Assembly (NCBI RefSeq): GCF_022012395.1
Contig: NZ_JAKLTQ010000001.1
Coordinates: forward strand, 682,001-746,000
Source of the DNA: Arthrobacter hankyongi
Lineage (GTDB): Bacteria > Actinomycetota > Actinomycetes > Actinomycetales > Micrococcaceae
DNA length: 64,000 nt
Reading direction: 5' to 3'
A model generated the notes under the pieces. That model was given only the letters and a program-made list of their open reading frames with translations, did not search any database and had not been told where the DNA came from. Both the position numbers and the translations under genes were made by a program. This document shows, in pieces, positions 1 to 64,000 of this stretch (the stretch's first letter is position 1; each line of letters starts with the position of its first letter).

Positions 1-1413
1 TTCTCCGGCATCCCGCTGACCGACGTGTCCAAGTCCTTCCAGACCGGGGTGGGCGGGGTGCTCGGCTATGTTGGCGTGCTGATCGCGCTGGGGGCCATGC
101 TGGGCAAGCTGCTGGCGGACTCGGGCGGTGCCGACAAGATCGTCAATACCTTGCTGCACGGCCGGCCTGCCGTACTGCCCTGGAAGATGGCGCTGATTGC
201 CGGAATCATCGGCATCCCGATGTTCTTCGAAGTGGGCCTGGTGCTGCTGGTGCCGGTGGTGATGCTGGCCGTCTACCGGATGCGCGGGCCGGCGATGCTG
301 CTGGGGATTCCGGCCCTGGCCGGGCTGTCCGTGCTGCACGGCTTCGTCCCGCCGCATCCGGGCCCGGTGGCCGCGGTGGGCATCCTCAAGGCCGACATCG
401 GCATTACGCTGGCGCTGGGCCTGCTGATCGCGATCCCGACGGTGGCCATCGCCGGTCCGCTCTTCGGCCGGCTGGCCGCGCGCTGGGTGCCGATCGGGGT
501 GGCCGGCGCGGGCCTGGCCTTCGTGGGCGCGGCGGCCCCGGGCACGACGACGTCGGGCGACCGGGCCGGCGGCGCACCGCCGAGCGGCGGGACAGCGGCC
601 CGTGCCGGCGGGACGGCGATGCCGGGCGGCGGCACGGCGATGCCGGGCGGCGGCACGGCGACGTCGGGCGGCGGTGCCGCCCCGACCGGAGCCACGCCGG
701 GCAGTGCGCCGGCCGTCAGCGGAGCCCAGGACCCGGACGCCAAGCGCACGCCGTCGTTCGGCATCACGCTGGCCACGGTGCTCTCGCCCGTGATCCTGAT
801 GCTCCTGCGCGCCGCGGCGGACCTCTGGCTGGCTCCGGACAGCGTCGGCTACCAGATCCTGAACTTTATCGGCGATCCACTGGTGGCGCTGCTGATCGCC
901 GTGCTGCTGGCCATGGTGACCCTCGGGACGTCGGTGGGTTTCGGCCCCGCCAGGCTGGCCAAGAAGATCGGCGACAGCCTGCTGCCGATCGTGGGCGTGA
1001 TGCTGATCGTCGGTGCCGGCGGCGGCTTCAAACAGGTCCTGGTGGATGGCGGTGCCGCCGTCGCGATCGGCAAGCTGGCGCTCGCGATGAGCCTCAGCGC
1101 CTTGCTGCTGGGCTGGCTGGTGGCGGTCCTGATCCGGCTGGCCACGGGCTCGGCCACGGTGGCCACGGTGACGGCGGCCGGCATCGTGGCCCCGCTGGCT
1201 GCCGGGCTGACGCCGGCCCAGCTGGCGCTGGTGGTGCTGGCGGTGGGGGCGGGTTCGCTGTTCTTCTCGCATGTCAACGACGCCGGGTTCTGGCTGGTGA
1301 AGGAGTACTTCGGGCTGAGTGTCGGGCAAACCATCAAGACCTGGTCCGTGATGGAAACGGTGATCTCGGTGGTGGGGCTGGTCTTCGTGCTGCTGCTCTC
1401 GACGGTCGTGTGA
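1..1413 (+). CDS. GntP-family gluconate:H+ symporter-like permease, 5' end outside window
   Basis: Inner-membrane proton-coupled importer of gluconate or a related sugar acid. The frame is open from base 1, so the start lies upstream of the window. Visible are about ten hydrophobic segments and GntP-like stretches such as GVLGYVGVLIALGAMLGKLL, HGFVPPHPGP and FFSHVNDAGFWLVKEYFGLS. The two hydrophobic halves are joined by an unusually long Gly/Ala/Pro/Thr-rich linker of about 70 residues that includes three near-identical 21-nt units. GntP relatives have a loop here, but this one is expanded. The TGA is followed 4 nt later by the GH3 start, so the two genes may be co-transcribed. The family is confident; the substrate is not. 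Confidence 0.85.
   Translation, partial: FSGIPLTDVSKSFQTGVGGVLGYVGVLIALGAMLGKLLADSGGADKIVNTLLHGRPAVLPWKMALIAGIIGIPMFFEVGLVLLVPVVMLAVYRMRGPAMLLGIPALAGLSVLHGFVPPHPGPVAAVGILKADIGITLALGLLIAIPTVAIAGPLFGRLAARWVPIGVAGAGLAFVGAAAPGTTTSGDRAGGAPPSGGTAARAGGTAMPGGGTAMPGGGTATSGGGAAPTGATPGSAPAVSGAQDPDAKRTPSFGITLATVLSPVILMLLRAAADLWLAPDSVGYQILNFIGDPLVALLIAVLLAMVTLGTSVGFGPARLAKKIGDSLLPIVGVMLIVGAGGGFKQVLVDGGAAVAIGKLALAMSLSALLLGWLVAVLIRLATGSATVATVTAAGIVAPLAAGLTPAQLALVVLAVGAGSLFFSHVNDAGFWLVKEYFGLSVGQTIKTWSVMETVISVVGLVFVLLLSTVV
607..669 (+). repeat. Three tandem 21-nt units in the permease linker
   Basis: Units at 607-627, 628-648 and 649-669 differ by only a few bases and each encodes roughly Gly-Gly-Thr-Ala-Met-Pro-Gly. 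They sit in the loop between the two hydrophobic halves of the permease. The unit length is a multiple of three, so copy-number changes keep the frame. Confidence 0.85.
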
Positions 1414-1417
1414 GGCC

Positions 1418-2593
1418 ATGCGCCGGGGGAACAGGCCGCTGGCCGCGTTGCTTGCCGCCTGGTGCCTGGCCCTCGGCCCGGCCGCCGCCGGGCTGCCTGC
1501 CGGCGAGGTGCCGGCGGTAGTCCCGGCCGCGTCGGTGCAGGCGGCAGCGGTGCAGGCAGCAGCGGATCCGGGCGCGCAGTTGGCGAAGCTGACGCTCGAA
1601 CAGCGGGTGGGCCAGGTGCTGATGGCCGGGGTGCCGGCCGCCGGAGCGGACCAGTCGACGCTGGCGACCATCACCAAATACGAGGTCGGCAACATTTTCC
1701 TCAAGGGCCGCAGCAGCAAGGGCACGGCGGCCACCCGCGCGGTGCTGCGCCGGCTGGAGGCTACGGTCAGCGCGACGACCACCGGCGGGATCCGGCGCTT
1801 CACCGCCACCGACCAGGAGGGCGGCTACGTCCAGGTGCTCAGCGGCAAGGGATTCTCCAAGATGCCGACGGCGCTTGCGCAGGGCAGGTGGCCCGCGGCC
1901 ACCATCCGGGCCAAGGCGAAGGCCTGGGCGCGGCAGCTGCGCTCGGCCGGTGTCACCGTCAATCTGGCCCCGGTGGCGGACGTGGTGCCCCAGGCCGGGG
2001 CCGCATCGAACGCCCCCATCGGCCGCTTCGAGCGGGAGTTCGGCTACACCGCCGCCAGCGTGGCCACCGACGCCACTGCCTTCGCCCGCGGCATGGCCGA
2101 CGGCGGCGTGGCGCCGGTGCTCAAGCACTTTCCCGGCCTCGGCCGGGTCACCGGCAATACGGACACCGCCGTCGGGGTGACGGACACCAGGACCACGCGC
2201 ACGGATGCCAACCTCAAGCCCTTCCGGAGCGGCATCCGGGCGGGCGCGCGCTGGGTGATGGTCTCCAGCGCCTATTACCGCCGGATCGATGCCAAGCGGA
2301 TCGCCGCCTTCTCCCCCACGGTGCTGAAGACCATGCTGCGCAAGGACCTGGGCTTCACCGGCATCATCGTCTCGGACGACCTGTGCGACGCCGCGCAGCT
2401 CTCGCCGTGGAGCTACGCGGAGCGGGCGGTGAAGTTCTTCTCCGCCGGGGGCACCATGCTGCTGTGCGTCAACGCCAAGGCTGTCCCGGCCATGCATAAG
2501 GCTCTGGCCGCCCAAGCCAGGAAGGATCCGGCATTCCGGGCCAAGCTCAACGCCGCCGCGCTGGAGGTGCTGCAGACCAAGGCCGGGCAGTAG
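1418..2593 (+). CDS. Secreted glycoside hydrolase family 3 protein (NagZ-like beta-N-acetylhexosaminidase)
   Basis: 391 aa. The N-terminus is a signal peptide (Arg-rich start, then LAALLAAWCLALGPAAAG), so the protein is exported. A GH3 N-terminal barrel follows: TLEQRVGQVLMAG, TATDQEGGYVQ, NLAPVADV, KHFPGLG (K236-H237) and SDDL, which carries the presumed Asp nucleophile. The family cleaves N-acetylglucosamine from peptidoglycan fragments or glycans. In NagZ the loop after KHFPGHG carries an Asp-Ser-His acid/base element; here the aligned residues read Asn247-Thr248-Asp249, so the usual His is missing. It starts 4 nt after the permease stop. The family is clear; exact substrate and activity are inferred. 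Confidence 0.82.
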   Translation: MRRGNRPLAALLAAWCLALGPAAAGLPAGEVPAVVPAASVQAAAVQAAADPGAQLAKLTLEQRVGQVLMAGVPAAGADQSTLATITKYEVGNIFLKGRSSKGTAATRAVLRRLEATVSATTTGGIRRFTATDQEGGYVQVLSGKGFSKMPTALAQGRWPAATIRAKAKAWARQLRSAGVTVNLAPVADVVPQAGAASNAPIGRFEREFGYTAASVATDATAFARGMADGGVAPVLKHFPGLGRVTGNTDTAVGVTDTRTTRTDANLKPFRSGIRAGARWVMVSSAYYRRIDAKRIAAFSPTVLKTMLRKDLGFTGIIVSDDLCDAAQLSPWSYAERAVKFFSAGGTMLLCVNAKAVPAMHKALAAQARKDPAFRAKLNAAALEVLQTKAGQ

Positions 2594-2709
2594 CCCCGCG
2601 GACCCGGCAGCGGCCGGGCGGACCATGCGGTCGGCGGAGTTGGGCTCGGGCGCTCCGCCGGTCTTCGGGGCGCTGCCGGTGAGTCGGTACCGGAGGCTAC
2701 GCTTAGAGC

Positions 2710-3087
2710 ATGCTCTCCGATGGGCACCTGAACCCGGGCGGCCGGGATGATGCCGCAGATCCGCTCCGACCCGAACGGGTGCTGACGGCTGCGGTGGAGG
2801 TGGCGGAACTGTTCTGCCTGGCGTTGGCGGACTGGCGCCGCTTCCGCCTGACGCTGGAATCCCTGGTGGCCCCGGCCTCCAGCCTGGCGCGGGGAGACTT
2901 CCACACCCCGGCCCGGATCCTGCAATCGATCCCGGCGTGGCGCGTGACGGATGTCCATTCGCCGCCGGGCAGGCCGGACGTGGCCCACGTGGATCTCGGC
3001 TCGGCCACGAACCCGCTGGCGGTCGGGGTGCTGAAGCTGGTCTGGAGCCCGCAGCTGAAGGCCTGGCTGGTGGATTCGCTGCACTGA
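2710..3087 (+). CDS. Hypothetical protein, 125 aa
   Basis: I do not recognise this family. It is a soluble protein without signal peptide or membrane segment. The middle is a helical stretch (VEVAELFCLALADWRRFRLT) and the C-terminal half alternates polar and hydrophobic residues (AWRVTDVHS, PDVAHVDLGS, LVWSPQLKAWLVDSLH), suggesting beta strands. Codon use looks like its neighbours, with strong G/C at third positions, which supports a real gene. It lies alone between the GH3 gene and the condensin operon on the same strand, with more than 100 nt on each side, so it is probably its own unit. Confidence 0.55.
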   Translation: MLSDGHLNPGGRDDAADPLRPERVLTAAVEVAELFCLALADWRRFRLTLESLVAPASSLARGDFHTPARILQSIPAWRVTDVHSPPGRPDVAHVDLGSATNPLAVGVLKLVWSPQLKAWLVDSLH

Positions 3088-3271
3088 GATTGGGACGCTC
3101 CCGCAGTGTCGGCTCCGCCGCCACAGCGGGCCCCTCGCGTCCCACTCTGAGCGCCCGCAGGAACCCTGCTGCTCTGCCGCCCGGGCCGCCGATTCCGTGA
3201 CACGCCGACGCGTCGCCTAACATCATATGGTCCCCGCCGGCCATTCATGGGAAGACCCGAGACTCTCCAGC

Positions 3272-4753
3272 ATGCGCTCCACCGAACACGCCGTGTCCAA
3301 CTGGCACGCCCAGCAGGAGTTCAAGCTCGGGCCGGCGTGGAAGCTGCTCTCCGCGGCGCCCTGGGTGATCGCCTTCTTCCGGGCCGAGTTCACCCCGACC
3401 CGGCAGCGGATCCGGCTCGAGCAGTTCCATGCGGCACTGGATGCGTTCCTGAAGGAGCTGCGCCGGCAGGAGGTCCCGCTAAACGCCCAGTGGCAGGCGG
3501 CGAACTATGCCGATGCCTGGGTGCGCAGCCAGTTCCTGGCCCGGCCGATGGTGGACGGCCGGTTCGTCTACGAACCCACCGCGGCCGCTGCCCGCGTGAT
3601 CACGTTCATCGACGCGCTCACCGAGCAGCGCACCAACCTCAACAGCTCGCGGCTGAACACGCTGCTGACCAGCATCGAACTGCTGGCGCATGAGACGGAT
3701 CCGGACCCTGAAGCGCGGATCCGGCAGCTGGAGGCCGAAATCGCCGAACGCCGGGCGCAGATCCGCGCGCTGGAATCGGGCCAGGCGCCGGAGCTGCTCA
3801 GCCATGACTCCGCGGCCGCCGCCGCCCGCAGCGTGCTGGACCTGGCCTCCAGCCTGCCGGCTGACTTCAAGCGGATGCGCGACGGCGTGGAGCAGATGCT
3901 GCACACCATCCGGCAGGAGATCATGGAGTCCTCCGTGGCCAAGGGCGTGGCCGTGGGCCAGGTGCTCGAGGGCGACCGGCAGCTGCGCAGCACCGCCGAG
4001 GGCGAGACCTTCCGCGGCTTCACCGAGTTCCTGAACAACCCGCAGCAGCAGGCCCGGTTCCGGCAGGCCGTCACCGAGGTGCTGGAGCGGGACTTCGTCC
4101 AGGCCCTCTCCGCCGCCGAGCGCAGCACCCTGTCCAACCTGGTCCGGGAGCTGCGCCGGCAGGCCTCGGAGGTGCACGCCATCTACGGCCGGCTCTCCGA
4201 AAGCCTGCACACCTACGTCCAGAGCGACGAGTTCCGCGAATCCATGCTGCTGCGCAAGGCCATCCGCACCGCGGAACTGGCGGTGGCCCAGTCCCCCGCG
4301 CTGAAGGCCCGCACCCCGGTGGCCCGGCTGGAACTGTTCCGGCCGCGGTTCCGGACCCTAGCCGGGCTGGGCATCTTCGATCCGCAGGAACATGTGCCGC
4401 CGCCGAAGCTGGCGGATCCGCCGGCGCTGAGCGAGGCGGACATCCACCGCACGCCGAGCACACCGAAGGCGGACTTCGCCGCGCTGCGCTCCGCCGTCGC
4501 CGTCGCCCGCGCCGCGCGCGCCAAGGGTGCCGGTGGCGCGGAGACCGCGGCGCCGACGCTGGGGGACGTGCTGGCGCAGCTGCCGCCGGAGCAGCGGCAC
4601 ATCAACAGCATCCGCGGGCTGGTGCTCACCGCCCGCAATACCGGCCAGGAGCTGGACACCGTGCGCTACGAGGCCGTCACCTTCAGCCAGGTGGACGGCG
4701 TGGAGCGTACCGCCTACCTACCGCTGATCACCTTCACCGAGGATGTGCCATGA
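3272..4753 (+). CDS. jetA: DUF3375 protein: Wadjet JetA / MksF-type kleisin
   Basis: About 494 aa, mostly helical, with an acidic coiled-coil region (DPDPEARIRQLEAEIAERRAQIRALE). It matches the DUF3375 kleisin-like subunit of Wadjet and MksBEF condensins, which bridges the SMC-like ATPase and binds JetB. The identity rests on sequence character together with the gene order DUF3375-DUF4194-SMC-like ATPase. I prefer the ATG at 3272. An in-frame ATG at 3227 is possible, but a -10-like TAACAT at 3218-3223 would put the transcript start at or after it, and it has no ribosome-binding site. The stop overlaps the next start by ATGA, so the operon is translationally coupled. Confidence 0.85.
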   Translation: MRSTEHAVSNWHAQQEFKLGPAWKLLSAAPWVIAFFRAEFTPTRQRIRLEQFHAALDAFLKELRRQEVPLNAQWQAANYADAWVRSQFLARPMVDGRFVYEPTAAAARVITFIDALTEQRTNLNSSRLNTLLTSIELLAHETDPDPEARIRQLEAEIAERRAQIRALESGQAPELLSHDSAAAAARSVLDLASSLPADFKRMRDGVEQMLHTIRQEIMESSVAKGVAVGQVLEGDRQLRSTAEGETFRGFTEFLNNPQQQARFRQAVTEVLERDFVQALSAAERSTLSNLVRELRRQASEVHAIYGRLSESLHTYVQSDEFRESMLLRKAIRTAELAVAQSPALKARTPVARLELFRPRFRTLAGLGIFDPQEHVPPPKLADPPALSEADIHRTPSTPKADFAALRSAVAVARAARAKGAGGAETAAPTLGDVLAQLPPEQRHINSIRGLVLTARNTGQELDTVRYEAVTFSQVDGVERTAYLPLITFTEDVP

Positions 4754-5568
4754 CCACCGGCGAAACCATCGAGACCGCTGAACCCCGCGACCGGCCGGAA
4801 GACCTGCAGTCGGACGCTGCCGCCGGCTACCGCGCCGAGCGCAGCCTGTTCGACGGGGACACCGGCAGCTTCCCGCTGAAGATCCGGCAGGCGCTGGTGC
4901 GCCTGCTGCGCGGGCCCTATATCGACGGCGTGGCCGATCCACGGCTGTGGGGGCTGATCCTGGACAACCGGGAGGCGATCGCCACCTACCTGTGCGAGGT
5001 CTTCCTGGTCCTCACCATCGACCCGGAACGCAAGATCGCCATGCTCACCCCGGCCGAGGTGGATGCCCCGCACACCGCGCCGATCCAGCCGCGCAAGCCG
5101 CTGCGGCGGGAGGAAACGCTGCTGGCGCTGCGGCTGCGGCTGCTGCTGGACCGGCATGCGGGCACCGGCACCGAGGCGGTGGTCTCCCGGGCCGGCGCGC
5201 GGGAGATCCTGGCCGAGCACCGCCACCCGGGCATGGTCGACGACAAACGGCTGGAGGAGCTGACCGATTCCTCGCTAGCGCGGCTGGCGGCGCTGAAGCT
5301 GCTGCTGCCCACCGAACTGCCCGATGAGTACCGGGTCTCCAGCGCGCTGGCCCTGGCCCTGCCGTTCGACACGATCGACGAGATCCCGGCCTACCTCGAC
5401 GCGCTGGACCGCACCGCGGACAGCCTCGAGGAGGAACTGCCCTTCGAGGGCCTCGGCGGGGCGGACACCGGCCCGGACGGGTCCGGCCCTGTTCCGCCCG
5501 GCACCATAGCGCCCGGCGCTGCGGGCCTTGACGCTGCAAGCTTCGACGACGGGGAGGACGAGCTGTGA
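4750..5568 (+). CDS. jetB: DUF4194 protein: Wadjet JetB / MksE-type subunit
   Basis: 272 aa. It resembles the DUF4194 winged-helix (KITE-like) subunit that binds the JetA kleisin in Wadjet/MksBEF complexes. Visible features are the core FPLKIRQALVRLLRGPYIDG, then LRREETLLALRLRLLLDRHA and an acidic, Gly/Pro-rich C-terminal tail from about residue 225. It overlaps jetA by 4 nt (ATGA) and jetC by 4 nt (GTGA), so the three proteins are likely made in fixed ratio. The assignment relies partly on operon order, because DUF4194 proteins diverge quickly. Confidence 0.83.
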   Translation: MTTGETIETAEPRDRPEDLQSDAAAGYRAERSLFDGDTGSFPLKIRQALVRLLRGPYIDGVADPRLWGLILDNREAIATYLCEVFLVLTIDPERKIAMLTPAEVDAPHTAPIQPRKPLRREETLLALRLRLLLDRHAGTGTEAVVSRAGAREILAEHRHPGMVDDKRLEELTDSSLARLAALKLLLPTELPDEYRVSSALALALPFDTIDEIPAYLDALDRTADSLEEELPFEGLGGADTGPDGSGPVPPGTIAPGAAGLDAASFDDGEDEL

Positions 5569-8500
5569 GCATTGCCCTCACGCTCCCGCTGGGGGACGCC
5601 ATCAATCCGGGCCAGCACCGGCTCACCGCCATCCAGGTGTTCAACTGGGGCACCTTCCACGGCCGGCACACCATGTACGTGGACCGGGCCGGCACGCTGC
5701 TGACCGGGCACCCGGGCGTGGGCAAGTCCACCCTGTTCGACGGCATCCAGCACATCTTCGCCGCCGCGCCGCGGCTGAACGAGTCCGCGCACGATGCCAG
5801 CAACCGCAAGGACCGGCGCACCACTTACAGCTACATGCGCGGGCGCAAGTTCAAGATCGCCGAGGGCACCAAGTACCAGCGCCCGGGCGCCAGCTGGTCC
5901 GCGATCGCGCTGGTGTACGACGACGGCCTGGGCCGCCAGACCTGCATCGCCGCGCTGTTCGACCTGCCGGTGAACGGGCTCGAAGGCTCGGTCGGCAAGC
6001 ACTACGTGATCCATGACCGGCCGCTGGACTCCGAGGCCCTGCAGGCCCACGGCAGCCGGCGCTTCTCCCCCAGTTCGCTGCACAAGGCGCTGCCCGGCTG
6101 CGAGGCGTTCGACACGCACAAGACCTTCGCCGAGCGGTTCCGGCGCCGGCTGGGCATCGACAACGACAAGGCGTTCAGCCTGCTGCGCACGCTGCAGAAC
6201 GGCAAGGGCCTGGACAAGGGCGTCAACCAGTTCTTCCGCTATGAGGTGCTGGAAATCCCCTCCACGCTCAAGGCCGCCGCCGGCGCGGTGGAGGACTTCA
6301 GCCACCTGCGCGGGATCTACCGGCAGATGGAGGACGCCCGCGGCCAGCGCGATGCCCTGGCCCGGGTACCGGAGCAGTACCGCCGCTACCGCGAGCTGCG
6401 CGAACTGCTCGGCCGCAACTCCGAGCTGGCCCGGGAGCAGCTGCCGCTGATCCGCCAGCAGCGTGCCGCCGTCCTGCTGGGCAGCGAGGTGGACCGGCTC
6501 GAAGCGGTGCGGGCCGCGACCGCGGAGCAGCTCGGCGCGGAGACCGCAGCCAAGGAAGGACTCGCTGCCCGGGTCCGGCAGCTGGAGGAGCGGCACGAGA
6601 GCCAGGGCGGCAAGGCGATCGACGCGTTGGAGCGGGACATCCGCGCCGCCCGGCTCGAGCTGGACGGGCGCGAGCGGGTGGCCCAGCGGCTGCGCAAGGA
6701 CCTGGACGACGCCGGCCTGGCGCTGGACTGGTCCGCCGAGGGCCTGGCCCGGGCCCGCCGCGAGGCGGCCGACGCCGTCGGACGCCTCGCCGAGGAAGCC
6801 GCCGCGGCCCGCAGCCTCGAATACGAGGCCGTGGCCGCCAGCATGAATGCCCGCAAGCAGGAGCAGAAGCTGCGGGCCGAGATCGAGTCCTACGCACGCC
6901 GCGGCAGCAATATCGACGGCGCCAGCGCCGCCGCCCGGCGCGAAATCAGCGCCGCCACCGGGATCGACGCCGAGGACATGCCGTTCGCCGGGGAACTGGC
7001 CGACATTGCGCCCGAGAACCTGCCCTGGCGGCCGGCCGCGGAAAAGGCCCTGCGAACGCTGGCCACCACGCTGCTGATCCGTCCCGAGCACCTGCGCGCC
7101 GTCACCGCCGCCATTGACGGGCTGGACGGCTACGGCAAGCTGCGCTGGGTCAACATCGGCAACCCCGGTGCCGGGAAGAAGCGTGCCGAGGCCGGGGAAT
7201 CGGACCTGGTCACCAAGTTGGAGTTCAAGAACTCCGAGGCCGGGCACTGGCTGCGGGCCAAGATCACCGCCGACTACGCCTTCACCTGCGTGGACTCGGA
7301 CGCACAGCTGCACGGACACGACCGGGCCATCAGCCTGGCCGGCACGATCAAGCTCAACGCCGGCACCTTCGAGCGCGACACCCGCCGGGTCAGCCCCGGG
7401 GACTACCTGCTCGGCTTCAGCAATACCGAGAAGATCGCCCAGCTCGAGGCCCAGGCGGACCGGATCCGGGCCGAACACGAACAGGCCAGTGAACTGGCGG
7501 ACGAACGCAGCAAGGCCAAGGACATGCTCGCCGGCCGGCTGGACGCACTGCACCGGGTCGCCGCCGATACCCGGCCCTTCGCCGAACTGGATTCGGCGCC
7601 CCAGCGCAACGCCGTCGACCAGCTGGAGCAGCAGCTGCGCCAGCTGATGGAGAACAGCGCCACGCTGGCGCAGATCCGCGGCGAGCTCGAGACCGCCAAG
7701 TCCTCGCTGGAAGCGGCGGTGGGCCGGCTGGCGGTGCTGCGTAACGACCTCGAGGCCGCGGACCGGCAGGCGGCCAAGCTGGCCGCAGAGCTGGCCGCCA
7801 CCCAGCGGCGCACGGCCGAGAACCCGCCGGCCGAATGGGCGGTGGAAGCGCTGGCGGAGTTCCTCGGCGCGGAGACCGGCGACGGCGAGGCCGCTGCGCT
7901 GGAGCGGCTGGAGTCGGCGTTCCATACCGCCCAGCTGAAGCTGGGCGAGGCCGCGGCGGAGCTGAAGGACGAGCTGCACCGGACCGAGACCGCGCTGACC
8001 GACACCTTCAAGTTTTTCGCCCGGGACTGGGGCCCGCAGCTGAACGCCTCCTTCGGCACCGGCGTCGAAAGCGCCCCGCACTACGAGGCGCTCTACCGCA
8101 GCATCATCGACGAGGGCCTGCCGCAGCGCGAGGACGAGTTCCGCGAGTACTTCAACAACCGCTCCTACGAGCGATTCTCCGACCTGCTGCAGCTGCTGGA
8201 GGAGGAACGGCGGGCCATCGAGGAGCGCATCCTGCCGCTGAACCAGATCCTGGACGAAGTCCCGTTCGACAACGGCAGCCGGCTGCGCCTGGAGGTCAAG
8301 ACCACGGTTCCGGAGGAGGCCCGCGCCTTCCGGAACAACCTCAAGAACGCCCTGGGCAACGCCTACGTGAAGCAGACCGCCGAGCAGATGTCGGCCAGCT
8401 ACAAGGCGCTCGAGCGGCTGGTGGACGACCTGAACGACCAGTCCAAGCTGCCGTGGCGCAACACGGTGCTGGACGTGCGCCAGCACGTGACGATCAGCTG

Positions 8501-8888
8501 CAACGAGCACCGGCCCAACGGCGAGGTGGAACCCGGGCTGGAACCGGGCACGCTTTCCGGTGGCGAGGGCCAGCGCTTTACCTCCTTCATCATGGGGGCG
8601 GCGCTGGCCTACCAGCTCGGCTTCGAGACGCAGGGCTTCTCCACCTACGGCACGGTGATGATCGATGAGGCGTTCATCCAGGCCAACTCGGAGTACGCCG
8701 GGGCGGGCATCAACGCGCTGCAGGAATTCGGCTTCCAGCTGCTGCTGGCGGCCCCGGAGGACAAGGTGGACCTGGCCCGGCATCTGGGCTCGATCACGGA
8801 CATCATCAAGCACCCGGATTCGAATGTCTCCGGTTTCGTGGAGAGCGGCATCTCCCCCGCGACCGCCACCGAGATCGTGCTGCGCTAG
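5565..8888 (+). CDS. jetC: SMC-like ATPase: Wadjet JetC / MksB
   Basis: 1107 aa, GTG start overlapping jetB. The N-terminal ATPase lobe has Walker A GHPGVGKST near residue 46. Long coiled coils follow, interrupted near residues 440-620 by a hinge-like globular region. The C-terminal lobe has the ABC signature LSGGEGQR near residue 996 and Walker B GTVMIDEAF near residue 1028. All ATPase motifs look intact. In Wadjet, JetABC extrudes plasmid DNA loops and JetD cleaves it; MksBEF homologues can also act in chromosome or plasmid maintenance. A 22-bp hairpin follows directly and jetD is not present downstream, which is unusual for a complete defence operon. Confidence 0.92.
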   Translation: MSIALTLPLGDAINPGQHRLTAIQVFNWGTFHGRHTMYVDRAGTLLTGHPGVGKSTLFDGIQHIFAAAPRLNESAHDASNRKDRRTTYSYMRGRKFKIAEGTKYQRPGASWSAIALVYDDGLGRQTCIAALFDLPVNGLEGSVGKHYVIHDRPLDSEALQAHGSRRFSPSSLHKALPGCEAFDTHKTFAERFRRRLGIDNDKAFSLLRTLQNGKGLDKGVNQFFRYEVLEIPSTLKAAAGAVEDFSHLRGIYRQMEDARGQRDALARVPEQYRRYRELRELLGRNSELAREQLPLIRQQRAAVLLGSEVDRLEAVRAATAEQLGAETAAKEGLAARVRQLEERHESQGGKAIDALERDIRAARLELDGRERVAQRLRKDLDDAGLALDWSAEGLARARREAADAVGRLAEEAAAARSLEYEAVAASMNARKQEQKLRAEIESYARRGSNIDGASAAARREISAATGIDAEDMPFAGELADIAPENLPWRPAAEKALRTLATTLLIRPEHLRAVTAAIDGLDGYGKLRWVNIGNPGAGKKRAEAGESDLVTKLEFKNSEAGHWLRAKITADYAFTCVDSDAQLHGHDRAISLAGTIKLNAGTFERDTRRVSPGDYLLGFSNTEKIAQLEAQADRIRAEHEQASELADERSKAKDMLAGRLDALHRVAADTRPFAELDSAPQRNAVDQLEQQLRQLMENSATLAQIRGELETAKSSLEAAVGRLAVLRNDLEAADRQAAKLAAELAATQRRTAENPPAEWAVEALAEFLGAETGDGEAAALERLESAFHTAQLKLGEAAAELKDELHRTETALTDTFKFFARDWGPQLNASFGTGVESAPHYEALYRSIIDEGLPQREDEFREYFNNRSYERFSDLLQLLEEERRAIEERILPLNQILDEVPFDNGSRLRLEVKTTVPEEARAFRNNLKNALGNAYVKQTAEQMSASYKALERLVDDLNDQSKLPWRNTVLDVRQHVTISCNEHRPNGEVEPGLEPGTLSGGEGQRFTSFIMGAALAYQLGFETQGFSTYGTVMIDEAFIQANSEYAGAGINALQEFGFQLLLAAPEDKVDLARHLGSITDIIKHPDSNVSGFVESGISPATATEIVLR

Positions 8889-8899
8889 ATCCCTGCCGG

Positions 8900-8949
8900 C
8901 ACAGCAGATCGTGTCCCTCCCGCGGCGGGGAGGGACACGATCTGCTGTG
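8900..8949. terminator. Hairpin terminator between convergent jetC and fmdA
   Basis: Perfect 22-bp inverted repeat, arms 8900-8921 and 8928-8949, with a 6-nt GCGGCG loop. It lies between convergent genes ending at 8888 (+) and 8983 (-) and can serve both strands. No clear T-tract follows on either side. Confidence 0.75.
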
Positions 8950-8982
8950 TCCGTTGCCGGAGGGGTCCTCCGACTGGATCGG

Positions 8983-10242
8983 CTAGGCCGGGTTGTTCGC
9001 CTTCGGCGCGCCCATTCCCGGGTTGATCTGGTGCGGGCCGGAGGCCGAGGGGCGGACGTCGAAGTCGAAGATCGCCGTCGGCAGGTACACCGTCGAGCAG
9101 GAGTTCGGGATGTCCACCACGCCCGACAGCCTGCCTTCGATCGGAGCGGCGCCGAGGAGCAGGTAGGCCTGCTCCGGGCTGTAGCCGAACTTGGTCAGGT
9201 AGTCGATGGCGTGCAGGCAGGCCCGCTGGTAGGACAGGTGCGAGTCCAGGTACTTCTGCTCGCCGTCGAGGGTCACCGAGGTGCCGGAGAAGGCAAGCCA
9301 TTCGCTGAAGCGCGGATCCACGATGCCGGGCATGAAGATCGCGTTCTCGCTGACCCCATAGGTGTCCATCCCGCCCTTGATCAGGTCCACCCGCAGGTCC
9401 ATGAACCCACCCATCTCGATGGCGCCGCAGAAGGTGATTTCGCCGTCGCCCTGGGAGAAGTGCAGGTCGCCCATGGACAGGTTGGCGCCGTCTACGAACA
9501 CCGGGTAGAAGATCCGCGTACCCTTGGACATGTTCTTGATGTCCTGGTTGCCGCCGTTCTCGCGCGGCGGAGCGGTACGTGCAGCTTCCGCGGCGATGCG
9601 GTTGAACTCATCCCCTTCCAACCGGCCCAGGACCGCGTGCTCGGCCTCCGGCGGAAGCGCCAGCGGCGGAACGCGGTTTGGATCCGTGGCGATCAAATCA
9701 CCTTCGCGTTTGTTCCACTTCGCCAGTAGTGCGGCGGAAGGCGCTGTGCCCATGAGTCCCGGATGGATCAAGCCCGTGAATGAAACCCCCGGTACGTGCC
9801 GGGAGGTGGCCACCTGACCGGTGAAGTCCCAGATTGCCTTGTAGGCATCGGGGAACACGTCGGTCAGGAAACCGCCGCCGTTCTTCTTGGCGAAAATACC
9901 GGTGTAGCCCCAGCCCTGGCCGGCCAGCGGACCGGAATCCTCCTGCGGGATGGGGCCGACATCGAGAATGTCCACCACGAGGAGGTCTCCCGGCTTAGCG
10001 CCCTCGACCGCAAAAGGACCGCTCAGCTTGTGCACGGTCAGCAGCGGCGCGTTCAGGACGTCCTCGGCCGAATCATCATTGACAATCGCGCCGTCGAACC
10101 ATTCCCGGCAGTGCACCCGGAAGGATTCTCCTGGCTTGACGGTAGCAACGGCCGGAATATCCGGGTGCCACCGATTATGGCCGACGAGTTCCTGGTCCTC
10201 AAACTTTTTATTGGAATCCAACGGGAAAATTACATCGGGCAT
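8983..10242 (-). CDS. fmdA: Formamidase/acetamidase
   Basis: 419 aa, cytoplasmic member of the FmdA/AmdA family, which hydrolyses formamide or short aliphatic amides to ammonia and the acid. Family landmarks include HNRWHPDIPAV, GDLLVVDILDVGP, VSFTGLIHPGLMGTAPS, MSKGTRIFYPVFVDGANLS, MGDLHFSQGDGEITFCGAIE and GQKYLDSHLSYQRACL-type sequence near the C-terminus. Length is normal for the family. It is the last gene of the minus-strand set amiS-fmdB-fmdA, about 50 nt after fmdB. With AmiS as amide channel and FmdB as accessory protein, the operon supplies nitrogen from amides. Formamide is the likelier substrate, but acetamide cannot be excluded. Confidence 0.93.
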   Translation of the reverse strand: MPDVIFPLDSNKKFEDQELVGHNRWHPDIPAVATVKPGESFRVHCREWFDGAIVNDDSAEDVLNAPLLTVHKLSGPFAVEGAKPGDLLVVDILDVGPIPQEDSGPLAGQGWGYTGIFAKKNGGGFLTDVFPDAYKAIWDFTGQVATSRHVPGVSFTGLIHPGLMGTAPSAALLAKWNKREGDLIATDPNRVPPLALPPEAEHAVLGRLEGDEFNRIAAEAARTAPPRENGGNQDIKNMSKGTRIFYPVFVDGANLSMGDLHFSQGDGEITFCGAIEMGGFMDLRVDLIKGGMDTYGVSENAIFMPGIVDPRFSEWLAFSGTSVTLDGEQKYLDSHLSYQRACLHAIDYLTKFGYSPEQAYLLLGAAPIEGRLSGVVDIPNSCSTVYLPTAIFDFDVRPSASGPHQINPGMGAPKANNPA

Positions 10243-10292
10243 TTTATCTCCTGCAACTAGTCGCCGGGCTTCATCCGATTTTTGAAATCCAA

Positions 10293-10580
10293 TTACGGCC
10301 GCGGCAGTTTCTTGTGTAGCGGATTATCCGTGTAAGTCTGGACTTTCCTGCGCCCCGTGGCAGGAGGGCTCGAAACGACCTGTGGTTCATAGGCGCTTCG
10401 CTTGGTTGAATCAATGAGCTTGAAGCCGGCGGAGCCGGCGATCGAAAGCCTGGGCGCACTGATCTTGCGCCGGGAAGGGCTCTGGCAGGTGGGGCACGGC
10501 ACCGAGTCCGGCACCATGGACATCGCATAACTGCCCTCGAAGACTGAGCACTTCGGGCAGCGGAACTCATAAATAGGCAC
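10293..10580 (-). CDS. fmdB: FmdB-type zinc-ribbon regulatory protein
   Basis: 95 aa. It begins MPIYEFRCPKC and has two CxxC knuckles, Cys8/Cys11 and Cys29/Cys32, which should hold one zinc as in FmdB_1/CxxC_CXXC_SSSS proteins. The C-terminal half is basic and probably disordered. FmdB was first named as a putative regulator of formamidase genes in Methylophilus; its mechanism is unclear. It sits between amiS and fmdA on the same strand, which fits the classic gene set. Confidence 0.88.
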   Translation of the reverse strand: MPIYEFRCPKCSVFEGSYAMSMVPDSVPCPTCQSPSRRKISAPRLSIAGSAGFKLIDSTKRSAYEPQVVSSPPATGRRKVQTYTDNPLHKKLPRP

Positions 10581-10637
10581 AGCGAAGAATCCTCTCCCCC
10601 TGGCTTCCGCAGTGGTATCTCGTTGTTTAGCGACGAA

Positions 10638-11279
10638 CTAGGCAGGCGACGCCGCCGCGGCCGAAGGCCTTCCGTGCTGGCCGGCCTCCGCCGCCGGTCT
10701 CCGTCCCAGGTAGAAGGAAAGCCCCAGGAAAACGATGGCGAGCGCTGCCACCAGAAGTGCAATGCCCGGCGACGGCTGGTAATACCCTGTCAGCAGGAAG
10801 AACGCCGGGATCGTTCCAGTCAGGTGGCTGATCAGGATGGTGAACCAACCGGTGGTACGGGTTATCGACTCCCGATGCTGCGCCAGCAGCAGGTAGAACA
10901 TAAACCACAGAACGGCCCACACCAACCAGATAACGCCGAAGACCGGGTCCCCCACCAAGCTGAATTGGAGCACGCCGATGACCGTAGCGCATACCGCCAC
11001 GAACAGCGAGAACCACCCCAGGCCTTCGCCACTGATACCGGTAAATTGGTTGATCCCCACGTAGAGATAGGTAAAACCAAAAAGGTAGAGCCCCGAAGCG
11101 GCGAATATCGTGGCGAGATCATTGTTCGCCTGGAGAATGATGAGCGTGGGGAATATGACCTGCATGCCCCCGACAAAGAAATTCAATATGCCTGCTGATT
11201 TGCCCGGAATGAGGCCAATCAACATTAGGCCGTTAATGAATAGAACCGCACCAACATACAACAAACCCACGCTGGCCAT
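10638..11279 (-). CDS. amiS: AmiS/UreI-family amide or urea channel
   Basis: 213 aa with six to seven hydrophobic helices (LLYVGAVLFINGLMLIGLIP, GGMQVIFPTLIIL, GLYLFGFTYLYVGINQF and others), the pattern of UreI/AmiS inner-membrane channels that admit urea or short amides. The Ala-rich cytoplasmic tail after about residue 193 is not part of the fold. It is the first gene of the amiS-fmdB-fmdA operon and has a well-placed promoter upstream, so the channel and formamidase should be made together. Confidence 0.9.
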   Translation of the reverse strand: MASVGLLYVGAVLFINGLMLIGLIPGKSAGILNFFVGGMQVIFPTLIILQANNDLATIFAASGLYLFGFTYLYVGINQFTGISGEGLGWFSLFVAVCATVIGVLQFSLVGDPVFGVIWLVWAVLWFMFYLLLAQHRESITRTTGWFTILISHLTGTIPAFFLLTGYYQPSPGIALLVAALAIVFLGLSFYLGRRPAAEAGQHGRPSAAAASPA

Positions 11280-11385
11280 GAATGCTCCATTGCGAATCTA
11301 ATAGCCATTTTTCGAGCGAGCCACCCTTTCGTGCAAAAAGTGCGCGCAAGGGGAAGATACAACATTTTCGGTGGTATATGGGGCC

Positions 11386-11414
11386 AGCTTAGGCCAACGC
11401 ATTTTTACTGTCAA
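11386..11414 (-). promoter_or_regulatory. Sigma70-type promoter of the amiS operon
   Basis: On the minus strand TTGACA (11409-11414) and TAAGCT (11386-11391) are separated by 17 nt. The predicted transcript would have a leader of about 100 nt before amiS at 11279. The region 11280-11463 is more AT-rich than the genes around it and contains no gene I can support. Confidence 0.55.
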
Positions 11415-11463
11415 CGCTAGACGATTCAAGCCAGGCACAGGCCGGCGGCGGCGCTGGCCCGGA

Positions 11464-11829
11464 CTAGCGCAAGGCCAGGGCAAGACCGGCTGCAGCTGCC
11501 CCGGCGGCGGCCACGAGAGTGCCGAGCGCGTTCATCAGGGCCAGTGCGGCATGGCGGGTCTGAACCAGCCGCACGGTCTCGACGCTGGCAGTGCTGAACG
11601 TGGTGTAGCCGCCGAGGAAGCCGGTCCCGAGCACGAGCCTGAGGTCGGCAGGAATCCCCTGGCGCAGCACGGCCCCGGCCAGCAGGCCGAGCAGGAACGA
11701 TCCAGTGATATTGATGGCCATGGTGGCCACCGGCAGGGTGCTGTGGATATATGAACGGATGAACCCGTCCACCACGAAGCGCATCCCGGCTCCGGCCCCG
11801 CCGGCCAAAGCCAGCAGCAGGGTAGTCAT
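11464..11829 (-). CDS. crcB: Fluoride channel CrcB (Fluc subunit, second copy)
   Basis: 121 aa with four hydrophobic helices. Fluc hallmarks are visible: GAGMRFVVDG at the N-terminus, TMAINITGSFLLGLL (pore Asn), and GFLGGYTTFSTASVE (the phenylalanine/threonine track that lines the fluoride path). Fluc channels are dual-topology dimers that export fluoride passively. Start ATG at 11829 overlaps the stop of the upstream crcB by 4 nt, so the pair is coupled. Two adjacent, diverged copies are common in actinobacteria and may form heterodimers. Confidence 0.92.
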   Translation of the reverse strand: MTTLLLALAGGAGAGMRFVVDGFIRSYIHSTLPVATMAINITGSFLLGLLAGAVLRQGIPADLRLVLGTGFLGGYTTFSTASVETVRLVQTRHAALALMNALGTLVAAAGAAAAGLALALR

Positions 11830-12281
11830 CCTGCATCTCCACGGTCCGCAACGGCTTGGCCGGGCTGCATACGACCCCGAGGCCAACGGGAACCGGCCCA
11901 GATACCGGCCAGGCTGGCCAGGAAACCTACCCCGACGGTCAGCGCTGCATAGACAATCGCGGTCCACGATGACCCGGTCGACACCAATTCGTTCAGCTCC
12001 AGCGCGAACGTGCTGTAGGTGGTAAATCCGCCGAGGAAACCGGTGCCGGCGGCCAGGCGCACGGCCCGCCGCCCGCCGTCGTCGGCCCCGGCGCGCAGCA
12101 GGGACTCCAGCAGCAGGCCCAAGGCGAAGGCCCCGGCCAGATTGACCGCCAGGGTCGGCAGGGGCCAGCCGCCGGGCGCGGGGAGGACCAGTGCCACGCC
12201 GTAGCGGGCGAGCGTGCCGAACATCCCGCCCAGGACCACCAGCAGGATGCTGGCAGGCCTGAGGTGCACCGGACGTGACAT
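11826..12281 (-). CDS. crcB: Fluoride channel CrcB (Fluc subunit, first copy)
   Basis: 151 aa. It contains the same Fluc motifs as its neighbour: GMFGTLARYGV, LAVNLAGAFALGLLLE and GFLGGFTTYSTFALEL, with four predicted helices and a polar 20-residue C-terminal tail. I chose the ATG at 12281 because the protein then begins just before the first helix; the frame stays open further upstream but encodes only repeat-derived sequence. It overlaps the second crcB by ATGA. No fluoride riboswitch is recognisable upstream; the leader region is taken up by the 45-nt repeats. Confidence 0.92.
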   Translation of the reverse strand: MSRPVHLRPASILLVVLGGMFGTLARYGVALVLPAPGGWPLPTLAVNLAGAFALGLLLESLLRAGADDGGRRAVRLAAGTGFLGGFTTYSTFALELNELVSTGSSWTAIVYAALTVGVGFLASLAGIWAGSRWPRGRMQPGQAVADRGDAG

Positions 12282-12291
12282 GGCACCAAGC

Positions 12292-12386
12292 GTAGCCGCC
12301 CGGGGTCCCCGTGCGCGAAGCGTGCGGGGCGGCGGCAAGCGGTAGCCGCCCGGGGTCCCCGTGCGCGAAGCGTGCGGGGCGGCGGC
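12292..12386. repeat. Two copies of a 45-nt REP-like hairpin element
   Basis: Identical 45-nt copies lie at 12292-12336 and 12342-12386. Each carries an imperfect palindrome (12307-12329 and 12357-12379) with 10-nt arms, two G-T wobbles and a GAA loop. A 33-nt core is found again, inverted and exact, at 42532-42564. The element lies between crcB and the MarR-type gene, the normal place for REP-type intergenic repeats. Confidence 0.8.
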
Positions 12387-12426
12387 GGCGTCTGGTATGC
12401 CTTGACCTGCTTTGTATGGTGGGAGC

Positions 12427-12846
12427 ATGGCAGAGAACAGACCCATCGGTTTCTGGTTGCGGCTGGTCGACGGGCTGATCGGCGAGCAGTTCGAGTCGAC
12501 CGTCGAGGAACACGGCATCACCCGCCGGCAGTGGCAGATCATGAACGTGCTGGCCGAGCATCCGGCTACCTCGAGCCAGCTGGACGAATCGCTGAAGCCG
12601 TATTTCAAGCAGACCGCCGACGAGTCCTCCGCCGAGCATCTGGACGAGCTGATCGAGAGCGGCTGGGTGGCCGAGGACAACGGCGGCTTCGCGCTGACCG
12701 ATCAGGGCCACCGGAGTCTGGCGGCGCTGGGCGACGTGGTGGAGCGGAACCGGCAGCAGGCCACTGTCGGCATCGCCGAGGAGGAATACGACGCCGCGCT
12801 GGATGTGCTGCAGCGGATGGCGCGGAACCTGGGCTGGGAAGGCTAG
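12427..12846 (+). CDS. MarR-like winged-helix regulator
   Basis: 139 aa, small, with a winged-helix pattern: ITRRQWQIMNVLAEHPATSSQLDESL (first helices and helix-turn-helix) followed by LDELIESGWVAEDNGGFALTDQGHRSL (recognition and wing, with the typical LTDQG). ATG at 12427 is preferred over a TTG five codons upstream because GGTGGGAG stands just before it. The wing and TDxG motif make a DNA-binding MarR-type role likely; the ligand is unknown. The next gene overlaps or abuts this stop in another frame and encodes an acetyltransferase. Confidence 0.72.
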   Translation: MAENRPIGFWLRLVDGLIGEQFESTVEEHGITRRQWQIMNVLAEHPATSSQLDESLKPYFKQTADESSAEHLDELIESGWVAEDNGGFALTDQGHRSLAALGDVVERNRQQATVGIAEEEYDAALDVLQRMARNLGWEG

Positions 12847-13436
12847 GGCCGGCAACGGGCTGGCAGACCCATCCGGTCACTCCGGACCGTTTCGAAGATT
12901 TCGCCGACGTCGTCAACCCGAACCGCCGGGACACCCACTGTTGGTGCCTCGCGCACCGTCTGAGGGCCAGGGATATCGAGGAGCTGGGCGGCGGGAGCCG
13001 CGAACAGGCTATGCGGCGGCTGTGCGGGCTGGAGCATCCGCCGGGGGTGGTCACCTACCGCGACGGCGAGCCGGTCGGGTGGTGCAGCATCAGTCCTCGC
13101 GCCGAAAACCAGCGCTTGGCGGCGTCGAAGCTCATCCGCCCCGTGGACGAGGTCCCGGTGTGGAGCATCATCTGCGTGGTCGTGCGCAGCGGCCACCGCA
13201 GGCAGGGCGTCACGGGCCACTTGATCGAGGGGGCTGTCGAGTATGCCGCAGCGCGGGGTGCGCCGGCGGTCGAGGCCTACCCGGTGGATCCCGAGGGCCG
13301 CATGGACCGCACGATGGCGTTCGTCGGCACCCGCTCGATGTTCGAGCGGGCCGTTGTCCGGGTCATCGGCAGCACCGACGCGGTGGCGGGCAAGTTGCCC
13401 CGGCTGATCATGCGCCGCGATCTGCGGTCGTGCTGA
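12834..13436 (+). CDS. GNAT N-acetyltransferase, start unresolved
   Basis: About 200 aa with a GNAT core: VTYRDGEPVGWCSISPR, VPVWSIICVVVRSGHRRQGVTGHLIEGAVEYA (acetyl-CoA loop with RRQGV) and APAVEAYPVDPEG. It resembles actinobacterial GNAT proteins whose N-terminus reads WQTHPVTPDRFEDF. No ATG, GTG or TTG exists in frame between about 12600 and the conserved core; the coordinate given is a CTG at 12834. Options are a non-standard start, reading-frame slippage from the MarR-type gene that ends at 12846, or a small sequence error. The substrate is unknown. Confidence 0.7.
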   Translation: MGRLGPATGWQTHPVTPDRFEDFADVVNPNRRDTHCWCLAHRLRARDIEELGGGSREQAMRRLCGLEHPPGVVTYRDGEPVGWCSISPRAENQRLAASKLIRPVDEVPVWSIICVVVRSGHRRQGVTGHLIEGAVEYAAARGAPAVEAYPVDPEGRMDRTMAFVGTRSMFERAVVRVIGSTDAVAGKLPRLIMRRDLRSC

Positions 13437-13535
13437 TCCGGCCGCCGGCCGCTGCGCCGATGCGTCCGCCGTTCTGTGGTTGACTGCCTAGAAGGTACAA
13501 CCCGGTGACCGACGACGCGGAGGAACAGAATACTC

Positions 13536-14279
13536 ATGGCATACGGCGAGCTCGATCCCTCGTCCGGAGTACCCCTGTATCGGCAGATTAAGGAAATCCT
13601 GCGCCGGGAGATCGCCGAGGGCATCGTGGATCCCCGTCGGCCGATGACCGAGGCACAGCTGCTCAGCCGGTTCGACGTCAGCCGGGCACCCATCCGGCAG
13701 GCGCTGCAGGAGCTGGCCAGCGAGGGGTACGTCTACCGAAAGCAGGGCAAGGGGACGTTCCCGGTCACGGGCGCCCGGGTACAGCGGCCGGCCGACGTGC
13801 GGTCGGGGGCCTTGTACCAATACCTTTCCGACAGCGGACTGCATCCGACGGGGAAGGTCTCCGGCATCGAGCGGGCGGAGCCGCCGGCCCGGATCCGGGA
13901 CCTGCTGGGGCTCGAAGCGCATGAGCGGCTCCTGCATTTCACCCGCCTGATCTCGGTCGAGGACCAGCCTCTGGTCGAAGCCGACGTCTACATCCGGGCA
14001 CCTGAGGATTTCAGTCCCACGGCCGCGGAACTGGAAGAGCAGGGCTCCGCCTTCGAGCTTCTGGCCAAAGAGTTCGGCATCATGCCCGTCCGGGCGGAGC
14101 ACGAGGCCTGGGCGACGGCGGCCACCGCCGAGCAGGCGGCGACCTTCGGCGTAACCGAGGGGAGCCCGCTGCTGGTCATCGAGACGATCTTTTATACGAC
14201 CGGCGACCTGCCCGCGGGGTGGCGCTCCGCGGTGCACCAGGCCGAGAACTTCAAGTACCGGTTCACCACCAGCCGGTAG
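13536..14279 (+). CDS. GntR-family regulator, HutC/UTRA type
   Basis: 247 aa. The N-terminal winged helix-turn-helix is typical (VPLYRQIKEILRREIAEGIV, then LLSRFDVSRAPIRQALQELA and GYVYRKQGKGTFP). A UTRA effector domain follows (LLHFTRLISVEDQPLVEADVYIR, PLLVIETIFYTTGDLP). Such proteins sense a pathway metabolite and usually control neighbouring genes. It precedes the catabolic island on the same strand, 240 nt ahead of the first phosphotriesterase-family gene, and an ACACCGTGT palindrome in that gap is a candidate site. The inducer is unknown. Confidence 0.9.
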   Translation: MAYGELDPSSGVPLYRQIKEILRREIAEGIVDPRRPMTEAQLLSRFDVSRAPIRQALQELASEGYVYRKQGKGTFPVTGARVQRPADVRSGALYQYLSDSGLHPTGKVSGIERAEPPARIRDLLGLEAHERLLHFTRLISVEDQPLVEADVYIRAPEDFSPTAAELEEQGSAFELLAKEFGIMPVRAEHEAWATAATAEQAATFGVTEGSPLLVIETIFYTTGDLPAGWRSAVHQAENFKYRFTTSR

Positions 14280-14345
14280 ATCGCCCGCAGCGCGGCTAGT
14301 TCCGCGCCGTCCCGCGCCCGGGGTAATGGTCCGGTCAATACCTCC

Positions 14346-14373
14346 TTGACTTTGACACAACACCGTGTAAATC
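14346..14373 (+). promoter_or_regulatory. Candidate promoter and operator of the catabolic operon
   Basis: TTGACT (14346-14351) and TAAATC (14368-14373) with 16-nt spacing, about 145 nt before the first phosphotriesterase-family gene. The spacer holds the 9-nt palindrome ACACCGTGT (14360-14368), well placed for repression by the GntR regulator. Suggestive only. Confidence 0.35.
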
Positions 14374-14519
14374 TAGTGGACAGGTAATCAAGGTCACATA
14401 CAGGCAGTGGACTACCGACTGCACCGAGTTCGGCGAGGAATCAATCCAGAGGTCGCGGTGCATGATCCTTCACAGCGCGTGGCGCCAGCGATGGCGTGAC
14501 GCTGACGAAAGGTTGTGCC

Positions 14520-15509
14520 ATGACGGATACAACGACATCCACCAGCAAAACCGTCAATACGGTCCTTGGCCCCGTCCCCGCCCATGAACTGGGTGTGGTC
14601 GCGGTCCACGAGGCCCTGCTCTCGGTGGTTCCCGGCGCCGAGTACGCCTATGACATCACCATCGACCGGGCGGAGATCTTCGAGATCCTGGCGCAGAAGC
14701 TGACCGACTTCCGCGAGCACGGCGGGAAGACCATCGTGGACAGCACGGGCATGTTCCACGGCCGCGACCTGAAACTGTACGAGGCACTCTCGCGCTCCAC
14801 CGGCGTGCATATCGTCGCATCGACGGGCATGGGCCCGGAAGAGATGCTCGGCGGCTACTTCCTGACCCCGCAGACCAACCCGCCGACGCCGTGGCCCGCC
14901 GAGAAGTTTGCCGGCCTCTTCGCCCAGGAGGCCACCGAGGGCATGGTGGTCCCCCGCCTGGAGCGCCGCGGCGCCGCCGGCATGGTGACCGTTACCGCCA
15001 CGCGCGACGGCATGACAGCCACCGACGAAAGCCTGTTCCGCGGCGCGGCCCGCACCGCCCTGGCCACCGGGATCCCGGCCTCCATCCGGTTCGGCAAGGA
15101 CGCGCTGGTCGAACTGGAGATCGTCCTGGACGAAAAGCTCCCGGCCGACCGGGTCCTCGTCGGCGGACTGGACCGCAGGGACGCCGTCGCCGCCGGCGCG
15201 CCGCTGAAGGTGGCCGAGCGCGGCGCCTACGTCGCCCTGGACCACATCGGTCTGGAGGACGACGACGCGTACGTGAACGACCGCGAGCGCGCCACCCTGG
15301 TGCTGGACCTGGTCAAGGCCGGCCATGGCGGCCGGATCCTGCTCTCGAGCAACGCGATCGGTGTGGCCAAGGGCCAGCTCGGCCACGACGTGGCGTACAG
15401 CTACGTCGCCTCGACGTTCATCCCGCTGCTGAAGTCCCTGGGCCTGTCCGACGCGGACGCCCGGCGCATCCTCGTCGACAATCCGCGCGACCTGCTGACC
15501 GTGCGCTGA
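14520..15509 (+). CDS. Phosphotriesterase-family protein lacking metal ligands (probable pseudoenzyme)
   Basis: 329 aa, clearly related along its whole length to the next gene (shared TVLGxxPAxELGxVAxHE, GRDxxxYxxLSxxTGVHIVA and IxVDNPxDxLxxR). Aligned by eye with that paralogue, it keeps only the first metal ligand, His30. The second His of HxH is Ala32, the bridging Lys is Thr157, the two later His are Arg190 and Gly216, and the Asp is Asn278. A binuclear metal centre cannot form, so hydrolase activity of the usual kind is unlikely. The frame is intact and codon use is normal, so it is maintained. It may be a regulatory or structural partner, or use different chemistry. GAAAGG precedes the ATG. 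Confidence 0.82.
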   Translation: MTDTTTSTSKTVNTVLGPVPAHELGVVAVHEALLSVVPGAEYAYDITIDRAEIFEILAQKLTDFREHGGKTIVDSTGMFHGRDLKLYEALSRSTGVHIVASTGMGPEEMLGGYFLTPQTNPPTPWPAEKFAGLFAQEATEGMVVPRLERRGAAGMVTVTATRDGMTATDESLFRGAARTALATGIPASIRFGKDALVELEIVLDEKLPADRVLVGGLDRRDAVAAGAPLKVAERGAYVALDHIGLEDDDAYVNDRERATLVLDLVKAGHGGRILLSSNAIGVAKGQLGHDVAYSYVASTFIPLLKSLGLSDADARRILVDNPRDLLTVR

Positions 15510-15556
15510 CCGGACGACGTCGACCGAAGCTTTCTAACTTTCCTGGAGTGAAGACC

Positions 15557-16510
15557 ATGTCAAAGGTAAATACCGTCCTCGGGACGATCCCCGCCGAGGA
15601 GCTGGGCTTCGTGGCCATCCACGAGCACATCGGGTACGGCATGCCCGGTTCCGAGCTGGACACGAAGTGGTGGAAGACGCCCGAGCAGCGGTACGAGGAG
15701 ACCGTGCCGAAGCTGCGGCAGTTCCATGAGTACGGCGGCGGCACCTTCGTCGACGCCACCGGCATCTGCAACGGCCGCGACGTGGACTACTACAAGTCCC
15801 TGTCCGCCAAGACCGGGGTCCACATCGTGGCCTGCACCGGCTTCGTCGGCGGCGACACCGCACTGCCGCACTTCGCCCGGGCGACCGTGGACTACCTGTC
15901 CCGCCAGTTCATCCACGAGATCACCGTGGGCATCGGCGGCACCGGCGCCAAGGCCGGGATCATCAAGGTGGGCGTGAGCCGCGGCGGCCGGATGACCGAA
16001 CTGGACAAGCGGATCTACCGCGCGGCGGCCCGCGCCGCCGCCGCCACCGGAGTGCCGATCCTCACCCACCTGGCCATCGATCCCGAGCCCGCGGTCGCCA
16101 TCTTCAACGAAGAGGGCCTGCCGCTGGACCGGGTGCTCTTCGGGCACGTCGACGACGGCGTGAACGCCCCGATCACCCCGGACACCTGGATCGTCCAGCA
16201 GGGCGGTCGGCTGGGCTTCGACACCTTCGGCTACGAGACGGAACTGACGGACCCGCCGTTCTGGGCCCGGCCCCGCAAGGACCGCATGGACCACTTCCTC
16301 CGCTTCGTCCAGGGCGGCCAGGTGGACCGGGTGCTCGCCTCGGCCGACGCGAACTGCAGCCCGCTGGGCTGGCCGGGCGTCAAGGGCCACACGGTGAACT
16401 ACATCTTCGAGGTCCTGATCCCCGACCTGCGCAACAACGGCGTCGACGAAGAGACGATCACCAGGATCTTCGTCGACAACCCCGCCGACTTCCTGTCGAT
16501 CCGCAACTAG
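15557..16510 (+). CDS. Phosphotriesterase-like lactonase/hydrolase
   Basis: 317 aa amidohydrolase-superfamily barrel. All binuclear-metal ligands are present: His22 and His24 (AIHEHIG), carboxylated Lys137 (GIIKVG), His171 (LTHLAID), His197 (FGHVDD) and Asp264 (ASADAN). The spacing matches phosphotriesterase-like lactonases, so lactone hydrolysis is a reasonable guess; phosphotriesterase activity is usually a side reaction. GGAG lies 8 nt before the ATG. It follows its degenerate paralogue by 47 nt and precedes an FAD monooxygenase by 57 nt, suggesting one operon in which it opens a ring lactone or hydrolyses an ester. Confidence 0.88.
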   Translation: MSKVNTVLGTIPAEELGFVAIHEHIGYGMPGSELDTKWWKTPEQRYEETVPKLRQFHEYGGGTFVDATGICNGRDVDYYKSLSAKTGVHIVACTGFVGGDTALPHFARATVDYLSRQFIHEITVGIGGTGAKAGIIKVGVSRGGRMTELDKRIYRAAARAAAATGVPILTHLAIDPEPAVAIFNEEGLPLDRVLFGHVDDGVNAPITPDTWIVQQGGRLGFDTFGYETELTDPPFWARPRKDRMDHFLRFVQGGQVDRVLASADANCSPLGWPGVKGHTVNYIFEVLIPDLRNNGVDEETITRIFVDNPADFLSIRN

Positions 16511-16567
16511 CCCCCCATTCCCAGAGCCGGCGCATCGACGCACCGGTGGAGAGAAAGCGAGAGAACC

Positions 16568-17686
16568 ATGCAGACTTCGGAAATCAAGAACCTGAAAATC
16601 GCCATCGTCGGCGCGGGCTACGGCGGCGCTGCGGCGGCCAAGGCCCTGAGCCTGCTCGGTGCGGACGTCACGGTGTACGAGCAGGCGCCCGCGCTGGGCG
16701 AGGTCGGCGCCGGCATCGGCCTGCGTCCGGCCACCATGGCCCGGTTCCGCCAGTGGGGCATCTTCGACGCGATCGCGAAGGTGAGCTCTCCGAGCGACTA
16801 CTTCGAGATCCTCACGGCCACCAATGAGCCCATCATGAAGGACACCTGGCCGGAATCCGGCGAGGAGAAGCAGACCTACCTGATCCACCGCGGCGACTTC
16901 ATCGAGGCGCTGACCGGTGTGCTCCCCGAGGGCATGGTGCAGCTCGACCACAAGCTGGAAAAGATCGAGGACAAGGGCGGGACCTCCGTCCTGACCTTCG
17001 CCAACGGCAAGACCGTCGAGGCCGACCTGGTGGTCGCCGCCGACGGCATCCGCTCCACCATCCGCCAGCAGCTGTTCAGCGACAAGGGGCCGGTGTTCTC
17101 CGGTGAGCACGCCTACCGCGCGGTCATCTCCATCGATGACGCCCACGGCATGGTCACCGATGACAACCTGCGGATGTACATCGGCAAGGGCACGAAGGTC
17201 TACCTGCTGCCGCTGCGCCACCGCAACCAGCTGTCTTTCGACATCACCGCGCTGAACCCGGACAGCTCCTGGGCGCCCGACCTCACGATCGACGACCTGG
17301 TGGCAACGGTGGAGGGCTTCGATGAGCGGATCGTGGAGATCACCCGCGGGCTCGACCTGAAGGCGGTCACCATCCGCTCCGTCTGGGACATCGACCCGGT
17401 CGACAACTGGCACTCGGACTCCGTCACCCTGATGGGCGACGCGGCCCACTCGATGCTGCACCACCAGGGCCAGGGTGCCAACTCGGCCATCGAGGACGCC
17501 GGCGCCCTTGCCGACGCCCTCGCGGAGGCCGGCTCGGTCAAGGAGGCGCTCGCCCTCTTCCAGGCGACCCGGAAGCCGGTGACGGACGAACTGCAGCGCA
17601 TCTCGCGCCAGGGCTGGACCGAAGACGAGGTCAACGATGTCTTCCCCGGCCAGAAGCCCGCGTCCCAGACCCCCGCAGCCCGCTAG
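16568..17686 (+). CDS. FAD-dependent aromatic monooxygenase (salicylate/6-hydroxynicotinate hydroxylase type)
   Basis: 372 aa class A flavoprotein monooxygenase. Visible are the FAD-binding GAGYGGAAAAKALSLLGADV (about residues 16-35), the E at the end of strand two (VTVYEQ), the DG motif VVAADGIRS and the second FAD motif GDAAHSMLHHQGQGANSAIEDAG. Members use NAD(P)H and oxygen to hydroxylate an aromatic or heteroaromatic ring, often with decarboxylation. It lies between the phosphotriesterase-like gene and an esterase, 8 nt from the latter, in what looks like a ring-degradation operon. The substrate cannot be read from the sequence. Confidence 0.88.
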   Translation: MQTSEIKNLKIAIVGAGYGGAAAAKALSLLGADVTVYEQAPALGEVGAGIGLRPATMARFRQWGIFDAIAKVSSPSDYFEILTATNEPIMKDTWPESGEEKQTYLIHRGDFIEALTGVLPEGMVQLDHKLEKIEDKGGTSVLTFANGKTVEADLVVAADGIRSTIRQQLFSDKGPVFSGEHAYRAVISIDDAHGMVTDDNLRMYIGKGTKVYLLPLRHRNQLSFDITALNPDSSWAPDLTIDDLVATVEGFDERIVEITRGLDLKAVTIRSVWDIDPVDNWHSDSVTLMGDAAHSMLHHQGQGANSAIEDAGALADALAEAGSVKEALALFQATRKPVTDELQRISRQGWTEDEVNDVFPGQKPASQTPAAR

Positions 17687-17694
17687 GAGGCGCA

Positions 17695-18618
17695 GTGCCG
17701 ATCCATCCCGAAATCGCCAAGATCCTGGCCACCCTGCCGACACCCGACGGTTCCCCGCTGGACCCGGAGGCCATGCGCGCCGGCGAGGCCGCCCAGGTCC
17801 CGCCGGTCGAGGACCGGCTGCCGCTGCACGCCGTCGAGGAGGCCACTGCGGTGACGCCGTCGGGCGATGTGCCGGTGCGGATCTACACGCCGGCCGAAGC
17901 CGACGCCTATGGCCTGCTGGTGTACTTCCACGGCGGCGCCTTCTTCCTGGGCAGCCTGGACACCCACGATGCCGTCGCGCGGTCCCTGGCCAAGGAGACC
18001 GGCCATAAGGTCATCTCGGTCGGCTACCGGCTGGCCCCCGAGGCCGCCTTCCCGGCCGGCCTGGACGACTGCTATGGCGTGGTCCGCTGGGCCGCCGAGC
18101 AGGGCGCCGACCTGGGCTGGGACGGGAAGAACCTCGCCATCGCGGGCGACAGTTCGGGCGGGACCTTCGTGGCCGCCGTCGCTGCCAAGGCGCATGATGA
18201 CGGGTTCGACCGGATCACGCACCAGATTCTGTTCTACCCGTCCCTGGACCTGGACTTCGACGTCGACCGCTACGGCTCGCTGCGGGAGAACGCCGAAGGC
18301 TACGGGCTGGAGACCGCGGGCCTGAAGCCGTTCAACGCCTTCTACCTCGACAGCGGGGCGGATCCGGCAGACCCGCTGGTCTCCCCGATCAAACGCGAGG
18401 ACCTCTCCGGCCTGCCCCGGGCCCTGGTCATCACGGCCGAGTTCGACCCGCTGCGGGACGAGGGTGAACTCTACGGCCAGCGCCTGCAGGACGCCGGCGT
18501 CGAGGCGAAGGTCAGCCGCTATGCGGGCGCCAACCACGGCTTCGTCCAGAACTTCTCGTGGATCCCGGAGTTCTACCGGGCCTTCGAGGAGACGGGCCAG
18601 TTCCTCAACCGGGACTGA
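17695..18618 (+). CDS. Alpha/beta-hydrolase, Hsl/GDXG-type esterase
   Basis: 307 aa, GTG start preceded by AGGAGG. Motifs are the oxyanion-hole HGG (VYFHGGAFF), the nucleophile elbow GDSSGG with Ser153, the acid region near AEFDPLRDEG and the C-terminal His in GANHGF. It belongs to the hormone-sensitive-lipase/GDXG group that cleaves short-chain esters and some lactones. It is 8 nt from the monooxygenase, so probably co-translated and involved in the same pathway. A strong hairpin follows. Confidence 0.9.
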   Translation: MPIHPEIAKILATLPTPDGSPLDPEAMRAGEAAQVPPVEDRLPLHAVEEATAVTPSGDVPVRIYTPAEADAYGLLVYFHGGAFFLGSLDTHDAVARSLAKETGHKVISVGYRLAPEAAFPAGLDDCYGVVRWAAEQGADLGWDGKNLAIAGDSSGGTFVAAVAAKAHDDGFDRITHQILFYPSLDLDFDVDRYGSLRENAEGYGLETAGLKPFNAFYLDSGADPADPLVSPIKREDLSGLPRALVITAEFDPLRDEGELYGQRLQDAGVEAKVSRYAGANHGFVQNFSWIPEFYRAFEETGQFLNRD

Positions 18619-18648
18619 GCCCAGCGGGGAGCCCCTCCCCAACCCCCA

Positions 18649-18691
18649 CACGACGGCGGCACGAGTCTTCCTGGCTCGTGCCGCCGTCGTG
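18649..18691. terminator. 17-bp hairpin after the esterase gene
   Basis: Perfect arms 18649-18665 and 18675-18691 with a 9-nt loop. There is no T-tract. The arm contains ACGACGGCGGC, which recurs in the hairpin at 20122-20188 on the other side of the transporter gene. Confidence 0.65.
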
Positions 18692-18756
18692 CGCTCAGAG
18701 CACCTCACCGGTACATGTCCGCTCCCCCGCGGCACCGCAACCATCAGGAACCAACC

Positions 18757-20112
18757 ATGACAACAATCAACATCAGGGACTTCATCAGCAATGCCGGCTT
18801 CAGCCGCTTCCACGCCGGCATGCTGTTCTGGGCCTGCTTCATCATCACCTTCGACATGTACGACCTGGTCGTCTACGGCTCGGTCCTGCCCGTCCTCATG
18901 AAGGAGTGGGCCCTGGGACCCGTCGAGGCGGCGCCATCGGCAGCTACGGGCTCTTCGGGATGATGGTCGGCGCCATCCTCTTCGGGATCCTGGCGGACCG
19001 CTTCGGCCGGAAACGGATGCTCATCATCAGCATCATCCTCTTCAGCGTCGCGACAGCCCTCTGCGCCGCAGCCCCGGGCCCGGTCGCATTCTCGGTCCTC
19101 CGCGCGCTGGGCGGCCTCGGCATCGGCGGCATCCTGCCCAGCATCATCGCCATGCTGACGGACTACGCGCCCAAGAACCGCGCCAGCAGCCTGGTGGCGG
19201 TCGTGATGTGCTTCTTCTCGGTCGGCGGCATCCTCGCCGCTTTCGTCGCGATGCTCCTGCTGCCCGCATTCGGCTGGCACAGCGTCTACTGGGTCGCCGC
19301 GGTTCCGCTGCTCGCCCTGCCGTTCATGACGAAGTACTTCCTCGATTCCCCGGCCATGCTCCTGGAGCAGCAGCGGTTCGAGGACTTGCGGGCCGCGCTA
19401 TCGAAGGTCAACGGCCAAACGGCCATCCCGGCGGCGGCGGAATTCACCGGGCTCCAGGAAAAGGAACCCGGCAGCCCGGTCGGCGCGCTGTTCAAGAACC
19501 GGCGCGCGCTCGGCACGCTGATGATCTGGGCCGCCTTCTTCATGTGCCTGCTCATGGTCAACGGCCTGACCACCTGGCTGCCCAAACTGATGGTCGAAGC
19601 GGGCTACGCGATGGGCTCCAGCCTGACCTTCATGATCGTCCTCAACGTGGGCGCCATCATCGGCACCCTGGTGCTGGGCCGGCTGGCCGACAAGTGGGGC
19701 GTCAAGAAGGTTCTCGTCCCCATGTTCATCGTCTCCGCGGTATCGCTGGCGCTGCTGGGCTTCGGCAACAACATGGCGGTCCTGCTGCTGCTGGTGGCGA
19801 TCACGGGCGCCTGCACCATGGGCTCGCAGAACATCTCCTACGCCTTCGTCTCCCAGTACTACCCGTCCTTCATGCGCTCGACGGCGATCGGGCTGGCCTC
19901 GGGCGTCGGGCGGATGGGCGCGATCGTCGGCCCGATGTTCGGCGGCGTGCTCCCTCACGCTGAGCCTTCCCGTCCAGATGAACTTCATCTTCTTCGCCAT
20001 CCCGGGCGTTATCGCGGCGCTGGCCTTCCTCTTCGTGCCGCTGGCCCGGAAGCAGGGGCGGGACGCAGGCAGCGTAGAGGCGGCGGTGGAATCCACGGCT
20101 TCCGCTTCGTGA
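18757..20112 (+). pseudogene. Aromatic acid:H+ symporter (AAHS family MFS), two frameshifts
   Basis: The reconstructed protein is about 450 aa, normal for AAHS transporters of benzoate-type acids (start MTTINIRDFISNAGFSRFH, TM1 with FDMYDLVVYG, then GILADRFGRKRM and GRLADKWGVKKV). One base is missing near 18926-18934, after GPVEA, and one extra base is present near 19950-19955, after MFGGVL. The original frame then resumes to a TGA at 20110-20112 and encodes LTLSLPVQMNFIFF. The middle 340 codons are intact in the shifted frame. Two compensating single-base shifts suggest either recent inactivation or sequencing errors. As written no full-length transporter can be made. Confidence 0.85.
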
Positions 20113-20121
20113 CCTGACCAC

Positions 20122-20191
20122 TACGACGGCGGCGCACCTCGCCACACACCACGGCGGCGCGCACCTGGCGAAAGGTGCGCGCCGCCGTCGT
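20122..20191. terminator. Compound hairpin between convergent genes
   Basis: The main hairpin has perfect 16-nt arms, 20151-20166 and 20173-20188. A second copy of the left arm lies at 20122-20139, so alternative pairing is possible. It lies between the transporter remnant (+) and the metallo-beta-lactamase-fold gene (-) and can terminate both. Confidence 0.65.
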
Positions 20192-20197
20192 ACTGTC

Positions 20198-21139
20198 TCA
20201 GCGGGCCGCGCCGGCCTGCCGGCGGTAGCCGTGCATTGTGGTGAAGAACGGGGACGGCTCGAGCGTCGGGTCGCCGGTGTAGCCGAGCTGCTCGGCGACC
20301 GCGGCAAACGGCGAGTAGGCCGAGTCCGTCTCCCGCAGCCCGTCCTGCAGGTACTGCCGGGCGGCGCCGGCGATGCGGGCCTCGAGGTCGAGGCTCTGCT
20401 GGAGGGCCTGCCGGGCGCTGTCACGGTCCAGCCCGATCTCGTAGGGCTCCCCATCCGGGCCGCGGTACGGATGGCCCAGGAACAGGCGGTTGGGCTGGAC
20501 CTCATCGCGCAGATGCTCGAGGCTGGCCCGGTAGGCAGCCGGGTCTTCGTAGCCCGGGAAGCCGTTGGCCGCACCGTGGGCCTGCACGGCGTCGCCGACG
20601 AAGACGTCGTTCTGCCCATCGATGACGTAGGCCACGGATCCGGCGGTGTGGCCGGGGATGTGGTGCACCGAGACCGAGACGTCCCCACCCAGGGACAGGG
20701 TCTCGCCGCCCTTGACCAGCAGGGTCGGCTCCATCTCGCCGGAGATGGCGTGCTCGGCCATCCCGGTCTGCTCCGCCTCGGCGTTCGGATTGTCCAGGTA
20801 CTGCTGCCGTACGTCCAGGTACTGGTCCACATGCGCCCGCCGGGAGCGCAGCAGGTCGGCGTCGGCCTCGTGGATGACGACCTGGGCACGGCGGCCGGTG
20901 AGTTCCCAAAGCGCGTGCGCGCCGCCGAGATGGTCGATGTGGCCGTGCGTCAGCAGGATCCAGCGGACGTCCTCGATCCGACGGCCGAGCTTCCCGAGCG
21001 CCGGCGCCATGCCCTCGGCGGGCGACGAGGTGATCCCGGTGTCGACGATGGCGGGCTCGGGGGCGTCGATGAAGAAGCTGTAGAGGCCGAAGCGGCCCCA
21101 GGGCGACACCAGCGGATGGACATTCACTTCTTGCGTCAT
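20198..21139 (-). CDS. Metallo-beta-lactamase-fold hydrolase
   Basis: 313 aa. The zinc-binding motif HGHIDH is at residues 65-70, with further ligands expected in VHHIPGHTAGS, FVGDAV and LFLGHPYRG. The fold covers lactonases, thioesterases and glyoxalase II-like enzymes. An extra helical region at residues 90-120 and a C-terminal helical tail follow the style of lactonase or alkylsulfatase-like members rather than classic beta-lactamases. It is divergent from the CocE-type gene across an AT-rich promoter, inside the catabolic island, so hydrolysis of a lactone or ester intermediate is a reasonable but unproven guess. Confidence 0.85.
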   Translation of the reverse strand: MTQEVNVHPLVSPWGRFGLYSFFIDAPEPAIVDTGITSSPAEGMAPALGKLGRRIEDVRWILLTHGHIDHLGGAHALWELTGRRAQVVIHEADADLLRSRRAHVDQYLDVRQQYLDNPNAEAEQTGMAEHAISGEMEPTLLVKGGETLSLGGDVSVSVHHIPGHTAGSVAYVIDGQNDVFVGDAVQAHGAANGFPGYEDPAAYRASLEHLRDEVQPNRLFLGHPYRGPDGEPYEIGLDRDSARQALQQSLDLEARIAGAARQYLQDGLRETDSAYSPFAAVAEQLGYTGDPTLEPSPFFTTMHGYRRQAGAAR

Positions 21140-21205
21140 CGTTCTCTCCTCGGCTCCATGACGACCTTGCCAGCGCTGTGCGGGGACCGCAAAAACGCTG
21201 TGGCC

Positions 21206-21235
21206 TTGCCCACAACCACTTTATTATAATAATAT
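21206..21235 (+). promoter_or_regulatory. AT-rich divergent promoter region with palindrome
   Basis: Between divergent starts at 21139 (-) and 21303 (+) lies an AT-rich patch. TTGCCC (21206-21211) and TAATAT (21230-21235), 18-nt spacing, could drive the CocE-type gene. The 12-nt perfect palindrome TTATTATAATAA at 21221-21232 includes -10-like sequence on both strands and may be an operator. Confidence 0.4.
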
Positions 21236-21302
21236 GTTCATGTCACGCTCCGGCTGAGTACCAGCGCGACATCCGGCACTCGAACGAAGGAGCTGCACAC
21301 TC

Positions 21303-23039
21303 ATGACCGATTTCACGACGTGGAATGCCGGCGGAGAAAAGATCGCCATCCGCAAGAACCTGCGGGTTCCCATGCGCGACGGCGTCGAGCTCGCCGCCGA
21401 CGCCTACCAGGGCACCGAGGACAAGCCGCGCCCGGCGCTGGTGGCGCTGAGCCCGTACGGCAAGGAACTGCAGGCCCTGGCCCTGACCACTCCGCCGCAG
21501 CGGCGCCCGAGCCCGATGTGGGACGGCTGCATCGAGGCCGGCGACATCGCCCGGATCGTCAAGGAGGACTACGTCCATGTCATCGGGGACCTGCGCGGCT
21601 CCGGCGACTCCGGCGGCGAGCACATCGGCAACTACAACGCCGGCGGCGTGCCGCTGGGCCAGGATGCCTACGATTTCATCGAGTGGGTCGCCGCCCAGCC
21701 GTGGTGCGACGGCAATGTCGGCATGGTCGGGATCTCCTACTTCGGCTCCATGCAGGTGCTTGCCGCGGCCGAGCGCCCGCCGCATCTGAAGGCGATCTTC
21801 GTCTCCGGCGGCCACTACGACTTCTACGAGACCACCTACCACGGCGGCGTCATGTGGTTCATGCCGCGCGCCGCCCGCGAAGGCCGCGGCGGCGACTCCG
21901 GCTGGGCGTTCACCGACCGGGTCAAGTCCCGCATGGTCGAGAAATACTCCCCCGAGGAACTGAAGCTGCTCGTGAAGAAGCGCCTGCAGGACCCGGACAT
22001 CGCTGCCTGGCCGAACCTGGTCCATGTGCTGAACTACCCCAAGAACCACGAGGCCTGGTTCGACATCGTCATGAACGAGCTGGACGGGGAATGGTACGAG
22101 GAGCGCAACCCCATCACGCTGGCCCCGAACATCGACATCCCGGTCTGGCTGCAGATCGACCAGGGCCGCGGCTGGACCATGGACGGCACCATTGAACTGT
22201 TCAATTCCCTCAAGGGCCCGAAGAAGCTGGACATCGGCCCCTACCCGCCGATGCAGTCCCGGCCCTTCATCGAGGAACACGAGAAGATGTTCCGCTGGTA
22301 CGACTACTGGATCAAGGGCATCGACAACGGCGTCATGGACGAACCCGCCGTGAGCGTCTTCGTCGAAGGCTCGCGCGAGCTGGTGACCGGACAGGCGTGG
22401 CCGCCGAAGGACGTCGAATACAGGTCCCTCTACCTGCGGCCCCGGCACAAGCTGTCCACCGAGCCCGAGCTGATGGGCGCCGAATATGCCGCCCCGGACG
22501 GCTTCTACCAGGCGCCGCTGACAGTCACCGACAAGGTGGAGATCATCAGCTGGTCCACCCCGCCGTTCGAGCAGGACACGGAGATGATCGGCACCGGTGC
22601 CGCACACATCTTCGCCGAGATCGACCAGCCGGACAGCAACTTCATCCTGCGGCTGTGGGACTACGCCCCCAACGGGAAGCGCCAGCTCATCACCAGCGGC
22701 TACCTCAAGGCCTCGCACCGGGAGCTGGACGAGCGCACCACCGAAGGCAATCCGTACCACCCGCACACCCGCGCGGTACCGGTGGAGCCCGGGCAGATCG
22801 AAGAATACGTGCTGCGCCTGTACCCGTTCGCGAACACGTTCAAGCCGGGCCACAAGCTGACGATTGAACTGTCCAACGCCGAACCGCTGGCCGACGAGCA
22901 CAACGCGCTGCTCCCGCCGGACGCCTTCCACCTGCCGGTGGGCCGGCCCGTCACGCACAAGATCTACCGCGACGCCGACCATCCCTCCCGGCTCGTCCTG
23001 CCCTTCACCACCCGCAAGGCTGAAGACCCGGCGGACTGA
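21303..23039 (+). CDS. CocE/NonD-family alpha/beta hydrolase (S15-like)
   Basis: 578 aa. The N-terminal half is the X-Pro dipeptidyl-peptidase/cocaine-esterase fold: VPMRDGVELAADAY, GDLRGSGDSGG and the nucleophile GISYFG with Ser145. The C-terminal half is the jelly-roll domain (DSNFILRLWDYAPNGKRQLI, SAnding with a VELSNAEPLADE-like strand). Members cleave acyl esters or amides such as cocaine, glutaryl-7-ACA or amino esters. No signal peptide is seen, so it is cytoplasmic. It is followed 92 nt later by an alcohol dehydrogenase, suggesting that a product alcohol is oxidised next. The true substrate is unknown. Confidence 0.88.
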   Translation: MTDFTTWNAGGEKIAIRKNLRVPMRDGVELAADAYQGTEDKPRPALVALSPYGKELQALALTTPPQRRPSPMWDGCIEAGDIARIVKEDYVHVIGDLRGSGDSGGEHIGNYNAGGVPLGQDAYDFIEWVAAQPWCDGNVGMVGISYFGSMQVLAAAERPPHLKAIFVSGGHYDFYETTYHGGVMWFMPRAAREGRGGDSGWAFTDRVKSRMVEKYSPEELKLLVKKRLQDPDIAAWPNLVHVLNYPKNHEAWFDIVMNELDGEWYEERNPITLAPNIDIPVWLQIDQGRGWTMDGTIELFNSLKGPKKLDIGPYPPMQSRPFIEEHEKMFRWYDYWIKGIDNGVMDEPAVSVFVEGSRELVTGQAWPPKDVEYRSLYLRPRHKLSTEPELMGAEYAAPDGFYQAPLTVTDKVEIISWSTPPFEQDTEMIGTGAAHIFAEIDQPDSNFILRLWDYAPNGKRQLITSGYLKASHRELDERTTEGNPYHPHTRAVPVEPGQIEEYVLRLYPFANTFKPGHKLTIELSNAEPLADEHNALLPPDAFHLPVGRPVTHKIYRDADHPSRLVLPFTTRKAEDPAD

Positions 23040-23076
23040 CCCGACCGGGACCAGGCCCCTTCCCAGCGGCGGTGCC

Positions 23077-23114
23077 GGCTGGGAATACTGGGTTGCAGCC
23101 CAGTATTCCCAGCC
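23077..23114. promoter_or_regulatory. 16-bp perfect hairpin just before the alcohol dehydrogenase gene
   Basis: Arms 23077-23092 and 23099-23114 with loop TTGCAG, ending 17 nt before the ATG at 23132. No T-tract follows, and the ribosome-binding GAAAG lies just after it. It could be a terminator of the CocE-type gene, an attenuator, or a processing barrier between two coupled genes. Confidence 0.5.
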
Positions 23115-23131
23115 GACAGAAAGTGGACCCG

Positions 23132-24175
23132 ATGCGTGCGGTCGTGTTCGAGAACTGGAAGACCTTCCCTGCGCTGAAGGAGGTTGACCGGCCGGTTCCC
23201 GGTCCGGGCGAGGTGCTGCTCAAGGTCGCCGGGGCCGGTGCCTGCCATTCGGACGTGGCCATCTACAAGGACTTCGATGCCGGTACGCCCGGCGCGGTGC
23301 CGCCTCCGTTCATCCTCGGCCATGAAAATTCCGGCTGGATCGAGGAAACCGGCCCAGGGGTCCAGGGCTTCACGGTCGGAGACGCCTACCTGGTCTACGG
23401 CCCGATCGGCTGCGGCCGCTGCCGGGCCTGCTCCCGCGGGCAGGACACCTACTGCGAAAACGCCGCCAGCATGCCCTACCTGGGCACCGGGCTCGGGCGC
23501 GACGGCGGCATGGCCGAATACGTGACGGTACCGGCCCGCAACCTGGTCCCCCTCGGCGACGCCGATCCGGTGGCTGCCGCTCCGCTGGCCGACGCGGGCC
23601 TGACCCCGTACCATGCGGTCAAGCAGGCCCTGCCGCACCTGGACGGCGGGGGCCGGTCCGCGCTGGTGATCGGGCTGGGCGGCCTGGGCCAGATTGCGGT
23701 GCAGATCCTCACGGCGCTCACCGGCGCCACCGTCATCGCCACGGATATGAAGCCGGAGGCGATGCGGCGCGCGGAGGCGAACGGCGCCGTCGTCGCCGCC
23801 GGCGGTGCCGGGCAGGTGGAACGGATCCGGGAACTCACCGGCGGGCGCGGTGTCGACGCCGCATTCGATTTCGTGGGGGCGGCACCGACCATTGCCACGG
23901 CCGCCGCCTCGATGGCGCAGGGGTCCAGGCTGACCGTGGTGGGCATTGCCGGCGGCAGCTATGAGTGGAGCTTCTTCACTACCCCGTACGAGGCCACGAT
24001 CACCAACACCTACTGGGGCACGATCGAGGACCTGCATGAAGTGGTGGCCATGTACCGGGCCGGCCAGATCACCCCGGAGATCGAACGGTTCAGCCTGGAC
24101 GACGCGCCCGAGGCCTACCGGCGGCTGGAATCCGGGCAGCTCACCGGCCGCGCCGTGGTGGTGCCGCACGGCTGA
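23132..24175 (+). CDS. Zinc-dependent alcohol dehydrogenase (MDR family)
   Basis: 347 aa. Catalytic zinc ligands are visible (Cys in GAGACHSDVA, the GHE in LGHENSGW) and the structural zinc has its cysteine cluster CGRCRACSRGQDTYC. The Rossmann motif GLGGLGQIAVQI binds NAD(P); ATDMKPEAM at the strand-two end has an Asp, which favours NAD. I use ATG 23132, where the conserved MRAVVFENW begins; the frame extends upstream only through the hairpin. It probably oxidises an alcohol released in the island's pathway. It is the last gene of this plus-strand run. Confidence 0.92.
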   Translation: MRAVVFENWKTFPALKEVDRPVPGPGEVLLKVAGAGACHSDVAIYKDFDAGTPGAVPPPFILGHENSGWIEETGPGVQGFTVGDAYLVYGPIGCGRCRACSRGQDTYCENAASMPYLGTGLGRDGGMAEYVTVPARNLVPLGDADPVAAAPLADAGLTPYHAVKQALPHLDGGGRSALVIGLGGLGQIAVQILTALTGATVIATDMKPEAMRRAEANGAVVAAGGAGQVERIRELTGGRGVDAAFDFVGAAPTIATAAASMAQGSRLTVVGIAGGSYEWSFFTTPYEATITNTYWGTIEDLHEVVAMYRAGQITPEIERFSLDDAPEAYRRLESGQLTGRAVVVPHG

Positions 24176-24193
24176 CGGTCCCGGCCCGCTGTC

Positions 24194-25447
24194 TTAGCCG
24201 GGGCCCGGGTCCTGGTCCTGGCGGCGCAGGACCTCGGCCAGGAACTTCGCGCCTGCCACCGTGGTCTCCTCCTGGGCCGGCCAATCCGGGCCGGGCAGGT
24301 AGATGTTGAGCACCCGGAAGGTCCAGTTCAGCTCCCGGGCCAGATCCCGGCCTACCTCGTCGGGAATGGGTGCCTCCCCCGGCAGCCGGTAGCCTGCGGC
24401 GTCCATGATCTGCGCCAGCAGCGGCCCGCGGCGGTGCCAGGGCGGCAGGGTGCCGGCCAGCAGCCACCGGGCGAACAGGCCGTTCAGGAAGGATGCCGCG
24501 TCCGACCCCGGCCGGGCCAGCCGGTCCGCGAGGTAGTCCCAGAGCTGGTCCACGCCGCCGGCCACTTTCCGGCCGGCCGGGGTCAGGACCAGCCGGCCCT
24601 TATACCGGCGCAGCAGCCCCCAGTCCTGCAGCTGGGTCCGCAGCTCCAGCACCGGGCGGGTGTTCGACTCCCGGTTGGCCTTGCCATACAGCGCATCCGC
24701 CCAGTCCAGGGCCTCGGCGGTTTCCCGCACGACGGCGGGCTTCAGGTAGCCGTCCTTGGTCAGTTCCAGTCCGTCTTTGCCCACCTTCGCCAGCAGCCAG
24801 CGGACCGGCCGGAGCACTTCGGCCTTCTCCTCCGGGCCGGCCTGGGCGCCGGAGAGCTGCACGCTCAGCCGGGCCAGGCGCAGATTGATCAGGTCCAGGT
24901 CCAGCGCCGCGGGATCGAAGTCCTGCCCGTAGCTGCCGGTGGTCTCGGTGAGCCACTCCCGCGCGTTCGGATAGTCCGGGTGCGACGGATCGGCCAGGAC
25001 CGCGCAGAGGTCCTGGTAGCCGCCCGGGCCGCCGGAATCCTCGACCGGCCCGCGGTTGGCTCCGGCCAGGCAGGTCAGCGAGCCGGCGGGCACCACGGCG
25101 TGGCCGGCCACGGTGATTTCGTGTTCCCAGCCGTCGCCGAAATCGTACTCGTAGAGCAGGGTGGATTTGTTGCCCTGCAGGGCGTCCGCCAGGGTGGCCT
25201 CCGCCGCCAGTTCGGCTTCCAGGTCCAGTGCCAGTTCCTCGTTGCCGGCGAAGATGCGGCGGCCGGTAAAGGCACTGGCAACGCTGAACAGGTGCTCGTG
25301 GCGGTCCTCCCAGCCGAACGCGAGCTGGATGGCCCGGTGCAGCAGCGGCAGGCCGATCGTGGCCGGCACGCGCAGGTCCCGCCAGATTGCCGGCTCGGTT
25401 TCCAACAGCTTGATATGCAGGTCAAGGGCCTTCTCGGCATCTCCCAT
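24194..25447 (-). CDS. Plasmid pRiA4b ORF-3-family protein
   Basis: 417 aa. The N-terminal 180 residues match the pRiA4b ORF-3 (IS1096 TnpR-like) domain: LHIKLLETEPAIWRDLRVPATIGLPLLHRAIQ, then FGWEDRHEHLF and YEYDFGDGWEHEI. The remainder is an actinobacterial extension with winged-helix-like segments (LELTKDGYLKPAVVRETAEAL, LRRYKGRLVLTPAGRKVAGG). The function of the family is unknown; the domain occurs near plasmid and transposon genes as well as alone in chromosomes. I chose ATG 25447 because the domain starts there. No mobile-element ends are visible around it. Confidence 0.85.
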   Translation of the reverse strand: MGDAEKALDLHIKLLETEPAIWRDLRVPATIGLPLLHRAIQLAFGWEDRHEHLFSVASAFTGRRIFAGNEELALDLEAELAAEATLADALQGNKSTLLYEYDFGDGWEHEITVAGHAVVPAGSLTCLAGANRGPVEDSGGPGGYQDLCAVLADPSHPDYPNAREWLTETTGSYGQDFDPAALDLDLINLRLARLSVQLSGAQAGPEEKAEVLRPVRWLLAKVGKDGLELTKDGYLKPAVVRETAEALDWADALYGKANRESNTRPVLELRTQLQDWGLLRRYKGRLVLTPAGRKVAGGVDQLWDYLADRLARPGSDAASFLNGLFARWLLAGTLPPWHRRGPLLAQIMDAAGYRLPGEAPIPDEVGRDLARELNWTFRVLNIYLPGPDWPAQEETTVAGAKFLAEVLRRQDQDPGPG

Positions 25448-25603
25448 GCGCCCATTCTGCCAAGTGCCGGAGGCCGCCGGGCAATTTGTGCCGCAACAAG
25501 TCGGCGGCTGCCGGTCCAACCAGCGCGCTATTGCCCGGTTGATTCCGGGCAGGTGCAGGTCCTGCTCACCCTGGGGGCCGGGGGCCCGATGGCCGGCGGC
25601 GGG

Positions 25604-26386
25604 TCAACGGCCGCGGCGGGCAATCCGGCCGACGACGGCCGGGGGCAGGCTGCGGGCGAGCACGGCGAGCGCCTTGTAGCGCCGGGACGGGATGGACACC
25701 GCCTTGCCCGCGGCGGCGTCGCGCAGGCCCTCGCGGACCACCTGCGGGGCGTCCAGCCACATCCAGTCCGGGATGCCGCCGGTCTCCATCGCCATCCGCT
25801 GGTGGAACTCCGTGTGCGTGTAGCCGGGGCAGACCGCGGTGACCGTGACGCCGTCGGGCCCGTACTGCAGGTTCGCCCAGCGGCTGAAGTGGATCATGGC
25901 GGCCTTGGCCGTGGAGTAGCTGCCGCGCGGGGTGAAGCCGGCCATGCTGGCGATGTTGATGATGTGCCCGCGGCCGCGCCGGCGCATGCCCTGCAGCGCG
26001 GTGTGGGCCAGCGCCACCGGGACGGTGACATGGATGCGCAGCAGGTCCAGTTCGTCCTGCAGCGGGCTGTCCGCGAAGTCCGCCCGCAGCCCGAATCCGG
26101 CATTGTTGATCAGCGTGCCCACCGGGGCCGCCTCGTCGGCCAGCCGCGCCACCACCTGGTCCAGGCCCTCGTCCCGCAGCAGGTCCGCGGCCAGGGTTTC
26201 CACCCGGACGCCGGCCCGGGTGCGCAGCCGCGCGGCGGTCTCCTCCAACCGGGCCGCATCCCGGGCCACCAGCACCAGGCTGGCGCCGCGGTCCGCCAAC
26301 TGCCGGGCGAATTCCGCGCCCAGACCCGCGGTGCCGCCGGTGATCAGGACGCTTTCGGTGCCGGTAGCGGCAGGGGTTGCAGTCAT
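25604..26386 (-). CDS. Short-chain dehydrogenase/reductase
   Basis: 260 aa classical SDR. Motifs: TGGTAGLG cofactor loop near residue 17, NNAG (LINNAGFG), the catalytic Ser in NIASMAG, and YSTAK with the catalytic Tyr and Lys. ARDAARLEE after strand two suggests NADPH. The C-terminal part continues with VCPGYTHTEFHQRM, typical of DltE/YbbO-like SDRs. It is divergent from an Old Yellow Enzyme gene. The substrate is unknown. Confidence 0.9.
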   Translation of the reverse strand: MTATPAATGTESVLITGGTAGLGAEFARQLADRGASLVLVARDAARLEETAARLRTRAGVRVETLAADLLRDEGLDQVVARLADEAAPVGTLINNAGFGLRADFADSPLQDELDLLRIHVTVPVALAHTALQGMRRRGRGHIINIASMAGFTPRGSYSTAKAAMIHFSRWANLQYGPDGVTVTAVCPGYTHTEFHQRMAMETGGIPDWMWLDAPQVVREGLRDAAAGKAVSIPSRRYKALAVLARSLPPAVVGRIARRGR

Positions 26387-26503
26387 GCCTGCTACCCTGC
26401 CGTGGACCGGCGGCGCTGGCAAGGGCCCGCGCCGGTCCGGGAATAACGGCTGCGCCGGCCCGCGTTGCGAGGAACTGTTACCGAACCGTTGAGGAGTAGC
26501 TTC

Positions 26504-27577
26504 GTGAGTTTGTTTTCCCCGCTGGCCCTGGGTGACCTGGACCTGTCCAACCGGCTGGTGATGGCCCCGCTGACCCGTTCGCGTTCCGGCCGGGATGGTG
26601 TTCCCGGCGACCTGGTGGTGGAGTACTACCGCCAGCGGGCCTCGCTCGGACTGATTGTCGGCGAGGGGGTCTACCCGTCCTTCGCCGGGCAGGCCTTCGT
26701 CCGCCAGCCCGGGCTCGTCAGCAAGGAACAGGTCGAGGGATGGCGCCGCGTGACCGACGCGGTGCACGCCGAGGGCGGCCGGATCGTTGCGCAGGTGATG
26801 CATTCGGGCCGGGTGACCCATCCGGAGACCAACGGCGGGCGCGAGGTGGTGGCCCCCAGCGCGGTCGCCATCGACGGAATGACCCGCACCTACACCGGCA
26901 AGTACCCGCTGCCGGTGCCGCGCGCGCTGGCCACCGAGGAACTGCCCGGCATCATCAATGAGTTCGTGCAGGCCTCCCGCAACGCGGTCGAAGCGGGCTT
27001 TGACGGCGTGGAGCTGCACGGGGCCAACGGCTACCTGCTGCACGAGTTCCTCGCCCCGTCGGCGAACCTGCGCACCGATGCCTACGGCGGCTCGCCCGCC
27101 AACCGGGCGCGCTTCGTGGTTGAAACCACCGCCGCAGTGGCCGCGGCCATTGGCGCCGGCAAGGTAGGCCTCCGGATTTCCCCCGAGCACAATGTCCAGG
27201 GCGCGCTGGAGACCGACGCCGACGACGTCCTGGCCACCTACCGCGCACTGGTGGACGGGCTGGCGCCGCTGGACCTGGCCTACCTGAGCATCCTGCACAA
27301 GGATCCGGCCGGCCGCCTGGTCCAGGACCTGCGCGCCCGGTTCGGTGGCAAGGTCCTGCTGAACACCGGCTTCGCCGAGGTCACCACGCGCGAGGAGGCC
27401 TTGGCGCTGCTGGACGGGAACCGGGCGGACGCCGTCGTCGTGGGCCGGCCGGCCCTTGCCAACCCGGACCTGCTGCGCCGCTGGCGGGAAGACCTGCCGC
27501 TGAACGCGCCGGATTCCGCCACCTTCTACACCGAGGGAGCCGAGGGCTACACGGATTACCCGTTCTGGCGGAACTGA
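26504..27577 (+). CDS. Old Yellow Enzyme family alkene reductase
   Basis: 357 aa FMN barrel. GTG at 26504 with GAGGAG 7 nt upstream begins the conserved SLFSPLALGDLDLSNRLVMAPLTRSR. Substrate-binding His and Asn are in ELHGANGYLLHEFLAP, and the FMN phosphate site is in ADAVVVGRPALANPDL. Homologues such as NemA reduce activated C=C bonds, nitro-esters and quinones with NAD(P)H. It is divergent from the SDR and its last 22 nt overlap the end of the opposing metallo-beta-lactamase/rhodanese gene. Confidence 0.93.
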   Translation: MSLFSPLALGDLDLSNRLVMAPLTRSRSGRDGVPGDLVVEYYRQRASLGLIVGEGVYPSFAGQAFVRQPGLVSKEQVEGWRRVTDAVHAEGGRIVAQVMHSGRVTHPETNGGREVVAPSAVAIDGMTRTYTGKYPLPVPRALATEELPGIINEFVQASRNAVEAGFDGVELHGANGYLLHEFLAPSANLRTDAYGGSPANRARFVVETTAAVAAAIGAGKVGLRISPEHNVQGALETDADDVLATYRALVDGLAPLDLAYLSILHKDPAGRLVQDLRARFGGKVLLNTGFAEVTTREEALALLDGNRADAVVVGRPALANPDLLRRWREDLPLNAPDSATFYTEGAEGYTDYPFWRN

Positions 27578-28920
27578 ACCGGTCTCCCGGCGGCTTCGAT
27601 GTCCCGGTAGTCCGCGTCGATCAGCACCACGTCGCGGCCGGCCCGCTGCAGCAGGCTGGCCGCGACGGACGCCCGGTAGCCTGAGGCGCAGTGCACCCAG
27701 AGCCGGCCCGGCGGCAGCTCGTCGAGCCGGGGCAGCAGCTCATGCACCGGGATGTTCAGCGCGCCGTCCAGATGCGACCGGGCGTACTCGTCCGTGCGGC
27801 GCACGTCCAGCAGCACCTCGGCTGGCCCCGGCCGGCGCGGCACGGCGTCCCAGCCCACCCGCGGGTAGTCCGCCGTCGCCGCCTCCGGCGCCCAGTCACC
27901 AGGCCCGGCGCCCAGGCTCGCGTCCGGTGACTCGAAGCCGATCCGGGCCAGGTCCCGGATCGCGCGCTCGACCTCCGCGTGCGAACCGAGCAGGGTCAGC
28001 GGCCGGTTCCAGGGCAGCACCCAGCCCACATAGGCGGTGAACCTGGTGCCCTTGCCATACTCGAAACTGACCGAGCCGCGCAGGTGGCTGCTGGCATAGG
28101 CCACCCGGTTGCGCACGTCCACCACCCATTCGCCGGCCCGCAGCCGCCGCTGCAGCTCGGCCGGGTCCAGCGATTCGGGGACCGCCAGGTCCGCCGGGCC
28201 CGCGCCGTGGCGGTTCACCGGCGCCATGTGCGCGTAGTAGGACGGGTAGGCGCCGAGGTTGGCGATCAGCTCGCGGACGAAGTGGTCCTGGTCCGGGTCG
28301 GTCAGCACGTGGTTGCCCGCCAGCTGCTCGGCAACGGTCGAGGACGCGCTGCGGGTGGCCGGGCCGCTGGAGCAGAAGGACCCGAAGCCATGGGTGGGAT
28401 ACAAGGCGGCCTCCGGTGACGCTTCGGCGGCCAGCCGGCGGGCGGAGGCATACTGCTGGCGGGCCAGCGCCTCGGTGTCCTGGGGCCGGACCAGGTCGGT
28501 GCGGCCGACCGAGCCGTAGAGCAGGCTGCCGCCGGAGAAGACCGCCTGCTCGCCGCCGTCCTGCACGATGTAGGACAGGTGCGTATGGGTGTGGCCGGGG
28601 GTGGCCAGCACCCTGACCCGCAGCCGGCCGACGGCAATCACGTCCCCGTCCTGCACCGGGGTGCGGTCGAAGGCCACCTCGTCCGCGGCGTTGACCAGGT
28701 ACTGCGCCCGGTGCGCCTGGGCCAGCTGCAGCCCGCCGCTGAGGTAGTCATTGTGGATGTGGGTCTCGGCTATGTGGGTCAGGCGCACGCCGGCCTCCCG
28801 GACCGCCGCTTCCAGCCGGTCCGTGTCCCGCTGCGGGTCCACCACCAGTGCGACGGTACCGTCATGCACCAGGTAGCTGCGGTCCCCCAGCGGCGGGGTT
28901 TCGATCACGACGACATCCAC
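27556..28920 (-). CDS. Metallo-beta-lactamase/rhodanese fusion (ETHE1-like persulfide dioxygenase family)
   Basis: 454 aa. GTG at 28920 has GAGGAGG just upstream. Residues 1-230 are a metallo-beta-lactamase domain with THIHNDYLSGG and TPGHTHTHLSY, the ETHE1-type pattern with one mononuclear iron site. Two rhodanese domains follow. The first (WVVDVRNRVAYASSHLRGSV) has no active Cys; the second has one in HCASGYRAS. This layout is common for sulfur-transfer or persulfide-oxidising proteins that handle glutathione- or other thiol-bound sulfur. It ends inside the opposing Old Yellow Enzyme gene (22-nt tail-to-tail overlap). Confidence 0.88.
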   Translation of the reverse strand: MDVVVIETPPLGDRSYLVHDGTVALVVDPQRDTDRLEAAVREAGVRLTHIAETHIHNDYLSGGLQLAQAHRAQYLVNAADEVAFDRTPVQDGDVIAVGRLRVRVLATPGHTHTHLSYIVQDGGEQAVFSGGSLLYGSVGRTDLVRPQDTEALARQQYASARRLAAEASPEAALYPTHGFGSFCSSGPATRSASSTVAEQLAGNHVLTDPDQDHFVRELIANLGAYPSYYAHMAPVNRHGAGPADLAVPESLDPAELQRRLRAGEWVVDVRNRVAYASSHLRGSVSFEYGKGTRFTAYVGWVLPWNRPLTLLGSHAEVERAIRDLARIGFESPDASLGAGPGDWAPEAATADYPRVGWDAVPRRPGPAEVLLDVRRTDEYARSHLDGALNIPVHELLPRLDELPPGRLWVHCASGYRASVAASLLQRAGRDVVLIDADYRDIEAAGRPVQFRQNG

Positions 28921-29084
28921 GGTGCCTCCTCGGGTCCTGTTTCCATGGTGCGCACGATCGCGCCGTCTGGGAACACCCCGCACCTGGCAATTTGGGCGGG
29001 ATAGATGCTGTTATCCGTCCGGATTAGTGCAACTATCCCGCCCAAGTTTTGGGAGTGGGAGGGCGGGGGTGGCGCCGGGGCCGG

Positions 29085-29579
29085 CTACCGGCCGAGGACC
29101 CGGTGCAGGAACCGGTCGGTGCGCTCGCGCAGCCCGGCGATCCGTTCGGCGGTGACGGCCTCGGGGTCCGGGTGGATGGGCGTGGCCGGCACCTGCTGCC
29201 GGACGTTGGCCGAGCAGACGAAGTCCGCGCAGATCAGCGTGCCGACGCTGTTGCCGTCGCGCCCGGACTGTCCGGCCCGGCGTGCCACGTACAGGTAGAC
29301 GTCCTCCTCCGAATGCACGTCCTGGCACAGGCCGCAGAGCACCCGCCGGTTGCCCGGCGCGGAGGTTTCCGGTGCCCGGAGCAGGACGCCCACGGGCTTG
29401 CCCTCCAGCGGGGTGACGAGGTAGCCGCGCTGCGGCATCTTCGGGTCCCGCCAGCCGAGGTAGTCCAGGTTGTCCCAGTCCAGTTCGGCGAAGCCGGCGG
29501 GCAGGTTCAGGGCCGCCACCTCGGAGCGGGTGGCGTTGATGAAGGATTTACGGATGGCAGGGGCGGTGAGTTGTTCCAT
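29085..29579 (-). CDS. FBP-domain protein (FusB-like treble-clef zinc finger)
   Basis: 164 aa. It has the FBP pattern: an N-terminal helical part (MEQLTAPAIRKSFINATRSE), then a four-cysteine treble clef with CGLC and CADFVC, and helices with VTAERIAGLRERTDRFL. The C-terminal half resembles FusB/FusC proteins, which bind elongation factor G and rescue it from fusidic acid. In actinobacterial chromosomes these proteins are usually not known to confer resistance. I use ATG 29579, where the family N-terminus begins. Confidence 0.82.
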   Translation of the reverse strand: MEQLTAPAIRKSFINATRSEVAALNLPAGFAELDWDNLDYLGWRDPKMPQRGYLVTPLEGKPVGVLLRAPETSAPGNRRVLCGLCQDVHSEEDVYLYVARRAGQSGRDGNSVGTLICADFVCSANVRQQVPATPIHPDPEAVTAERIAGLRERTDRFLHRVLGR

Positions 29580-29956
29580 GGTTTGAGGCTTCCTGGTCGG
29601 AGCTGGCAGTGGCTTAGCTGGCCGCCGGCAGATTCCGGGCACACGGAGGCGGCGCGGCACAGGGCTGCGCGGACCGTGCCAAAGCGGGCACGGCCGGGCC
29701 GGGCAGGAACCTGGGACGCTTCAGACGGTGGTGTCCCCAGATGCTGGCGCAGGACGGGCCGCACTGCAGGCCATTGCGGCCGCCTCGCTTCCCACAGCAG
29801 CGCTACGCATGCTCATCAGTCCTGTCGTCGCCAAGAAACCGCCCACAGAGCGTGGGCGCGGCTAGATTCTAACCGCTTCCGGCGCCGGCCGCCAAGGCAG
29901 GCAGGGCATTGGCAGCGTCCGCCTGCGTGGTGCGGGACTCTCGGCTGCGGCCAGGC
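29580..29956. other. 377-nt gap without a recognised gene
   Basis: Between the FBP gene and the M50 protease gene, both on the minus strand. Only short, poorly biased open frames are present. A small hairpin with arms CGCCCAC/GTGGGCG lies near 29838-29858. I see no tRNA-like fold, convincing promoter or repeat. It probably holds the promoter of the FBP gene and the 3' end of the protease transcript. Confidence 0.5.
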
Positions 29957-30718
29957 TCAGCTGAGGCTGCCGGCCACGGCGCCCAGCCCGGCAAGGCAGG
30001 AAGCGGCGATGACCGCGGCGAAGCCGCCGAGCCAGACGGCGGCCGGCACGCCGGTGCCCCGGGAAAGGATGAAGGCGTCCGAGCTGGCCAGCTCCTGCCG
30101 GCGCCGGGTGTGCACGCCGAAGACCTTGAACCAGTCGCGCACGGCTCCCACGAGCAGCGCGATGCCGATGGCCAGGGTGAAGTAGCCCAGGAACAGCGGC
30201 GTGGCGTACCAGACCAGCAGCGCGGCCGCGGCCGCGCAGGCCAGGGCGATGACCACCCCCTGCCAGTTGCGGATGAACAGCAGCGTGGCCAGGAACAGCA
30301 GCGCACTGACGGACAGCGCGAGCCCGGACCAGCCGGCATAGGCCGCCCAGACCAGGGCGGCGCCGACGACGGCGGGGGCCGGGTAGCCCCAGAAGCCGGA
30401 CCATGCCGCACCGGCCCTGCCGTTGCGCCGGCTCAGGCTGTGCATGGCACCGGAGTGGTCGAAGCGCAGGTGGATGCCCTTGACGACCTGCCCGGTCATC
30501 AGCGCGGCGAAGGCATGGCCGAGCTCATGGACCACCGTGACAAAGAGCCCGAACCAGCGCCAGGAGACCCGCGGGACGGACACGGCGACGGCGGCGGCCA
30601 GGATGGCGGCGAGGACCAGCGCGGAGGGCTCCACCGGGGTGCCCCGTTCGAACCCGGCGAGGACCTTGTCCCACCACTGCGCCGCGATGTCCTGGGCGGT
30701 GCCCGCTGCTGCGTCCAT
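29957..30718 (-). CDS. M50-type membrane metalloprotease-like protein
   Basis: 253 aa with about six membrane segments. HELGH at residues 64-68 inside a hydrophobic stretch (LFVTVVHELGHAFAALMTG) is the zinc site of site-2-protease-like M50B proteins. The second zinc ligand (an Asp in a later helix, as in LDG) is not obvious; the only nearby acidic candidate is in RNWQGVVIALAC, which lacks it, so activity is uncertain. ATG 30718 has GAGGAG about 15 nt upstream. It is divergent from the doxX-like gene. The role is unknown. Confidence 0.8.
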   Translation of the reverse strand: MDAAAGTAQDIAAQWWDKVLAGFERGTPVEPSALVLAAILAAAVAVSVPRVSWRWFGLFVTVVHELGHAFAALMTGQVVKGIHLRFDHSGAMHSLSRRNGRAGAAWSGFWGYPAPAVVGAALVWAAYAGWSGLALSVSALLFLATLLFIRNWQGVVIALACAAAAALLVWYATPLFLGYFTLAIGIALLVGAVRDWFKVFGVHTRRRQELASSDAFILSRGTGVPAAVWLGGFAAVIAASCLAGLGAVAGSLS

Positions 30719-30818
30719 GCTCGGCCGGATCTCCTCTTCGGTAGGGTGCGTGTTCGGTCGGGTGTGTGCCTGCGGAACAGTAGCAGGGGAAGCTGTACGG
30801 CTGCCGAATCCCGCCAAT

Positions 30819-30849
30819 AGTTGACAGTTCAACTTTAATCCGGCATCAT
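30819..30849 (+). promoter_or_regulatory. Promoter with inverted repeat before the DoxX gene
   Basis: TTGACA (30821-30826) and CATCAT (30844-30849), 17-nt spacing. An inverted repeat AGTTGA-N4-TCAACT (30819-30834) overlaps the -35 box, and another TAGTTGAA lies at about 30851, suggesting a MarR/HxlR-type operator. The start codon is at 30937. Confidence 0.5.
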
Positions 30850-30936
30850 TTAGTTGAAGCGTCAATCATGAATGCTCGTCGCCGGCCCTGGCGGCCAAGC
30901 CATTGACCACCACGACCCACAAAACGTGAGGATTAC

Positions 30937-31371
30937 ATGAACAACCCCGCCCTGAACACCGCCGCCCGCACCGTACTGCGCATCGTCGTCGGCTTCCTGT
31001 TCGCTGCCCACGGCTGGCAGAAGTTCAACCAGTTCACCATCGCCGGCACCCAGGGCGCCTTTGCCCAGATGGGCGTGCCCGCCGCTGACCTGGTCGCCCC
31101 GGTCATTGCCACGCTGGAACTGGTTGGCGGCATCGCGCTGATCCTGGGCGTGCTGTCCCGGCCCTTCGCCCTGCTGCTGACCCTGAACATGCTCGGCGCG
31201 CTGGTGCTCGTGCACGCCTCGGCCGGCGTCTTCGTCGAGGCCGGCGGCTTCGAACTGGTCCTCATCCTCGCGGCTGCCGCCCTCGCCGTGGCGCTGGTGG
31301 GCCCGGGCAAGCTGTCCGTGGACAACGCCCTGTTCGGCCGCAAGCAGTCCAAGCTGGCCATCCTGGCCTAA
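30937..31371 (+). CDS. DoxX-family membrane protein
   Basis: 144 aa, four hydrophobic helices. The typical DoxX start is present (RTVLRIVVGFLFAAHGWQKF, with the HGWQK motif), as are PVIATLELVGGIALILG and LTLNMLGALVLVHASAGVF. DoxX proteins are poorly defined inner-membrane proteins linked to thiol or oxidative stress in actinobacteria. AGGA precedes the ATG; a promoter with an inverted repeat lies upstream and a textbook terminator downstream, so it is a single-gene unit. Confidence 0.92.
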   Translation: MNNPALNTAARTVLRIVVGFLFAAHGWQKFNQFTIAGTQGAFAQMGVPAADLVAPVIATLELVGGIALILGVLSRPFALLLTLNMLGALVLVHASAGVFVEAGGFELVLILAAAALAVALVGPGKLSVDNALFGRKQSKLAILA

Positions 31372-31408
31372 GCGCCGGGCCTGAAGCCCACGCCTGCACG
31401 CAACTCCC

Positions 31409-31446
31409 AAGCGCGTGCCTTCCTGTGCGGAAGGCACGCGCTTTTT
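31409..31446 (+). terminator. Rho-independent terminator of the DoxX gene
   Basis: Perfect 15-bp stem, arms 31409-31423 and 31429-31443, 5-nt loop, then a run of T residues to 31446. It starts 37 nt after the stop codon. Confidence 0.88.
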
Positions 31447-31553
31447 GCCTGCCTGCAGCGGGCGCTGACGGCACCCGGAGCGGCAGGCCGACCGCGGACC
31501 GATCCGGTCCCGGCGGCCTCGCGCCCCGGAACGGCCGGGGCTAGAGTCGCAGT

Positions 31554-32423
31554 GTGGCGCACGACCAACCGCAGGGGCGCGGAGCAGACGACGGCGCAGC
31601 CCGGGACCGCTTCGTCGGCGGCCAGGACTTGGCGCGCTGGAAGACGCCGTTCGGCCGGGCGCTGGCCCGGCTGTTCCAGCGGGTCAGCCGCTGGCTGGGA
31701 CCGTATGCCGCGCTGATCCTGACCCTGCTGCTGGGAGCCACCACCGCGGCGGCGCTCACGGCCGCCACGGGCGAGGTCTATGAGTCGGTGGTGGAGGCCG
31801 ACGGCGTGGCCGTGCTGGACCACCCGCTGCTGCAGACCGCCATCGGGCTGCGCACTCCGGAGCTCGACGCCGCGGTCACCGGCTTCACGAACCTGGCCGG
31901 CGGCGTGGGCATGCCCATCCTGGCCGGCCTCGCCCTGCTGGCGCTCAGCCTGACCCGCCGCAGCTGGCTGCCGGTGCTGCTCATCGGTGCGGCGGCAGGC
32001 GGCTCGCTGCTGATGACCGTGGCGGGCAAACAGCTGACCGGACGGGCCCGGCCACCGCTGGCGGATGCGGTCCCGCCCTACGAGTATTCGGCGTCGTTCC
32101 CCAGCGGCCACTCGCTGAACTCCATCGTCATCGCCGGGATCGTGGCCTACCTGCTCATCCTGCGCCAGCGCACGCTGAGGTCCCGGGTGCTGACGATCCT
32201 GGCGGCCTCGGTGTTTGCGCTGGCCGTCGGGCTGAGCCGGGTGTTCCTGGGCCACCACTGGTTCACCGATGTCCTCGGAGCGTGGACGCTGGGCCTGGCC
32301 TGGCTGGCCGTGGTCATCACGGCGCACCGGCTGTACCTGACCGTCCGGAACCGCGGGACCGGGGGTCCGGATCAGGCCGGGCGATGGCCCGCCGGCGGGC
32401 CAGACGCTAGGTTGGAGCCGTAA
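31554..32423 (+). CDS. PAP2-family membrane phosphatase
   Basis: 289 aa with about five to six hydrophobic helices. All three PAP2 motifs are visible: KQLTGRARPP, PSGHS (SFPSGHSLNS) and SRVFLGHHWFTD. Such enzymes dephosphorylate phosphatidate, undecaprenyl pyrophosphate or related lipids on the outer face of the membrane. The N-terminal 35 residues are polar. GTG start at 31554, with weak ribosome-binding sequence. It is followed 36 nt later by the methylenetetrahydrofolate reductase gene; no functional link is evident. Confidence 0.9.
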   Translation: MAHDQPQGRGADDGAARDRFVGGQDLARWKTPFGRALARLFQRVSRWLGPYAALILTLLLGATTAAALTAATGEVYESVVEADGVAVLDHPLLQTAIGLRTPELDAAVTGFTNLAGGVGMPILAGLALLALSLTRRSWLPVLLIGAAAGGSLLMTVAGKQLTGRARPPLADAVPPYEYSASFPSGHSLNSIVIAGIVAYLLILRQRTLRSRVLTILAASVFALAVGLSRVFLGHHWFTDVLGAWTLGLAWLAVVITAHRLYLTVRNRGTGGPDQAGRWPAGGPDARLEP

Positions 32424-32459
32424 CCGCCCTGGCCGCCGGCAGCGAAGGAGCAATACCCC

Positions 32460-33341
32460 ATGGCCGAAGACGAGCGTGGAACCCTCGGCGCGGGCCCAGG
32501 ACAGTCAATGCGCCGGCTGCTGGACGGTTTCTCCCTGGAGATGACCGGCAAGGACGTGCCGGCCCTGGAGGAAGCCGCCGAGCTGATCCCACCGGGAACC
32601 CGCATCAACATAACCTTCCTGGGCAACGAGGATCAGCCGCTGCGCGTCGCGGCCGCCGCGGCGGCCAGGCGGCTGGGCTTCACCCCGGTCCCCCACATCT
32701 CGGCGCGGCGGCTGGCGTCGCAGCAGGAGCTGGAGCAGTTCCTCGATGCGCTGGCCGCCGCAGCCGCGCCCAAGGACGTGTTCGCCGTCGCCGGCGACCC
32801 GGCACAGCCGCTGGGCCCGTACGAGGATTCGCTCGCCCTGATCCGCTCCGGACTGCTGGGCAGCTACGGGATCGAACACGTCGGCATCAGCGGCTACCCC
32901 GAGGGGCACCCCGACATCAGCAACGAAATGCTGTGGCGGGCGCTGGCTGACAAGTACGCGGCGCTGCAGGACCTGGGCCTGGAATCGAGCATCATCACCC
33001 AGTTCGGCTTCGACGCGGACCCGGTGCTGGACTGGCTGGCCGAGCTGCGGCTGCGCGGGATCGGCGCACCGGTGCGGATCGGCGTGCCCGGCCCGGCCGG
33101 GATCAAGCGGCTGCTGAGCTACGCCCGGCGCTTTGGCGTGGCCAGCTCCGCCGGGATCGTGCACAAGTACGGCTTTTCGCTCACGAACCTGCTGGGCACC
33201 GCGGGCCCGGACAAGTACCTCGGCGACGTCGCGGAACGCCAGGACCGGGCCGGGCACGGCCGGGTCCTGGCGCACTTCTACACCTTCGGCGGCCTGAAGC
33301 CCACCGCCGAGTGGGTGCGGGACGTCAGGCACGCCGGATAG
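32460..33341 (+). CDS. Methylenetetrahydrofolate reductase (MetF-like)
   Basis: 293 aa FAD-dependent barrel. Visible are FSLEMTGKD near the N-terminus, NITFLGNEDQPLRVAAAA, FAVAGDPAQPLGPYEDSL and SIITQFGFDADPVLDWL, with the HYTFGG-like end HFYTFGGLKPTAEWV. It is shorter and more divergent than housekeeping MetF, and like the variant used in one-carbon catabolism. AAGGAG precedes the ATG. Members reduce methylene-THF to methyl-THF, or run in reverse to recycle methyl-THF produced by THF-dependent demethylases. A LigM-like demethylase is encoded 7 kb away at 39585-40991. Confidence 0.85.
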   Translation: MAEDERGTLGAGPGQSMRRLLDGFSLEMTGKDVPALEEAAELIPPGTRINITFLGNEDQPLRVAAAAAARRLGFTPVPHISARRLASQQELEQFLDALAAAAAPKDVFAVAGDPAQPLGPYEDSLALIRSGLLGSYGIEHVGISGYPEGHPDISNEMLWRALADKYAALQDLGLESSIITQFGFDADPVLDWLAELRLRGIGAPVRIGVPGPAGIKRLLSYARRFGVASSAGIVHKYGFSLTNLLGTAGPDKYLGDVAERQDRAGHGRVLAHFYTFGGLKPTAEWVRDVRHAG

Positions 33342-33362
33342 CGCCGCAGGCGCCGGTCCGGC

Positions 33363-34322
33363 TCAGGCCCCGGACCGCAGGCGCTGCACGTCGTCCAGGC
33401 GCGGATACGCCGCCTGGGTACCCTTCCGGGTGGCGGCGAGGGCGGCAGCAACCGAGGCAAACGCGGCCGCCTCGGCCAGGGTCCCGCCGGCGGCCAGCCG
33501 CGCCGCGAGGGCGCCGGTGAAGGCATCGCCGGCCCCGGTGGTGTCCACGGCGTCGACCTTGGTGGGGGCAATCCGCGTGACCCGGCGGCCTTCACCGGCG
33601 TCCGAGTCCAGCACCACGGAGCCGTGCGCGCCGAGGGTGACCACGGCCCGGCCCATTCCGTGGGCCGCGAACTGCAGGCGCACCTGCTCCCAGGCAGCAG
33701 CATCCGCACCGGGGCCGGGCATGTCGGCGTCGTCCAGGAACTGCGATGCCTCGTGGGAGTTCACCAGCAGGACGTCGCTGGCCTCCGCCAGGCCCTGCGG
33801 GATCTGCGCGATCGGCGAAAGGTTGAGCAGCACGGTGGCACCGGCGCCGCGCCCGGCCCGGGCGGCCGCCTGGACGGTTTCAAGGCCGACTTCGAGGCAG
33901 AGGCAGACCACGGCGGCGCCGTCGAAAACGTCCCGGGCTGCGGCGACGTCGTCCGGCGCCAGCGTGCCGTTGGCGCCGGCAGAGATCACGATGCTGTTCT
34001 CGCCGTGCGCGTCCACCGTGACGACGGCGACGCCCGTCTCCACGTCTTCGGTGCGGCGGACGCGGGACACGTCCACCCCGGCGGCTGCCACCGAGTCGAG
34101 CAGCATGTCCCCGTTGGCGTCCCGGCCCACGGCCCCGACGAGGCTGACGCGGCCGCCCAGCCGGCTGGCCGCGACCGCCTGGTTGGCACTCTTGCCGCCC
34201 GGGTTCACGGTGAAGCCTTCGCCGTGGAGGGTTTCTCCCGGCCGGGGCAGCCGCTGGGTGTAGATGGTCAGGTCCGCGTTCAGCGAACCAACGACGACGA
34301 TCCGGCCGGCCCGGGGATTCAC
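33363..34322 (-). CDS. rbsK: Ribokinase
   Basis: 319 aa PfkB-family sugar kinase. The N-terminus (IVVVGSLNADLTIYTQRLPRPGETLHG) and NPGGKSANQAVAASRLG are typical of RbsK, and the catalytic base with anion hole is in VDTTGAGDAFTGALAARL. It phosphorylates ribose to ribose 5-phosphate. The GTG start at 34322 overlaps the stop of the upstream MFS gene by 4 nt (GTGA), so translation is coupled. In this operon ribose comes from nucleosides cleaved by the nucleoside hydrolase. Confidence 0.92.
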   Translation of the reverse strand: MNPRAGRIVVVGSLNADLTIYTQRLPRPGETLHGEGFTVNPGGKSANQAVAASRLGGRVSLVGAVGRDANGDMLLDSVAAAGVDVSRVRRTEDVETGVAVVTVDAHGENSIVISAGANGTLAPDDVAAARDVFDGAAVVCLCLEVGLETVQAAARAGRGAGATVLLNLSPIAQIPQGLAEASDVLLVNSHEASQFLDDADMPGPGADAAAWEQVRLQFAAHGMGRAVVTLGAHGSVVLDSDAGEGRRVTRIAPTKVDAVDTTGAGDAFTGALAARLAAGGTLAEAAAFASVAAALAATRKGTQAAYPRLDDVQRLRSGA

Positions 34323-35743
34323 TGGCCCACCTCGGCCTCGAGGGGCTTGGGAATCAGCAGCGAGGCGGCGAACGCCGCCACCGTGATGACCAGGCCGACC
34401 AGCACCACCGTAAGGTAGGAGGCCTGGTCGCCCAGGGCCGAGGTTCCCACCAGCACCGCCGGCAGCAGCAGGAAGCTCAGCCCGGCGCCGAGATTGAAGG
34501 CGCCGGCATTCATGCCGGGCAGGAAACCGGGGTTGCCCGGGGGCGAAAGCACCACGCCGAGCCCGTTGAGCATGATGTTCGCGGTGCCGGCGTAGGTGAT
34601 GCCGAGAAGCGCGGTGCCAACAACCATCAGCGGCAGGCTGTCCAGGCCGAACAGTACGATGATGCCCAGGGACACGATGCTGCCGATCATGCCGATGCGC
34701 AGCACCTTGGTATAGCCCAGCACCGGGGCCAGCCGGCCGCTGACCGGTCCGAACACCCAGCCCAGCAGCGCATACGGGGTCAGGATGAGCAGCGCCGTTT
34801 CGGTGGGCCCGATGCCGAAACCGGGCGCGGCGGCCTGCACGTAGGCCGGGACGATCCCGTTGATGACGGCGAAAATGCCGGTCATCGTCAGTACCGTGGT
34901 CAGCAGCGGGGCCCAGGTGGAGCGCTGGCGCAGATGGACGATCTCGACCATCGGCTGCTTCGCCCGCTTTTCGGTGGCCCAGAAGGCTGCGAAGGCGGCC
35001 ACGGCAACGCCGATCAGCACCAGCGACAGGATCAGCGTGCCCGCGGAGAACGCGCCGACCAGTTTCGCAGCCTCGTTCAGGGCAGTCAGCAGGGCACCGA
35101 CCGCGACGACGATGAAGAACACGCCGGCCCAGTCCATGGTGGTCCCGGCCTGCGGCTTGCTCTCGCGGGCCAGCAGGGCGACGAGGGCCGCGGCGACTAC
35201 GCCCAGGACCACCATGAACCAGAAGATGCTGCGGAACCCGAAGTGCTCGGCCATGTAGCCGCCGAGGAAGGAATCGACGCCGGCCACGCCGCCGTTCACG
35301 GCCAGGATGACGCCCATCAGCGCGCCGTAGGTGCGCGGGTTGGACACGGCGGTCCGCAGCATGATCAGGCACAGCGGCACGGTGGGGCCGCTGACGCCCT
35401 GGACGATGCGGCCGACGAACAGCCAGACCACGTCCGGGGCCAGGGCGGCAATCACCGAACCGGCGGCCGTGAGCAGCAGCATCGCGACGAGGACCCGCTT
35501 GCGCCCGACGATGTCGCTCAGCCGCGGCAGGAACAGGGAGAACAGCGCGGCGGTGGTGAAGAACCAGGTCTGCGACAGGCCGATCGCGGCCTGGTCGGTC
35601 TGCAGCTCCTCGCCCATGGTGACCAGGGCCGGGCTGAGCATCGAGGCATTGAGCTGGAAGGCCACGCAGGCCGTCAGCAGCGCGACCATCAGGGCGGTGG
35701 TGCCGCCCTTGGTGGTCGTGGGACGGTCGAGGACAGTGCTCAT
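34319..35743 (-). CDS. MFS transporter, probable nucleoside importer
   Basis: 474 aa, about 14 hydrophobic helices. MFS signature after TM2: FLPRLSDIVGRKRVLVA. It resembles DHA2-type permeases in topology. Its position between a nucleoside hydrolase (4-nt overlap, 35740-35743) and ribokinase (4-nt overlap) makes nucleoside or ribose import the likely job, but this is inferred from context only. Confidence 0.85.
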   Translation of the reverse strand: MSTVLDRPTTTKGGTTALMVALLTACVAFQLNASMLSPALVTMGEELQTDQAAIGLSQTWFFTTAALFSLFLPRLSDIVGRKRVLVAMLLLTAAGSVIAALAPDVVWLFVGRIVQGVSGPTVPLCLIMLRTAVSNPRTYGALMGVILAVNGGVAGVDSFLGGYMAEHFGFRSIFWFMVVLGVVAAALVALLARESKPQAGTTMDWAGVFFIVVAVGALLTALNEAAKLVGAFSAGTLILSLVLIGVAVAAFAAFWATEKRAKQPMVEIVHLRQRSTWAPLLTTVLTMTGIFAVINGIVPAYVQAAAPGFGIGPTETALLILTPYALLGWVFGPVSGRLAPVLGYTKVLRIGMIGSIVSLGIIVLFGLDSLPLMVVGTALLGITYAGTANIMLNGLGVVLSPPGNPGFLPGMNAGAFNLGAGLSFLLLPAVLVGTSALGDQASYLTVVLVGLVITVAAFAASLLIPKPLEAEVGQ

Positions 35744-36714
35744 TTCGCTTCCACCTCGCCGATCCGCACCAGCGCGTCGGTGACCAGCTTCCAGAACTTT
35801 CCGTGGTCCAGCTCGACGGCCACGGAGGTGTGGCAGTCCTCCGGCGCCGGGGCGCGGAAGTCGGCGACGGTCATGCCGAGGGTCAGCGTGCCCTGCAGCT
35901 CAACGTTCACCGGGACCTTGCGGGTGGTCATCACGGTCGGGTCGATGACGTAGGCCACGGCACAGGGATCGTGGACCGGCGGGTAGTCGAAGCCCTGGGC
36001 GTCCTTGTACGTCTGGGCGAAAAAGTCCATCAGCTCGCGGACGAAGCGGGCCGGGCCGGTGCCGACCGCTTCGATCTGCGCCACGACGTCGGGAGTGGCC
36101 AGCGCCTGGTGCGTGAGGTCCAGCCCCACCATGACCACCGGCCACTTCTCGTTGAAGACGATGTGCGCGGCCTCGGGGTCGATGATGATGTTGAATTCGG
36201 CCACCGCGCTCCAGTTGCCGACGTGGTACCCGCCGCCCATCAGCACGACTTCCTTGACCCGCTCCACGACGCGCGGCTCCTTGCGCACGGCCATCGCGAT
36301 GTTGGTCAGGCCCGCGGTCGGGACCAGGGTCACGGTACCCGGCTCGTGGGCCATGATCGTGTCGATGATCAGATCGACGGCGTGGCGGGGATCCAGCTCG
36401 ATGGTGGGCTCGGGCTGGGCCGGGCCGTCCATGCCGGACTCGCCGTGGATATCCGGCGCGGTTTCGATGCTGCGCACCAGCGGGCGGTCGCAGCCGGCGG
36501 CGAACGGGACGCCGGTGATGCCGGCGATGGTTCCCACGGCCAGCGCGTTCCTAGTGACCTTTTCCAGGGTCTGGTTGCCGACGACGGTCGTCACCGCGAG
36601 CAGCTCGATGTCCGGGTTGCCGTGCGCCAGGAGCAGCGCCACGGCGTCGTCGTGCCCCGGATCGCAGTCGAGGATGATTTTCTTCGGTCCAGGGGTCACG
36701 GAGGTGGCGTCCAT
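35740..36714 (-). CDS. Inosine/uridine-type nucleoside hydrolase
   Basis: 324 aa. The calcium-binding DCDPGHDDAVALLLA begins near residue 16, with further family blocks TTVVGNQTLEKVTRNAL, LVPTAGLTNIAMA and MGGGYHVGNWSAVAEFN and HDPCAVAYVIDP. These enzymes split ribonucleosides into base and ribose. I chose ATG 36714, which has GGAGAG 8 nt upstream; earlier in-frame ATGs at 36777 and 36732 would extend into the operator region. First gene of the nucleoside operon, divergent from its LacI-type regulator. Confidence 0.93.
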   Translation of the reverse strand: MDATSVTPGPKKIILDCDPGHDDAVALLLAHGNPDIELLAVTTVVGNQTLEKVTRNALAVGTIAGITGVPFAAGCDRPLVRSIETAPDIHGESGMDGPAQPEPTIELDPRHAVDLIIDTIMAHEPGTVTLVPTAGLTNIAMAVRKEPRVVERVKEVVLMGGGYHVGNWSAVAEFNIIIDPEAAHIVFNEKWPVVMVGLDLTHQALATPDVVAQIEAVGTGPARFVRELMDFFAQTYKDAQGFDYPPVHDPCAVAYVIDPTVMTTRKVPVNVELQGTLTLGMTVADFRAPAPEDCHTSVAVELDHGKFWKLVTDALVRIGEVEAK

Positions 36715-36787
36715 ATTTTCTCTCCACGTCATTGGGGGCCGCCGCGGCGGCAATTCAATCACAGGGAAGTTTGACACCCTCGACCGG

Positions 36788-36828
36788 TCACGTCAAACGC
36801 TTGACGTGAAATACGTCAAGCGCTTGAT
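36788..36828. promoter_or_regulatory. Two LacI-type operators in the nucleoside-operon intergenic region
   Basis: Operator 1: TCACGTCAA-ACGC-TTGACGTGA at 36788-36809, perfect 9-nt arms. Operator 2: the perfect 12-nt palindrome TCAAGCGCTTGA at 36816-36827. Both have the CG-centred core usual for LacI/GalR proteins, with centres about 23 bp (two helical turns) apart, between nucleoside hydrolase (-) and the LacI gene (+). Confidence 0.82.
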
Positions 36829-36863
36829 GCCTTGCGGCGCGGTGAGATGCCTAACATGGGCCT

Positions 36864-37931
36864 ATGACATCGGCATCGGACCTTGGACTACCGCAGCGTC
36901 CCGGGCGGCGGGTGACCGCCGCAATGGTTGCCTCGCGGGCCGGCGTCTCCACGGCAACCGTCTCCCTGGTCGCCAACGGCAAGACGCATGGCCGGGTCTC
37001 GGAGGACAACATCTCCCGCGTCCGCCAGGCCATCGCCGAGCTCGGCTATGTGGTGGACAGCGTCGGCAGTTCGCTGGCCAAGGGCGTCAGCTCGATCGTG
37101 ATCCTGGTCGCACCGGACATTTCCAACCCGTTCTTCGCCAAGGTGATCGAGGGCGTGCGCGAATCCCTCGGCTCGGATTTCCAGCTGCTGCTGTCGGTCA
37201 CCGAGGCCGGGGAACTGCCCCGCGCCGACGACATCCGGCGGCTGTCGGCCCTGCGCCCGGCGGGCCTGCTGGTCGACGCCCCCGATGCCGCGTTCCTGGA
37301 AAACCTTTCCAGCACCGGCCCGCTGGTGCTGCTCGACGCGCCCGGCCTGGAGGCCTATGCCCCGTCGGTGAACCTCGACGTCGCCAGCGGCGCCCGCGAA
37401 CTCGCGGCCCACCTGGCCGGCTCCGGCCACCGGCGCGTGGCCTACCTGGACAGCGTGACCGGAACGGCCACCTTCGCCATCCGCCGCACGGCGTTCCTGC
37501 AGGCGGCGGCAGCGCTCGGGATGTCCGTCGATCCGGCGAACCGGATCGGCACCACCATCGACGTCGGCGCAGCGGCCGAGGCGTTTGCCGCGGCCTGGCC
37601 GCAGTGGCAGCAGGCAGGTGTCAGCGCCGTCGTCTGCGCCACCGACACGCATGCCTACGGAGTGCTGCAGGAAGCCCGCGTGGCCGGCCTGCGGATCCCC
37701 GCCGAGCTCGCCGTCGCTGGCTTCGACGACCTGCCCTACTCGGCCACCAGCAATCCCGGCCTCACCAGCGTCCACCTGCCTGCCGCGCAGCTGGGGCTCA
37801 AAGCCGGCGAACAGCTGCGCGGCCTGATCGAAGGACGCACCCTGGAACGGCCCCAGCTGACCCTGGAAAGCACTCTGGTGGTGCGCGGCTCCACCGACCG
37901 GGCTGCCGGCGGCCACAGCGGGCTCCGCTGA
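36864..37931 (+). CDS. LacI-family repressor of the nucleoside operon
   Basis: 355 aa. The N-terminal helix-turn-helix is typical (VTAAMVASRAGVSTATVSLVANGK), followed by the hinge helix with SSLAKGVSS and a periplasmic-binding-like ligand domain (VILVAPDISNPFFAKVIEGV, FDDLPYSATSNPGLTSV). The two operators upstream imply control of both the divergent operon and itself. The effector is likely a nucleoside or ribose derivative, by context. Confidence 0.92.
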   Translation: MTSASDLGLPQRPGRRVTAAMVASRAGVSTATVSLVANGKTHGRVSEDNISRVRQAIAELGYVVDSVGSSLAKGVSSIVILVAPDISNPFFAKVIEGVRESLGSDFQLLLSVTEAGELPRADDIRRLSALRPAGLLVDAPDAAFLENLSSTGPLVLLDAPGLEAYAPSVNLDVASGARELAAHLAGSGHRRVAYLDSVTGTATFAIRRTAFLQAAAALGMSVDPANRIGTTIDVGAAAEAFAAAWPQWQQAGVSAVVCATDTHAYGVLQEARVAGLRIPAELAVAGFDDLPYSATSNPGLTSVHLPAAQLGLKAGEQLRGLIEGRTLERPQLTLESTLVVRGSTDRAAGGHSGLR

Positions 37932-37959
37932 CGGCCACGCCCGTCACTACGCACTGAAG

Positions 37960-39426
37960 CTACGTGCCGGCAGCCGCCGCCGGCCCAAACCAGGCAGCCA
38001 GTGCCTCCTCAAGTCCCGACGGGGTCCCCTCCCCCACCCAGGCCACATACCCGTCGGGCCGGACCAGGACGGCCGTGGGAGCGGTGACTGCACCGATCAC
38101 CGGCAGCTCCCACCCGCCGTCGTAGGAGGCATCCACCAGCTGCACCCGGTCCCGCCACGGCCCCAGCCCGACGCTGCCCGGCTCACCGAGGTTGAGCAGT
38201 ACCGCACGGGCCTCGTGCAGGAGGGTGGCTACCCGCAGCGGGCCGTTGGCGCCGGCCAGGTCAAGATCCGGCATCCGGCGTCCGAGCAGCGGGTGTCCCG
38301 CACCGAGGTCGTAGTGGACGTCCAGGCCGCAGATGAGCCCGGCGAGCCGTTGCCGGGCCGCATCGATCGACAGCAGGTCGGAGACCAGGTCGGCCAACGC
38401 GGTGAGCCGCACGTCGGCCCGCTGCACGGCCGACTGCGCCATCGTGTACTTCAGCGCGCGGGCCCCGGCCGGGTGCCGCTCGGCGTGGTAGGTGTCCAGC
38501 AGGCTGTCCGGCGAGCTGCCCCTGACCACCTGGGCGAGCTTCCAGCCGAGGTTCACGGCGTCCTGGATGCCGAGTCCGATCCCCTGCCCGCCCGCCGGAT
38601 GGTGGATGTGCGCGGCATCCCCGGCGAGCAGCACCCGGCCGCTGCGGTAGGCCGCGGCCTGCCGGGTGGCGTCGGTGAACCGCGAGATCCACGTCGGCTG
38701 ATGGACCCCGAAGTCCGTGCCGTAGACCGCGGTCAGGGCCTGGCTGAGGTCGGCCAGGGTGGGCTCGGCGGCCGGGCCGAGCTGCTGCTCGGTCACGACC
38801 ACCCGCACGGTCCGCCCGTCCTCCATCAGGTGCAGCCCGTGGATCCCGGTTTCATCAAGGCGGATGCCCGCCGGCGTTTCCCCGGTCACCTCCACCTCGG
38901 CGATCAGGCTGCTCCTGGTCGCCTCCCAGCCGGGGAACTCGATGCCGGCCGCCTTGCGGACCGTGCTGCGCCCGCCGTCGGCCGCGACCAGGTACCGCGC
39001 GCGCATCGGCCCGCCGCCGGCGAGGAAGACGTCGACCCCGCCGTCGTCCTGGGCGAAGCCGGCCACCTCGCGCCCTCGATGGACCGGCACGCCCAGCTCC
39101 TCGATCCAGCCGGCCAGGATCCGCTCGATGTGGTTCTGCCACAGGCCGAGCGAGTAGGGATGCCGGGTCGGGAAGTCGCTGACGTCCAGCGCCTGGCTCG
39201 CGAAAAACGCTGCCTGGACGGTCTGCCCCTCGGCGAGGAACCGGTCGGCGATCCCGCGCTGGTCCAGGATCTCGATCGTGCGGGAGTGGAATCCACCCGC
39301 ACGGGAGCCCACCAGCTGTGGCGTCGGGCGGCGCTCCACGACGGTCGCCTCGACCCCGGCCAGGGCCAGCTCGCCGGCCAGCATCATCCCGGTCGGACCG
39401 CCTCCGGCAACGACCACATCAAGCAT
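37960..39426 (-). CDS. FAD-dependent monooxygenase, rifampicin-monooxygenase-like
   Basis: 488 aa class A flavoprotein hydroxylase of the PheA/TfdB type. FAD-binding GGGPTGMMLAGELALAGVE starts near residue 7; VVAADGGRSTVRKAAGIEFPG and LLAGDAAHIHHPAGGQGIGL are the other FAD motifs. The whole pattern, including GTDFGVHQPTWISRFTDATRQ and a thioredoxin-like C-terminal domain ending in VRPDGYVAWVG, resembles rifampicin monooxygenase and anthracycline hydroxylases. I chose ATG 39426 with GTGGGG upstream; a GTG at 39438 is also possible. It may modify an aromatic antibiotic or degrade phenolics. Confidence 0.85.
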   Translation of the reverse strand: MLDVVVAGGGPTGMMLAGELALAGVEATVVERRPTPQLVGSRAGGFHSRTIEILDQRGIADRFLAEGQTVQAAFFASQALDVSDFPTRHPYSLGLWQNHIERILAGWIEELGVPVHRGREVAGFAQDDGGVDVFLAGGGPMRARYLVAADGGRSTVRKAAGIEFPGWEATRSSLIAEVEVTGETPAGIRLDETGIHGLHLMEDGRTVRVVVTEQQLGPAAEPTLADLSQALTAVYGTDFGVHQPTWISRFTDATRQAAAYRSGRVLLAGDAAHIHHPAGGQGIGLGIQDAVNLGWKLAQVVRGSSPDSLLDTYHAERHPAGARALKYTMAQSAVQRADVRLTALADLVSDLLSIDAARQRLAGLICGLDVHYDLGAGHPLLGRRMPDLDLAGANGPLRVATLLHEARAVLLNLGEPGSVGLGPWRDRVQLVDASYDGGWELPVIGAVTAPTAVLVRPDGYVAWVGEGTPSGLEEALAAWFGPAAAAGT

Positions 39427-39584
39427 CACAATCCCCACTTCCCCAAGCCTCGTCCGGGCACGTCAGTGAAGTTTGCGGCATGCGGGGGGCCTTGCCGCAA
39501 GTCCCCCGGTGCGCGGTACGTTGGAAGTGGCAGGGAGCGGCGCTCCCTGCCACCGCGGCTTGGGCGCCACCCGGACGCGCGGTC

Positions 39585-41123
<1,539 letters not shown>

Positions 41124-41792
41124 CTAGAACGCCGTGCGCACGCGCTGGGCGGCGTCCTGCGCGTCCACGAAGATCTCCGGCAATCGTGCCGGCCGGCCGG
41201 CCTCGAGCCGTTCCGTCCAGGTATCAAAAGCGGCCCGGGCCAGCCCGGTGCACAGTTCCACAGCCACCCGCAACTGCAGGTCATCCGCCTGGGGTCCGGC
41301 AAATTTGGCGGCCAGCGCCTGGAACAGCCGGGCATTGCGCGCGGCGCTGTGCCTGACCAGTGCCGCGCGCAGCAGCGGCTCCCGGCGCAGCAGGCGGCTG
41401 ACCCGGAGCATCCGCTGCGAGGCGGCCGAGGCATTGTCCGCAAAGGCCTGCAGGGCCCGGCCGTAGACCTTGCCCAGTTCCTCGCACGGGTCAGCCTCCG
41501 GATCCGCCTGGCCCAGTCCGGCTTCCACCGCATCCTCGAATTCCCGGTGGGCCGGCAGCGCAGCGTCCTCCTTGGCGGCAAAGTAGCGGAAGAAAGTGCG
41601 CTGGGAAATCCCGGCCGCTTCGGCAATGTCGTCCACCGTAGCCGCCTCCAGGCCGCGCTCCTCGAACAATGTCAGGGCGGCCTCGCTGATCTCAGCCATG
41701 GTCTGCCGCCGGCGCCGCTCGCGCAAGCCGGGCGCGGCCATGGCCGCCGACGTCGTTGTTCGATCCGCTGCTTCGCCTGCACTGGCCGTCAT
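41124..41792 (-). CDS. TetR-family regulator
   Basis: 222 aa. The N-terminal helix-turn-helix is clear: ISEAALTLFEERGLEAATVDDIAEAAGISQRTFFRYFAAKED. The C-terminal ligand domain is variable and unassigned. It begins 109 nt from the divergent carD start, with a doubled TGCCA/TGGCA palindrome in between, so it probably represses itself and may control carD. The LigM-like gene lies downstream in the same direction, after a gap of 132 nt, so it could also be a target. Confidence 0.9.
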   Translation of the reverse strand: MTASAGEAADRTTTSAAMAAPGLRERRRRQTMAEISEAALTLFEERGLEAATVDDIAEAAGISQRTFFRYFAAKEDAALPAHREFEDAVEAGLGQADPEADPCEELGKVYGRALQAFADNASAASQRMLRVSRLLRREPLLRAALVRHSAARNARLFQALAAKFAGPQADDLQLRVAVELCTGLARAAFDTWTERLEAGRPARLPEIFVDAQDAAQRVRTAF

Positions 41793-41851
41793 GGAACCTT
41801 CCCCTGTGTTCGCCTTCAGTGATAAAGGCTACCGCACATTTGTAATCAGCC

Positions 41852-41882
41852 TGCCAATATGGCAGTATCTGCCATATTGGCA
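41852..41882. promoter_or_regulatory. Doubled palindromic operator between tetR and carD
   Basis: Perfect inverted repeat: arms 41852-41864 and 41870-41882, 5-nt spacer GTATC. Each arm is itself a TGCCA-N3-TGGCA palindrome, so two dimers could bind 18 bp apart. It lies 20 nt before carD and 60 nt from the TetR gene start. Confidence 0.8.
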
Positions 41883-41901
41883 TGAAAGGGCGATTTTAAG
41901 C

Positions 41902-42411
41902 ATGAAACTGAACATTGGCGACACCCTTGTCTACCCCCACCACGGCGCCGTCACCGTCACGGAACTGAAGAAGCGATCCTTCCATTCGACCGAGACCACC
42001 TTCGTGCGGTTCCGGGTCCACCACAACGGGCTGATGATCGAACTGCCCGCGGCGAACGCCGACAAGGTCGGCATCCGCCGCGCCATCGGCAGCCGCGGCG
42101 TCAAGCAGGTATTCACCATCCTCGGCTCACCCGTCCCGGCCGCCCCCGCCAAGGAAGTCTGGTCCCAGCGGTTCAAGAACAACCAGGCCAAGATCACCAC
42201 CGGGGACGTCTTCCAGGTCAGCGAAGTGGTCCGCGACCTGACCCGCCGCGCCCAGGCCGGCCACCCCTCGGCCGGCGAGAAGCGCCAGCGCGAGGAAGCC
42301 ATGCAGATCCTGGTCTCCGAACTGGCCGTCTCACTGAAGACGGACGAGGACGCGGCCCGCGCCATGATCGAGGACGTTTTCGAAGCGGCGGCACACCAGG
42401 CCGCCAGCTAG
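41902..42411 (+). CDS. carD: CarD-family RNA polymerase-binding regulator
   Basis: 169 aa. It aligns well with mycobacterial CarD: N-terminal Tudor-like RNAP-interaction domain (GDTLVYPHHGAVTVTEL), the PAANADKVGIRRAIG region, and a helical C-terminal DNA-binding domain with the conserved Trp in VWSQRFKNNQAKI, plus GDVFQVSEVVRDLTRR and SAGEKRQREEAMQILVSELA. CarD stabilises open promoter complexes and is essential in many actinobacteria. The ATG at 41902 is set by the conserved start MKLNIGDTLVYP. The gene is unusual in facing a TetR gene, and its stop codon lies inside a 54-nt repeat. Confidence 0.93.
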   Translation: MKLNIGDTLVYPHHGAVTVTELKKRSFHSTETTFVRFRVHHNGLMIELPAANADKVGIRRAIGSRGVKQVFTILGSPVPAAPAKEVWSQRFKNNQAKITTGDVFQVSEVVRDLTRRAQAGHPSAGEKRQREEAMQILVSELAVSLKTDEDAARAMIEDVFEAAAHQAAS

Positions 42412-42521
42412 CGCCGAGGGTCCCGCCGCGAGGGCAGCGAGTGGTGGGAAGGCGCGACGCGCTAGCGCCGAGGGTCCCGCCGCGAGGGCAGCGAGTGGTG
42501 GGAAGGCGCGACGCGCTAGCG
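42407..42521. repeat. Two tandem 54-nt repeats overlapping the carD stop
   Basis: Identical 54-nt copies at 42407-42460 and 42461-42514, followed by the first 7 nt of a third. Each begins GCTAGCG, so the first unit supplies the carD stop codon (TAG 42409-42411). The unit carries inverted GGTCCCGCC/GGTGGGA-type sequence. Function unknown. Confidence 0.88.
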
Positions 42522-42531
42522 TTCGCCGCCT

Positions 42532-42564
42532 GCCCCGCACGCTTCGCGCACGGGGACCCCGGGC
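42532..42564. repeat. Third copy of the REP-like hairpin element (inverted)
   Basis: A 33-nt stretch that is the exact reverse complement of the core shared by the two copies at 12292-12386. It lies just after the 54-nt repeats. The rest of the gap to 42681 holds a possible promoter for the next gene but no feature I can define. Confidence 0.85.
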
Positions 42565-42681
42565 AGCTCTCTTAGGCCACGGCGCGAGCGCGGACAGTGA
42601 CCCCGCCGGAAATGCTGTGTTCACTTTTTGGTTTTCTGTGTCCTGCACCATATAGTGGGAGCGCTTCACAAAATGTGATCC

Positions 42682-43056
42682 ATGACACAGCGGATGAAGA
42701 TGATTAACACAGTCTCAAACGAATACAGCAATCAGACCACACCCGATCGGTCCGCACGGCTGGGGGCCGCGGACAGCCCGTTCGAGGAATGGGTGGATGT
42801 CAGCATCCACCTGGAGCCGGCATTGGGCATCATCCAACTCAGCGACCCGGAGCTGCCGGCGGCAGACGCAACGGCGCTGCTGTTGTACTCCGAAGATTTC
42901 GACGCCGTCCGCGCAGCCTGCGCCGATGCCGGCGGCCGCGGTTTGTGGTGCGCCAAATACTCGAAGCTGCTGATTCCCAGCAGCCACGCCGGCGCCGGCA
43001 ACAGGTTCTTCACCCTGTGCCAGTACGAACCCGAGCGGGTCGGCGAACCGGACTAA
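42682..43056 (+). CDS. Hypothetical protein, 124 aa
   Basis: Not recognised. Soluble, no signal peptide or membrane helix. The first 30 residues are polar and look disordered; the rest is likely a small alpha/beta domain (WVDVSIHLEPALGIIQLSDPEL, LLLYSEDFDAVRAACADAGGRG, CAKYSKLLIPSSHA). Start codons are ATG 42682 or, more likely by position of AT-rich sequence, ATG 42700. It is followed 141 nt later by an exporter gene; no link is evident. Confidence 0.5.
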   Translation: MTQRMKMINTVSNEYSNQTTPDRSARLGAADSPFEEWVDVSIHLEPALGIIQLSDPELPAADATALLLYSEDFDAVRAACADAGGRGLWCAKYSKLLIPSSHAGAGNRFFTLCQYEPERVGEPD

Positions 43057-43197
43057 TCCCAAGGTTGGCCGGCTGGCTGCGTCCCGCCGGCGCCTCTTGC
43101 CGGGATACCGGGGCCGGAGGATGATGTTGCCTACCTAATCCCCCAGCCGGACGGTGCGGTCGGCTGACCGGGACCTACGGGGAAGGTCAGGGATGAG

Positions 43198-44859
43198 TTG
43201 AGTTCGCGAACGGCTGCCGGCCCCCGGGTCGATCGGCGCAAGTGGCTTCCTCTGGCGTTCGTCTGCCTCGGCAGCTTCGCCGTTGTCCTGGACTTCGCGG
43301 TACTCAGCGCCGGCGTCGGCGACATTGTCCGCGGCCTGCGGGTACCGCTGGCCACCGTCCAGCTGGCGTTGGTGACTTACTCCGTGCTGGCAGCGGCCCT
43401 GGCCATGGCCGGCGGCAAGCTCAGCTCCCTGCTCTCGCCCATCCGCATCCAGATGCTCGGGCTGAATCTTTACGCCATCGGCATGCTGTTCACGGCGTCG
43501 GCGATCAATGGGCCGGTGCTGGTCACCGGCCAGATGGTGGCCGGGGTCGGCGCCGCCCTGCTGGTGCCCAACGGGCTGGCCATCCTCGGTGCCGCCTACA
43601 GCGGCAGGCAGCACCGCTCCGCCGTCGTGCTCCAGGCCGGAACCATCGGCTTCGGCGCCAGCCTGGGGCTGCTGCTGGGCGGCCTGCTGATCAGCGCACT
43701 GGGTTGGCGCGCACCCTTCCTGCTGCTCGGGCTGTTGTCCGTGGTGGCGCTGATCTGTGGCAGCCGGCTCCGGCTGCCGCTGCCGCAGGAAGCCGAGAGG
43801 ATCGACGCCGCCAGCGTGCTGCTGCCCTGCCTGGGCGTGGTGCTGATCATCGGCGGCATCAACCAGATGGGCGTGTGGGGGTTCATCACGGCCCGGCAGG
43901 AGGCACCGTTCAACCTGCTGGGGCTCTCCCCCGCCCCGCCCATGCTGGTGGCGGGCATGCTGGTGCTGCAGCTGTTCGTGACGCGGCAGCAGGCGCTGCG
44001 GCAGGCCGTCCCGCCGGGCTCCAAGGGGCCGGCGACCGGGCCGGCGCATGGCCGGCCGCGGCCCCCGCTGCTGGCGCCGTCCATACTGGGCTCCGGCGAG
44101 CGCAAGGCCCTGCTGGTCTGCCTGGTCGCGGTGAACCTGCTGTTCGGTGGTGCCACCTTCCTGCTGCTGCTGTACGCCCAGACGGTGCTCGGCTACGGCG
44201 TCGTCGATGCGTCCCTGCTGCTGCTGCCGCTGGCGCTGGCCACCTTTGCCGCGGTGGCCACCGCCGGTGTGGTGGGCCGGATCGTTCCGTCCCGCACGCT
44301 GCTGACCTTCGTCTATTTCCTCGGTGCCGGCGGCATGGTGCTGCTGGCCTCGGCCGTCGCGGCGGACTGGGGCGGGCCGGCGCTGGTCGCCGGCCAGATC
44401 GCCACCGGGGTGGCCGTCGGCTTGGGCCTCTCGCTCGGCAGCGCGTCGCTGGCCAAGTCCGCGGAACCGGAGCTGGCCGGCGAAATCGGCAGCGTCCGGG
44501 GACTGGCCAGCTTCCTCGGCACGGCACTGGGCACCGCGCTCGGCGGCACGGTCCTGCTGGCCGGGCTGGACAATATCGGGAACCTGGTTGCCCGGCAGGG
44601 CTTCACGCTGCCCCCGGACGTCGCGCTGGACCCCGCCACCAGCACCGTGGTCCCCAACCACGCGCTGTATGCGTTCTTTTCCGGCTCGGCCTGGCATCTG
44701 ACGCCGGCGCAGGTGTCCTCCGCCGTCGAGATCAGCGTGCAGGCACGGCTCGACGCGCTGCAGACGAGCCTGGTGGTGCTGGCGCTGGCCTCGCTGGCCG
44801 GGGCCGCCACCGCCCGGATGCTCCCGGGCCGGGCGGCCTTTTCGCGCCTTAGTCCGTGA
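43198..44859 (+). CDS. MFS drug exporter, DHA2 type
   Basis: 553 aa, about 14 hydrophobic helices, the size of DHA2 drug:H+ antiporters (QacA/EmrB-like). Visible are FVCLGSFAVVLDFAVLSAGVGDI in TM1, a motif C-like GFGASLGLLLGGLLISALGWRAPF and a long polar loop near residues 265-300. TTG at 43198 is the earliest start that keeps TM1, since the ATG six bases upstream is in another frame and hits a stop at once. The end overlaps the opposing App1-type gene by 11 nt. Substrate unknown. Confidence 0.87.
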   Translation: MSSRTAAGPRVDRRKWLPLAFVCLGSFAVVLDFAVLSAGVGDIVRGLRVPLATVQLALVTYSVLAAALAMAGGKLSSLLSPIRIQMLGLNLYAIGMLFTASAINGPVLVTGQMVAGVGAALLVPNGLAILGAAYSGRQHRSAVVLQAGTIGFGASLGLLLGGLLISALGWRAPFLLLGLLSVVALICGSRLRLPLPQEAERIDAASVLLPCLGVVLIIGGINQMGVWGFITARQEAPFNLLGLSPAPPMLVAGMLVLQLFVTRQQALRQAVPPGSKGPATGPAHGRPRPPLLAPSILGSGERKALLVCLVAVNLLFGGATFLLLLYAQTVLGYGVVDASLLLLPLALATFAAVATAGVVGRIVPSRTLLTFVYFLGAGGMVLLASAVAADWGGPALVAGQIATGVAVGLGLSLGSASLAKSAEPELAGEIGSVRGLASFLGTALGTALGGTVLLAGLDNIGNLVARQGFTLPPDVALDPATSTVVPNHALYAFFSGSAWHLTPAQVSSAVEISVQARLDALQTSLVVLALASLAGAATARMLPGRAAFSRLSP

Positions 44860-45910
44860 CGATGCCCAGCTCGTGCAGCCGCTGGGCAATTCCGGCGCCG
44901 TCGGTCGCGTAGATCCAGGGCACGTTCGGGGTATCGCCGGCCGCTCCGGCGGAGCGGCCGCCGGCCAGCACCGCTTCGCTGGCGGAGAGCTGCCGGATGG
45001 CGATGGCGGCCACATGATCCGGATAGCGCCGGGCGAATCCGGCATAGATGGCTTCGTCATGCTGGCCGTCGTCGCCGATCAGCAGCCATTTCACCTGCGG
45101 GAATTCCTCGGCCAGGCGAATCAGTTCGGATTGCTTGTGCTGCTGGCCGCTGCGGAACCAGCGGTCATGGGTGGGGCCCCAGTCGGTCAGCAGCAGCGGG
45201 CCGTCGGGGTACATGTTCCGGGAGAGGAACCGCGTCAGCGTCTGCGCCACGTTCCAGGCCCCGGTGGACAGGTACAGCACGGGACTGCCCCGGTGGCCCC
45301 GGGCGATGCGGTCCATCAGTACCGCCATGCCGGGCGTCGGCGTACGGGCGTGCTCGTCCAAAACGAAGGTGTTCCAGGCAGCCAGGAAGGGACGCGGCAG
45401 CGCCGTGACCATGACGGTGTCGTCAATGTCGGAGACCACCCCGAAGTGGATGTCCCGCGGCACGATGTAGATCTCGGCCTCGGACGGTTCCGAGTCCTCG
45501 CAGGTGAGCACCACGGTGTGCCAGCCCTCGGGCAGCTCCGCCTCGATCCGTGCGTCCAGCACCCCGCCGCGGTCCGCGACGGCTTCGTGGCGCACGCCGT
45601 TGACCTCCACCGTGACCTTGGCGCTGGCCACCGGGGGGCTGATGAAATTGCGCCAGCCGCGGATGCCGTCCGCCACCAGCTGCAGCGAGGCCTTGCCGCC
45701 CTCGAAGGCGCCGTCGGGGGCCATCACGACGCGGCCCAGGACACGGATCCAACCGTCCGTCCCGTAGCCGGTGAAGGGCAGCACCGTGGCCACGTGGCCG
45801 CGCCGGCGGGCCCGGCGTTCCCGAAACGCCTGCCAGCGGTCCTCGATGCGCATGCCAATATGGGCCGCCTTTTCCAGGACCTCGGCGTCTTTTCCTCTGC
45901 TGCCTGCCAT
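44849..45910 (-). CDS. App1-like phosphatidate phosphatase family protein (DUF2183)
   Basis: 353 aa. The C-terminal half has the App1 core: SDIDDTVMVTALPRP with the HAD nucleophile Asp, then VLYLSTGAWNVAQTL, LTDWGPTHDRWFRSG and LLIGDDGQHDEAIY. Residues 30-150 form a beta-rich region with strands such as VTVEVNGVRHEAVADRGG. Yeast App1 is a magnesium-dependent phosphatidate phosphatase; bacterial homologues are uncharacterised. I use ATG 45910, where the conserved N-terminus starts. Confidence 0.87.
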   Translation of the reverse strand: MAGSRGKDAEVLEKAAHIGMRIEDRWQAFRERRARRRGHVATVLPFTGYGTDGWIRVLGRVVMAPDGAFEGGKASLQLVADGIRGWRNFISPPVASAKVTVEVNGVRHEAVADRGGVLDARIEAELPEGWHTVVLTCEDSEPSEAEIYIVPRDIHFGVVSDIDDTVMVTALPRPFLAAWNTFVLDEHARTPTPGMAVLMDRIARGHRGSPVLYLSTGAWNVAQTLTRFLSRNMYPDGPLLLTDWGPTHDRWFRSGQQHKQSELIRLAEEFPQVKWLLIGDDGQHDEAIYAGFARRYPDHVAAIAIRQLSASEAVLAGGRSAGAAGDTPNVPWIYATDGAGIAQRLHELGIVTD

Positions 45911-45985
45911 GGGCCAAGTTTTGCACGCTCCCGGCCGGGCCGGAAACCAGCCGGCCGCGGGCGGCAACCTGGTGGCACGCGGCAG

Positions 45986-46028
45986 ACACAATGGCCCCGC
46001 CGCACAGCGTGCGGCGGGGCCATTGTGT
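45986..46028. terminator. 20-bp hairpin after the FMN reductase gene
   Basis: Perfect arms 45986-46005 and 46009-46028 with a 3-nt AGC loop, between the FMN reductase stop (46039) and the App1-type gene start (45910), both minus strand. No T-tract is present on the minus strand. Confidence 0.75.
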
Positions 46029-46038
46029 TGTCCGGGGC

Positions 46039-46752
46039 TCAGGCGCCGGCCGGTACCGCTTCCTTGCGGACCGCGGCGAAGCCCTTGGCCCACGGCACCA
46101 GCTGGTCCACCATCGGGGCCAGGGTGCCGGCGTTCTGCTCGGTCGGCTTGAACTCGGTGAAGTTCTCGAAGTCGGTGAACAGGCTGAACATCACCTGGTT
46201 GCGCACGTGCGCCAGCTGCAGCTCGGACAGCGCCCCGCGCAGGTGCTCAGCGGCGCGGGCCCCGCCCATCGAGCCGTAGGAGACGATCCCGGCAGCCTTG
46301 TTGTTGAACTCGACGTTCAGGAAGGACAGTGCGTTGACCAGGGCCGGGCCGGCCGAGTGGTTGTATTCATTGGTCACGAAGATGTAGCCGTCGAACTCGG
46401 CGATCCGGACCGAGAAGGCCTTGGTGTGCTCGTTCTGGTAGTTCTGGTACGCGGCGGGGAACGGCTCGTCCAGCAGCGGCAGGTCGAACGTGTTGATGTC
46501 CACCAGGTCGAAGCTGGCATCCGTGCGGCCGGCGAGCTGGGCCAGGGTCCACTCTGCCACCGCGTTGTTCACGCGGCCCGGGCGGGTGCTGCCGGTGACG
46601 ATGGCGATCCGCGGCAGCGAGCTGTCGGCCGGGAGCGCGGCGTGCTTGGGGCCCTGCGCCGGGGCGGCGGTCTCGGCCGGGGCCGGGGCGGGAGCGGCGG
46701 GCACCGGGGCCGCACTCCGGGACTTGCGGAAGAGGTTCTTGAACCAGGACAT
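46039..46752 (-). CDS. NAD(P)H-dependent FMN reductase
   Basis: 237 aa flavodoxin-like fold. IAIVTGSTRPGRVNNAVAEW carries the FMN-phosphate loop (GSTRPGR), and VTNEYNHSAGPALVNALSFL and GIVSYGSMGGARAAEHLR are the family blocks. An extra N-terminal segment of about 45 residues (SWFKNLFRKSR, then Pro/Ala-rich) is amphipathic and basic, and may anchor it to the membrane. It reduces FMN or quinones. ATG 46752 starts this extension. Single gene, with a hairpin downstream. Confidence 0.88.
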   Translation of the reverse strand: MSWFKNLFRKSRSAAPVPAAPAPAPAETAAPAQGPKHAALPADSSLPRIAIVTGSTRPGRVNNAVAEWTLAQLAGRTDASFDLVDINTFDLPLLDEPFPAAYQNYQNEHTKAFSVRIAEFDGYIFVTNEYNHSAGPALVNALSFLNVEFNNKAAGIVSYGSMGGARAAEHLRGALSELQLAHVRNQVMFSLFTDFENFTEFKPTEQNAGTLAPMVDQLVPWAKGFAAVRKEAVPAGA

Positions 46753-46864
46753 GGCTGCCTTCGGTAGGAAACTTGATCTTTCAACCATCGTAGGGGGCTC
46801 TTAGATGATGTGTCAACAACCAGTCCGCCGCCATACCCGCGCCCCGTCCCGGGCGGGGTTGTTG

Positions 46865-47362
46865 CTACCGGCCGCCGGACCGGTCCGCCTGGTCACGCTC
46901 CGCGACGGTGCGCAGCCGCTGCAGGCTTAGTTCCATGCCGTCCCGCATGGTCCTGGCCCGGTTCCGGTCCGTGCCGAAGCCGCTGACGATGATCCACCCG
47001 AGCCGGGTGATCGGGCGCACCACCAGATACGACTGAGTCACCCGGGTGCCGCCATCCTCCGGCTCGAACCGGTAGCGCCACTGGAGGGTGCCGCACAACG
47101 GCTCGGTGCGGGAGAAGGCAAACTCCCGTCCCGGTTCGGCCACGGTGACCATCGGCTTGTTCGACCAGGAGATCCGGCCCACCCTGTTCCGCGCCTTGAA
47201 GCGGACTCCGGGGGCCGGCCCGGTGGCCCCGTCCAGCCAGCGGCATTCGACGATCTCCGGGCTGTACTCGGGTGTGCGGGCCACGTCCGCGACGATCGCA
47301 TAGACCGTCCCGGGCGGCGCATCAATGTGGATGCTCAGTTCCTCATGGTCCAGCGACTGCAT
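46865..47362 (-). CDS. SRPBCC-family (polyketide cyclase/START-like) protein
   Basis: 165 aa. Features: IHIDAPPGTVYAIVADVARTPEYSPEIVECRWL, the typical N-terminal beta strand and helices; PGVRFKARNRVGRISW; a C-terminal helix (TMRDGMELSLQRLRTVAE). It should fold as a helix-grip ligand-binding cup. The gene starts at ATG 47362 with GGGAGGAAGG upstream. The next gene upstream on the same strand, the M1 peptidase, ends 44 nt away, so they may share a transcript. Function unknown. Confidence 0.88.
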   Translation of the reverse strand: MQSLDHEELSIHIDAPPGTVYAIVADVARTPEYSPEIVECRWLDGATGPAPGVRFKARNRVGRISWSNKPMVTVAEPGREFAFSRTEPLCGTLQWRYRFEPEDGGTRVTQSYLVVRPITRLGWIIVSGFGTDRNRARTMRDGMELSLQRLRTVAERDQADRSGGR

Positions 47363-47405
47363 CGGCTGCCTTCCTCCCTGCGGACCGGCCGCGGGGCTGT
47401 TGCGG

Positions 47406-49592
47406 TCACCCGGACGCGGGCCGTTCCGGCCGCGGCTTCGGATGCTTCGTTCCCGGGGGTACCGGGGGCGGTTCGGGCGCGGACCGGCGTGCCGACTGGG
47501 GCTTCGGCTCCGGCAGGCCTGCGGGCTTTGCCGCCGTGAACAGCCACTCGTCGAAGAGCAGGTCGAGGTCCTGCCCCGAGATCCGTTCGGCCAGCGCCAT
47601 GAATTCGCCGGTGGAGACGTTTCGTCCGGCGTAGCGCTTGGCCCAGGTGCGCAGGACGCGGAAGAAGTCATCGTCCCCGATCTTCTGGCGCAGCGCGTGC
47701 AGCGCCATCGCTCCGCGGGCATAGACCGCGGTGTCAAAAATCAGGTCGGCGCCCGGATCCCCGACCGTTACGTCCCAGAACGAATCGGTGGCCGGCAGCG
47801 ACGCCCAGTTCTCGAAATTCTCCTGGGCGGTGTCCTGGCCAAGGTGTTCGCTCCACAGCCATTCGGCGTAGGTGGCAAAACCCTCGTTCAGCCAGATGTC
47901 CCGCCAGGAGTCGATCGTCAGGCTGTCGCCGAACCATTGGTGCGCCAGTTCGTGGAGCACCGTGGAGGGGCCCAGGACCGGATCCGCGAAAATCTCCTTG
48001 TTGTAGATCGGGCGGGTCTGGTTTTCCAAGGCGAACCCCAGGCCGGCGAGGTCGTCGACGATCCCGCCGGCGTCGCGGAACGGGTAGGGACCGAAGTTCC
48101 CGGCCAGGAAGTCGAGAATCTCCGGCTGCCGGTCCAGTGCGGTCCGTGCCTGTTCGCCCAGCGACGCCGGCGGCGCCGAGATGGCAGTCCAGTCATTGGC
48201 ATTGGCCGGGCTGCCGGCCGGCTCCCCGGCGGCCCGCCAGCCGTCCCAGGTGTCGCCGTCGTCCTCGAAGGAGGTGCTGCCCACCCCGGTGGAGACGGCG
48301 ATGTCGTCGATGAAGACGCCGGCGCCCTGCACACGCTCGTCGCTGGCATAGGTGATGGCCAGTTCCATGTCCCGGCCGGCATAGGCGGACAGATCCACCG
48401 CCCACTGTTCCCAGCCGTCGCTGGCCCCGCTGGCCGCCCACCATTGGCCCGAGGTGCCCGACGCCGTGCAGGGGCCGCCGCCGGCGTCCGTCTGGTAGTG
48501 CGCCAGGAAGGGGTGGATCCGGTGCCAGTTGGGGCAGGAGGAACCGGTGGCGGCACTGGTATGGCCGTTGGCGTCGGGCAGGGTGGTCCAGTCCTCGGCA
48601 CCGGCGGTACGGGCTTCGACGAACATGAAGTCCCGGTCCTGTTCGGTGTCCCGGTCCGTCCAGAAGGACAGCGCCGCACCGCCGGCCGGGACGCTGATGG
48701 TGCGTGCCAGCCGTTTGTAGGATCCGTTGCCGGCCTGCGACCAGGCGTAGCTGGTGCCGGTCCGCGGCAGCGCCGGCGGCTCGAAGAGGTCCGGGTCCAG
48801 GGCATCCAGGATCCGGATCCGGCCGTCCCGGGCCGTGTCGAACCTGAAGTTCCCCACGCTCGCGGTGGCGAGATAGGGGGCCATCGGCTCCGACGCCTGC
48901 CAGGCCCAGGTGGTCCGGCCGTTGCGGGTCTTCCGGGACTGCAGCCGTCCGTTCGCCACCACTTCCAGCCCCTCGGGGACGGTGATCCGGAAAGTGTAGG
49001 ACGCCTTGTCCCGGGGGTGGTCGTTCACCGGGAACCAGGTGGCGGCAACGTGCGGCTCCCCGACGATCAGGGCGCCGTCGTCGGTGGCGAGGAAGCCGCT
49101 GCGGCCGAACTGATCGTTGATGGCCGCCGGCACGCCGTCGTACCTGACCGCGACGGTGAACCGGTTCCCCTTCGGCAGCCCCCGCTTGGGTGTCACCGTC
49201 AGCTCGGCACCGTCCCGCGACCAGACGGCAGCTGCGCTGTTCACGTCCACGGACCGGACGGTCAGCCCGTCCAGGTCCAGGTTGAAGGCGGACAGGTTCT
49301 GGGTGGCCCGGGCGGTCAGGGTCGCGGTCCCGCTGAGCACATCGGTGGCCGGGTCGTAGGCCAGGTCGAGCAGGTAGCGGTCGACGTCGTAGCCGCCGTT
49401 GCCGTCCAGCGGAAAGTAGGGATCGTTCAGCCCCGGCTCCCCGGGCCGGAAGCTGCCGCCGCTGCCCTCCGCGGCCGGGACGGACAGCGCGGTGGCGGCG
49501 AGCAGCAGGACGGCAACTGCCGAAACCCGCCGCCGGGCCCGGACGGCCCGCCAGGCATCGATCCGCATTCCCAGCAGCTGCTTGGCGGCCAT
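47406..49592 (-). CDS. Secreted M1-family metallopeptidase with inserted beta domain
   Basis: 728 aa. Signal peptide at the N-terminus (ARRRVSAVAVLLLAATALSVPA). The M1 N-terminal saddle follows, then the zinc site HELAHQW (His547, His551) with Glu570 in NEGFA, and the peptide-binding ALENQTRP where most M1 enzymes have GAMEN. Between the saddle and the catalytic domain, about residues 270-460, lies an insert with FWTDRDTEQDRDFMFVEA, CPNWHRIHPFLAHYQ and a SFEDDGDTWDGW strand, resembling the beta-sandwich of immune inhibitor A proteins. The C-terminus is Pro/Lys-rich. Probably digests extracellular peptides. Confidence 0.9.
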   Translation of the reverse strand: MAAKQLLGMRIDAWRAVRARRRVSAVAVLLLAATALSVPAAEGSGGSFRPGEPGLNDPYFPLDGNGGYDVDRYLLDLAYDPATDVLSGTATLTARATQNLSAFNLDLDGLTVRSVDVNSAAAVWSRDGAELTVTPKRGLPKGNRFTVAVRYDGVPAAINDQFGRSGFLATDDGALIVGEPHVAATWFPVNDHPRDKASYTFRITVPEGLEVVANGRLQSRKTRNGRTTWAWQASEPMAPYLATASVGNFRFDTARDGRIRILDALDPDLFEPPALPRTGTSYAWSQAGNGSYKRLARTISVPAGGAALSFWTDRDTEQDRDFMFVEARTAGAEDWTTLPDANGHTSAATGSSCPNWHRIHPFLAHYQTDAGGGPCTASGTSGQWWAASGASDGWEQWAVDLSAYAGRDMELAITYASDERVQGAGVFIDDIAVSTGVGSTSFEDDGDTWDGWRAAGEPAGSPANANDWTAISAPPASLGEQARTALDRQPEILDFLAGNFGPYPFRDAGGIVDDLAGLGFALENQTRPIYNKEIFADPVLGPSTVLHELAHQWFGDSLTIDSWRDIWLNEGFATYAEWLWSEHLGQDTAQENFENWASLPATDSFWDVTVGDPGADLIFDTAVYARGAMALHALRQKIGDDDFFRVLRTWAKRYAGRNVSTGEFMALAERISGQDLDLLFDEWLFTAAKPAGLPEPKPQSARRSAPEPPPVPPGTKHPKPRPERPASG

Positions 49593-49731
49593 GGCTCCTC
49601 ATTCCGACGAACGAAAGGTGCTCTGGTTACCCAGCAGTGTAGGGCCGCCGCCTGCCCGGCGATAGGGCCGCCGGCGGCAGCGGCCTCCGGCGGCCCGGAT
49701 CGGCTGCGCCGGACGGCAGCCAGTCGGTGGA

Positions 49732-50253
49732 TCAGGGAGCGGGCGAACCGCCGCGGGGACGAACGTAGTCGAAGAGCACGGCGGTGTTCGTCCCGGCCAC
49801 CTCCGGGCGGACGCTGAGGTTCTGGGCCACCAGGTCCCGCAGCGCCGCGGAGTCCGGCACCGCCACGTGGATCAGGAAGTCCCGGTCCCCCGTGACGAAG
49901 AAGATCGCTTCGACCTCGGGCAGCCCGGCAAGGTAGTCCTCGAACTGGCCCAGGTTCGAGCGCGCATGGGCCTGCAGCCGGATTGAGATCAGCGCCTGCA
50001 GGCCGCGGCCGACCGCCGCCGGATCCACCTCCGCATGGAACCCGCGGATGATCCCGCGCTCCTGCAGCGACCGGATCCTGCCGTGGCAGGTGGAGGGGGC
50101 GATGCCCGCGGCTGCGGCAATGGCGTTGTTCGGGGTGCGGGCGTCGGCCTGCAGGATCCGCAGGATGATCCGGTCGGTATCATCCAGTCCGCCGGCTCGA
50201 ATTTCCTGCGGTCCACCGGCCTTCCTGCGGACGCTTTCCGAATGATCTGGCAT
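49732..50253 (-). CDS. Lrp/AsnC-family regulator
   Basis: 173 aa. Helix-turn-helix: LDDTDRIILRILQADARTPNNAIAAAAGIAPSTCHGRIRSL. The RAM domain follows (ALISIRLQAHARSNLGQFEDYLAG, VEAIFFVTGDRDFLIHVAVPD). It senses an amino acid and forms octamers. I use ATG 50253. It is divergent from the DadA-like gene 126 nt away, which is its likely target. Confidence 0.92.
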   Translation of the reverse strand: MPDHSESVRRKAGGPQEIRAGGLDDTDRIILRILQADARTPNNAIAAAAGIAPSTCHGRIRSLQERGIIRGFHAEVDPAAVGRGLQALISIRLQAHARSNLGQFEDYLAGLPEVEAIFFVTGDRDFLIHVAVPDSAALRDLVAQNLSVRPEVAGTNTAVLFDYVRPRGGSPAP

Positions 50254-50379
50254 ACTGCCGAGCCTACCGAGAATGTTCGGCGAATTCATTGCATTCCCAC
50301 TGACATATCTTCACCATAGGCTCCAACAGTTCCGTTCGGATTCCGGGCCGCCGCGGCCCGACCAGCAGGAGGACACACC

Positions 50380-51636
50380 ATGCACTATCGGTACCCGGGA
50401 GCCACCCCGCCGCGCAGCGCCGTCGTCGTCGGGGCAGGCATGGTGGGACTGGCGACGGCCTGGCACCTGCAGGAACGGGGCGTGGAGGTGACCGTGCTGG
50501 ACCGCTCCGGCGTGGCCGCCGGCGCGTCCTGGGGCAATGCCGGCTGGCTGACTCCGGGCATGGCGATGCCGCTGGCGGATCCCACGCTCTGGTCCTACGC
50601 GCCGAAGGCCCTGCTCGACCCCACCGCCCCGCTGCATATTCCGGCCCGGCTGGATCCGCGGCTCTGGACGTTCCTGGCCCGGTTCGCGCGCCACGCAACG
50701 GCCGGGGCGTGGCAGCGGGCGATGGCTGCACTGACCCCGATCGACCGGATGGCCCTGGATGCCTTCGACGAACTGACCGGTTCCGGCGTGGCGGCGTGGA
50801 CCAAGAAGGGCCCGTTCATCATCGGCTTCGAAAACGAGCAGCAGAGCGGACCGTTCGTCCACGAGATCCAGCAGGTGGAACGGGCCGGCCAGCGCGTGCC
50901 GCTGTATCGGATGACGGACCCGCAGCTCAAGGTCCCCCAGCTCTCGGCCGCGGTGGGTGCCGTGTTCGAACTGGAAGGCCAGCGTTTCATCGAGCCCGGG
51001 CCGTTCGCCGAGGCCCTGGCCGATGCCGTCCGGTCCCGCGGCGGCCGGATTGTGCCCGGCGCCGAAGTCCGCGGGCTGCGGCACGGCCCGTCCGGGATCG
51101 CCGTCGACGCCTACGGGCACGAACCGGTGGCGGCCGACGTCGTGGTGCTGGCCACCGGGGCCTGGCTGCCGGCGCTGGCCAAGCCGCTGGGCGTGCGCAC
51201 CATGATCCAGGCCGGACGCGGCTACTCCTTCAGCGTGGCGACCGAGGAGCCGGCCGAGTTCCCGATCTACTTCCCCGCCCGCCGGGTGGCCTGCACGCCC
51301 TACCAGGGCCGGCTGCGGATCGCCGGCACGATGGAGTTCCGCGGCCCGGACGAGCCGCTGCAGACCGGCCGGATCGACGCGATCCTGGCCTCGGTGCGTC
51401 CGTTGTTCACCGGAATGGACCTGGAGGACCTGGCGGACCTCTGGGTGGGCCCGCGGCCGGTCACCCCGGACGGTCTGCCGGTGATCGGGGCGACGCGCGC
51501 CCCCGGGGTCTTCGTGGCCGGCGGCCACGGCATGTGGGGCATCGTGCTCGGGCCCGCCACCGGGAAGCTGCTGGCCGAGCAGATCGTCACCGGCACGGTG
51601 CCCGAGCAGCTGCGCGGCTTCGACCCGCTGCGCTGA
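50380..51636 (+). CDS. dadA: D-amino acid dehydrogenase-like flavoprotein
   Basis: 418 aa DAO-fold. FAD-binding SAVVVGAGMVGLATAWHLQERGVEVTVLDR at the N-terminus and the C-terminal GPRPVTPDGLPVIGATRAPGVFVAGGHGMWGI are typical of DadA-like enzymes, with GASWGNAGWLTPG after the first motif. They oxidise D-amino acids (or hydroxyproline-type amino acids) to 2-oxoacids, passing electrons to quinone. The divergent Lrp-type gene supports amino-acid responsive control. Confidence 0.87.
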   Translation: MHYRYPGATPPRSAVVVGAGMVGLATAWHLQERGVEVTVLDRSGVAAGASWGNAGWLTPGMAMPLADPTLWSYAPKALLDPTAPLHIPARLDPRLWTFLARFARHATAGAWQRAMAALTPIDRMALDAFDELTGSGVAAWTKKGPFIIGFENEQQSGPFVHEIQQVERAGQRVPLYRMTDPQLKVPQLSAAVGAVFELEGQRFIEPGPFAEALADAVRSRGGRIVPGAEVRGLRHGPSGIAVDAYGHEPVAADVVVLATGAWLPALAKPLGVRTMIQAGRGYSFSVATEEPAEFPIYFPARRVACTPYQGRLRIAGTMEFRGPDEPLQTGRIDAILASVRPLFTGMDLEDLADLWVGPRPVTPDGLPVIGATRAPGVFVAGGHGMWGIVLGPATGKLLAEQIVTGTVPEQLRGFDPLR

Positions 51637-51644
51637 GCCGCCGG

Positions 51645-52310
51645 CTATCCGGCCGGCTCCGGTGCGGCGTCGCGGATGACCGCGGACTCCCGGTCGAAGC
51701 CGGCCAGCAGCAGGTCCAGGCCATAAAGGAACGCCTGCCGGGCCCGGTCCGGGCCGCCGAGGCCCTCGCGCAGCGCATCCTGCAGCGCCGTGCTGGCACC
51801 GGGCGCCGCCGCCCACACCTGCTCCGGCGCCGCGGCGTCCAGGGCCGAGCCGAGCACGAAGGAATCCAGCACCGTGATCGCCTCCAGCGTGCGCCTGGGC
51901 GCAAATCCGGCTGCGGCGAAGACCTGTGCCAGCACGTCGTACATATGCAGGGTGGCGGGGTCCCGGACCGTGTAGGCGGTGAACAGCGGGATGAGCCGCG
52001 GATGGGCGGCGTACGCGCGGCGGTATTCGACGGCGATGGCCCGGACGGTGCCGGTCCAGTCCCCGCCGTCCGCGTTACCGCCGGCGGGTGCGAGGGCCGG
52101 ATCCGGCAGGGCGATGCCGGCGACCGTCGCCCCGCGCATCAGTTCGATGATGTCCGCCTTGCCGCTGACATGGTTGTACAGCGAGGAGGCGCTGACCTTC
52201 AGCCGCGCCGCGAGCGCGGGAATGGTGAATTCGCCGTCCCGGTCCACCATCGCCAGGGCCTCGCGGGCAATGGCCTCGGGCGAAAGCTTGGGCTTGAGCG
52301 GGCGCGCCAT
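51645..52310 (-). CDS. TetR-family repressor, TetR_C-type domain
   Basis: 221 aa. Helix-turn-helix: SPEAIAREALAMVDRDGEFTIPALAARLKVSASSLYNHVSGK, like the tetracycline-repressor subgroup, with a matching C-terminal domain (RRTLEAITVLDSFVLGSALD). ATG 52310 was chosen on the start MARPLKPKLS. It is divergent from the agmatine operon, and two AAACGAA/TTCGTTT palindromes lie between; it is therefore the likely repressor of aguB-aguA-permease, perhaps sensing agmatine. Confidence 0.9.
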   Translation of the reverse strand: MARPLKPKLSPEAIAREALAMVDRDGEFTIPALAARLKVSASSLYNHVSGKADIIELMRGATVAGIALPDPALAPAGGNADGGDWTGTVRAIAVEYRRAYAAHPRLIPLFTAYTVRDPATLHMYDVLAQVFAAAGFAPRRTLEAITVLDSFVLGSALDAAAPEQVWAAAPGASTALQDALREGLGGPDRARQAFLYGLDLLLAGFDRESAVIRDAAPEPAG

Positions 52311-52340
52311 GGGATCCTCCATCCGGTTTCCAACCACTTT

Positions 52341-52414
52341 AAACGAATTAAATTCGTTTTACCCCTTGCGCCACTCCCGCGGGCTGCCGAATAATAAACG
52401 AACGCTATTCGTTT
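52341..52414. promoter_or_regulatory. Two matching operators between tetR and aguB
   Basis: Site 1: AAACGAATT-A-AATTCGTTT at 52341-52359, perfect 9-nt arms. Site 2: AAACGAA-N5-TTCGTTT at 52396-52414. Both share the AAACGAA/TTCGTTT half-sites and flank the presumed promoters of the divergent genes starting at 52310 (-) and 52447 (+). Confidence 0.82.
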
Positions 52415-52446
52415 TATGTGATCCAGCTCCCATCGGGAAGGCCCCC

Positions 52447-53466
52447 ATGCTTGAAATCACGCGGCTGACCGCACCCCACTCCCCCGCCCGCGCCGCCACC
52501 GGCACTGCCGCCGGCACCCGCCCGCCGCTGCGCGCCGGACTGGTCCAGCACCGCTGGCAACCGGATCCGGCAGCCGTGGCGGCGGAGCTCGACGAGGGCA
52601 TCGCCCGCGCCGCCGCACTGGGCGCCGCCGTCGTCTTCCTGCCGGAACTGACGCTCTCGCGCTACCCGGCGGACCGGCTGCCGGCAGGCCGGCCGGCGGA
52701 CCTGGCCGAAGACCTGGCCACCGGCCCGACCTTCACCTTCGCCGCCGCGGCAGCCCGCCGCCACGGCGTCTGCGTGCATGCCTCGCTCTACCAGCGGGCC
52801 GACCGGCCCGATGCCGAGGACGGGCTGGGCCTGAACACCGCGATCCTGGTCTCCCCCGCCGGCGAACTGCTGGCCGCGACACACAAGCTGCACATTCCGG
52901 TCACCGCCGGATACTACGAGGACCGGTACTTCCGCGCCGGCCCGTCCGGCGAGGACGCCTACCGCGTCCACGCCCCGGCCGAACTCGGCGGCGCCCGGCT
53001 GGGGCTGCCCACCTGCTGGGACGAGTGGTTCCCGGAGCTGGCCCGGCTGTATTCGCTCGGCGGCGCCGAACTGCTGGCCTACCCGACGGCGATCGGCTCC
53101 GAGCCGGATTTCCCCGAATTCGACACGCAGCCGCTGTGGCAGCAGGTGATCGTGGGCAACGGCATCGCCAACGGCCTGTTCATGGTGGTGCCCAATCGCT
53201 GGGGCGACGAGGGGACCAATTCGTTCTACGGTTCCTCCTTCATCTCGGACCCGTACGGGCGGATCCTGGTCCAGGCCCCGCGCGATGCCTCCGCGGTGCT
53301 GGTGGCGGACCTGGACCTGGACCAGCGCCGGGACTGGCTGACGCTCTTCCCCTTCCTGGCCACGCGCCGGCCGGAAACCTACGGCAGGCTGACCGAGCCG
53401 GTGCGCGCCGACGAACCGTTCGGCACCCCGGCAGCCGCCGGGACCACCGTGCAGGCCGGAGCCTGA
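52447..53466 (+). CDS. aguB: N-carbamoylputrescine amidase-like nitrilase
   Basis: 339 aa carbon-nitrogen hydrolase. Catalytic Glu in FLPELTLSRYP, Lys in THKLHIP and Cys190 in LPTCWDEWFPE form the triad; the CWDxWFPE motif is that of AguB. An N-terminal 30-residue extension is Ala/Pro-rich. GGGAAGG precedes ATG 52447. It ends 1 nt before agmatine deiminase, and the two steps convert agmatine to putrescine, CO2 and ammonia. Confidence 0.92.
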   Translation: MLEITRLTAPHSPARAATGTAAGTRPPLRAGLVQHRWQPDPAAVAAELDEGIARAAALGAAVVFLPELTLSRYPADRLPAGRPADLAEDLATGPTFTFAAAAARRHGVCVHASLYQRADRPDAEDGLGLNTAILVSPAGELLAATHKLHIPVTAGYYEDRYFRAGPSGEDAYRVHAPAELGGARLGLPTCWDEWFPELARLYSLGGAELLAYPTAIGSEPDFPEFDTQPLWQQVIVGNGIANGLFMVVPNRWGDEGTNSFYGSSFISDPYGRILVQAPRDASAVLVADLDLDQRRDWLTLFPFLATRRPETYGRLTEPVRADEPFGTPAAAGTTVQAGA

Positions 53467-53467
53467 G

Positions 53468-54508
53468 ATGGGCTGGCTGATGCCGGCGGAAACCGCCGTC
53501 CACTCCCGGATCTGGATGGCCTTTCCGCCCGGCGGCTACACGCTGGGCGACAGCCCGGAGTCCGCGCACGCGGCGCGCTCCACCTGGGCCGCCGTCGCCA
53601 ATGCCGCCGTGGAATTCGAACCGGTCACCATGGTCGTGGACCCCGCGGATACGGACGTTGCCCGGCGCTACCTCAGCCCCGCCGTCGAACTGGAAACCGC
53701 ACCGCTGAACGATGCCTGGATGCGCGACATCGGTCCGACCTTCGTGACCAACGACGACGACGGCCGGCTGGGCGCCGTGGACTGGGTGTTCAATGGCTGG
53801 GGCCGGCAGGACTGGGCCCGCTGGGACAAGGACTGCCGGATCGGGGCCGCCGTCGCCGGCTGGGCCGGGGCGGAACGGATTTGCTCCCGGCTGGTGAACG
53901 AGGGCGGCGGCATCCAGGTCGACGGCGAGGGCACCGTGCTGGCCACCGAGACCGTCCAGCTGGACCCCGGGCGCAATCCCGGTGCCACGAAAGCCGAGGT
54001 GGAGGCCGAACTGGCCCGCACGATCGGTGCGCGGAAGGTCATCTGGCTGCCGCGCGGACTCACCCGCGACTCGCAGCGCTACGGGACCCGCGGGCATGTG
54101 GACATCGTGGCCGCAATCCCCGCGCCGGGCACCCTGCTGGTGCATGCGCAGCGCAACCCGGCGCATCCGGACCACGCCGTCAGCCGCATGATCCTCGATT
54201 TCCTGGCCGGCACCACGGACGCGGCCGGGCGGCCGTGGCGGATCCTCGAACTGCCCGCGCCCGAGGCCGTGCGCGACGAGGCCGGCTGGGTGGACTACAG
54301 CTACATCAACCATCTGGTGCTCAACGGCGGCGTCATCGCCGGCACCTTCGGCGACCCGGCGGACGAGAAGGCACTGGCCATCCTGGCCGACGCCTATCCG
54401 GGCCGGCGCATCGTCGGGGTGGATGCCCGCGAACTCTTCGCCCGCGGCGGCGGCATCCACTGCATCACCCAGCAGCAGCCCTACGTTCCGCGAAAGGCAC
54501 GATCATGA
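53468..54508 (+). CDS. aguA: Agmatine deiminase
   Basis: 346 aa guanidino-modifying fold. MPAETAVHSRIWMAFPP at the start, NDAWMRDIGPTFV with the substrate-binding Asp, GLTRDSQRYGTRGHVDI with the catalytic His, and GGGIHCITQQQP with the nucleophilic Cys near residue 335. It converts agmatine to N-carbamoylputrescine. It lies between aguB and a permease, overlapping the latter by 4 nt (ATGA). Operon repressed by the divergent TetR protein, by inference. Confidence 0.95.
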   Translation: MGWLMPAETAVHSRIWMAFPPGGYTLGDSPESAHAARSTWAAVANAAVEFEPVTMVVDPADTDVARRYLSPAVELETAPLNDAWMRDIGPTFVTNDDDGRLGAVDWVFNGWGRQDWARWDKDCRIGAAVAGWAGAERICSRLVNEGGGIQVDGEGTVLATETVQLDPGRNPGATKAEVEAELARTIGARKVIWLPRGLTRDSQRYGTRGHVDIVAAIPAPGTLLVHAQRNPAHPDHAVSRMILDFLAGTTDAAGRPWRILELPAPEAVRDEAGWVDYSYINHLVLNGGVIAGTFGDPADEKALAILADAYPGRRIVGVDARELFARGGGIHCITQQQPYVPRKARS

Positions 54509-56031
54509 GCCAGCAGACCGCCATCCGGTCCGGCACGGTCCGCAGCAAGGGCCTGGCCGGCGGCCGGCTCGGGCTGACCGCCGCCGTCGTCATCGGCATC
54601 TCCACCATCGCCCCTGCCTACGTGCTCACCTCCACGCTGGGCCCGACCGTCCAGGCGGTGGGGACCCACCTGCCGGCGATCTTCCTGGCCGGGTTCGTGC
54701 CGATGTTCCTGGTGGCGCTGGGCTACCGCGAACTGAACACGGATTCGCCGGACAGCGGCACCACATTCACCTGGGTCAGCAAGGCCTTCGGCCCGATGGC
54801 AGGCTGGCTGGGCGGCTGGGGCCTGCTGGCGGCCAACATCATCGTGCTCTCGAACCTGGCCGGCGTGGCGGTGGACTTCTTCTACCTGTTCCTGGCCCAG
54901 CTGACCGGGACGCCGGCGATCGCGGACCTGGCCGCCGACAAGGTGGTCAATGTCGCCACCTGCCTGGTCTTCGTGGCGCTGGCGGTCTGGATTTCCTGCC
55001 GCGGCATCCATACCACCCGGGCCGTGCAGTACCTGCTGGTGGCCTTCCAGCTCGGCGTGCTGGCCTGGTTCATCGCCGGCGCCCTGGGCCGGATCGGCAC
55101 GGTGGCGGGAACGGCGCCGCTGGCCTTCAGCTGGGAATGGTTCAATCCGCTGGGCATCGGCAGCTTCTCCGCCTTCGCCACCGGACTGTCGCTGTCCATC
55201 TTCGCCTTCTGGGGCTGGGACGTGTGCCTGACCATGAACGAGGAAACCCGCAACGGCGGACGGACCTCGGGCGTGGCCGCGGCGGTGACCGCCGTCGTCG
55301 TGCTGGCGATCTACCTCGCCGGTTCGATCGCCACGCTGATGTTCGCCGGCACCGGCGACACCGGACTGGGGCTGACCAATCCGGAGCATGCGGAGAACAT
55401 ATTCACCGCCATTGCCGGGCCGGTGATGGGGCCGTTTGCGATCCTGCTTTCGCTGGCGGTGCTCTCCAGCTGCGCCGCGTCACTGCAGTCGACGATGATT
55501 TCACCGGCGCGCAGCCTGCTGGCCATGGGCTACTACCGGGCGCTGCCGGCACGCTTCGCCCGGGTCCACCCGCGGCTGCAGTCCCCGGTGTTCGCCACCG
55601 TGGTCTCCGGGGCAGTCTCGACCGGCTTCTACGCGCTGATGCGCTTCGCCAGCGAGAACGTGCTCAACGATACGATCATGGCCTTGGGCCTGATGATCTG
55701 CTTCTACTACGGGCTCACCGCGCTCGCCTGCGTCTGGTACTTCCGCCGGACGGCCTTCACCAGCCTGCGCCACTTCCTGCTGCGCTTCCTGTTCCCGCTG
55801 GCCGGCGGCCTGGGGCTGGCGGTGGTCTTCATCCAGACGGCGGTAGACAGCTGGGACCCGGCCTTCGGCAGCGGCTCGGAAGTCTTTGGCGTCGGGCTGG
55901 TCTTCGTGATCGGGGTCGGCATCATCGGCCTGGGGGTGGCGGCGATGCTGCTGATGCGCCGGATCCGGCCGGAGTTCTTCCGCGGCCAGGTGCTCGCCAA
56001 GGACACCCCGGCACTGGTAGTCCCCGGGTAG
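54505..56031 (+). CDS. APC-family amino acid/polyamine permease
   Basis: 508 aa, about 12 to 13 hydrophobic helices. The APC start (RLGLTAAVVIGISTIAPAYVLTSTLG) and ELNTDSPDSGTTFTWVSKAFGPMAGWLGGW are typical. The end of aguA overlaps its start by ATGA. Context implies uptake of agmatine or putrescine. A 21-bp hairpin follows. Confidence 0.9.
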   Translation: MSQQTAIRSGTVRSKGLAGGRLGLTAAVVIGISTIAPAYVLTSTLGPTVQAVGTHLPAIFLAGFVPMFLVALGYRELNTDSPDSGTTFTWVSKAFGPMAGWLGGWGLLAANIIVLSNLAGVAVDFFYLFLAQLTGTPAIADLAADKVVNVATCLVFVALAVWISCRGIHTTRAVQYLLVAFQLGVLAWFIAGALGRIGTVAGTAPLAFSWEWFNPLGIGSFSAFATGLSLSIFAFWGWDVCLTMNEETRNGGRTSGVAAAVTAVVVLAIYLAGSIATLMFAGTGDTGLGLTNPEHAENIFTAIAGPVMGPFAILLSLAVLSSCAASLQSTMISPARSLLAMGYYRALPARFARVHPRLQSPVFATVVSGAVSTGFYALMRFASENVLNDTIMALGLMICFYYGLTALACVWYFRRTAFTSLRHFLLRFLFPLAGGLGLAVVFIQTAVDSWDPAFGSGSEVFGVGLVFVIGVGIIGLGVAAMLLMRRIRPEFFRGQVLAKDTPALVVPG

Positions 56032-56044
56032 CCCCCACCTCCCG

Positions 56045-56104
56045 ATCGACTCGACGGATAACGCCGTTTTGAACGCTGAAAAGGGCGTTATCCGTCGAGT
56101 CGAT
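56045..56104. terminator. 21-bp inverted repeat between the permease and the LysR gene
   Basis: Perfect arms 56045-56065 and 56084-56104, 18-nt loop. It lies between convergent genes, and the last codons of the LysR gene (stop at 56088) fall inside the right arm. Confidence 0.7.
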
Positions 56105-57014
56105 GGGCGGGGGTGGTGGCGAAGCAGGCGGCCGCATAGTCCAGCACCGCCGCGGCACGCGGACTGAGGGCCATCTGCTCCGGCCAGACGGCAATCACCG
56201 CGGTCACCCCGGCGCGCGGGGACAGCGGCCGGGCCACCACGGGCCGGCCCTCGGTGCTGGTGTCCTGCGAGTTCGGCCGGGACATCAGCAGGCTGTAGCC
56301 GAGGCCGCGGCCGACCAGGGCCCGGACCAGCTCGATCAGCGGCACGGCCATGAGCAGGTTCGGTGCCAGGCCCCGCTCGGCATACATCAGGCGCGTGTTG
56401 GCGGTGCTGGGGGTCGAATCGAGCATGATCAGCGGTTCCGGGGCCAGGGCTGCCAGATCCACCGTGGCGTCCCCGGCCAGCCGGTGGCCGGCGGCGAGCA
56501 TGGCCATTACCTCGGTTTCGTAGATGTTCCGGCGCTGCAGCCCGGCGGGCAGCTGCAGGTCGTAGACCACCGCCGCATCCAGCCGCCCGGCGTCGAGGGC
56601 CGCGAGCAGTTCGTCCTGGCTGCCGACCTCGATGCCGAGGTCCACCTCCGGGTGCAACGCGGGGAAGCCCTCCAGGACCGGCGGCAGGACGTTGCTGGCT
56701 AGGCCGGTGTAGCAGCCGAGCCGGACCGGGCCCCGGAGCCGGCCGCGCAGGCCGGCCAGTTCGCTGGAGAGCTCGCCGGCCTCCTTGAGCAGCCGGCGGG
56801 CGCGTACCGCGAAGAACTGGCCGGCCGGAGTCAGTTGCAGGCCCTTTGCCTTGCGCCGGACGCACAGCTGCTCCCCGACGGACTTCTCCAGTCCGGTCAC
56901 GGCCTGCGACAGCGCCGGTTCGGAAATGTGCAGCGCCGAGGCCGCCGCGCTGAGCGTGGGGTAGTCCGGCAGCGCGGCGAACAGCTCAAGCTGGCGCAGG
57001 GTGAAGTCGGCCAT
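56088..57014 (-). CDS. LysR-family regulator
   Basis: 308 aa. N-terminal helix-turn-helix: LRQLELFAALPDYPTLSAAASALHISEPALSQAVTGLEKSVG. The C-terminal effector domain has the usual two lobes (LRGPVRLGCYTGLASNVLPPVLEGF, LVRALVGRGLGYSLLMSRPNS). It is divergent from the P450 gene, 112 nt away, and so probably controls it. The inducer is unknown, likely an aromatic substrate if the P450 call is right. Confidence 0.92.
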   Translation of the reverse strand: MADFTLRQLELFAALPDYPTLSAAASALHISEPALSQAVTGLEKSVGEQLCVRRKAKGLQLTPAGQFFAVRARRLLKEAGELSSELAGLRGRLRGPVRLGCYTGLASNVLPPVLEGFPALHPEVDLGIEVGSQDELLAALDAGRLDAAVVYDLQLPAGLQRRNIYETEVMAMLAAGHRLAGDATVDLAALAPEPLIMLDSTPSTANTRLMYAERGLAPNLLMAVPLIELVRALVGRGLGYSLLMSRPNSQDTSTEGRPVVARPLSPRAGVTAVIAVWPEQMALSPRAAAVLDYAAACFATTPAHRLDG

Positions 57015-57126
57015 GCATCTTCCATCCGATCAAAGACATTTGGTAATTTTCCGAAGTTTACCCACCATAACCCGGATGTGACACTGGTTACGCTGCACCT
57101 TCGACCATGAGCCCCAGGAGCTGACC

Positions 57127-58413
57127 ATGACCGCTTCCCGCACCGGGCAGTGCCCGTTCGCCCCCGCCGCCGACGACGGCGCCCCGCGGCCGGCGCCCCG
57201 CGCCGCCGCAGCCTCCACCGCCGTCGTGCCCGGCTCCGCAGCGCCCGTCGCCGACTGGATCGATCCTGCGGAACTGATGGCGGACCCCTACCCCAGCTAC
57301 GAGCGCCTGCGCGCCGAGGCCCCGGTGGCCTGGGTGCCGGCGCTGAACAAGTACCTGGTCACCAGCTTCGCCGAATGCCAGGCGGTGGAACAGGACCAGG
57401 AGGTGTTTTCGGCCAATGTCAGCGGCGCCACCATGAACCGCGCGCTGGGAGCCCGGCCGATGCTGCGCAAGGACGATCCGGACCATGGCGCGGACCGGCA
57501 GGCCATCAATCCGACGCTGCGGCCCAGGAACATCAAGGAAACCTGGGCCCCGGTTTTCGAACGCAACGCCCGCACCTACCTGGAGGCACTGGCAGAGCAG
57601 GGTCCGGACCGGGCGGACCTGAACCGCGACTACGCCGCCCCCGTGGCCTCGCAAAACCTGATCGACCTGCTCGGCCTCAAGGACGTGGCGGTGGCGGACA
57701 TGCGCCGCTGGTCCCACGCGTTCATCGCCGGGACCGGGAACCTGCTCGACGACCCCGGCATCTGGGCACGCTGCGACGCCGCACAGGGCGAGCTGGACGG
57801 GCTGCTGGCGGAACTGATCCCGCACTACCGGCGGCACCCCGACGGCTCGATGACCTCGGCCCTGGCCAACAGCGGCCTGCCGTACGACAACGTGGCCGCC
57901 AATGTGAAGCTGACCATCTCCGGCGGCATGAACGAGCCCCAGCATGTGGCGACCAACATGGTCTGGGCGCTGAGCCGCCATCCGGACCAGCGGGCCCGGG
58001 TGCTGGCGGAGCCGTCGCTATGGCCGGCGGTCTTCGACGAAACGGTCCGCTGGCTCTCGCCGATCGGCATGTACCCGCGCGAGACCACGCGGCCGGTGGT
58101 GCTGGGCGGCGTCGCACTGCCCGCAGGTGCCCCGCTCGGCATTGTCGTCGGCTCGGCGAACCGGGACGCGGCACGCTTTGACAACCCGGCGGCATTCGAC
58201 GTCTTCCGGCCCCGGCAGGCCCATCTGGGCTTCGGCAGCGGGGTCCACCTGTGCGCCGGCCACTGGGCGGCGAAGACGTCGATCGGCCAGCTGGCCGTGC
58301 CGCTGGCCTACGAGCGGTTTCCCGGACTTCGCACCGACGACCGCCGCGCCGAAAGCTGGGACGGCTGGGTCTTCCGCGGGCTGACCAGCCTGCCCGTGAC
58401 CTGGGACAGCTGA
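57127..58413 (+). CDS. Cytochrome P450, GcoA-like (aromatic O-demethylase candidate)
   Basis: 428 aa. The haem-binding loop FGSGVHLCAG has Cys376, and the K-helix motif is ETVRW. The I-helix reads SGGMNEPQH near residues 262-270 instead of the usual AGxxT, so the acid-alcohol pair is missing. GcoA, the guaiacol O-demethylase (CYP255A), has GAMQEPGH there. Other GcoA-like points: YPSYERLRAEAPVAWVP near the start and ESWDGWVFRGLTSLPVTW at the end. No GcoB-type reductase or ferredoxin gene is within the window, so the redox partner must be elsewhere. Divergent LysR gene. Confidence 0.87.
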   Translation: MTASRTGQCPFAPAADDGAPRPAPRAAAASTAVVPGSAAPVADWIDPAELMADPYPSYERLRAEAPVAWVPALNKYLVTSFAECQAVEQDQEVFSANVSGATMNRALGARPMLRKDDPDHGADRQAINPTLRPRNIKETWAPVFERNARTYLEALAEQGPDRADLNRDYAAPVASQNLIDLLGLKDVAVADMRRWSHAFIAGTGNLLDDPGIWARCDAAQGELDGLLAELIPHYRRHPDGSMTSALANSGLPYDNVAANVKLTISGGMNEPQHVATNMVWALSRHPDQRARVLAEPSLWPAVFDETVRWLSPIGMYPRETTRPVVLGGVALPAGAPLGIVVGSANRDAARFDNPAAFDVFRPRQAHLGFGSGVHLCAGHWAAKTSIGQLAVPLAYERFPGLRTDDRRAESWDGWVFRGLTSLPVTWDS

Positions 58414-58441
58414 CCGGGCGGCCGGCCCCCGCTCAGCCGCT

Positions 58442-58711
58442 TCAGTCGCTCGGCGTGGTGTCGGTGGTCAGTCCGCGGTCGTCCGGCTCCTGCTTGTCCT
58501 GTTCCTCCGCCGGGCCCGCGGCTTCGTCCGGGGCGGGGACGTCCGCCGGTTGGCCGCCGCCCCGGCCCGCGGCCGGAGCGGCTTCTTCCGGTTCGAAGGT
58601 GTTGGGCTCGTTCGTGGCGCCGACGCCCACCCCGTCCGGGGCATCGGGCACGGTGCTGCCGGTTGGTCCGCCGGAGCCCTCCCCGGCAGCGCGCTGGTCC
58701 TCGGTGCTCAT
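58442..58711 (-). CDS. Small acidic, probably disordered protein
   Basis: 89 aa, rich in Gly, Ala, Pro, Glu and Asp, with no predicted secondary structure, signal or membrane segment. Strong third-position G/C bias and a start with AGGGAGAAGG upstream support translation. Similar short disordered proteins with EPNTFEPEE-type motifs are common in Arthrobacter relatives. It follows the next minus-strand gene by 29 nt, so the two may be one unit. Confidence 0.55.
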   Translation of the reverse strand: MSTEDQRAAGEGSGGPTGSTVPDAPDGVGVGATNEPNTFEPEEAAPAAGRGGGQPADVPAPDEAAGPAEEQDKQEPDDRGLTTDTTPSD

Positions 58712-58740
58712 GGCCTTCTCCCTTTCCTGCGTCGGTCCGG

Positions 58741-59055
58741 TCAGTGGCGGCGCCCGAAGAGGCGCCAGGGCCAGCGGCGGGGCCGCCGGCCAGATCCACT
58801 GTGGGCATGTTCATGCCCCTGCTTTTCGAACGGGTCCGACACGTCATCCGGGACCGCCCCGGTTTCGCCGGCGATGATGTGGGCGGTGCCGGGGCCGGGA
58901 ATCTGCGCCGCGGCCAGGTTGGGCACCGACGGGGCGGCGGCGGAGCCGTGCACCGGCAGCGGACCCATGCCCTCGGGGCGCCGCCCTTCGGGCGTCCGGG
59001 ACCCGGGCGGCTCAGGGGTGTCCTGCGGGCGGTTCGGGTCGGCGGCCATGTCCAT
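58741..59055 (-). CDS. Hypothetical protein with basic C-terminus
   Basis: 104 aa. The first 80 residues are Pro/Gly/Glu-rich and look disordered; the C-terminus (GSGRRPRRWPWRLFGRRH) is strongly basic with three aromatic residues and could bind nucleic acid or the membrane surface. I do not recognise the family. It is divergent from the helicase gene and precedes the acidic protein on the same strand. Confidence 0.5.
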   Translation of the reverse strand: MDMAADPNRPQDTPEPPGSRTPEGRRPEGMGPLPVHGSAAAPSVPNLAAAQIPGPGTAHIIAGETGAVPDDVSDPFEKQGHEHAHSGSGRRPRRWPWRLFGRRH

Positions 59056-59171
59056 ACTCCCTGCTCCTGGGCCGTTGGCTTGGAACCAACCATATTCCTG
59101 CCGCGGCGGAATCGTAAGGGCCGGCGTTGCTGCCGGCCCCGCGGCGCGGCTTGTCGGTGCAGCATGAAAAG

Positions 59172-62100
59172 ATGGGGCGCATGCCCGAACAATCCCTCCC
59201 CAGTGTCGATGCCGGAGAGATCATCCGCCGGGTGGGCGGCGGCGCCTTCGCCCGCGGACAGGGATATGCGCGGGCCGCCTCCGTCCTCGAACTGGACTGG
59301 GATGCCCAGGCCGGCCTGCTGCTCAGCCGGGTCGACGGCACTGCCGCGGTGCCGTACCGCTGCCGGATCCGGCTGACTCCGGAGGCCGGCCACGGAAGCT
59401 ATCTGCTGGCAGACAGTTCGTGCAGCTGCCCGGTGGGTTCTTCCTGCAAGCATGTGGCCGCCACCTTGCTCTACGCCAACGTGCTGCGGCTGCGCAGCGC
59501 GCCGGAGCTGCAGGCACCCGCCGGCCCGGCGGCCCCGGATACCCTGGACAGCGGCGCCGGCTGGCAGCAATGCCTCGATGAGCTGCTCGGGCCGGCGGCG
59601 GACGGCCCGGCCGCGCCCCGGCACCGGCCCCCTGGCCGGGCACGGTCCGGCACCAGGACGCCGCTGGGCCTGCAGTTCGAGCTGCGCGATGAACCCGAAC
59701 GGTTCCGGCCGGCGGGTCCGGCCAAGCCCTGGCACCCGGCTGCGCAGCCGCGCCGGGACCGGCCGGGGCACATGCCGCGCCTGGGCGTGCGTCCGGTACT
59801 GCGCAATGCCAGGGGCCGCTGGGTGAAGAACCAGCTGCGCTGGAACACCATCAGCTACAAGAGCTACGGGCTGGACCTGGATCCGGAGCAGCACCGCTGG
59901 TTCGCCCAGTTCGTCCCGCTGCACCGGGCCACCGGCCAGCTCTACTTCGGCGAGGACAATGACTGGCTGTACCTGGAGGAATTCAGCAGTCCGCTGCTGT
60001 GGCAGCTGTTCGAGGAGGCCCGCCGGCTCGGCATCGAACTGATCGGCGTCAAGCAGGACACCACCGTGACCGTCGGTGCTGCCGCCGTCCTGGCCCTGGA
60101 GGCGCGCGCGGACGGGCCGGCGCCGGGTTTCCGGCTGGAACCGGTGCTGAGAATCGACGGGCAGGAACACCCGGTGGACTCGGCCGGCGCCATCGCCTGG
60201 CACGGTCTTTACAGCTGCACCGAGGACGGCCGCCGGATCACCCTGGCGCCGGCGGCCGGCGGACTGAACGACGTCGGACGGCGCCTGCTGCTCGACGGCA
60301 CCGGCCTGGACATCCCGGCCGCGGACGCGGACAGCTTCTTCGAACGCTACTATCCGGCGCTGAGCCGGACCATCACGGTGGCCAGCAGCGACGGCTCCGT
60401 GCCGCTGCCGGAAATCCTGCCGCCGGTGCTGGTCCTGGCCGCCGCCTACGGGCCGGCCAACACGCTGGAATTGCGCTGGGAGTTCGAATACGGCGCCGGC
60501 GGCCGGATCACCCGGATGCCGCTGGCACCGGATCCCGGGCCCGGCGGACTGCGCGATGGCGCGGCCGAGGAGCAGTTGCTGGCCGCTGTCCGCGCCGTGC
60601 CCGGCATCGGCGGGCTGGCCCCGGATCCGCAGCAGCCGGCCGCCTCGCTGCAGGACCTGGCCACGCTGGATTTCACCCGCAGCATCCTGCCGCAGCTCGA
60701 GGCCCTGGACGGGGTCAGGGTGGAGATCTCCGGCGGGCGCCCGGATTACCGGGAGCTGACCGAAGCGCCGGAACTGACCGTCAGCACGGTCGAATCCGAG
60801 CAGACGGACTGGTTCGACCTGGGCCTGATGGTCAAGGTGGCCGGCCGCGAAATCCCCTTCGGCAACATCTTCAAGGCCCTGTCCCGGGGGCAGAAGAAAC
60901 TGCTGCTGGTGGACAAAACGTACCTGTCCCTGGAGCAGCCGGTGTTCGACCGGCTCCGCCGGCTGGTGGACGAGGCACGGCAGCTGCAGGACCGGGACTC
61001 CGGGCCGCTGCGGATCAGCCGCTACCAGGCCGGCCTGTGGGAGGAGCTCGAAGAGCTGGCCACCGACACGGACCAGGCCCCCGGCTGGAGCGCGGCCGTC
61101 ACCGGCCTGCTGGAGCTGGGGTCGACCGGCCCGGCCACGCTGCCGACCGGGCTGCAGGCCCGGCTGCGGCCGTACCAGCAGGAGGGCTTCAACTGGCTGG
61201 CGTTCCTGTGGCGGCACCAGCTCGGCGGCATCCTGGCGGACGACATGGGACTGGGCAAGACGCTGCAGACACTGGCGCTGATCTGCCACGCCCGGCAGTG
61301 CGGGGCCACCGGTCCCGGCGGAGCGCCGTTCCTCGTCGTCGCCCCGACCTCGGTGGTGCCGAACTGGGTCTCGGAGGCGCACCGCTTCGCTCCGCAGCTG
61401 CAGGTGGCCGCGGTCACGGAAACCCGCGGACTCCGCGGGCGGCCGCTGGCAGCGGCCGCGGCTGGCGCCGACGTCGTGGTGACCTCCTACGCCGTCTTCC
61501 GCCTGGATGCCGCCGCCTACCAGGAACAGCAGTGGGCCGGGCTCATCCTGGACGAAGCCCAGTTCGTCAAGAACCGGGCCACGAAGGCGCACCAGGCGGC
61601 CCGGGCGCTGCGTGCCCCGTTCAAGCTGGCCATCACGGGCACCCCGCTGGAAAACAACCTGATGGAGCTCTGGTCCATCCTGGCCATCGTGGCACCGGGC
61701 TTGTTCCCCTCGCCGCTGAAATTCGCCGACCAGTACCAGCGCCCGATCGAGCGCAGCGGCAGCCCCGAACGGCTGGACCGGCTGCGGCGCCGGATCCGGC
61801 CGTTGATGATGCGCCGGACCAAGGAAGCGGTGGCCCCCGAACTGCCGTCGAAACAGGAACAGGTGCTGGAGGTGGAGTTGGCACCGCGGCACCGGAAGAT
61901 CTACGACACCCACCTGCAGCGCGAACGCCAGAAGATCCTGCGCCTGGTTGCGGACCTGGACCGCAACCGGTTCACGATTTTCCAGTCCCTGACCCTGTTG
62001 CGCCTGCTCTCGCTCGATGCCGGCCTGGTGGACGACGAATACGACGGCGTGGCTTCGGCAAAGCTGGACGTGCTGTTCGACCAACTCCAGGATGTGCTCG

Positions 62101-62561
62101 CCGAGGGCCACCGCGCCCTGGTCTTCAGCCAGTTCACCAGCTTCCTCAAGCGCGCCGCCGCCCGACTGGACGCCGCCGGGATCCCCTACGCGTACCTGGA
62201 CGGAGCCACCCGCAACCGGGCCGACGTCATCGCCTCCTTCAAGGAGGGCGCCGCGCCGGTGTTCTTGATCAGCCTCAAGGCCGGCGGGTTCGGCCTGAAC
62301 CTGACCGAGGCGGACTACTGCTTCCTGCTGGATCCGTGGTGGAACCCGGCCACCGAGGCCCAGGCGGTGGACCGCACGCACCGGATCGGCCAGACCCGCA
62401 ACGTGATGGTCTACCGGCTGGTGGCCCGGGGCACCATCGAGGAAAAGGTCATGGCGCTGAAGGAGGGCAAAACAAAGCTGTTCTCCTCGGTGCTCGACGA
62501 AGGCACCCCCTTCTCGGCGGCGCTGACGGCCGAGGACATCCGCGGCCTGCTGGACGGCTAG
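59172..62561 (+). CDS. SWIM zinc-finger SNF2-family helicase
   Basis: 1129 aa. A SWIM-type zinc motif sits near residue 82 (CSCPVGSSCKH). A long middle region without known domain is followed by the SNF2 ATPase: LADDMGLGKTLQT near residue 690, DEAQ in LILDEAQFVKN, and the C-terminal motif with RTHRIGQTRNVMVYRL. Members are DNA translocases linked to repair or chromatin-like remodelling in bacteria; some occur in defence islands, but not enough is seen here. ATG 59172 or 59181 are both possible, without a strong ribosome-binding site. Confidence 0.93.
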   Translation: MGRMPEQSLPSVDAGEIIRRVGGGAFARGQGYARAASVLELDWDAQAGLLLSRVDGTAAVPYRCRIRLTPEAGHGSYLLADSSCSCPVGSSCKHVAATLLYANVLRLRSAPELQAPAGPAAPDTLDSGAGWQQCLDELLGPAADGPAAPRHRPPGRARSGTRTPLGLQFELRDEPERFRPAGPAKPWHPAAQPRRDRPGHMPRLGVRPVLRNARGRWVKNQLRWNTISYKSYGLDLDPEQHRWFAQFVPLHRATGQLYFGEDNDWLYLEEFSSPLLWQLFEEARRLGIELIGVKQDTTVTVGAAAVLALEARADGPAPGFRLEPVLRIDGQEHPVDSAGAIAWHGLYSCTEDGRRITLAPAAGGLNDVGRRLLLDGTGLDIPAADADSFFERYYPALSRTITVASSDGSVPLPEILPPVLVLAAAYGPANTLELRWEFEYGAGGRITRMPLAPDPGPGGLRDGAAEEQLLAAVRAVPGIGGLAPDPQQPAASLQDLATLDFTRSILPQLEALDGVRVEISGGRPDYRELTEAPELTVSTVESEQTDWFDLGLMVKVAGREIPFGNIFKALSRGQKKLLLVDKTYLSLEQPVFDRLRRLVDEARQLQDRDSGPLRISRYQAGLWEELEELATDTDQAPGWSAAVTGLLELGSTGPATLPTGLQARLRPYQQEGFNWLAFLWRHQLGGILADDMGLGKTLQTLALICHARQCGATGPGGAPFLVVAPTSVVPNWVSEAHRFAPQLQVAAVTETRGLRGRPLAAAAAGADVVVTSYAVFRLDAAAYQEQQWAGLILDEAQFVKNRATKAHQAARALRAPFKLAITGTPLENNLMELWSILAIVAPGLFPSPLKFADQYQRPIERSGSPERLDRLRRRIRPLMMRRTKEAVAPELPSKQEQVLEVELAPRHRKIYDTHLQRERQKILRLVADLDRNRFTIFQSLTLLRLLSLDAGLVDDEYDGVASAKLDVLFDQLQDVLAEGHRALVFSQFTSFLKRAAARLDAAGIPYAYLDGATRNRADVIASFKEGAAPVFLISLKAGGFGLNLTEADYCFLLDPWWNPATEAQAVDRTHRIGQTRNVMVYRLVARGTIEEKVMALKEGKTKLFSSVLDEGTPFSAALTAEDIRGLLDG

Positions 62562-62575
62562 CGCAGGAGGACTGG

Positions 62576-62983
62576 CTAGCGGGGCAGCAGGACATCCCGA
62601 TAGACCCAGCGGCCGTCCTCGCGCACGAAAGTGCTGGTCTCGCGCTGCTCGTGCTCGGCGCCGTCGTGACGGAAGCAGGCGCGGAACTCCACCGTGCCGA
62701 AGGCGTCCTGTTCTCCGCCGCGCACGGTGCGCAGGATCTCGAGGCCGGTCCACTGCTGCCCCGGATCAAGTTCCAGAGCGGCCGGGCGTGTCTGTTCGGA
62801 CCAACTGCGCAGCAGGTAATCCGTGTCGCCGAGGCAAAACGCAGCATAGCGCGAGCGCATCAGGGCCTCGGCCGTGGGGGCCTGGGCCTCGCCGCGGTGC
62901 AGCGGCGCGCAGCAACTGCCGTAGCTGCCGCCGTGTCCGCAGGGGCAGGGCGACGACAGGCTGGGTCCAGATGCGGTGCTCAC
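62576..62983 (-). CDS. YchJ/UPF0225-family SEC-C motif protein
   Basis: 135 aa. CPCGHGGSYGSCCAPLHRGE near the N-terminus is the SEC-C zinc motif, followed by TAEALMRSRYAAFCLGDTDYLLRSW and SFVREDGRWVYRDVLL-like strands of the NTF2-like YchJ middle domain. GTG 62983 is chosen since the conserved region begins just after; the frame is open upstream but AT-rich. Function unknown. It is convergent with the helicase gene, 14 nt apart. Confidence 0.85.
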   Translation of the reverse strand: MSTASGPSLSSPCPCGHGGSYGSCCAPLHRGEAQAPTAEALMRSRYAAFCLGDTDYLLRSWSEQTRPAALELDPGQQWTGLEILRTVRGGEQDAFGTVEFRACFRHDGAEHEQRETSTFVREDGRWVYRDVLLPR

Positions 62984-63039
62984 CGCCCCATTATTCCTGC
63001 TGGATCCCTGAGCGCGCGACCGCGGCTGCCCGTGGCGGA

Positions 63040-63090
63040 CGATAAATATAAGTAAAACTATTTTATTTACCAAGTTTTATCAGTTTTACA
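63040..63090. promoter_or_regulatory. AT-rich regulatory region with repeated GTAAAACT/AGTTTTAC
   Basis: Between the divergent YchJ-type gene (start 62983) and the final gene (start 63153). Inverted GTAAAACT (63052-63059) and AGTTTTAC (63082-63089) flank TTTTATTTACC and AAGTTTTAT, so several TAAAA/TTTTA half-sites occur close together. Its base content is sharply below that of the surrounding genes. Confidence 0.45.
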
Positions 63091-63152
63091 CAGGATGCGG
63101 CTGCGCTCGATGATGGACGGGAAGTGACCAGCAACACAAGGAGCCAGACCAG

Positions 63153-64000
63153 ATGACATCCCCCCACGACCTCCAACCACGGGTGGTCACCCTCGGCACC
63201 GCGGGCGGCCCGCGGTGGTGGACCGGCGACGAAGCCGGCCGGCGCGCAGGCATCGCCACCGCCGTCGTCGTTGGCGAGAGCACCTACCTGGTGGACGCCG
63301 GCCACGGCGTCGGCCGCCAACTGATGCTGGCCGGCCTGCCGATCAGCTCGCTGCGCGGCATCTTCATCACCCACCTGCACTCGGACCACACCATCGACCT
63401 GGGCAGCCTGGCCATTTTCGGCATGTTCACCTTCCAGGCGAACCAGCACCGGATCAAGATCATCGGCCCCGGCGACCGCGGCGAGCTGCCCCCGGTCTCC
63501 CCGCGCGCCGTCGTGCCGCCGGCGCCGGTCTTCCCCGACCAGCCGACGCCGGGAACCGCGGGCATGTTCAGGCACCTGATGGCGGCCTATGCCACCGACC
63601 TGAACGACCGGATCCTGGACGCGCTGCGGCCCTCCCCGTTCGACTATTTCGACGCCGAGGACATCGCCATCCCCGCAGCTACCGGCTACCACCCGAACGC
63701 CAATCCCACGCCGGAGGGCATGGAACCGTTCGAGATCTACCGGGACGAACTGGTCACCGTCACCGCCACCCTGGTCAAGCACCCGCCGATGGCCCCGGCC
63801 TTCGCCTTCCGGTTCGACACCGCCGAAGGATCGGTCACCATCTCCGGGGACACCGCCCCGTGCGAAAACCTGGTCCGGCTGGCCCGCGGCACGGACCTGC
63901 TGCTGCACGAGGCCATCGATTTCGACTGGGTGCAGCGCGCCTACGGCGGCCCCGGAGCGGACGAGACCGCCCAGGCTTCCATCGACCACCACCGCAAGTC
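63153..64000 (+). CDS. Metallo-beta-lactamase-fold hydrolase, 3' end outside window
   Basis: At least 282 aa, open to the end of the window. It starts at ATG 63153 with AAGGAG upstream. The zinc motif THLHSDH is near residue 71, after VGESTYLVDAGHG; later ligand blocks are SGDTAPCENL and LLHEAIDF. The order of motifs is that of the ribonuclease Z/arylsulfatase-like branch. A TAT or Sec signal is absent, so it is cytoplasmic. The AT-rich palindromic region upstream suggests regulated expression. The substrate is unknown. Confidence 0.88.
   Translation, partial: MTSPHDLQPRVVTLGTAGGPRWWTGDEAGRRAGIATAVVVGESTYLVDAGHGVGRQLMLAGLPISSLRGIFITHLHSDHTIDLGSLAIFGMFTFQANQHRIKIIGPGDRGELPPVSPRAVVPPAPVFPDQPTPGTAGMFRHLMAAYATDLNDRILDALRPSPFDYFDAEDIAIPAATGYHPNANPTPEGMEPFEIYRDELVTVTATLVKHPPMAPAFAFRFDTAEGSVTISGDTAPCENLVRLARGTDLLLHEAIDFDWVQRAYGGPGADETAQASIDHHRK

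Follow-up and report, generated by a model that had tools for sequence, protein, structure and literature searches.

Why would a bacterium keep, directly upstream of a phosphotriesterase (PTE)-family gene with an intact metal site, a paralogue in which the same site has been emptied? The question is raised by two adjacent genes, here called P1 and P2 (Table 1), in the window, the whole stretch of 64,000 nucleotides of DNA that was analysed.

Table 1. Genes and protein features of the P1-P2 locus, with positions numbered on the window.
Feature	Position	Strand	Description and basis
Formamidase FmdA	8986-10242	-	Near the operon; NF045496, over cut-off
GntR/UTRA-type regulator	13536-14279	+	Upstream of the pair; Pfam GntR and UTRA
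P1	14520-15510	+	PTE-family protein, 329 aa, 5/6 metal ligands replaced
P1 residues 110-130	14847-14909	+	LGGYFLTPQTNPPTPWPAEKF; P1-specific Pro-rich loop after barrel strand 3; top conservation in P1
P1 residues 141-150	14940-14969	+	GMVVPRxERR; another conserved insertion specific to P1, preceding strand 4; alignment
P1 Arg190	15087-15089	+	Replaces the strand-5 (beta-5) metal-ligand His; 115/115 P1 rows
P2	15557-16510	+	PTE-family protein, 317 aa, intact six-residue binuclear metal site
P2 HxH motif (His22, His24)	15620-15628	+	Strand 1; sequence, P1/P2 alignment
FAD monooxygenase	16568-17686	+	Next conserved operon gene; profile and PDB matches
Alpha/beta hydrolase	17695-18618	+	Hormone-sensitive-lipase-like; best NCBIfam LipP1, 305 bits, below cut-off 350
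MFS transporter of the operon	about 18757-20100	+	Two frame breaks
MBL-fold metallo-hydrolase	20198-21139	-	Same gene set; + strand in many relatives
CocE/NonD-type hydrolase	21303-23039	+	Last conserved gene of the set; profile match, neighbourhood comparison

The metal site in P1 and P2

A preliminary description of this DNA had reported a tandem PTE-family pair, and both open reading frames are indeed present and score above the cut-off of the PF02126 profile (111.2 bits for P1 and 169.6 bits for P2, cut-off 22.4). The two genes lie on the same strand, are separated by 46 bases and encode proteins with 37% identity; they are the only PF02126 matches returned by a profile search of the whole genome (E <= 0.001). 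The alignment of P1 spans positions 4-297 of the 298 positions of the profile, which places it within the sequence family, and its predicted fold is the PTE-type TIM barrel of that family. Neither protein is above the cut-off of the named NCBIfam equivalogs NF041153 (organophosphate hydrolase), PRK09875 and NF045706 (phospho-furanose lactonase), the top scores being 118.5 of 500 for P2 (NF041153) and 79.3 of 486 for P1 (PRK09875).

The metal ligands were followed in an alignment of 86 P1 and 86 P2 rows, in which row L083 is the window itself again. P2 had been credited with all six ligands (His22, His24, Lys137, His171, His197 and Asp264), and this holds throughout: the five His/Lys ligands are present in 86/86 rows and the Asp in all 84 rows that reach its position. 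Opposite these residues P1 has, in order, His30, Ala32, Thr157, Arg190, Gly216 and Asn278, exactly the assignments on which the loss of five of the six ligands had been claimed. Thus P2 has the six ligands by which a PTE-type binuclear metalloenzyme is defined and P1 does not; judged by its residues, P2 looks like a binuclear hydrolase. As a control we used 28 PTEs of other actinobacteria (one match per genome), and among the rows that reach each ligand position the beta-1 His pair is found in 27/27 and each of the other four ligands in 28/28.

In a larger set of 115 P1 rows (110 distinct), 112 retain one of the six ligands, two retain two and a single one, the Caballeronia copy, retains none. 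The beta-1 and beta-5 sites are fixed or nearly fixed in their new state (His30 in 114/115 rows, Ala32 in 110/115, Arg190 in 115/115), while the beta-4, -6 and -8 sites drift: position 157 is A in 79 rows, T in 29, V in 6 and S in 1; position 216 is G in 88, D in 22 and another residue in 5; and position 278 is N in 79, G in 17, S in 16, D in 2 and R in 1. The recurrence of all six substitutions in homologues, which had been proposed as a check, is therefore seen at positions 30, 32 and 190 and not at 157, 216 and 278. The idea of a missing centre would fail if other residues of the P1 barrel made up a metal site, and this alternative is unsupported: inspection of the list of the 79 positions near-universally conserved in P1s, a reading of that list rather than of coordinates, revealed no new His/Asp/Cys cluster.

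Pairing of P1 and P2 across genomes

A translated search anchored on P1 gave 120 relatives, of which 80 loci were kept, with organism names from the Actinomycetota. A P2 relative lies directly downstream of P1 on the same strand in 80/80 of them, starting 17 to 78 bases past the matched P1 region, and the P1 frame is open over at least 325 residues in every locus; in two of them P2 is incomplete or broken, since the contig ends within it in L063 and its frame is disrupted in L014. To remove the dependence on P1 as anchor, a second search started from P2. It gave P2 orthologues with at least 71% identity from 14/149 genomes of the family, 5/394 of the class and 2/396 of the phylum, and from 1/35 and 15/250 genomes of two other families; these counts overlap and include the window genome, and they come to 31 distinct genomes. 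P1 is directly upstream of P2 in 31/31, in one piece in 29, frame-broken in one and without its first half in one. Adjacency in both searches rules out the pairing being an accident of one genome; the two genes have remained neighbours in many bacteria of soil.

The frame-broken P1 belongs to G503 (L127, L144), a single-contig assembly, and the copy whose first half is absent, loop 110-130 included, to G949 (L185, L194); the adjoining P2 is full-length in both. P1 is therefore not always kept. G949 still has the FAD monooxygenase, alpha/beta hydrolase, MBL and CocE genes, and either the first half of P1 is dispensable there or the operon is dying. The two genomes are natural cases bearing on the function of P2 without P1.

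Beyond the Actinomycetota, plasmid searches (best 40 of 175 and best 40 of 91 records) gave one pair, on plasmid p2 of Caballeronia insecticola (Betaproteobacteria, L124), with 57% identity for P1 and 71% for P2. The annotated P1 and P2 genes overlap there by 4 bases, and the plasmid order is P450, ferredoxin, FAD-dependent oxidoreductase, P1, P2, FAD monooxygenase, alpha/beta hydrolase, MBL and CocE, which suggests transfer of the operon between phyla. The view of P1 as a non-metal paralogue maintained beside an intact copy, with homologues always paired, thus gains strong support from the adjacency in all 80 loci and all 31 genomes, from the occurrence in a second phylum and from the purifying selection described below.

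The genes around the pair give an idea of the pathway. The best PDB matches of the FAD monooxygenase are 6-hydroxynicotinate 3-monooxygenase and tropone 2-monooxygenase, a P450 cluster is found near the pair in 48/80 loci (the one P450 tested, that of L070, is CYP199-like), and gentisate-type or CoA-transferase genes are close by in some loci. From this gene content, the operon looks like one for the catabolism of an aromatic compound via ester or lactone intermediates. The formamidase is absent from the gene clusters common to at least 8 of the 80 loci, and the regulator differs by locus, being GntR-type in some and TetR/LysR in others. The MBL gene is on the - strand, with a GntR regulator upstream, in the window and in L005, L007, L009, L011, L036, L043, L057, L059 and L075, and the remaining 54 loci with a clustered MBL gene have it on the + strand. 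This points to two architectures of a single operon. In the window, the MFS transporter starts in the frame of base 18601, continues in that of 18600 and ends in that of 18601; the breaks reflect either an assembly error or a decayed gene. Scans for promoters, terminators and inverted repeats around P1-P2 gave nothing above chance.

Constraint on P1 and its likely role

The dN/dS of the window P1 against four same-genus genomes, L009 and one Georgenia is 0.18-0.31 (the L009 values are identical to those of L086, and the two are probably the same species). Across 561 non-independent pairs, P1 has a median of 0.27 and a maximum of 0.88, compared to a median of 0.14 for P2; P1 distances are about 1.4 times P2 distances, and P1 evolves faster. 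By this measure P1 is under purifying selection. Decay of the duplicate, which had been expected to appear as scattered substitutions or a dN/dS near one, is not what P1 displays overall, yet three of its six ligand positions vary. A FastTree phylogeny was built from 28 single PTEs and 20 sequences each of P1 and P2. All P1s fall into one clade and all P2s into another (support 1.00 for both), and the single PTEs form a separate group (support 0.85). Although the position of the root is uncertain, this topology agrees with a single ancient tandem duplication after which P1 lost its metal site.

Conservation of P1 is highest in residues 111-130, the top-scoring run of 20 residues, with a mean of 0.992 compared to 0.821 overall; they lie in the loop after barrel strand 3, which is longer in P1 than in P2. 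The stretch LGGYFLTPQTNPPTPWPA is identical in Caballeronia and in G664, whose P1 has 52% identity to that of the window, and among the P2-anchored genomes the loop core varies solely by N/D at one place and is missing from the G949 copy. Over residues 103-131 the identity to the window P1 is 0.90 in Caballeronia and 0.86 in G664, and over residues 189-329 it is 0.43 and 0.23, respectively; in the G664 P1 the strand-6 to strand-8 regions are shortened and loop 3 is retained. Within the pocket, P1 retains Glu31, Arg190 and some residues of strands 2 and 3; hardly any P1 departs from Arg190, Glu31, Asp74 and Gly103, and these four residues are also found in the Caballeronia and G664 copies. It is plausible that an Arg-Glu pair occupies the emptied metal site.

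We also compared the pairwise distances of P1 and P2, using the window and 73 loci (74 rows, giving 2701 pairs). They correlate with r=0.868 (bootstrap 0.80-0.91); for the nine other pairs among P1, P2, the FAD monooxygenase, the alpha/beta hydrolase and CocE, the coefficients lie between 0.37 and 0.66. The partial correlation is 0.77 for P1-P2 and 0.52 for the FAD monooxygenase and hydrolase, which are also adjacent. This co-variation supports contact between P1 and P2 and is no proof of it, because neighbouring genes may co-vary via joint inheritance or recombination. A fused chain was built for 17 loci by reading P1 and P2 in one frame with the single intervening stop as Gly (a set without L063, in which P2 is cut, and without L080-L082); these were aligned together with 40 unfused chains of P1 or P2, and the structure of the fused L059 chain was predicted by AlphaFold. 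The prediction consists of two mostly confident barrels with a pTM of 0.52, their mutual orientation not being confident, and in the AlphaFold predictions loop 110-130 is partly of low confidence.

Altogether, P1 probably helps P2 rather than being junk, and the account towards which we lean is that it is a non-catalytic subunit of the PTE family, in complex with its active paralogue, to which it lends a loop. The two proteins would most likely assemble as PTE-family homodimers do, and the fixed proline-rich loop of P1 would shape, cap or stabilise the binuclear site of P2 at the subunit interface. P2 would hydrolyse an ester, lactone or amide of a pathway intermediate, with P1 supplying stability or specificity. 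From the patterns above we infer that P1 and P2 bind each other, that the loop sits at P2, that P2 is active and that P1 itself is inactive. Among the three roles offered for P1 in the preliminary description, an activator, a subunit of a hetero-oligomer or a protein with new chemistry, that of subunit fits best, because the constraint falls on the P1-specific loop, not on the pocket as a whole, and because P1 and P2 distances co-vary; new chemistry is disfavoured by the G664 copy. Several points count against the subunit reading, namely the invariant or near-invariant Arg190 and Glu31 of the pocket, which would be unnecessary if the role of P1 were purely structural, the pTM of the fused chain, the partly low confidence of the loop, the defective P1 of G949 and G503, and the faster evolution of P1. 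More tentatively, the pair may be an obligate hetero-oligomeric member of the PTE family in which the arginine of P1 replaces the metal centre and the near-invariant loop completes the partner's site in trans; its genes would then be part of a catabolic operon, so far uncharacterised, that has moved between Actinomycetota and Burkholderiales.

The same pocket residues are what an activity of P1 itself would call for. A metal-free reaction on the PTE barrel, for instance a lyase, isomerase or decarboxylase reaction immediately preceding or following the P2 step in the pathway, would account both for a pocket that is not random (Arg190, Glu31, Asp74 and Gly103 are near-fixed even in Caballeronia and G664) and for purifying selection on P1. 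However, pocket positions 157, 216 and 278 drift, mostly among small residues, strands 6-8, which would close the pocket, are the ones shortened in G664 while loop 3 is retained, and the unvarying tandem linkage exceeds the needs of a shared pathway; we regard this explanation as unlikely. Less likely again is a P1 that works as a transient regulatory, folding or metal-loading partner of P2, or as a substrate-sensing ligand-binding subunit. The evidence from pairing and constraint is the same for such a partner, the low confidence of the predicted loop is what flexible parts often display, and the second conserved insertion (residues 141-150) suggests more than one contact surface; yet P1 has no separate chaperone-like or sensor domain and is a single barrel that matches PTEs along nearly its entire length.

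That P1 is a mere passenger, a decaying tandem duplicate without function, we consider highly improbable. Its greater distances and its broken or truncated state in two of the 31 P2-anchored genomes are in line with decay, but P1 is in one piece and adjacent in the other 29, open in all 80 P1-anchored loci and present in two phyla, its dN/dS is well below 1 and its 21-residue loop is nearly invariant. A decaying duplicate is thus rejected on constraint and spread.

Comparison with known systems

PTE-family enzymes are a standard model for the gain of new enzyme functions and have been studied and engineered as homodimers. Compared to phosphotriesterases and PTE-like lactonases (PF02126: OpdA, SsoPox, SisLac), P1 is without four to six of the six ligands (five in 112/115 rows) and carries two extra conserved insertions; the known members covered here are, in the portions of their descriptions that we drew on, homodimers of active chains. 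If the proposed reading is true, a natural pair with one non-catalytic barrel would directly test what the PTE interface contributes to specificity, and P1 would clearly exemplify a pseudoenzyme that a catabolic operon of bacteria has retained in more than one phylum. For experiments, precise targets are available in Arg190 and the conserved loop. The open-licence literature searched yielded no described case of such a pair within the PTE family and no paper joining phosphotriesterase with pseudoenzyme or CYP199, and among the matches listed the titles and abstract openings contain no description of the P1-P2 pair or of the operon.

Elsewhere in the amidohydrolase superfamily, metal-less barrels are retained for assembly or binding, as in the inactive dihydroorotase-like subunits of bacterial aspartate transcarbamoylases (ATCases) and in the CRMP proteins. 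These belong to other branches, and none is known to be encoded in a catabolic operon in tandem with its active counterpart. In the Aquifex dihydroorotase-ATCase complex, an amidohydrolase-type barrel needs for its activity a partner by which the active site is rearranged, according to the sections of PMC3880350 used here; unlike in P1/P2, the two partners are unrelated enzymes, and the dihydroorotase has not lost its metal site. A closer parallel comes from TldD/TldE, described in the passages of PMC5810440 drawn on as a paralogous pair in which one partner has lost all metal ligands and which acts as a heterodimer with both partners needed. A fixed tandem such as that of P1/P2 is not described in those passages, the fold and reaction are unrelated, and the TldD/TldE complex is proven while that of P1 and P2 is inferred. 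Like TldD and TldE, P1 and P2 are paralogous partners with the metal ligands in one of them only, and by analogy TldD/TldE would be the best precedent for their mode of action.
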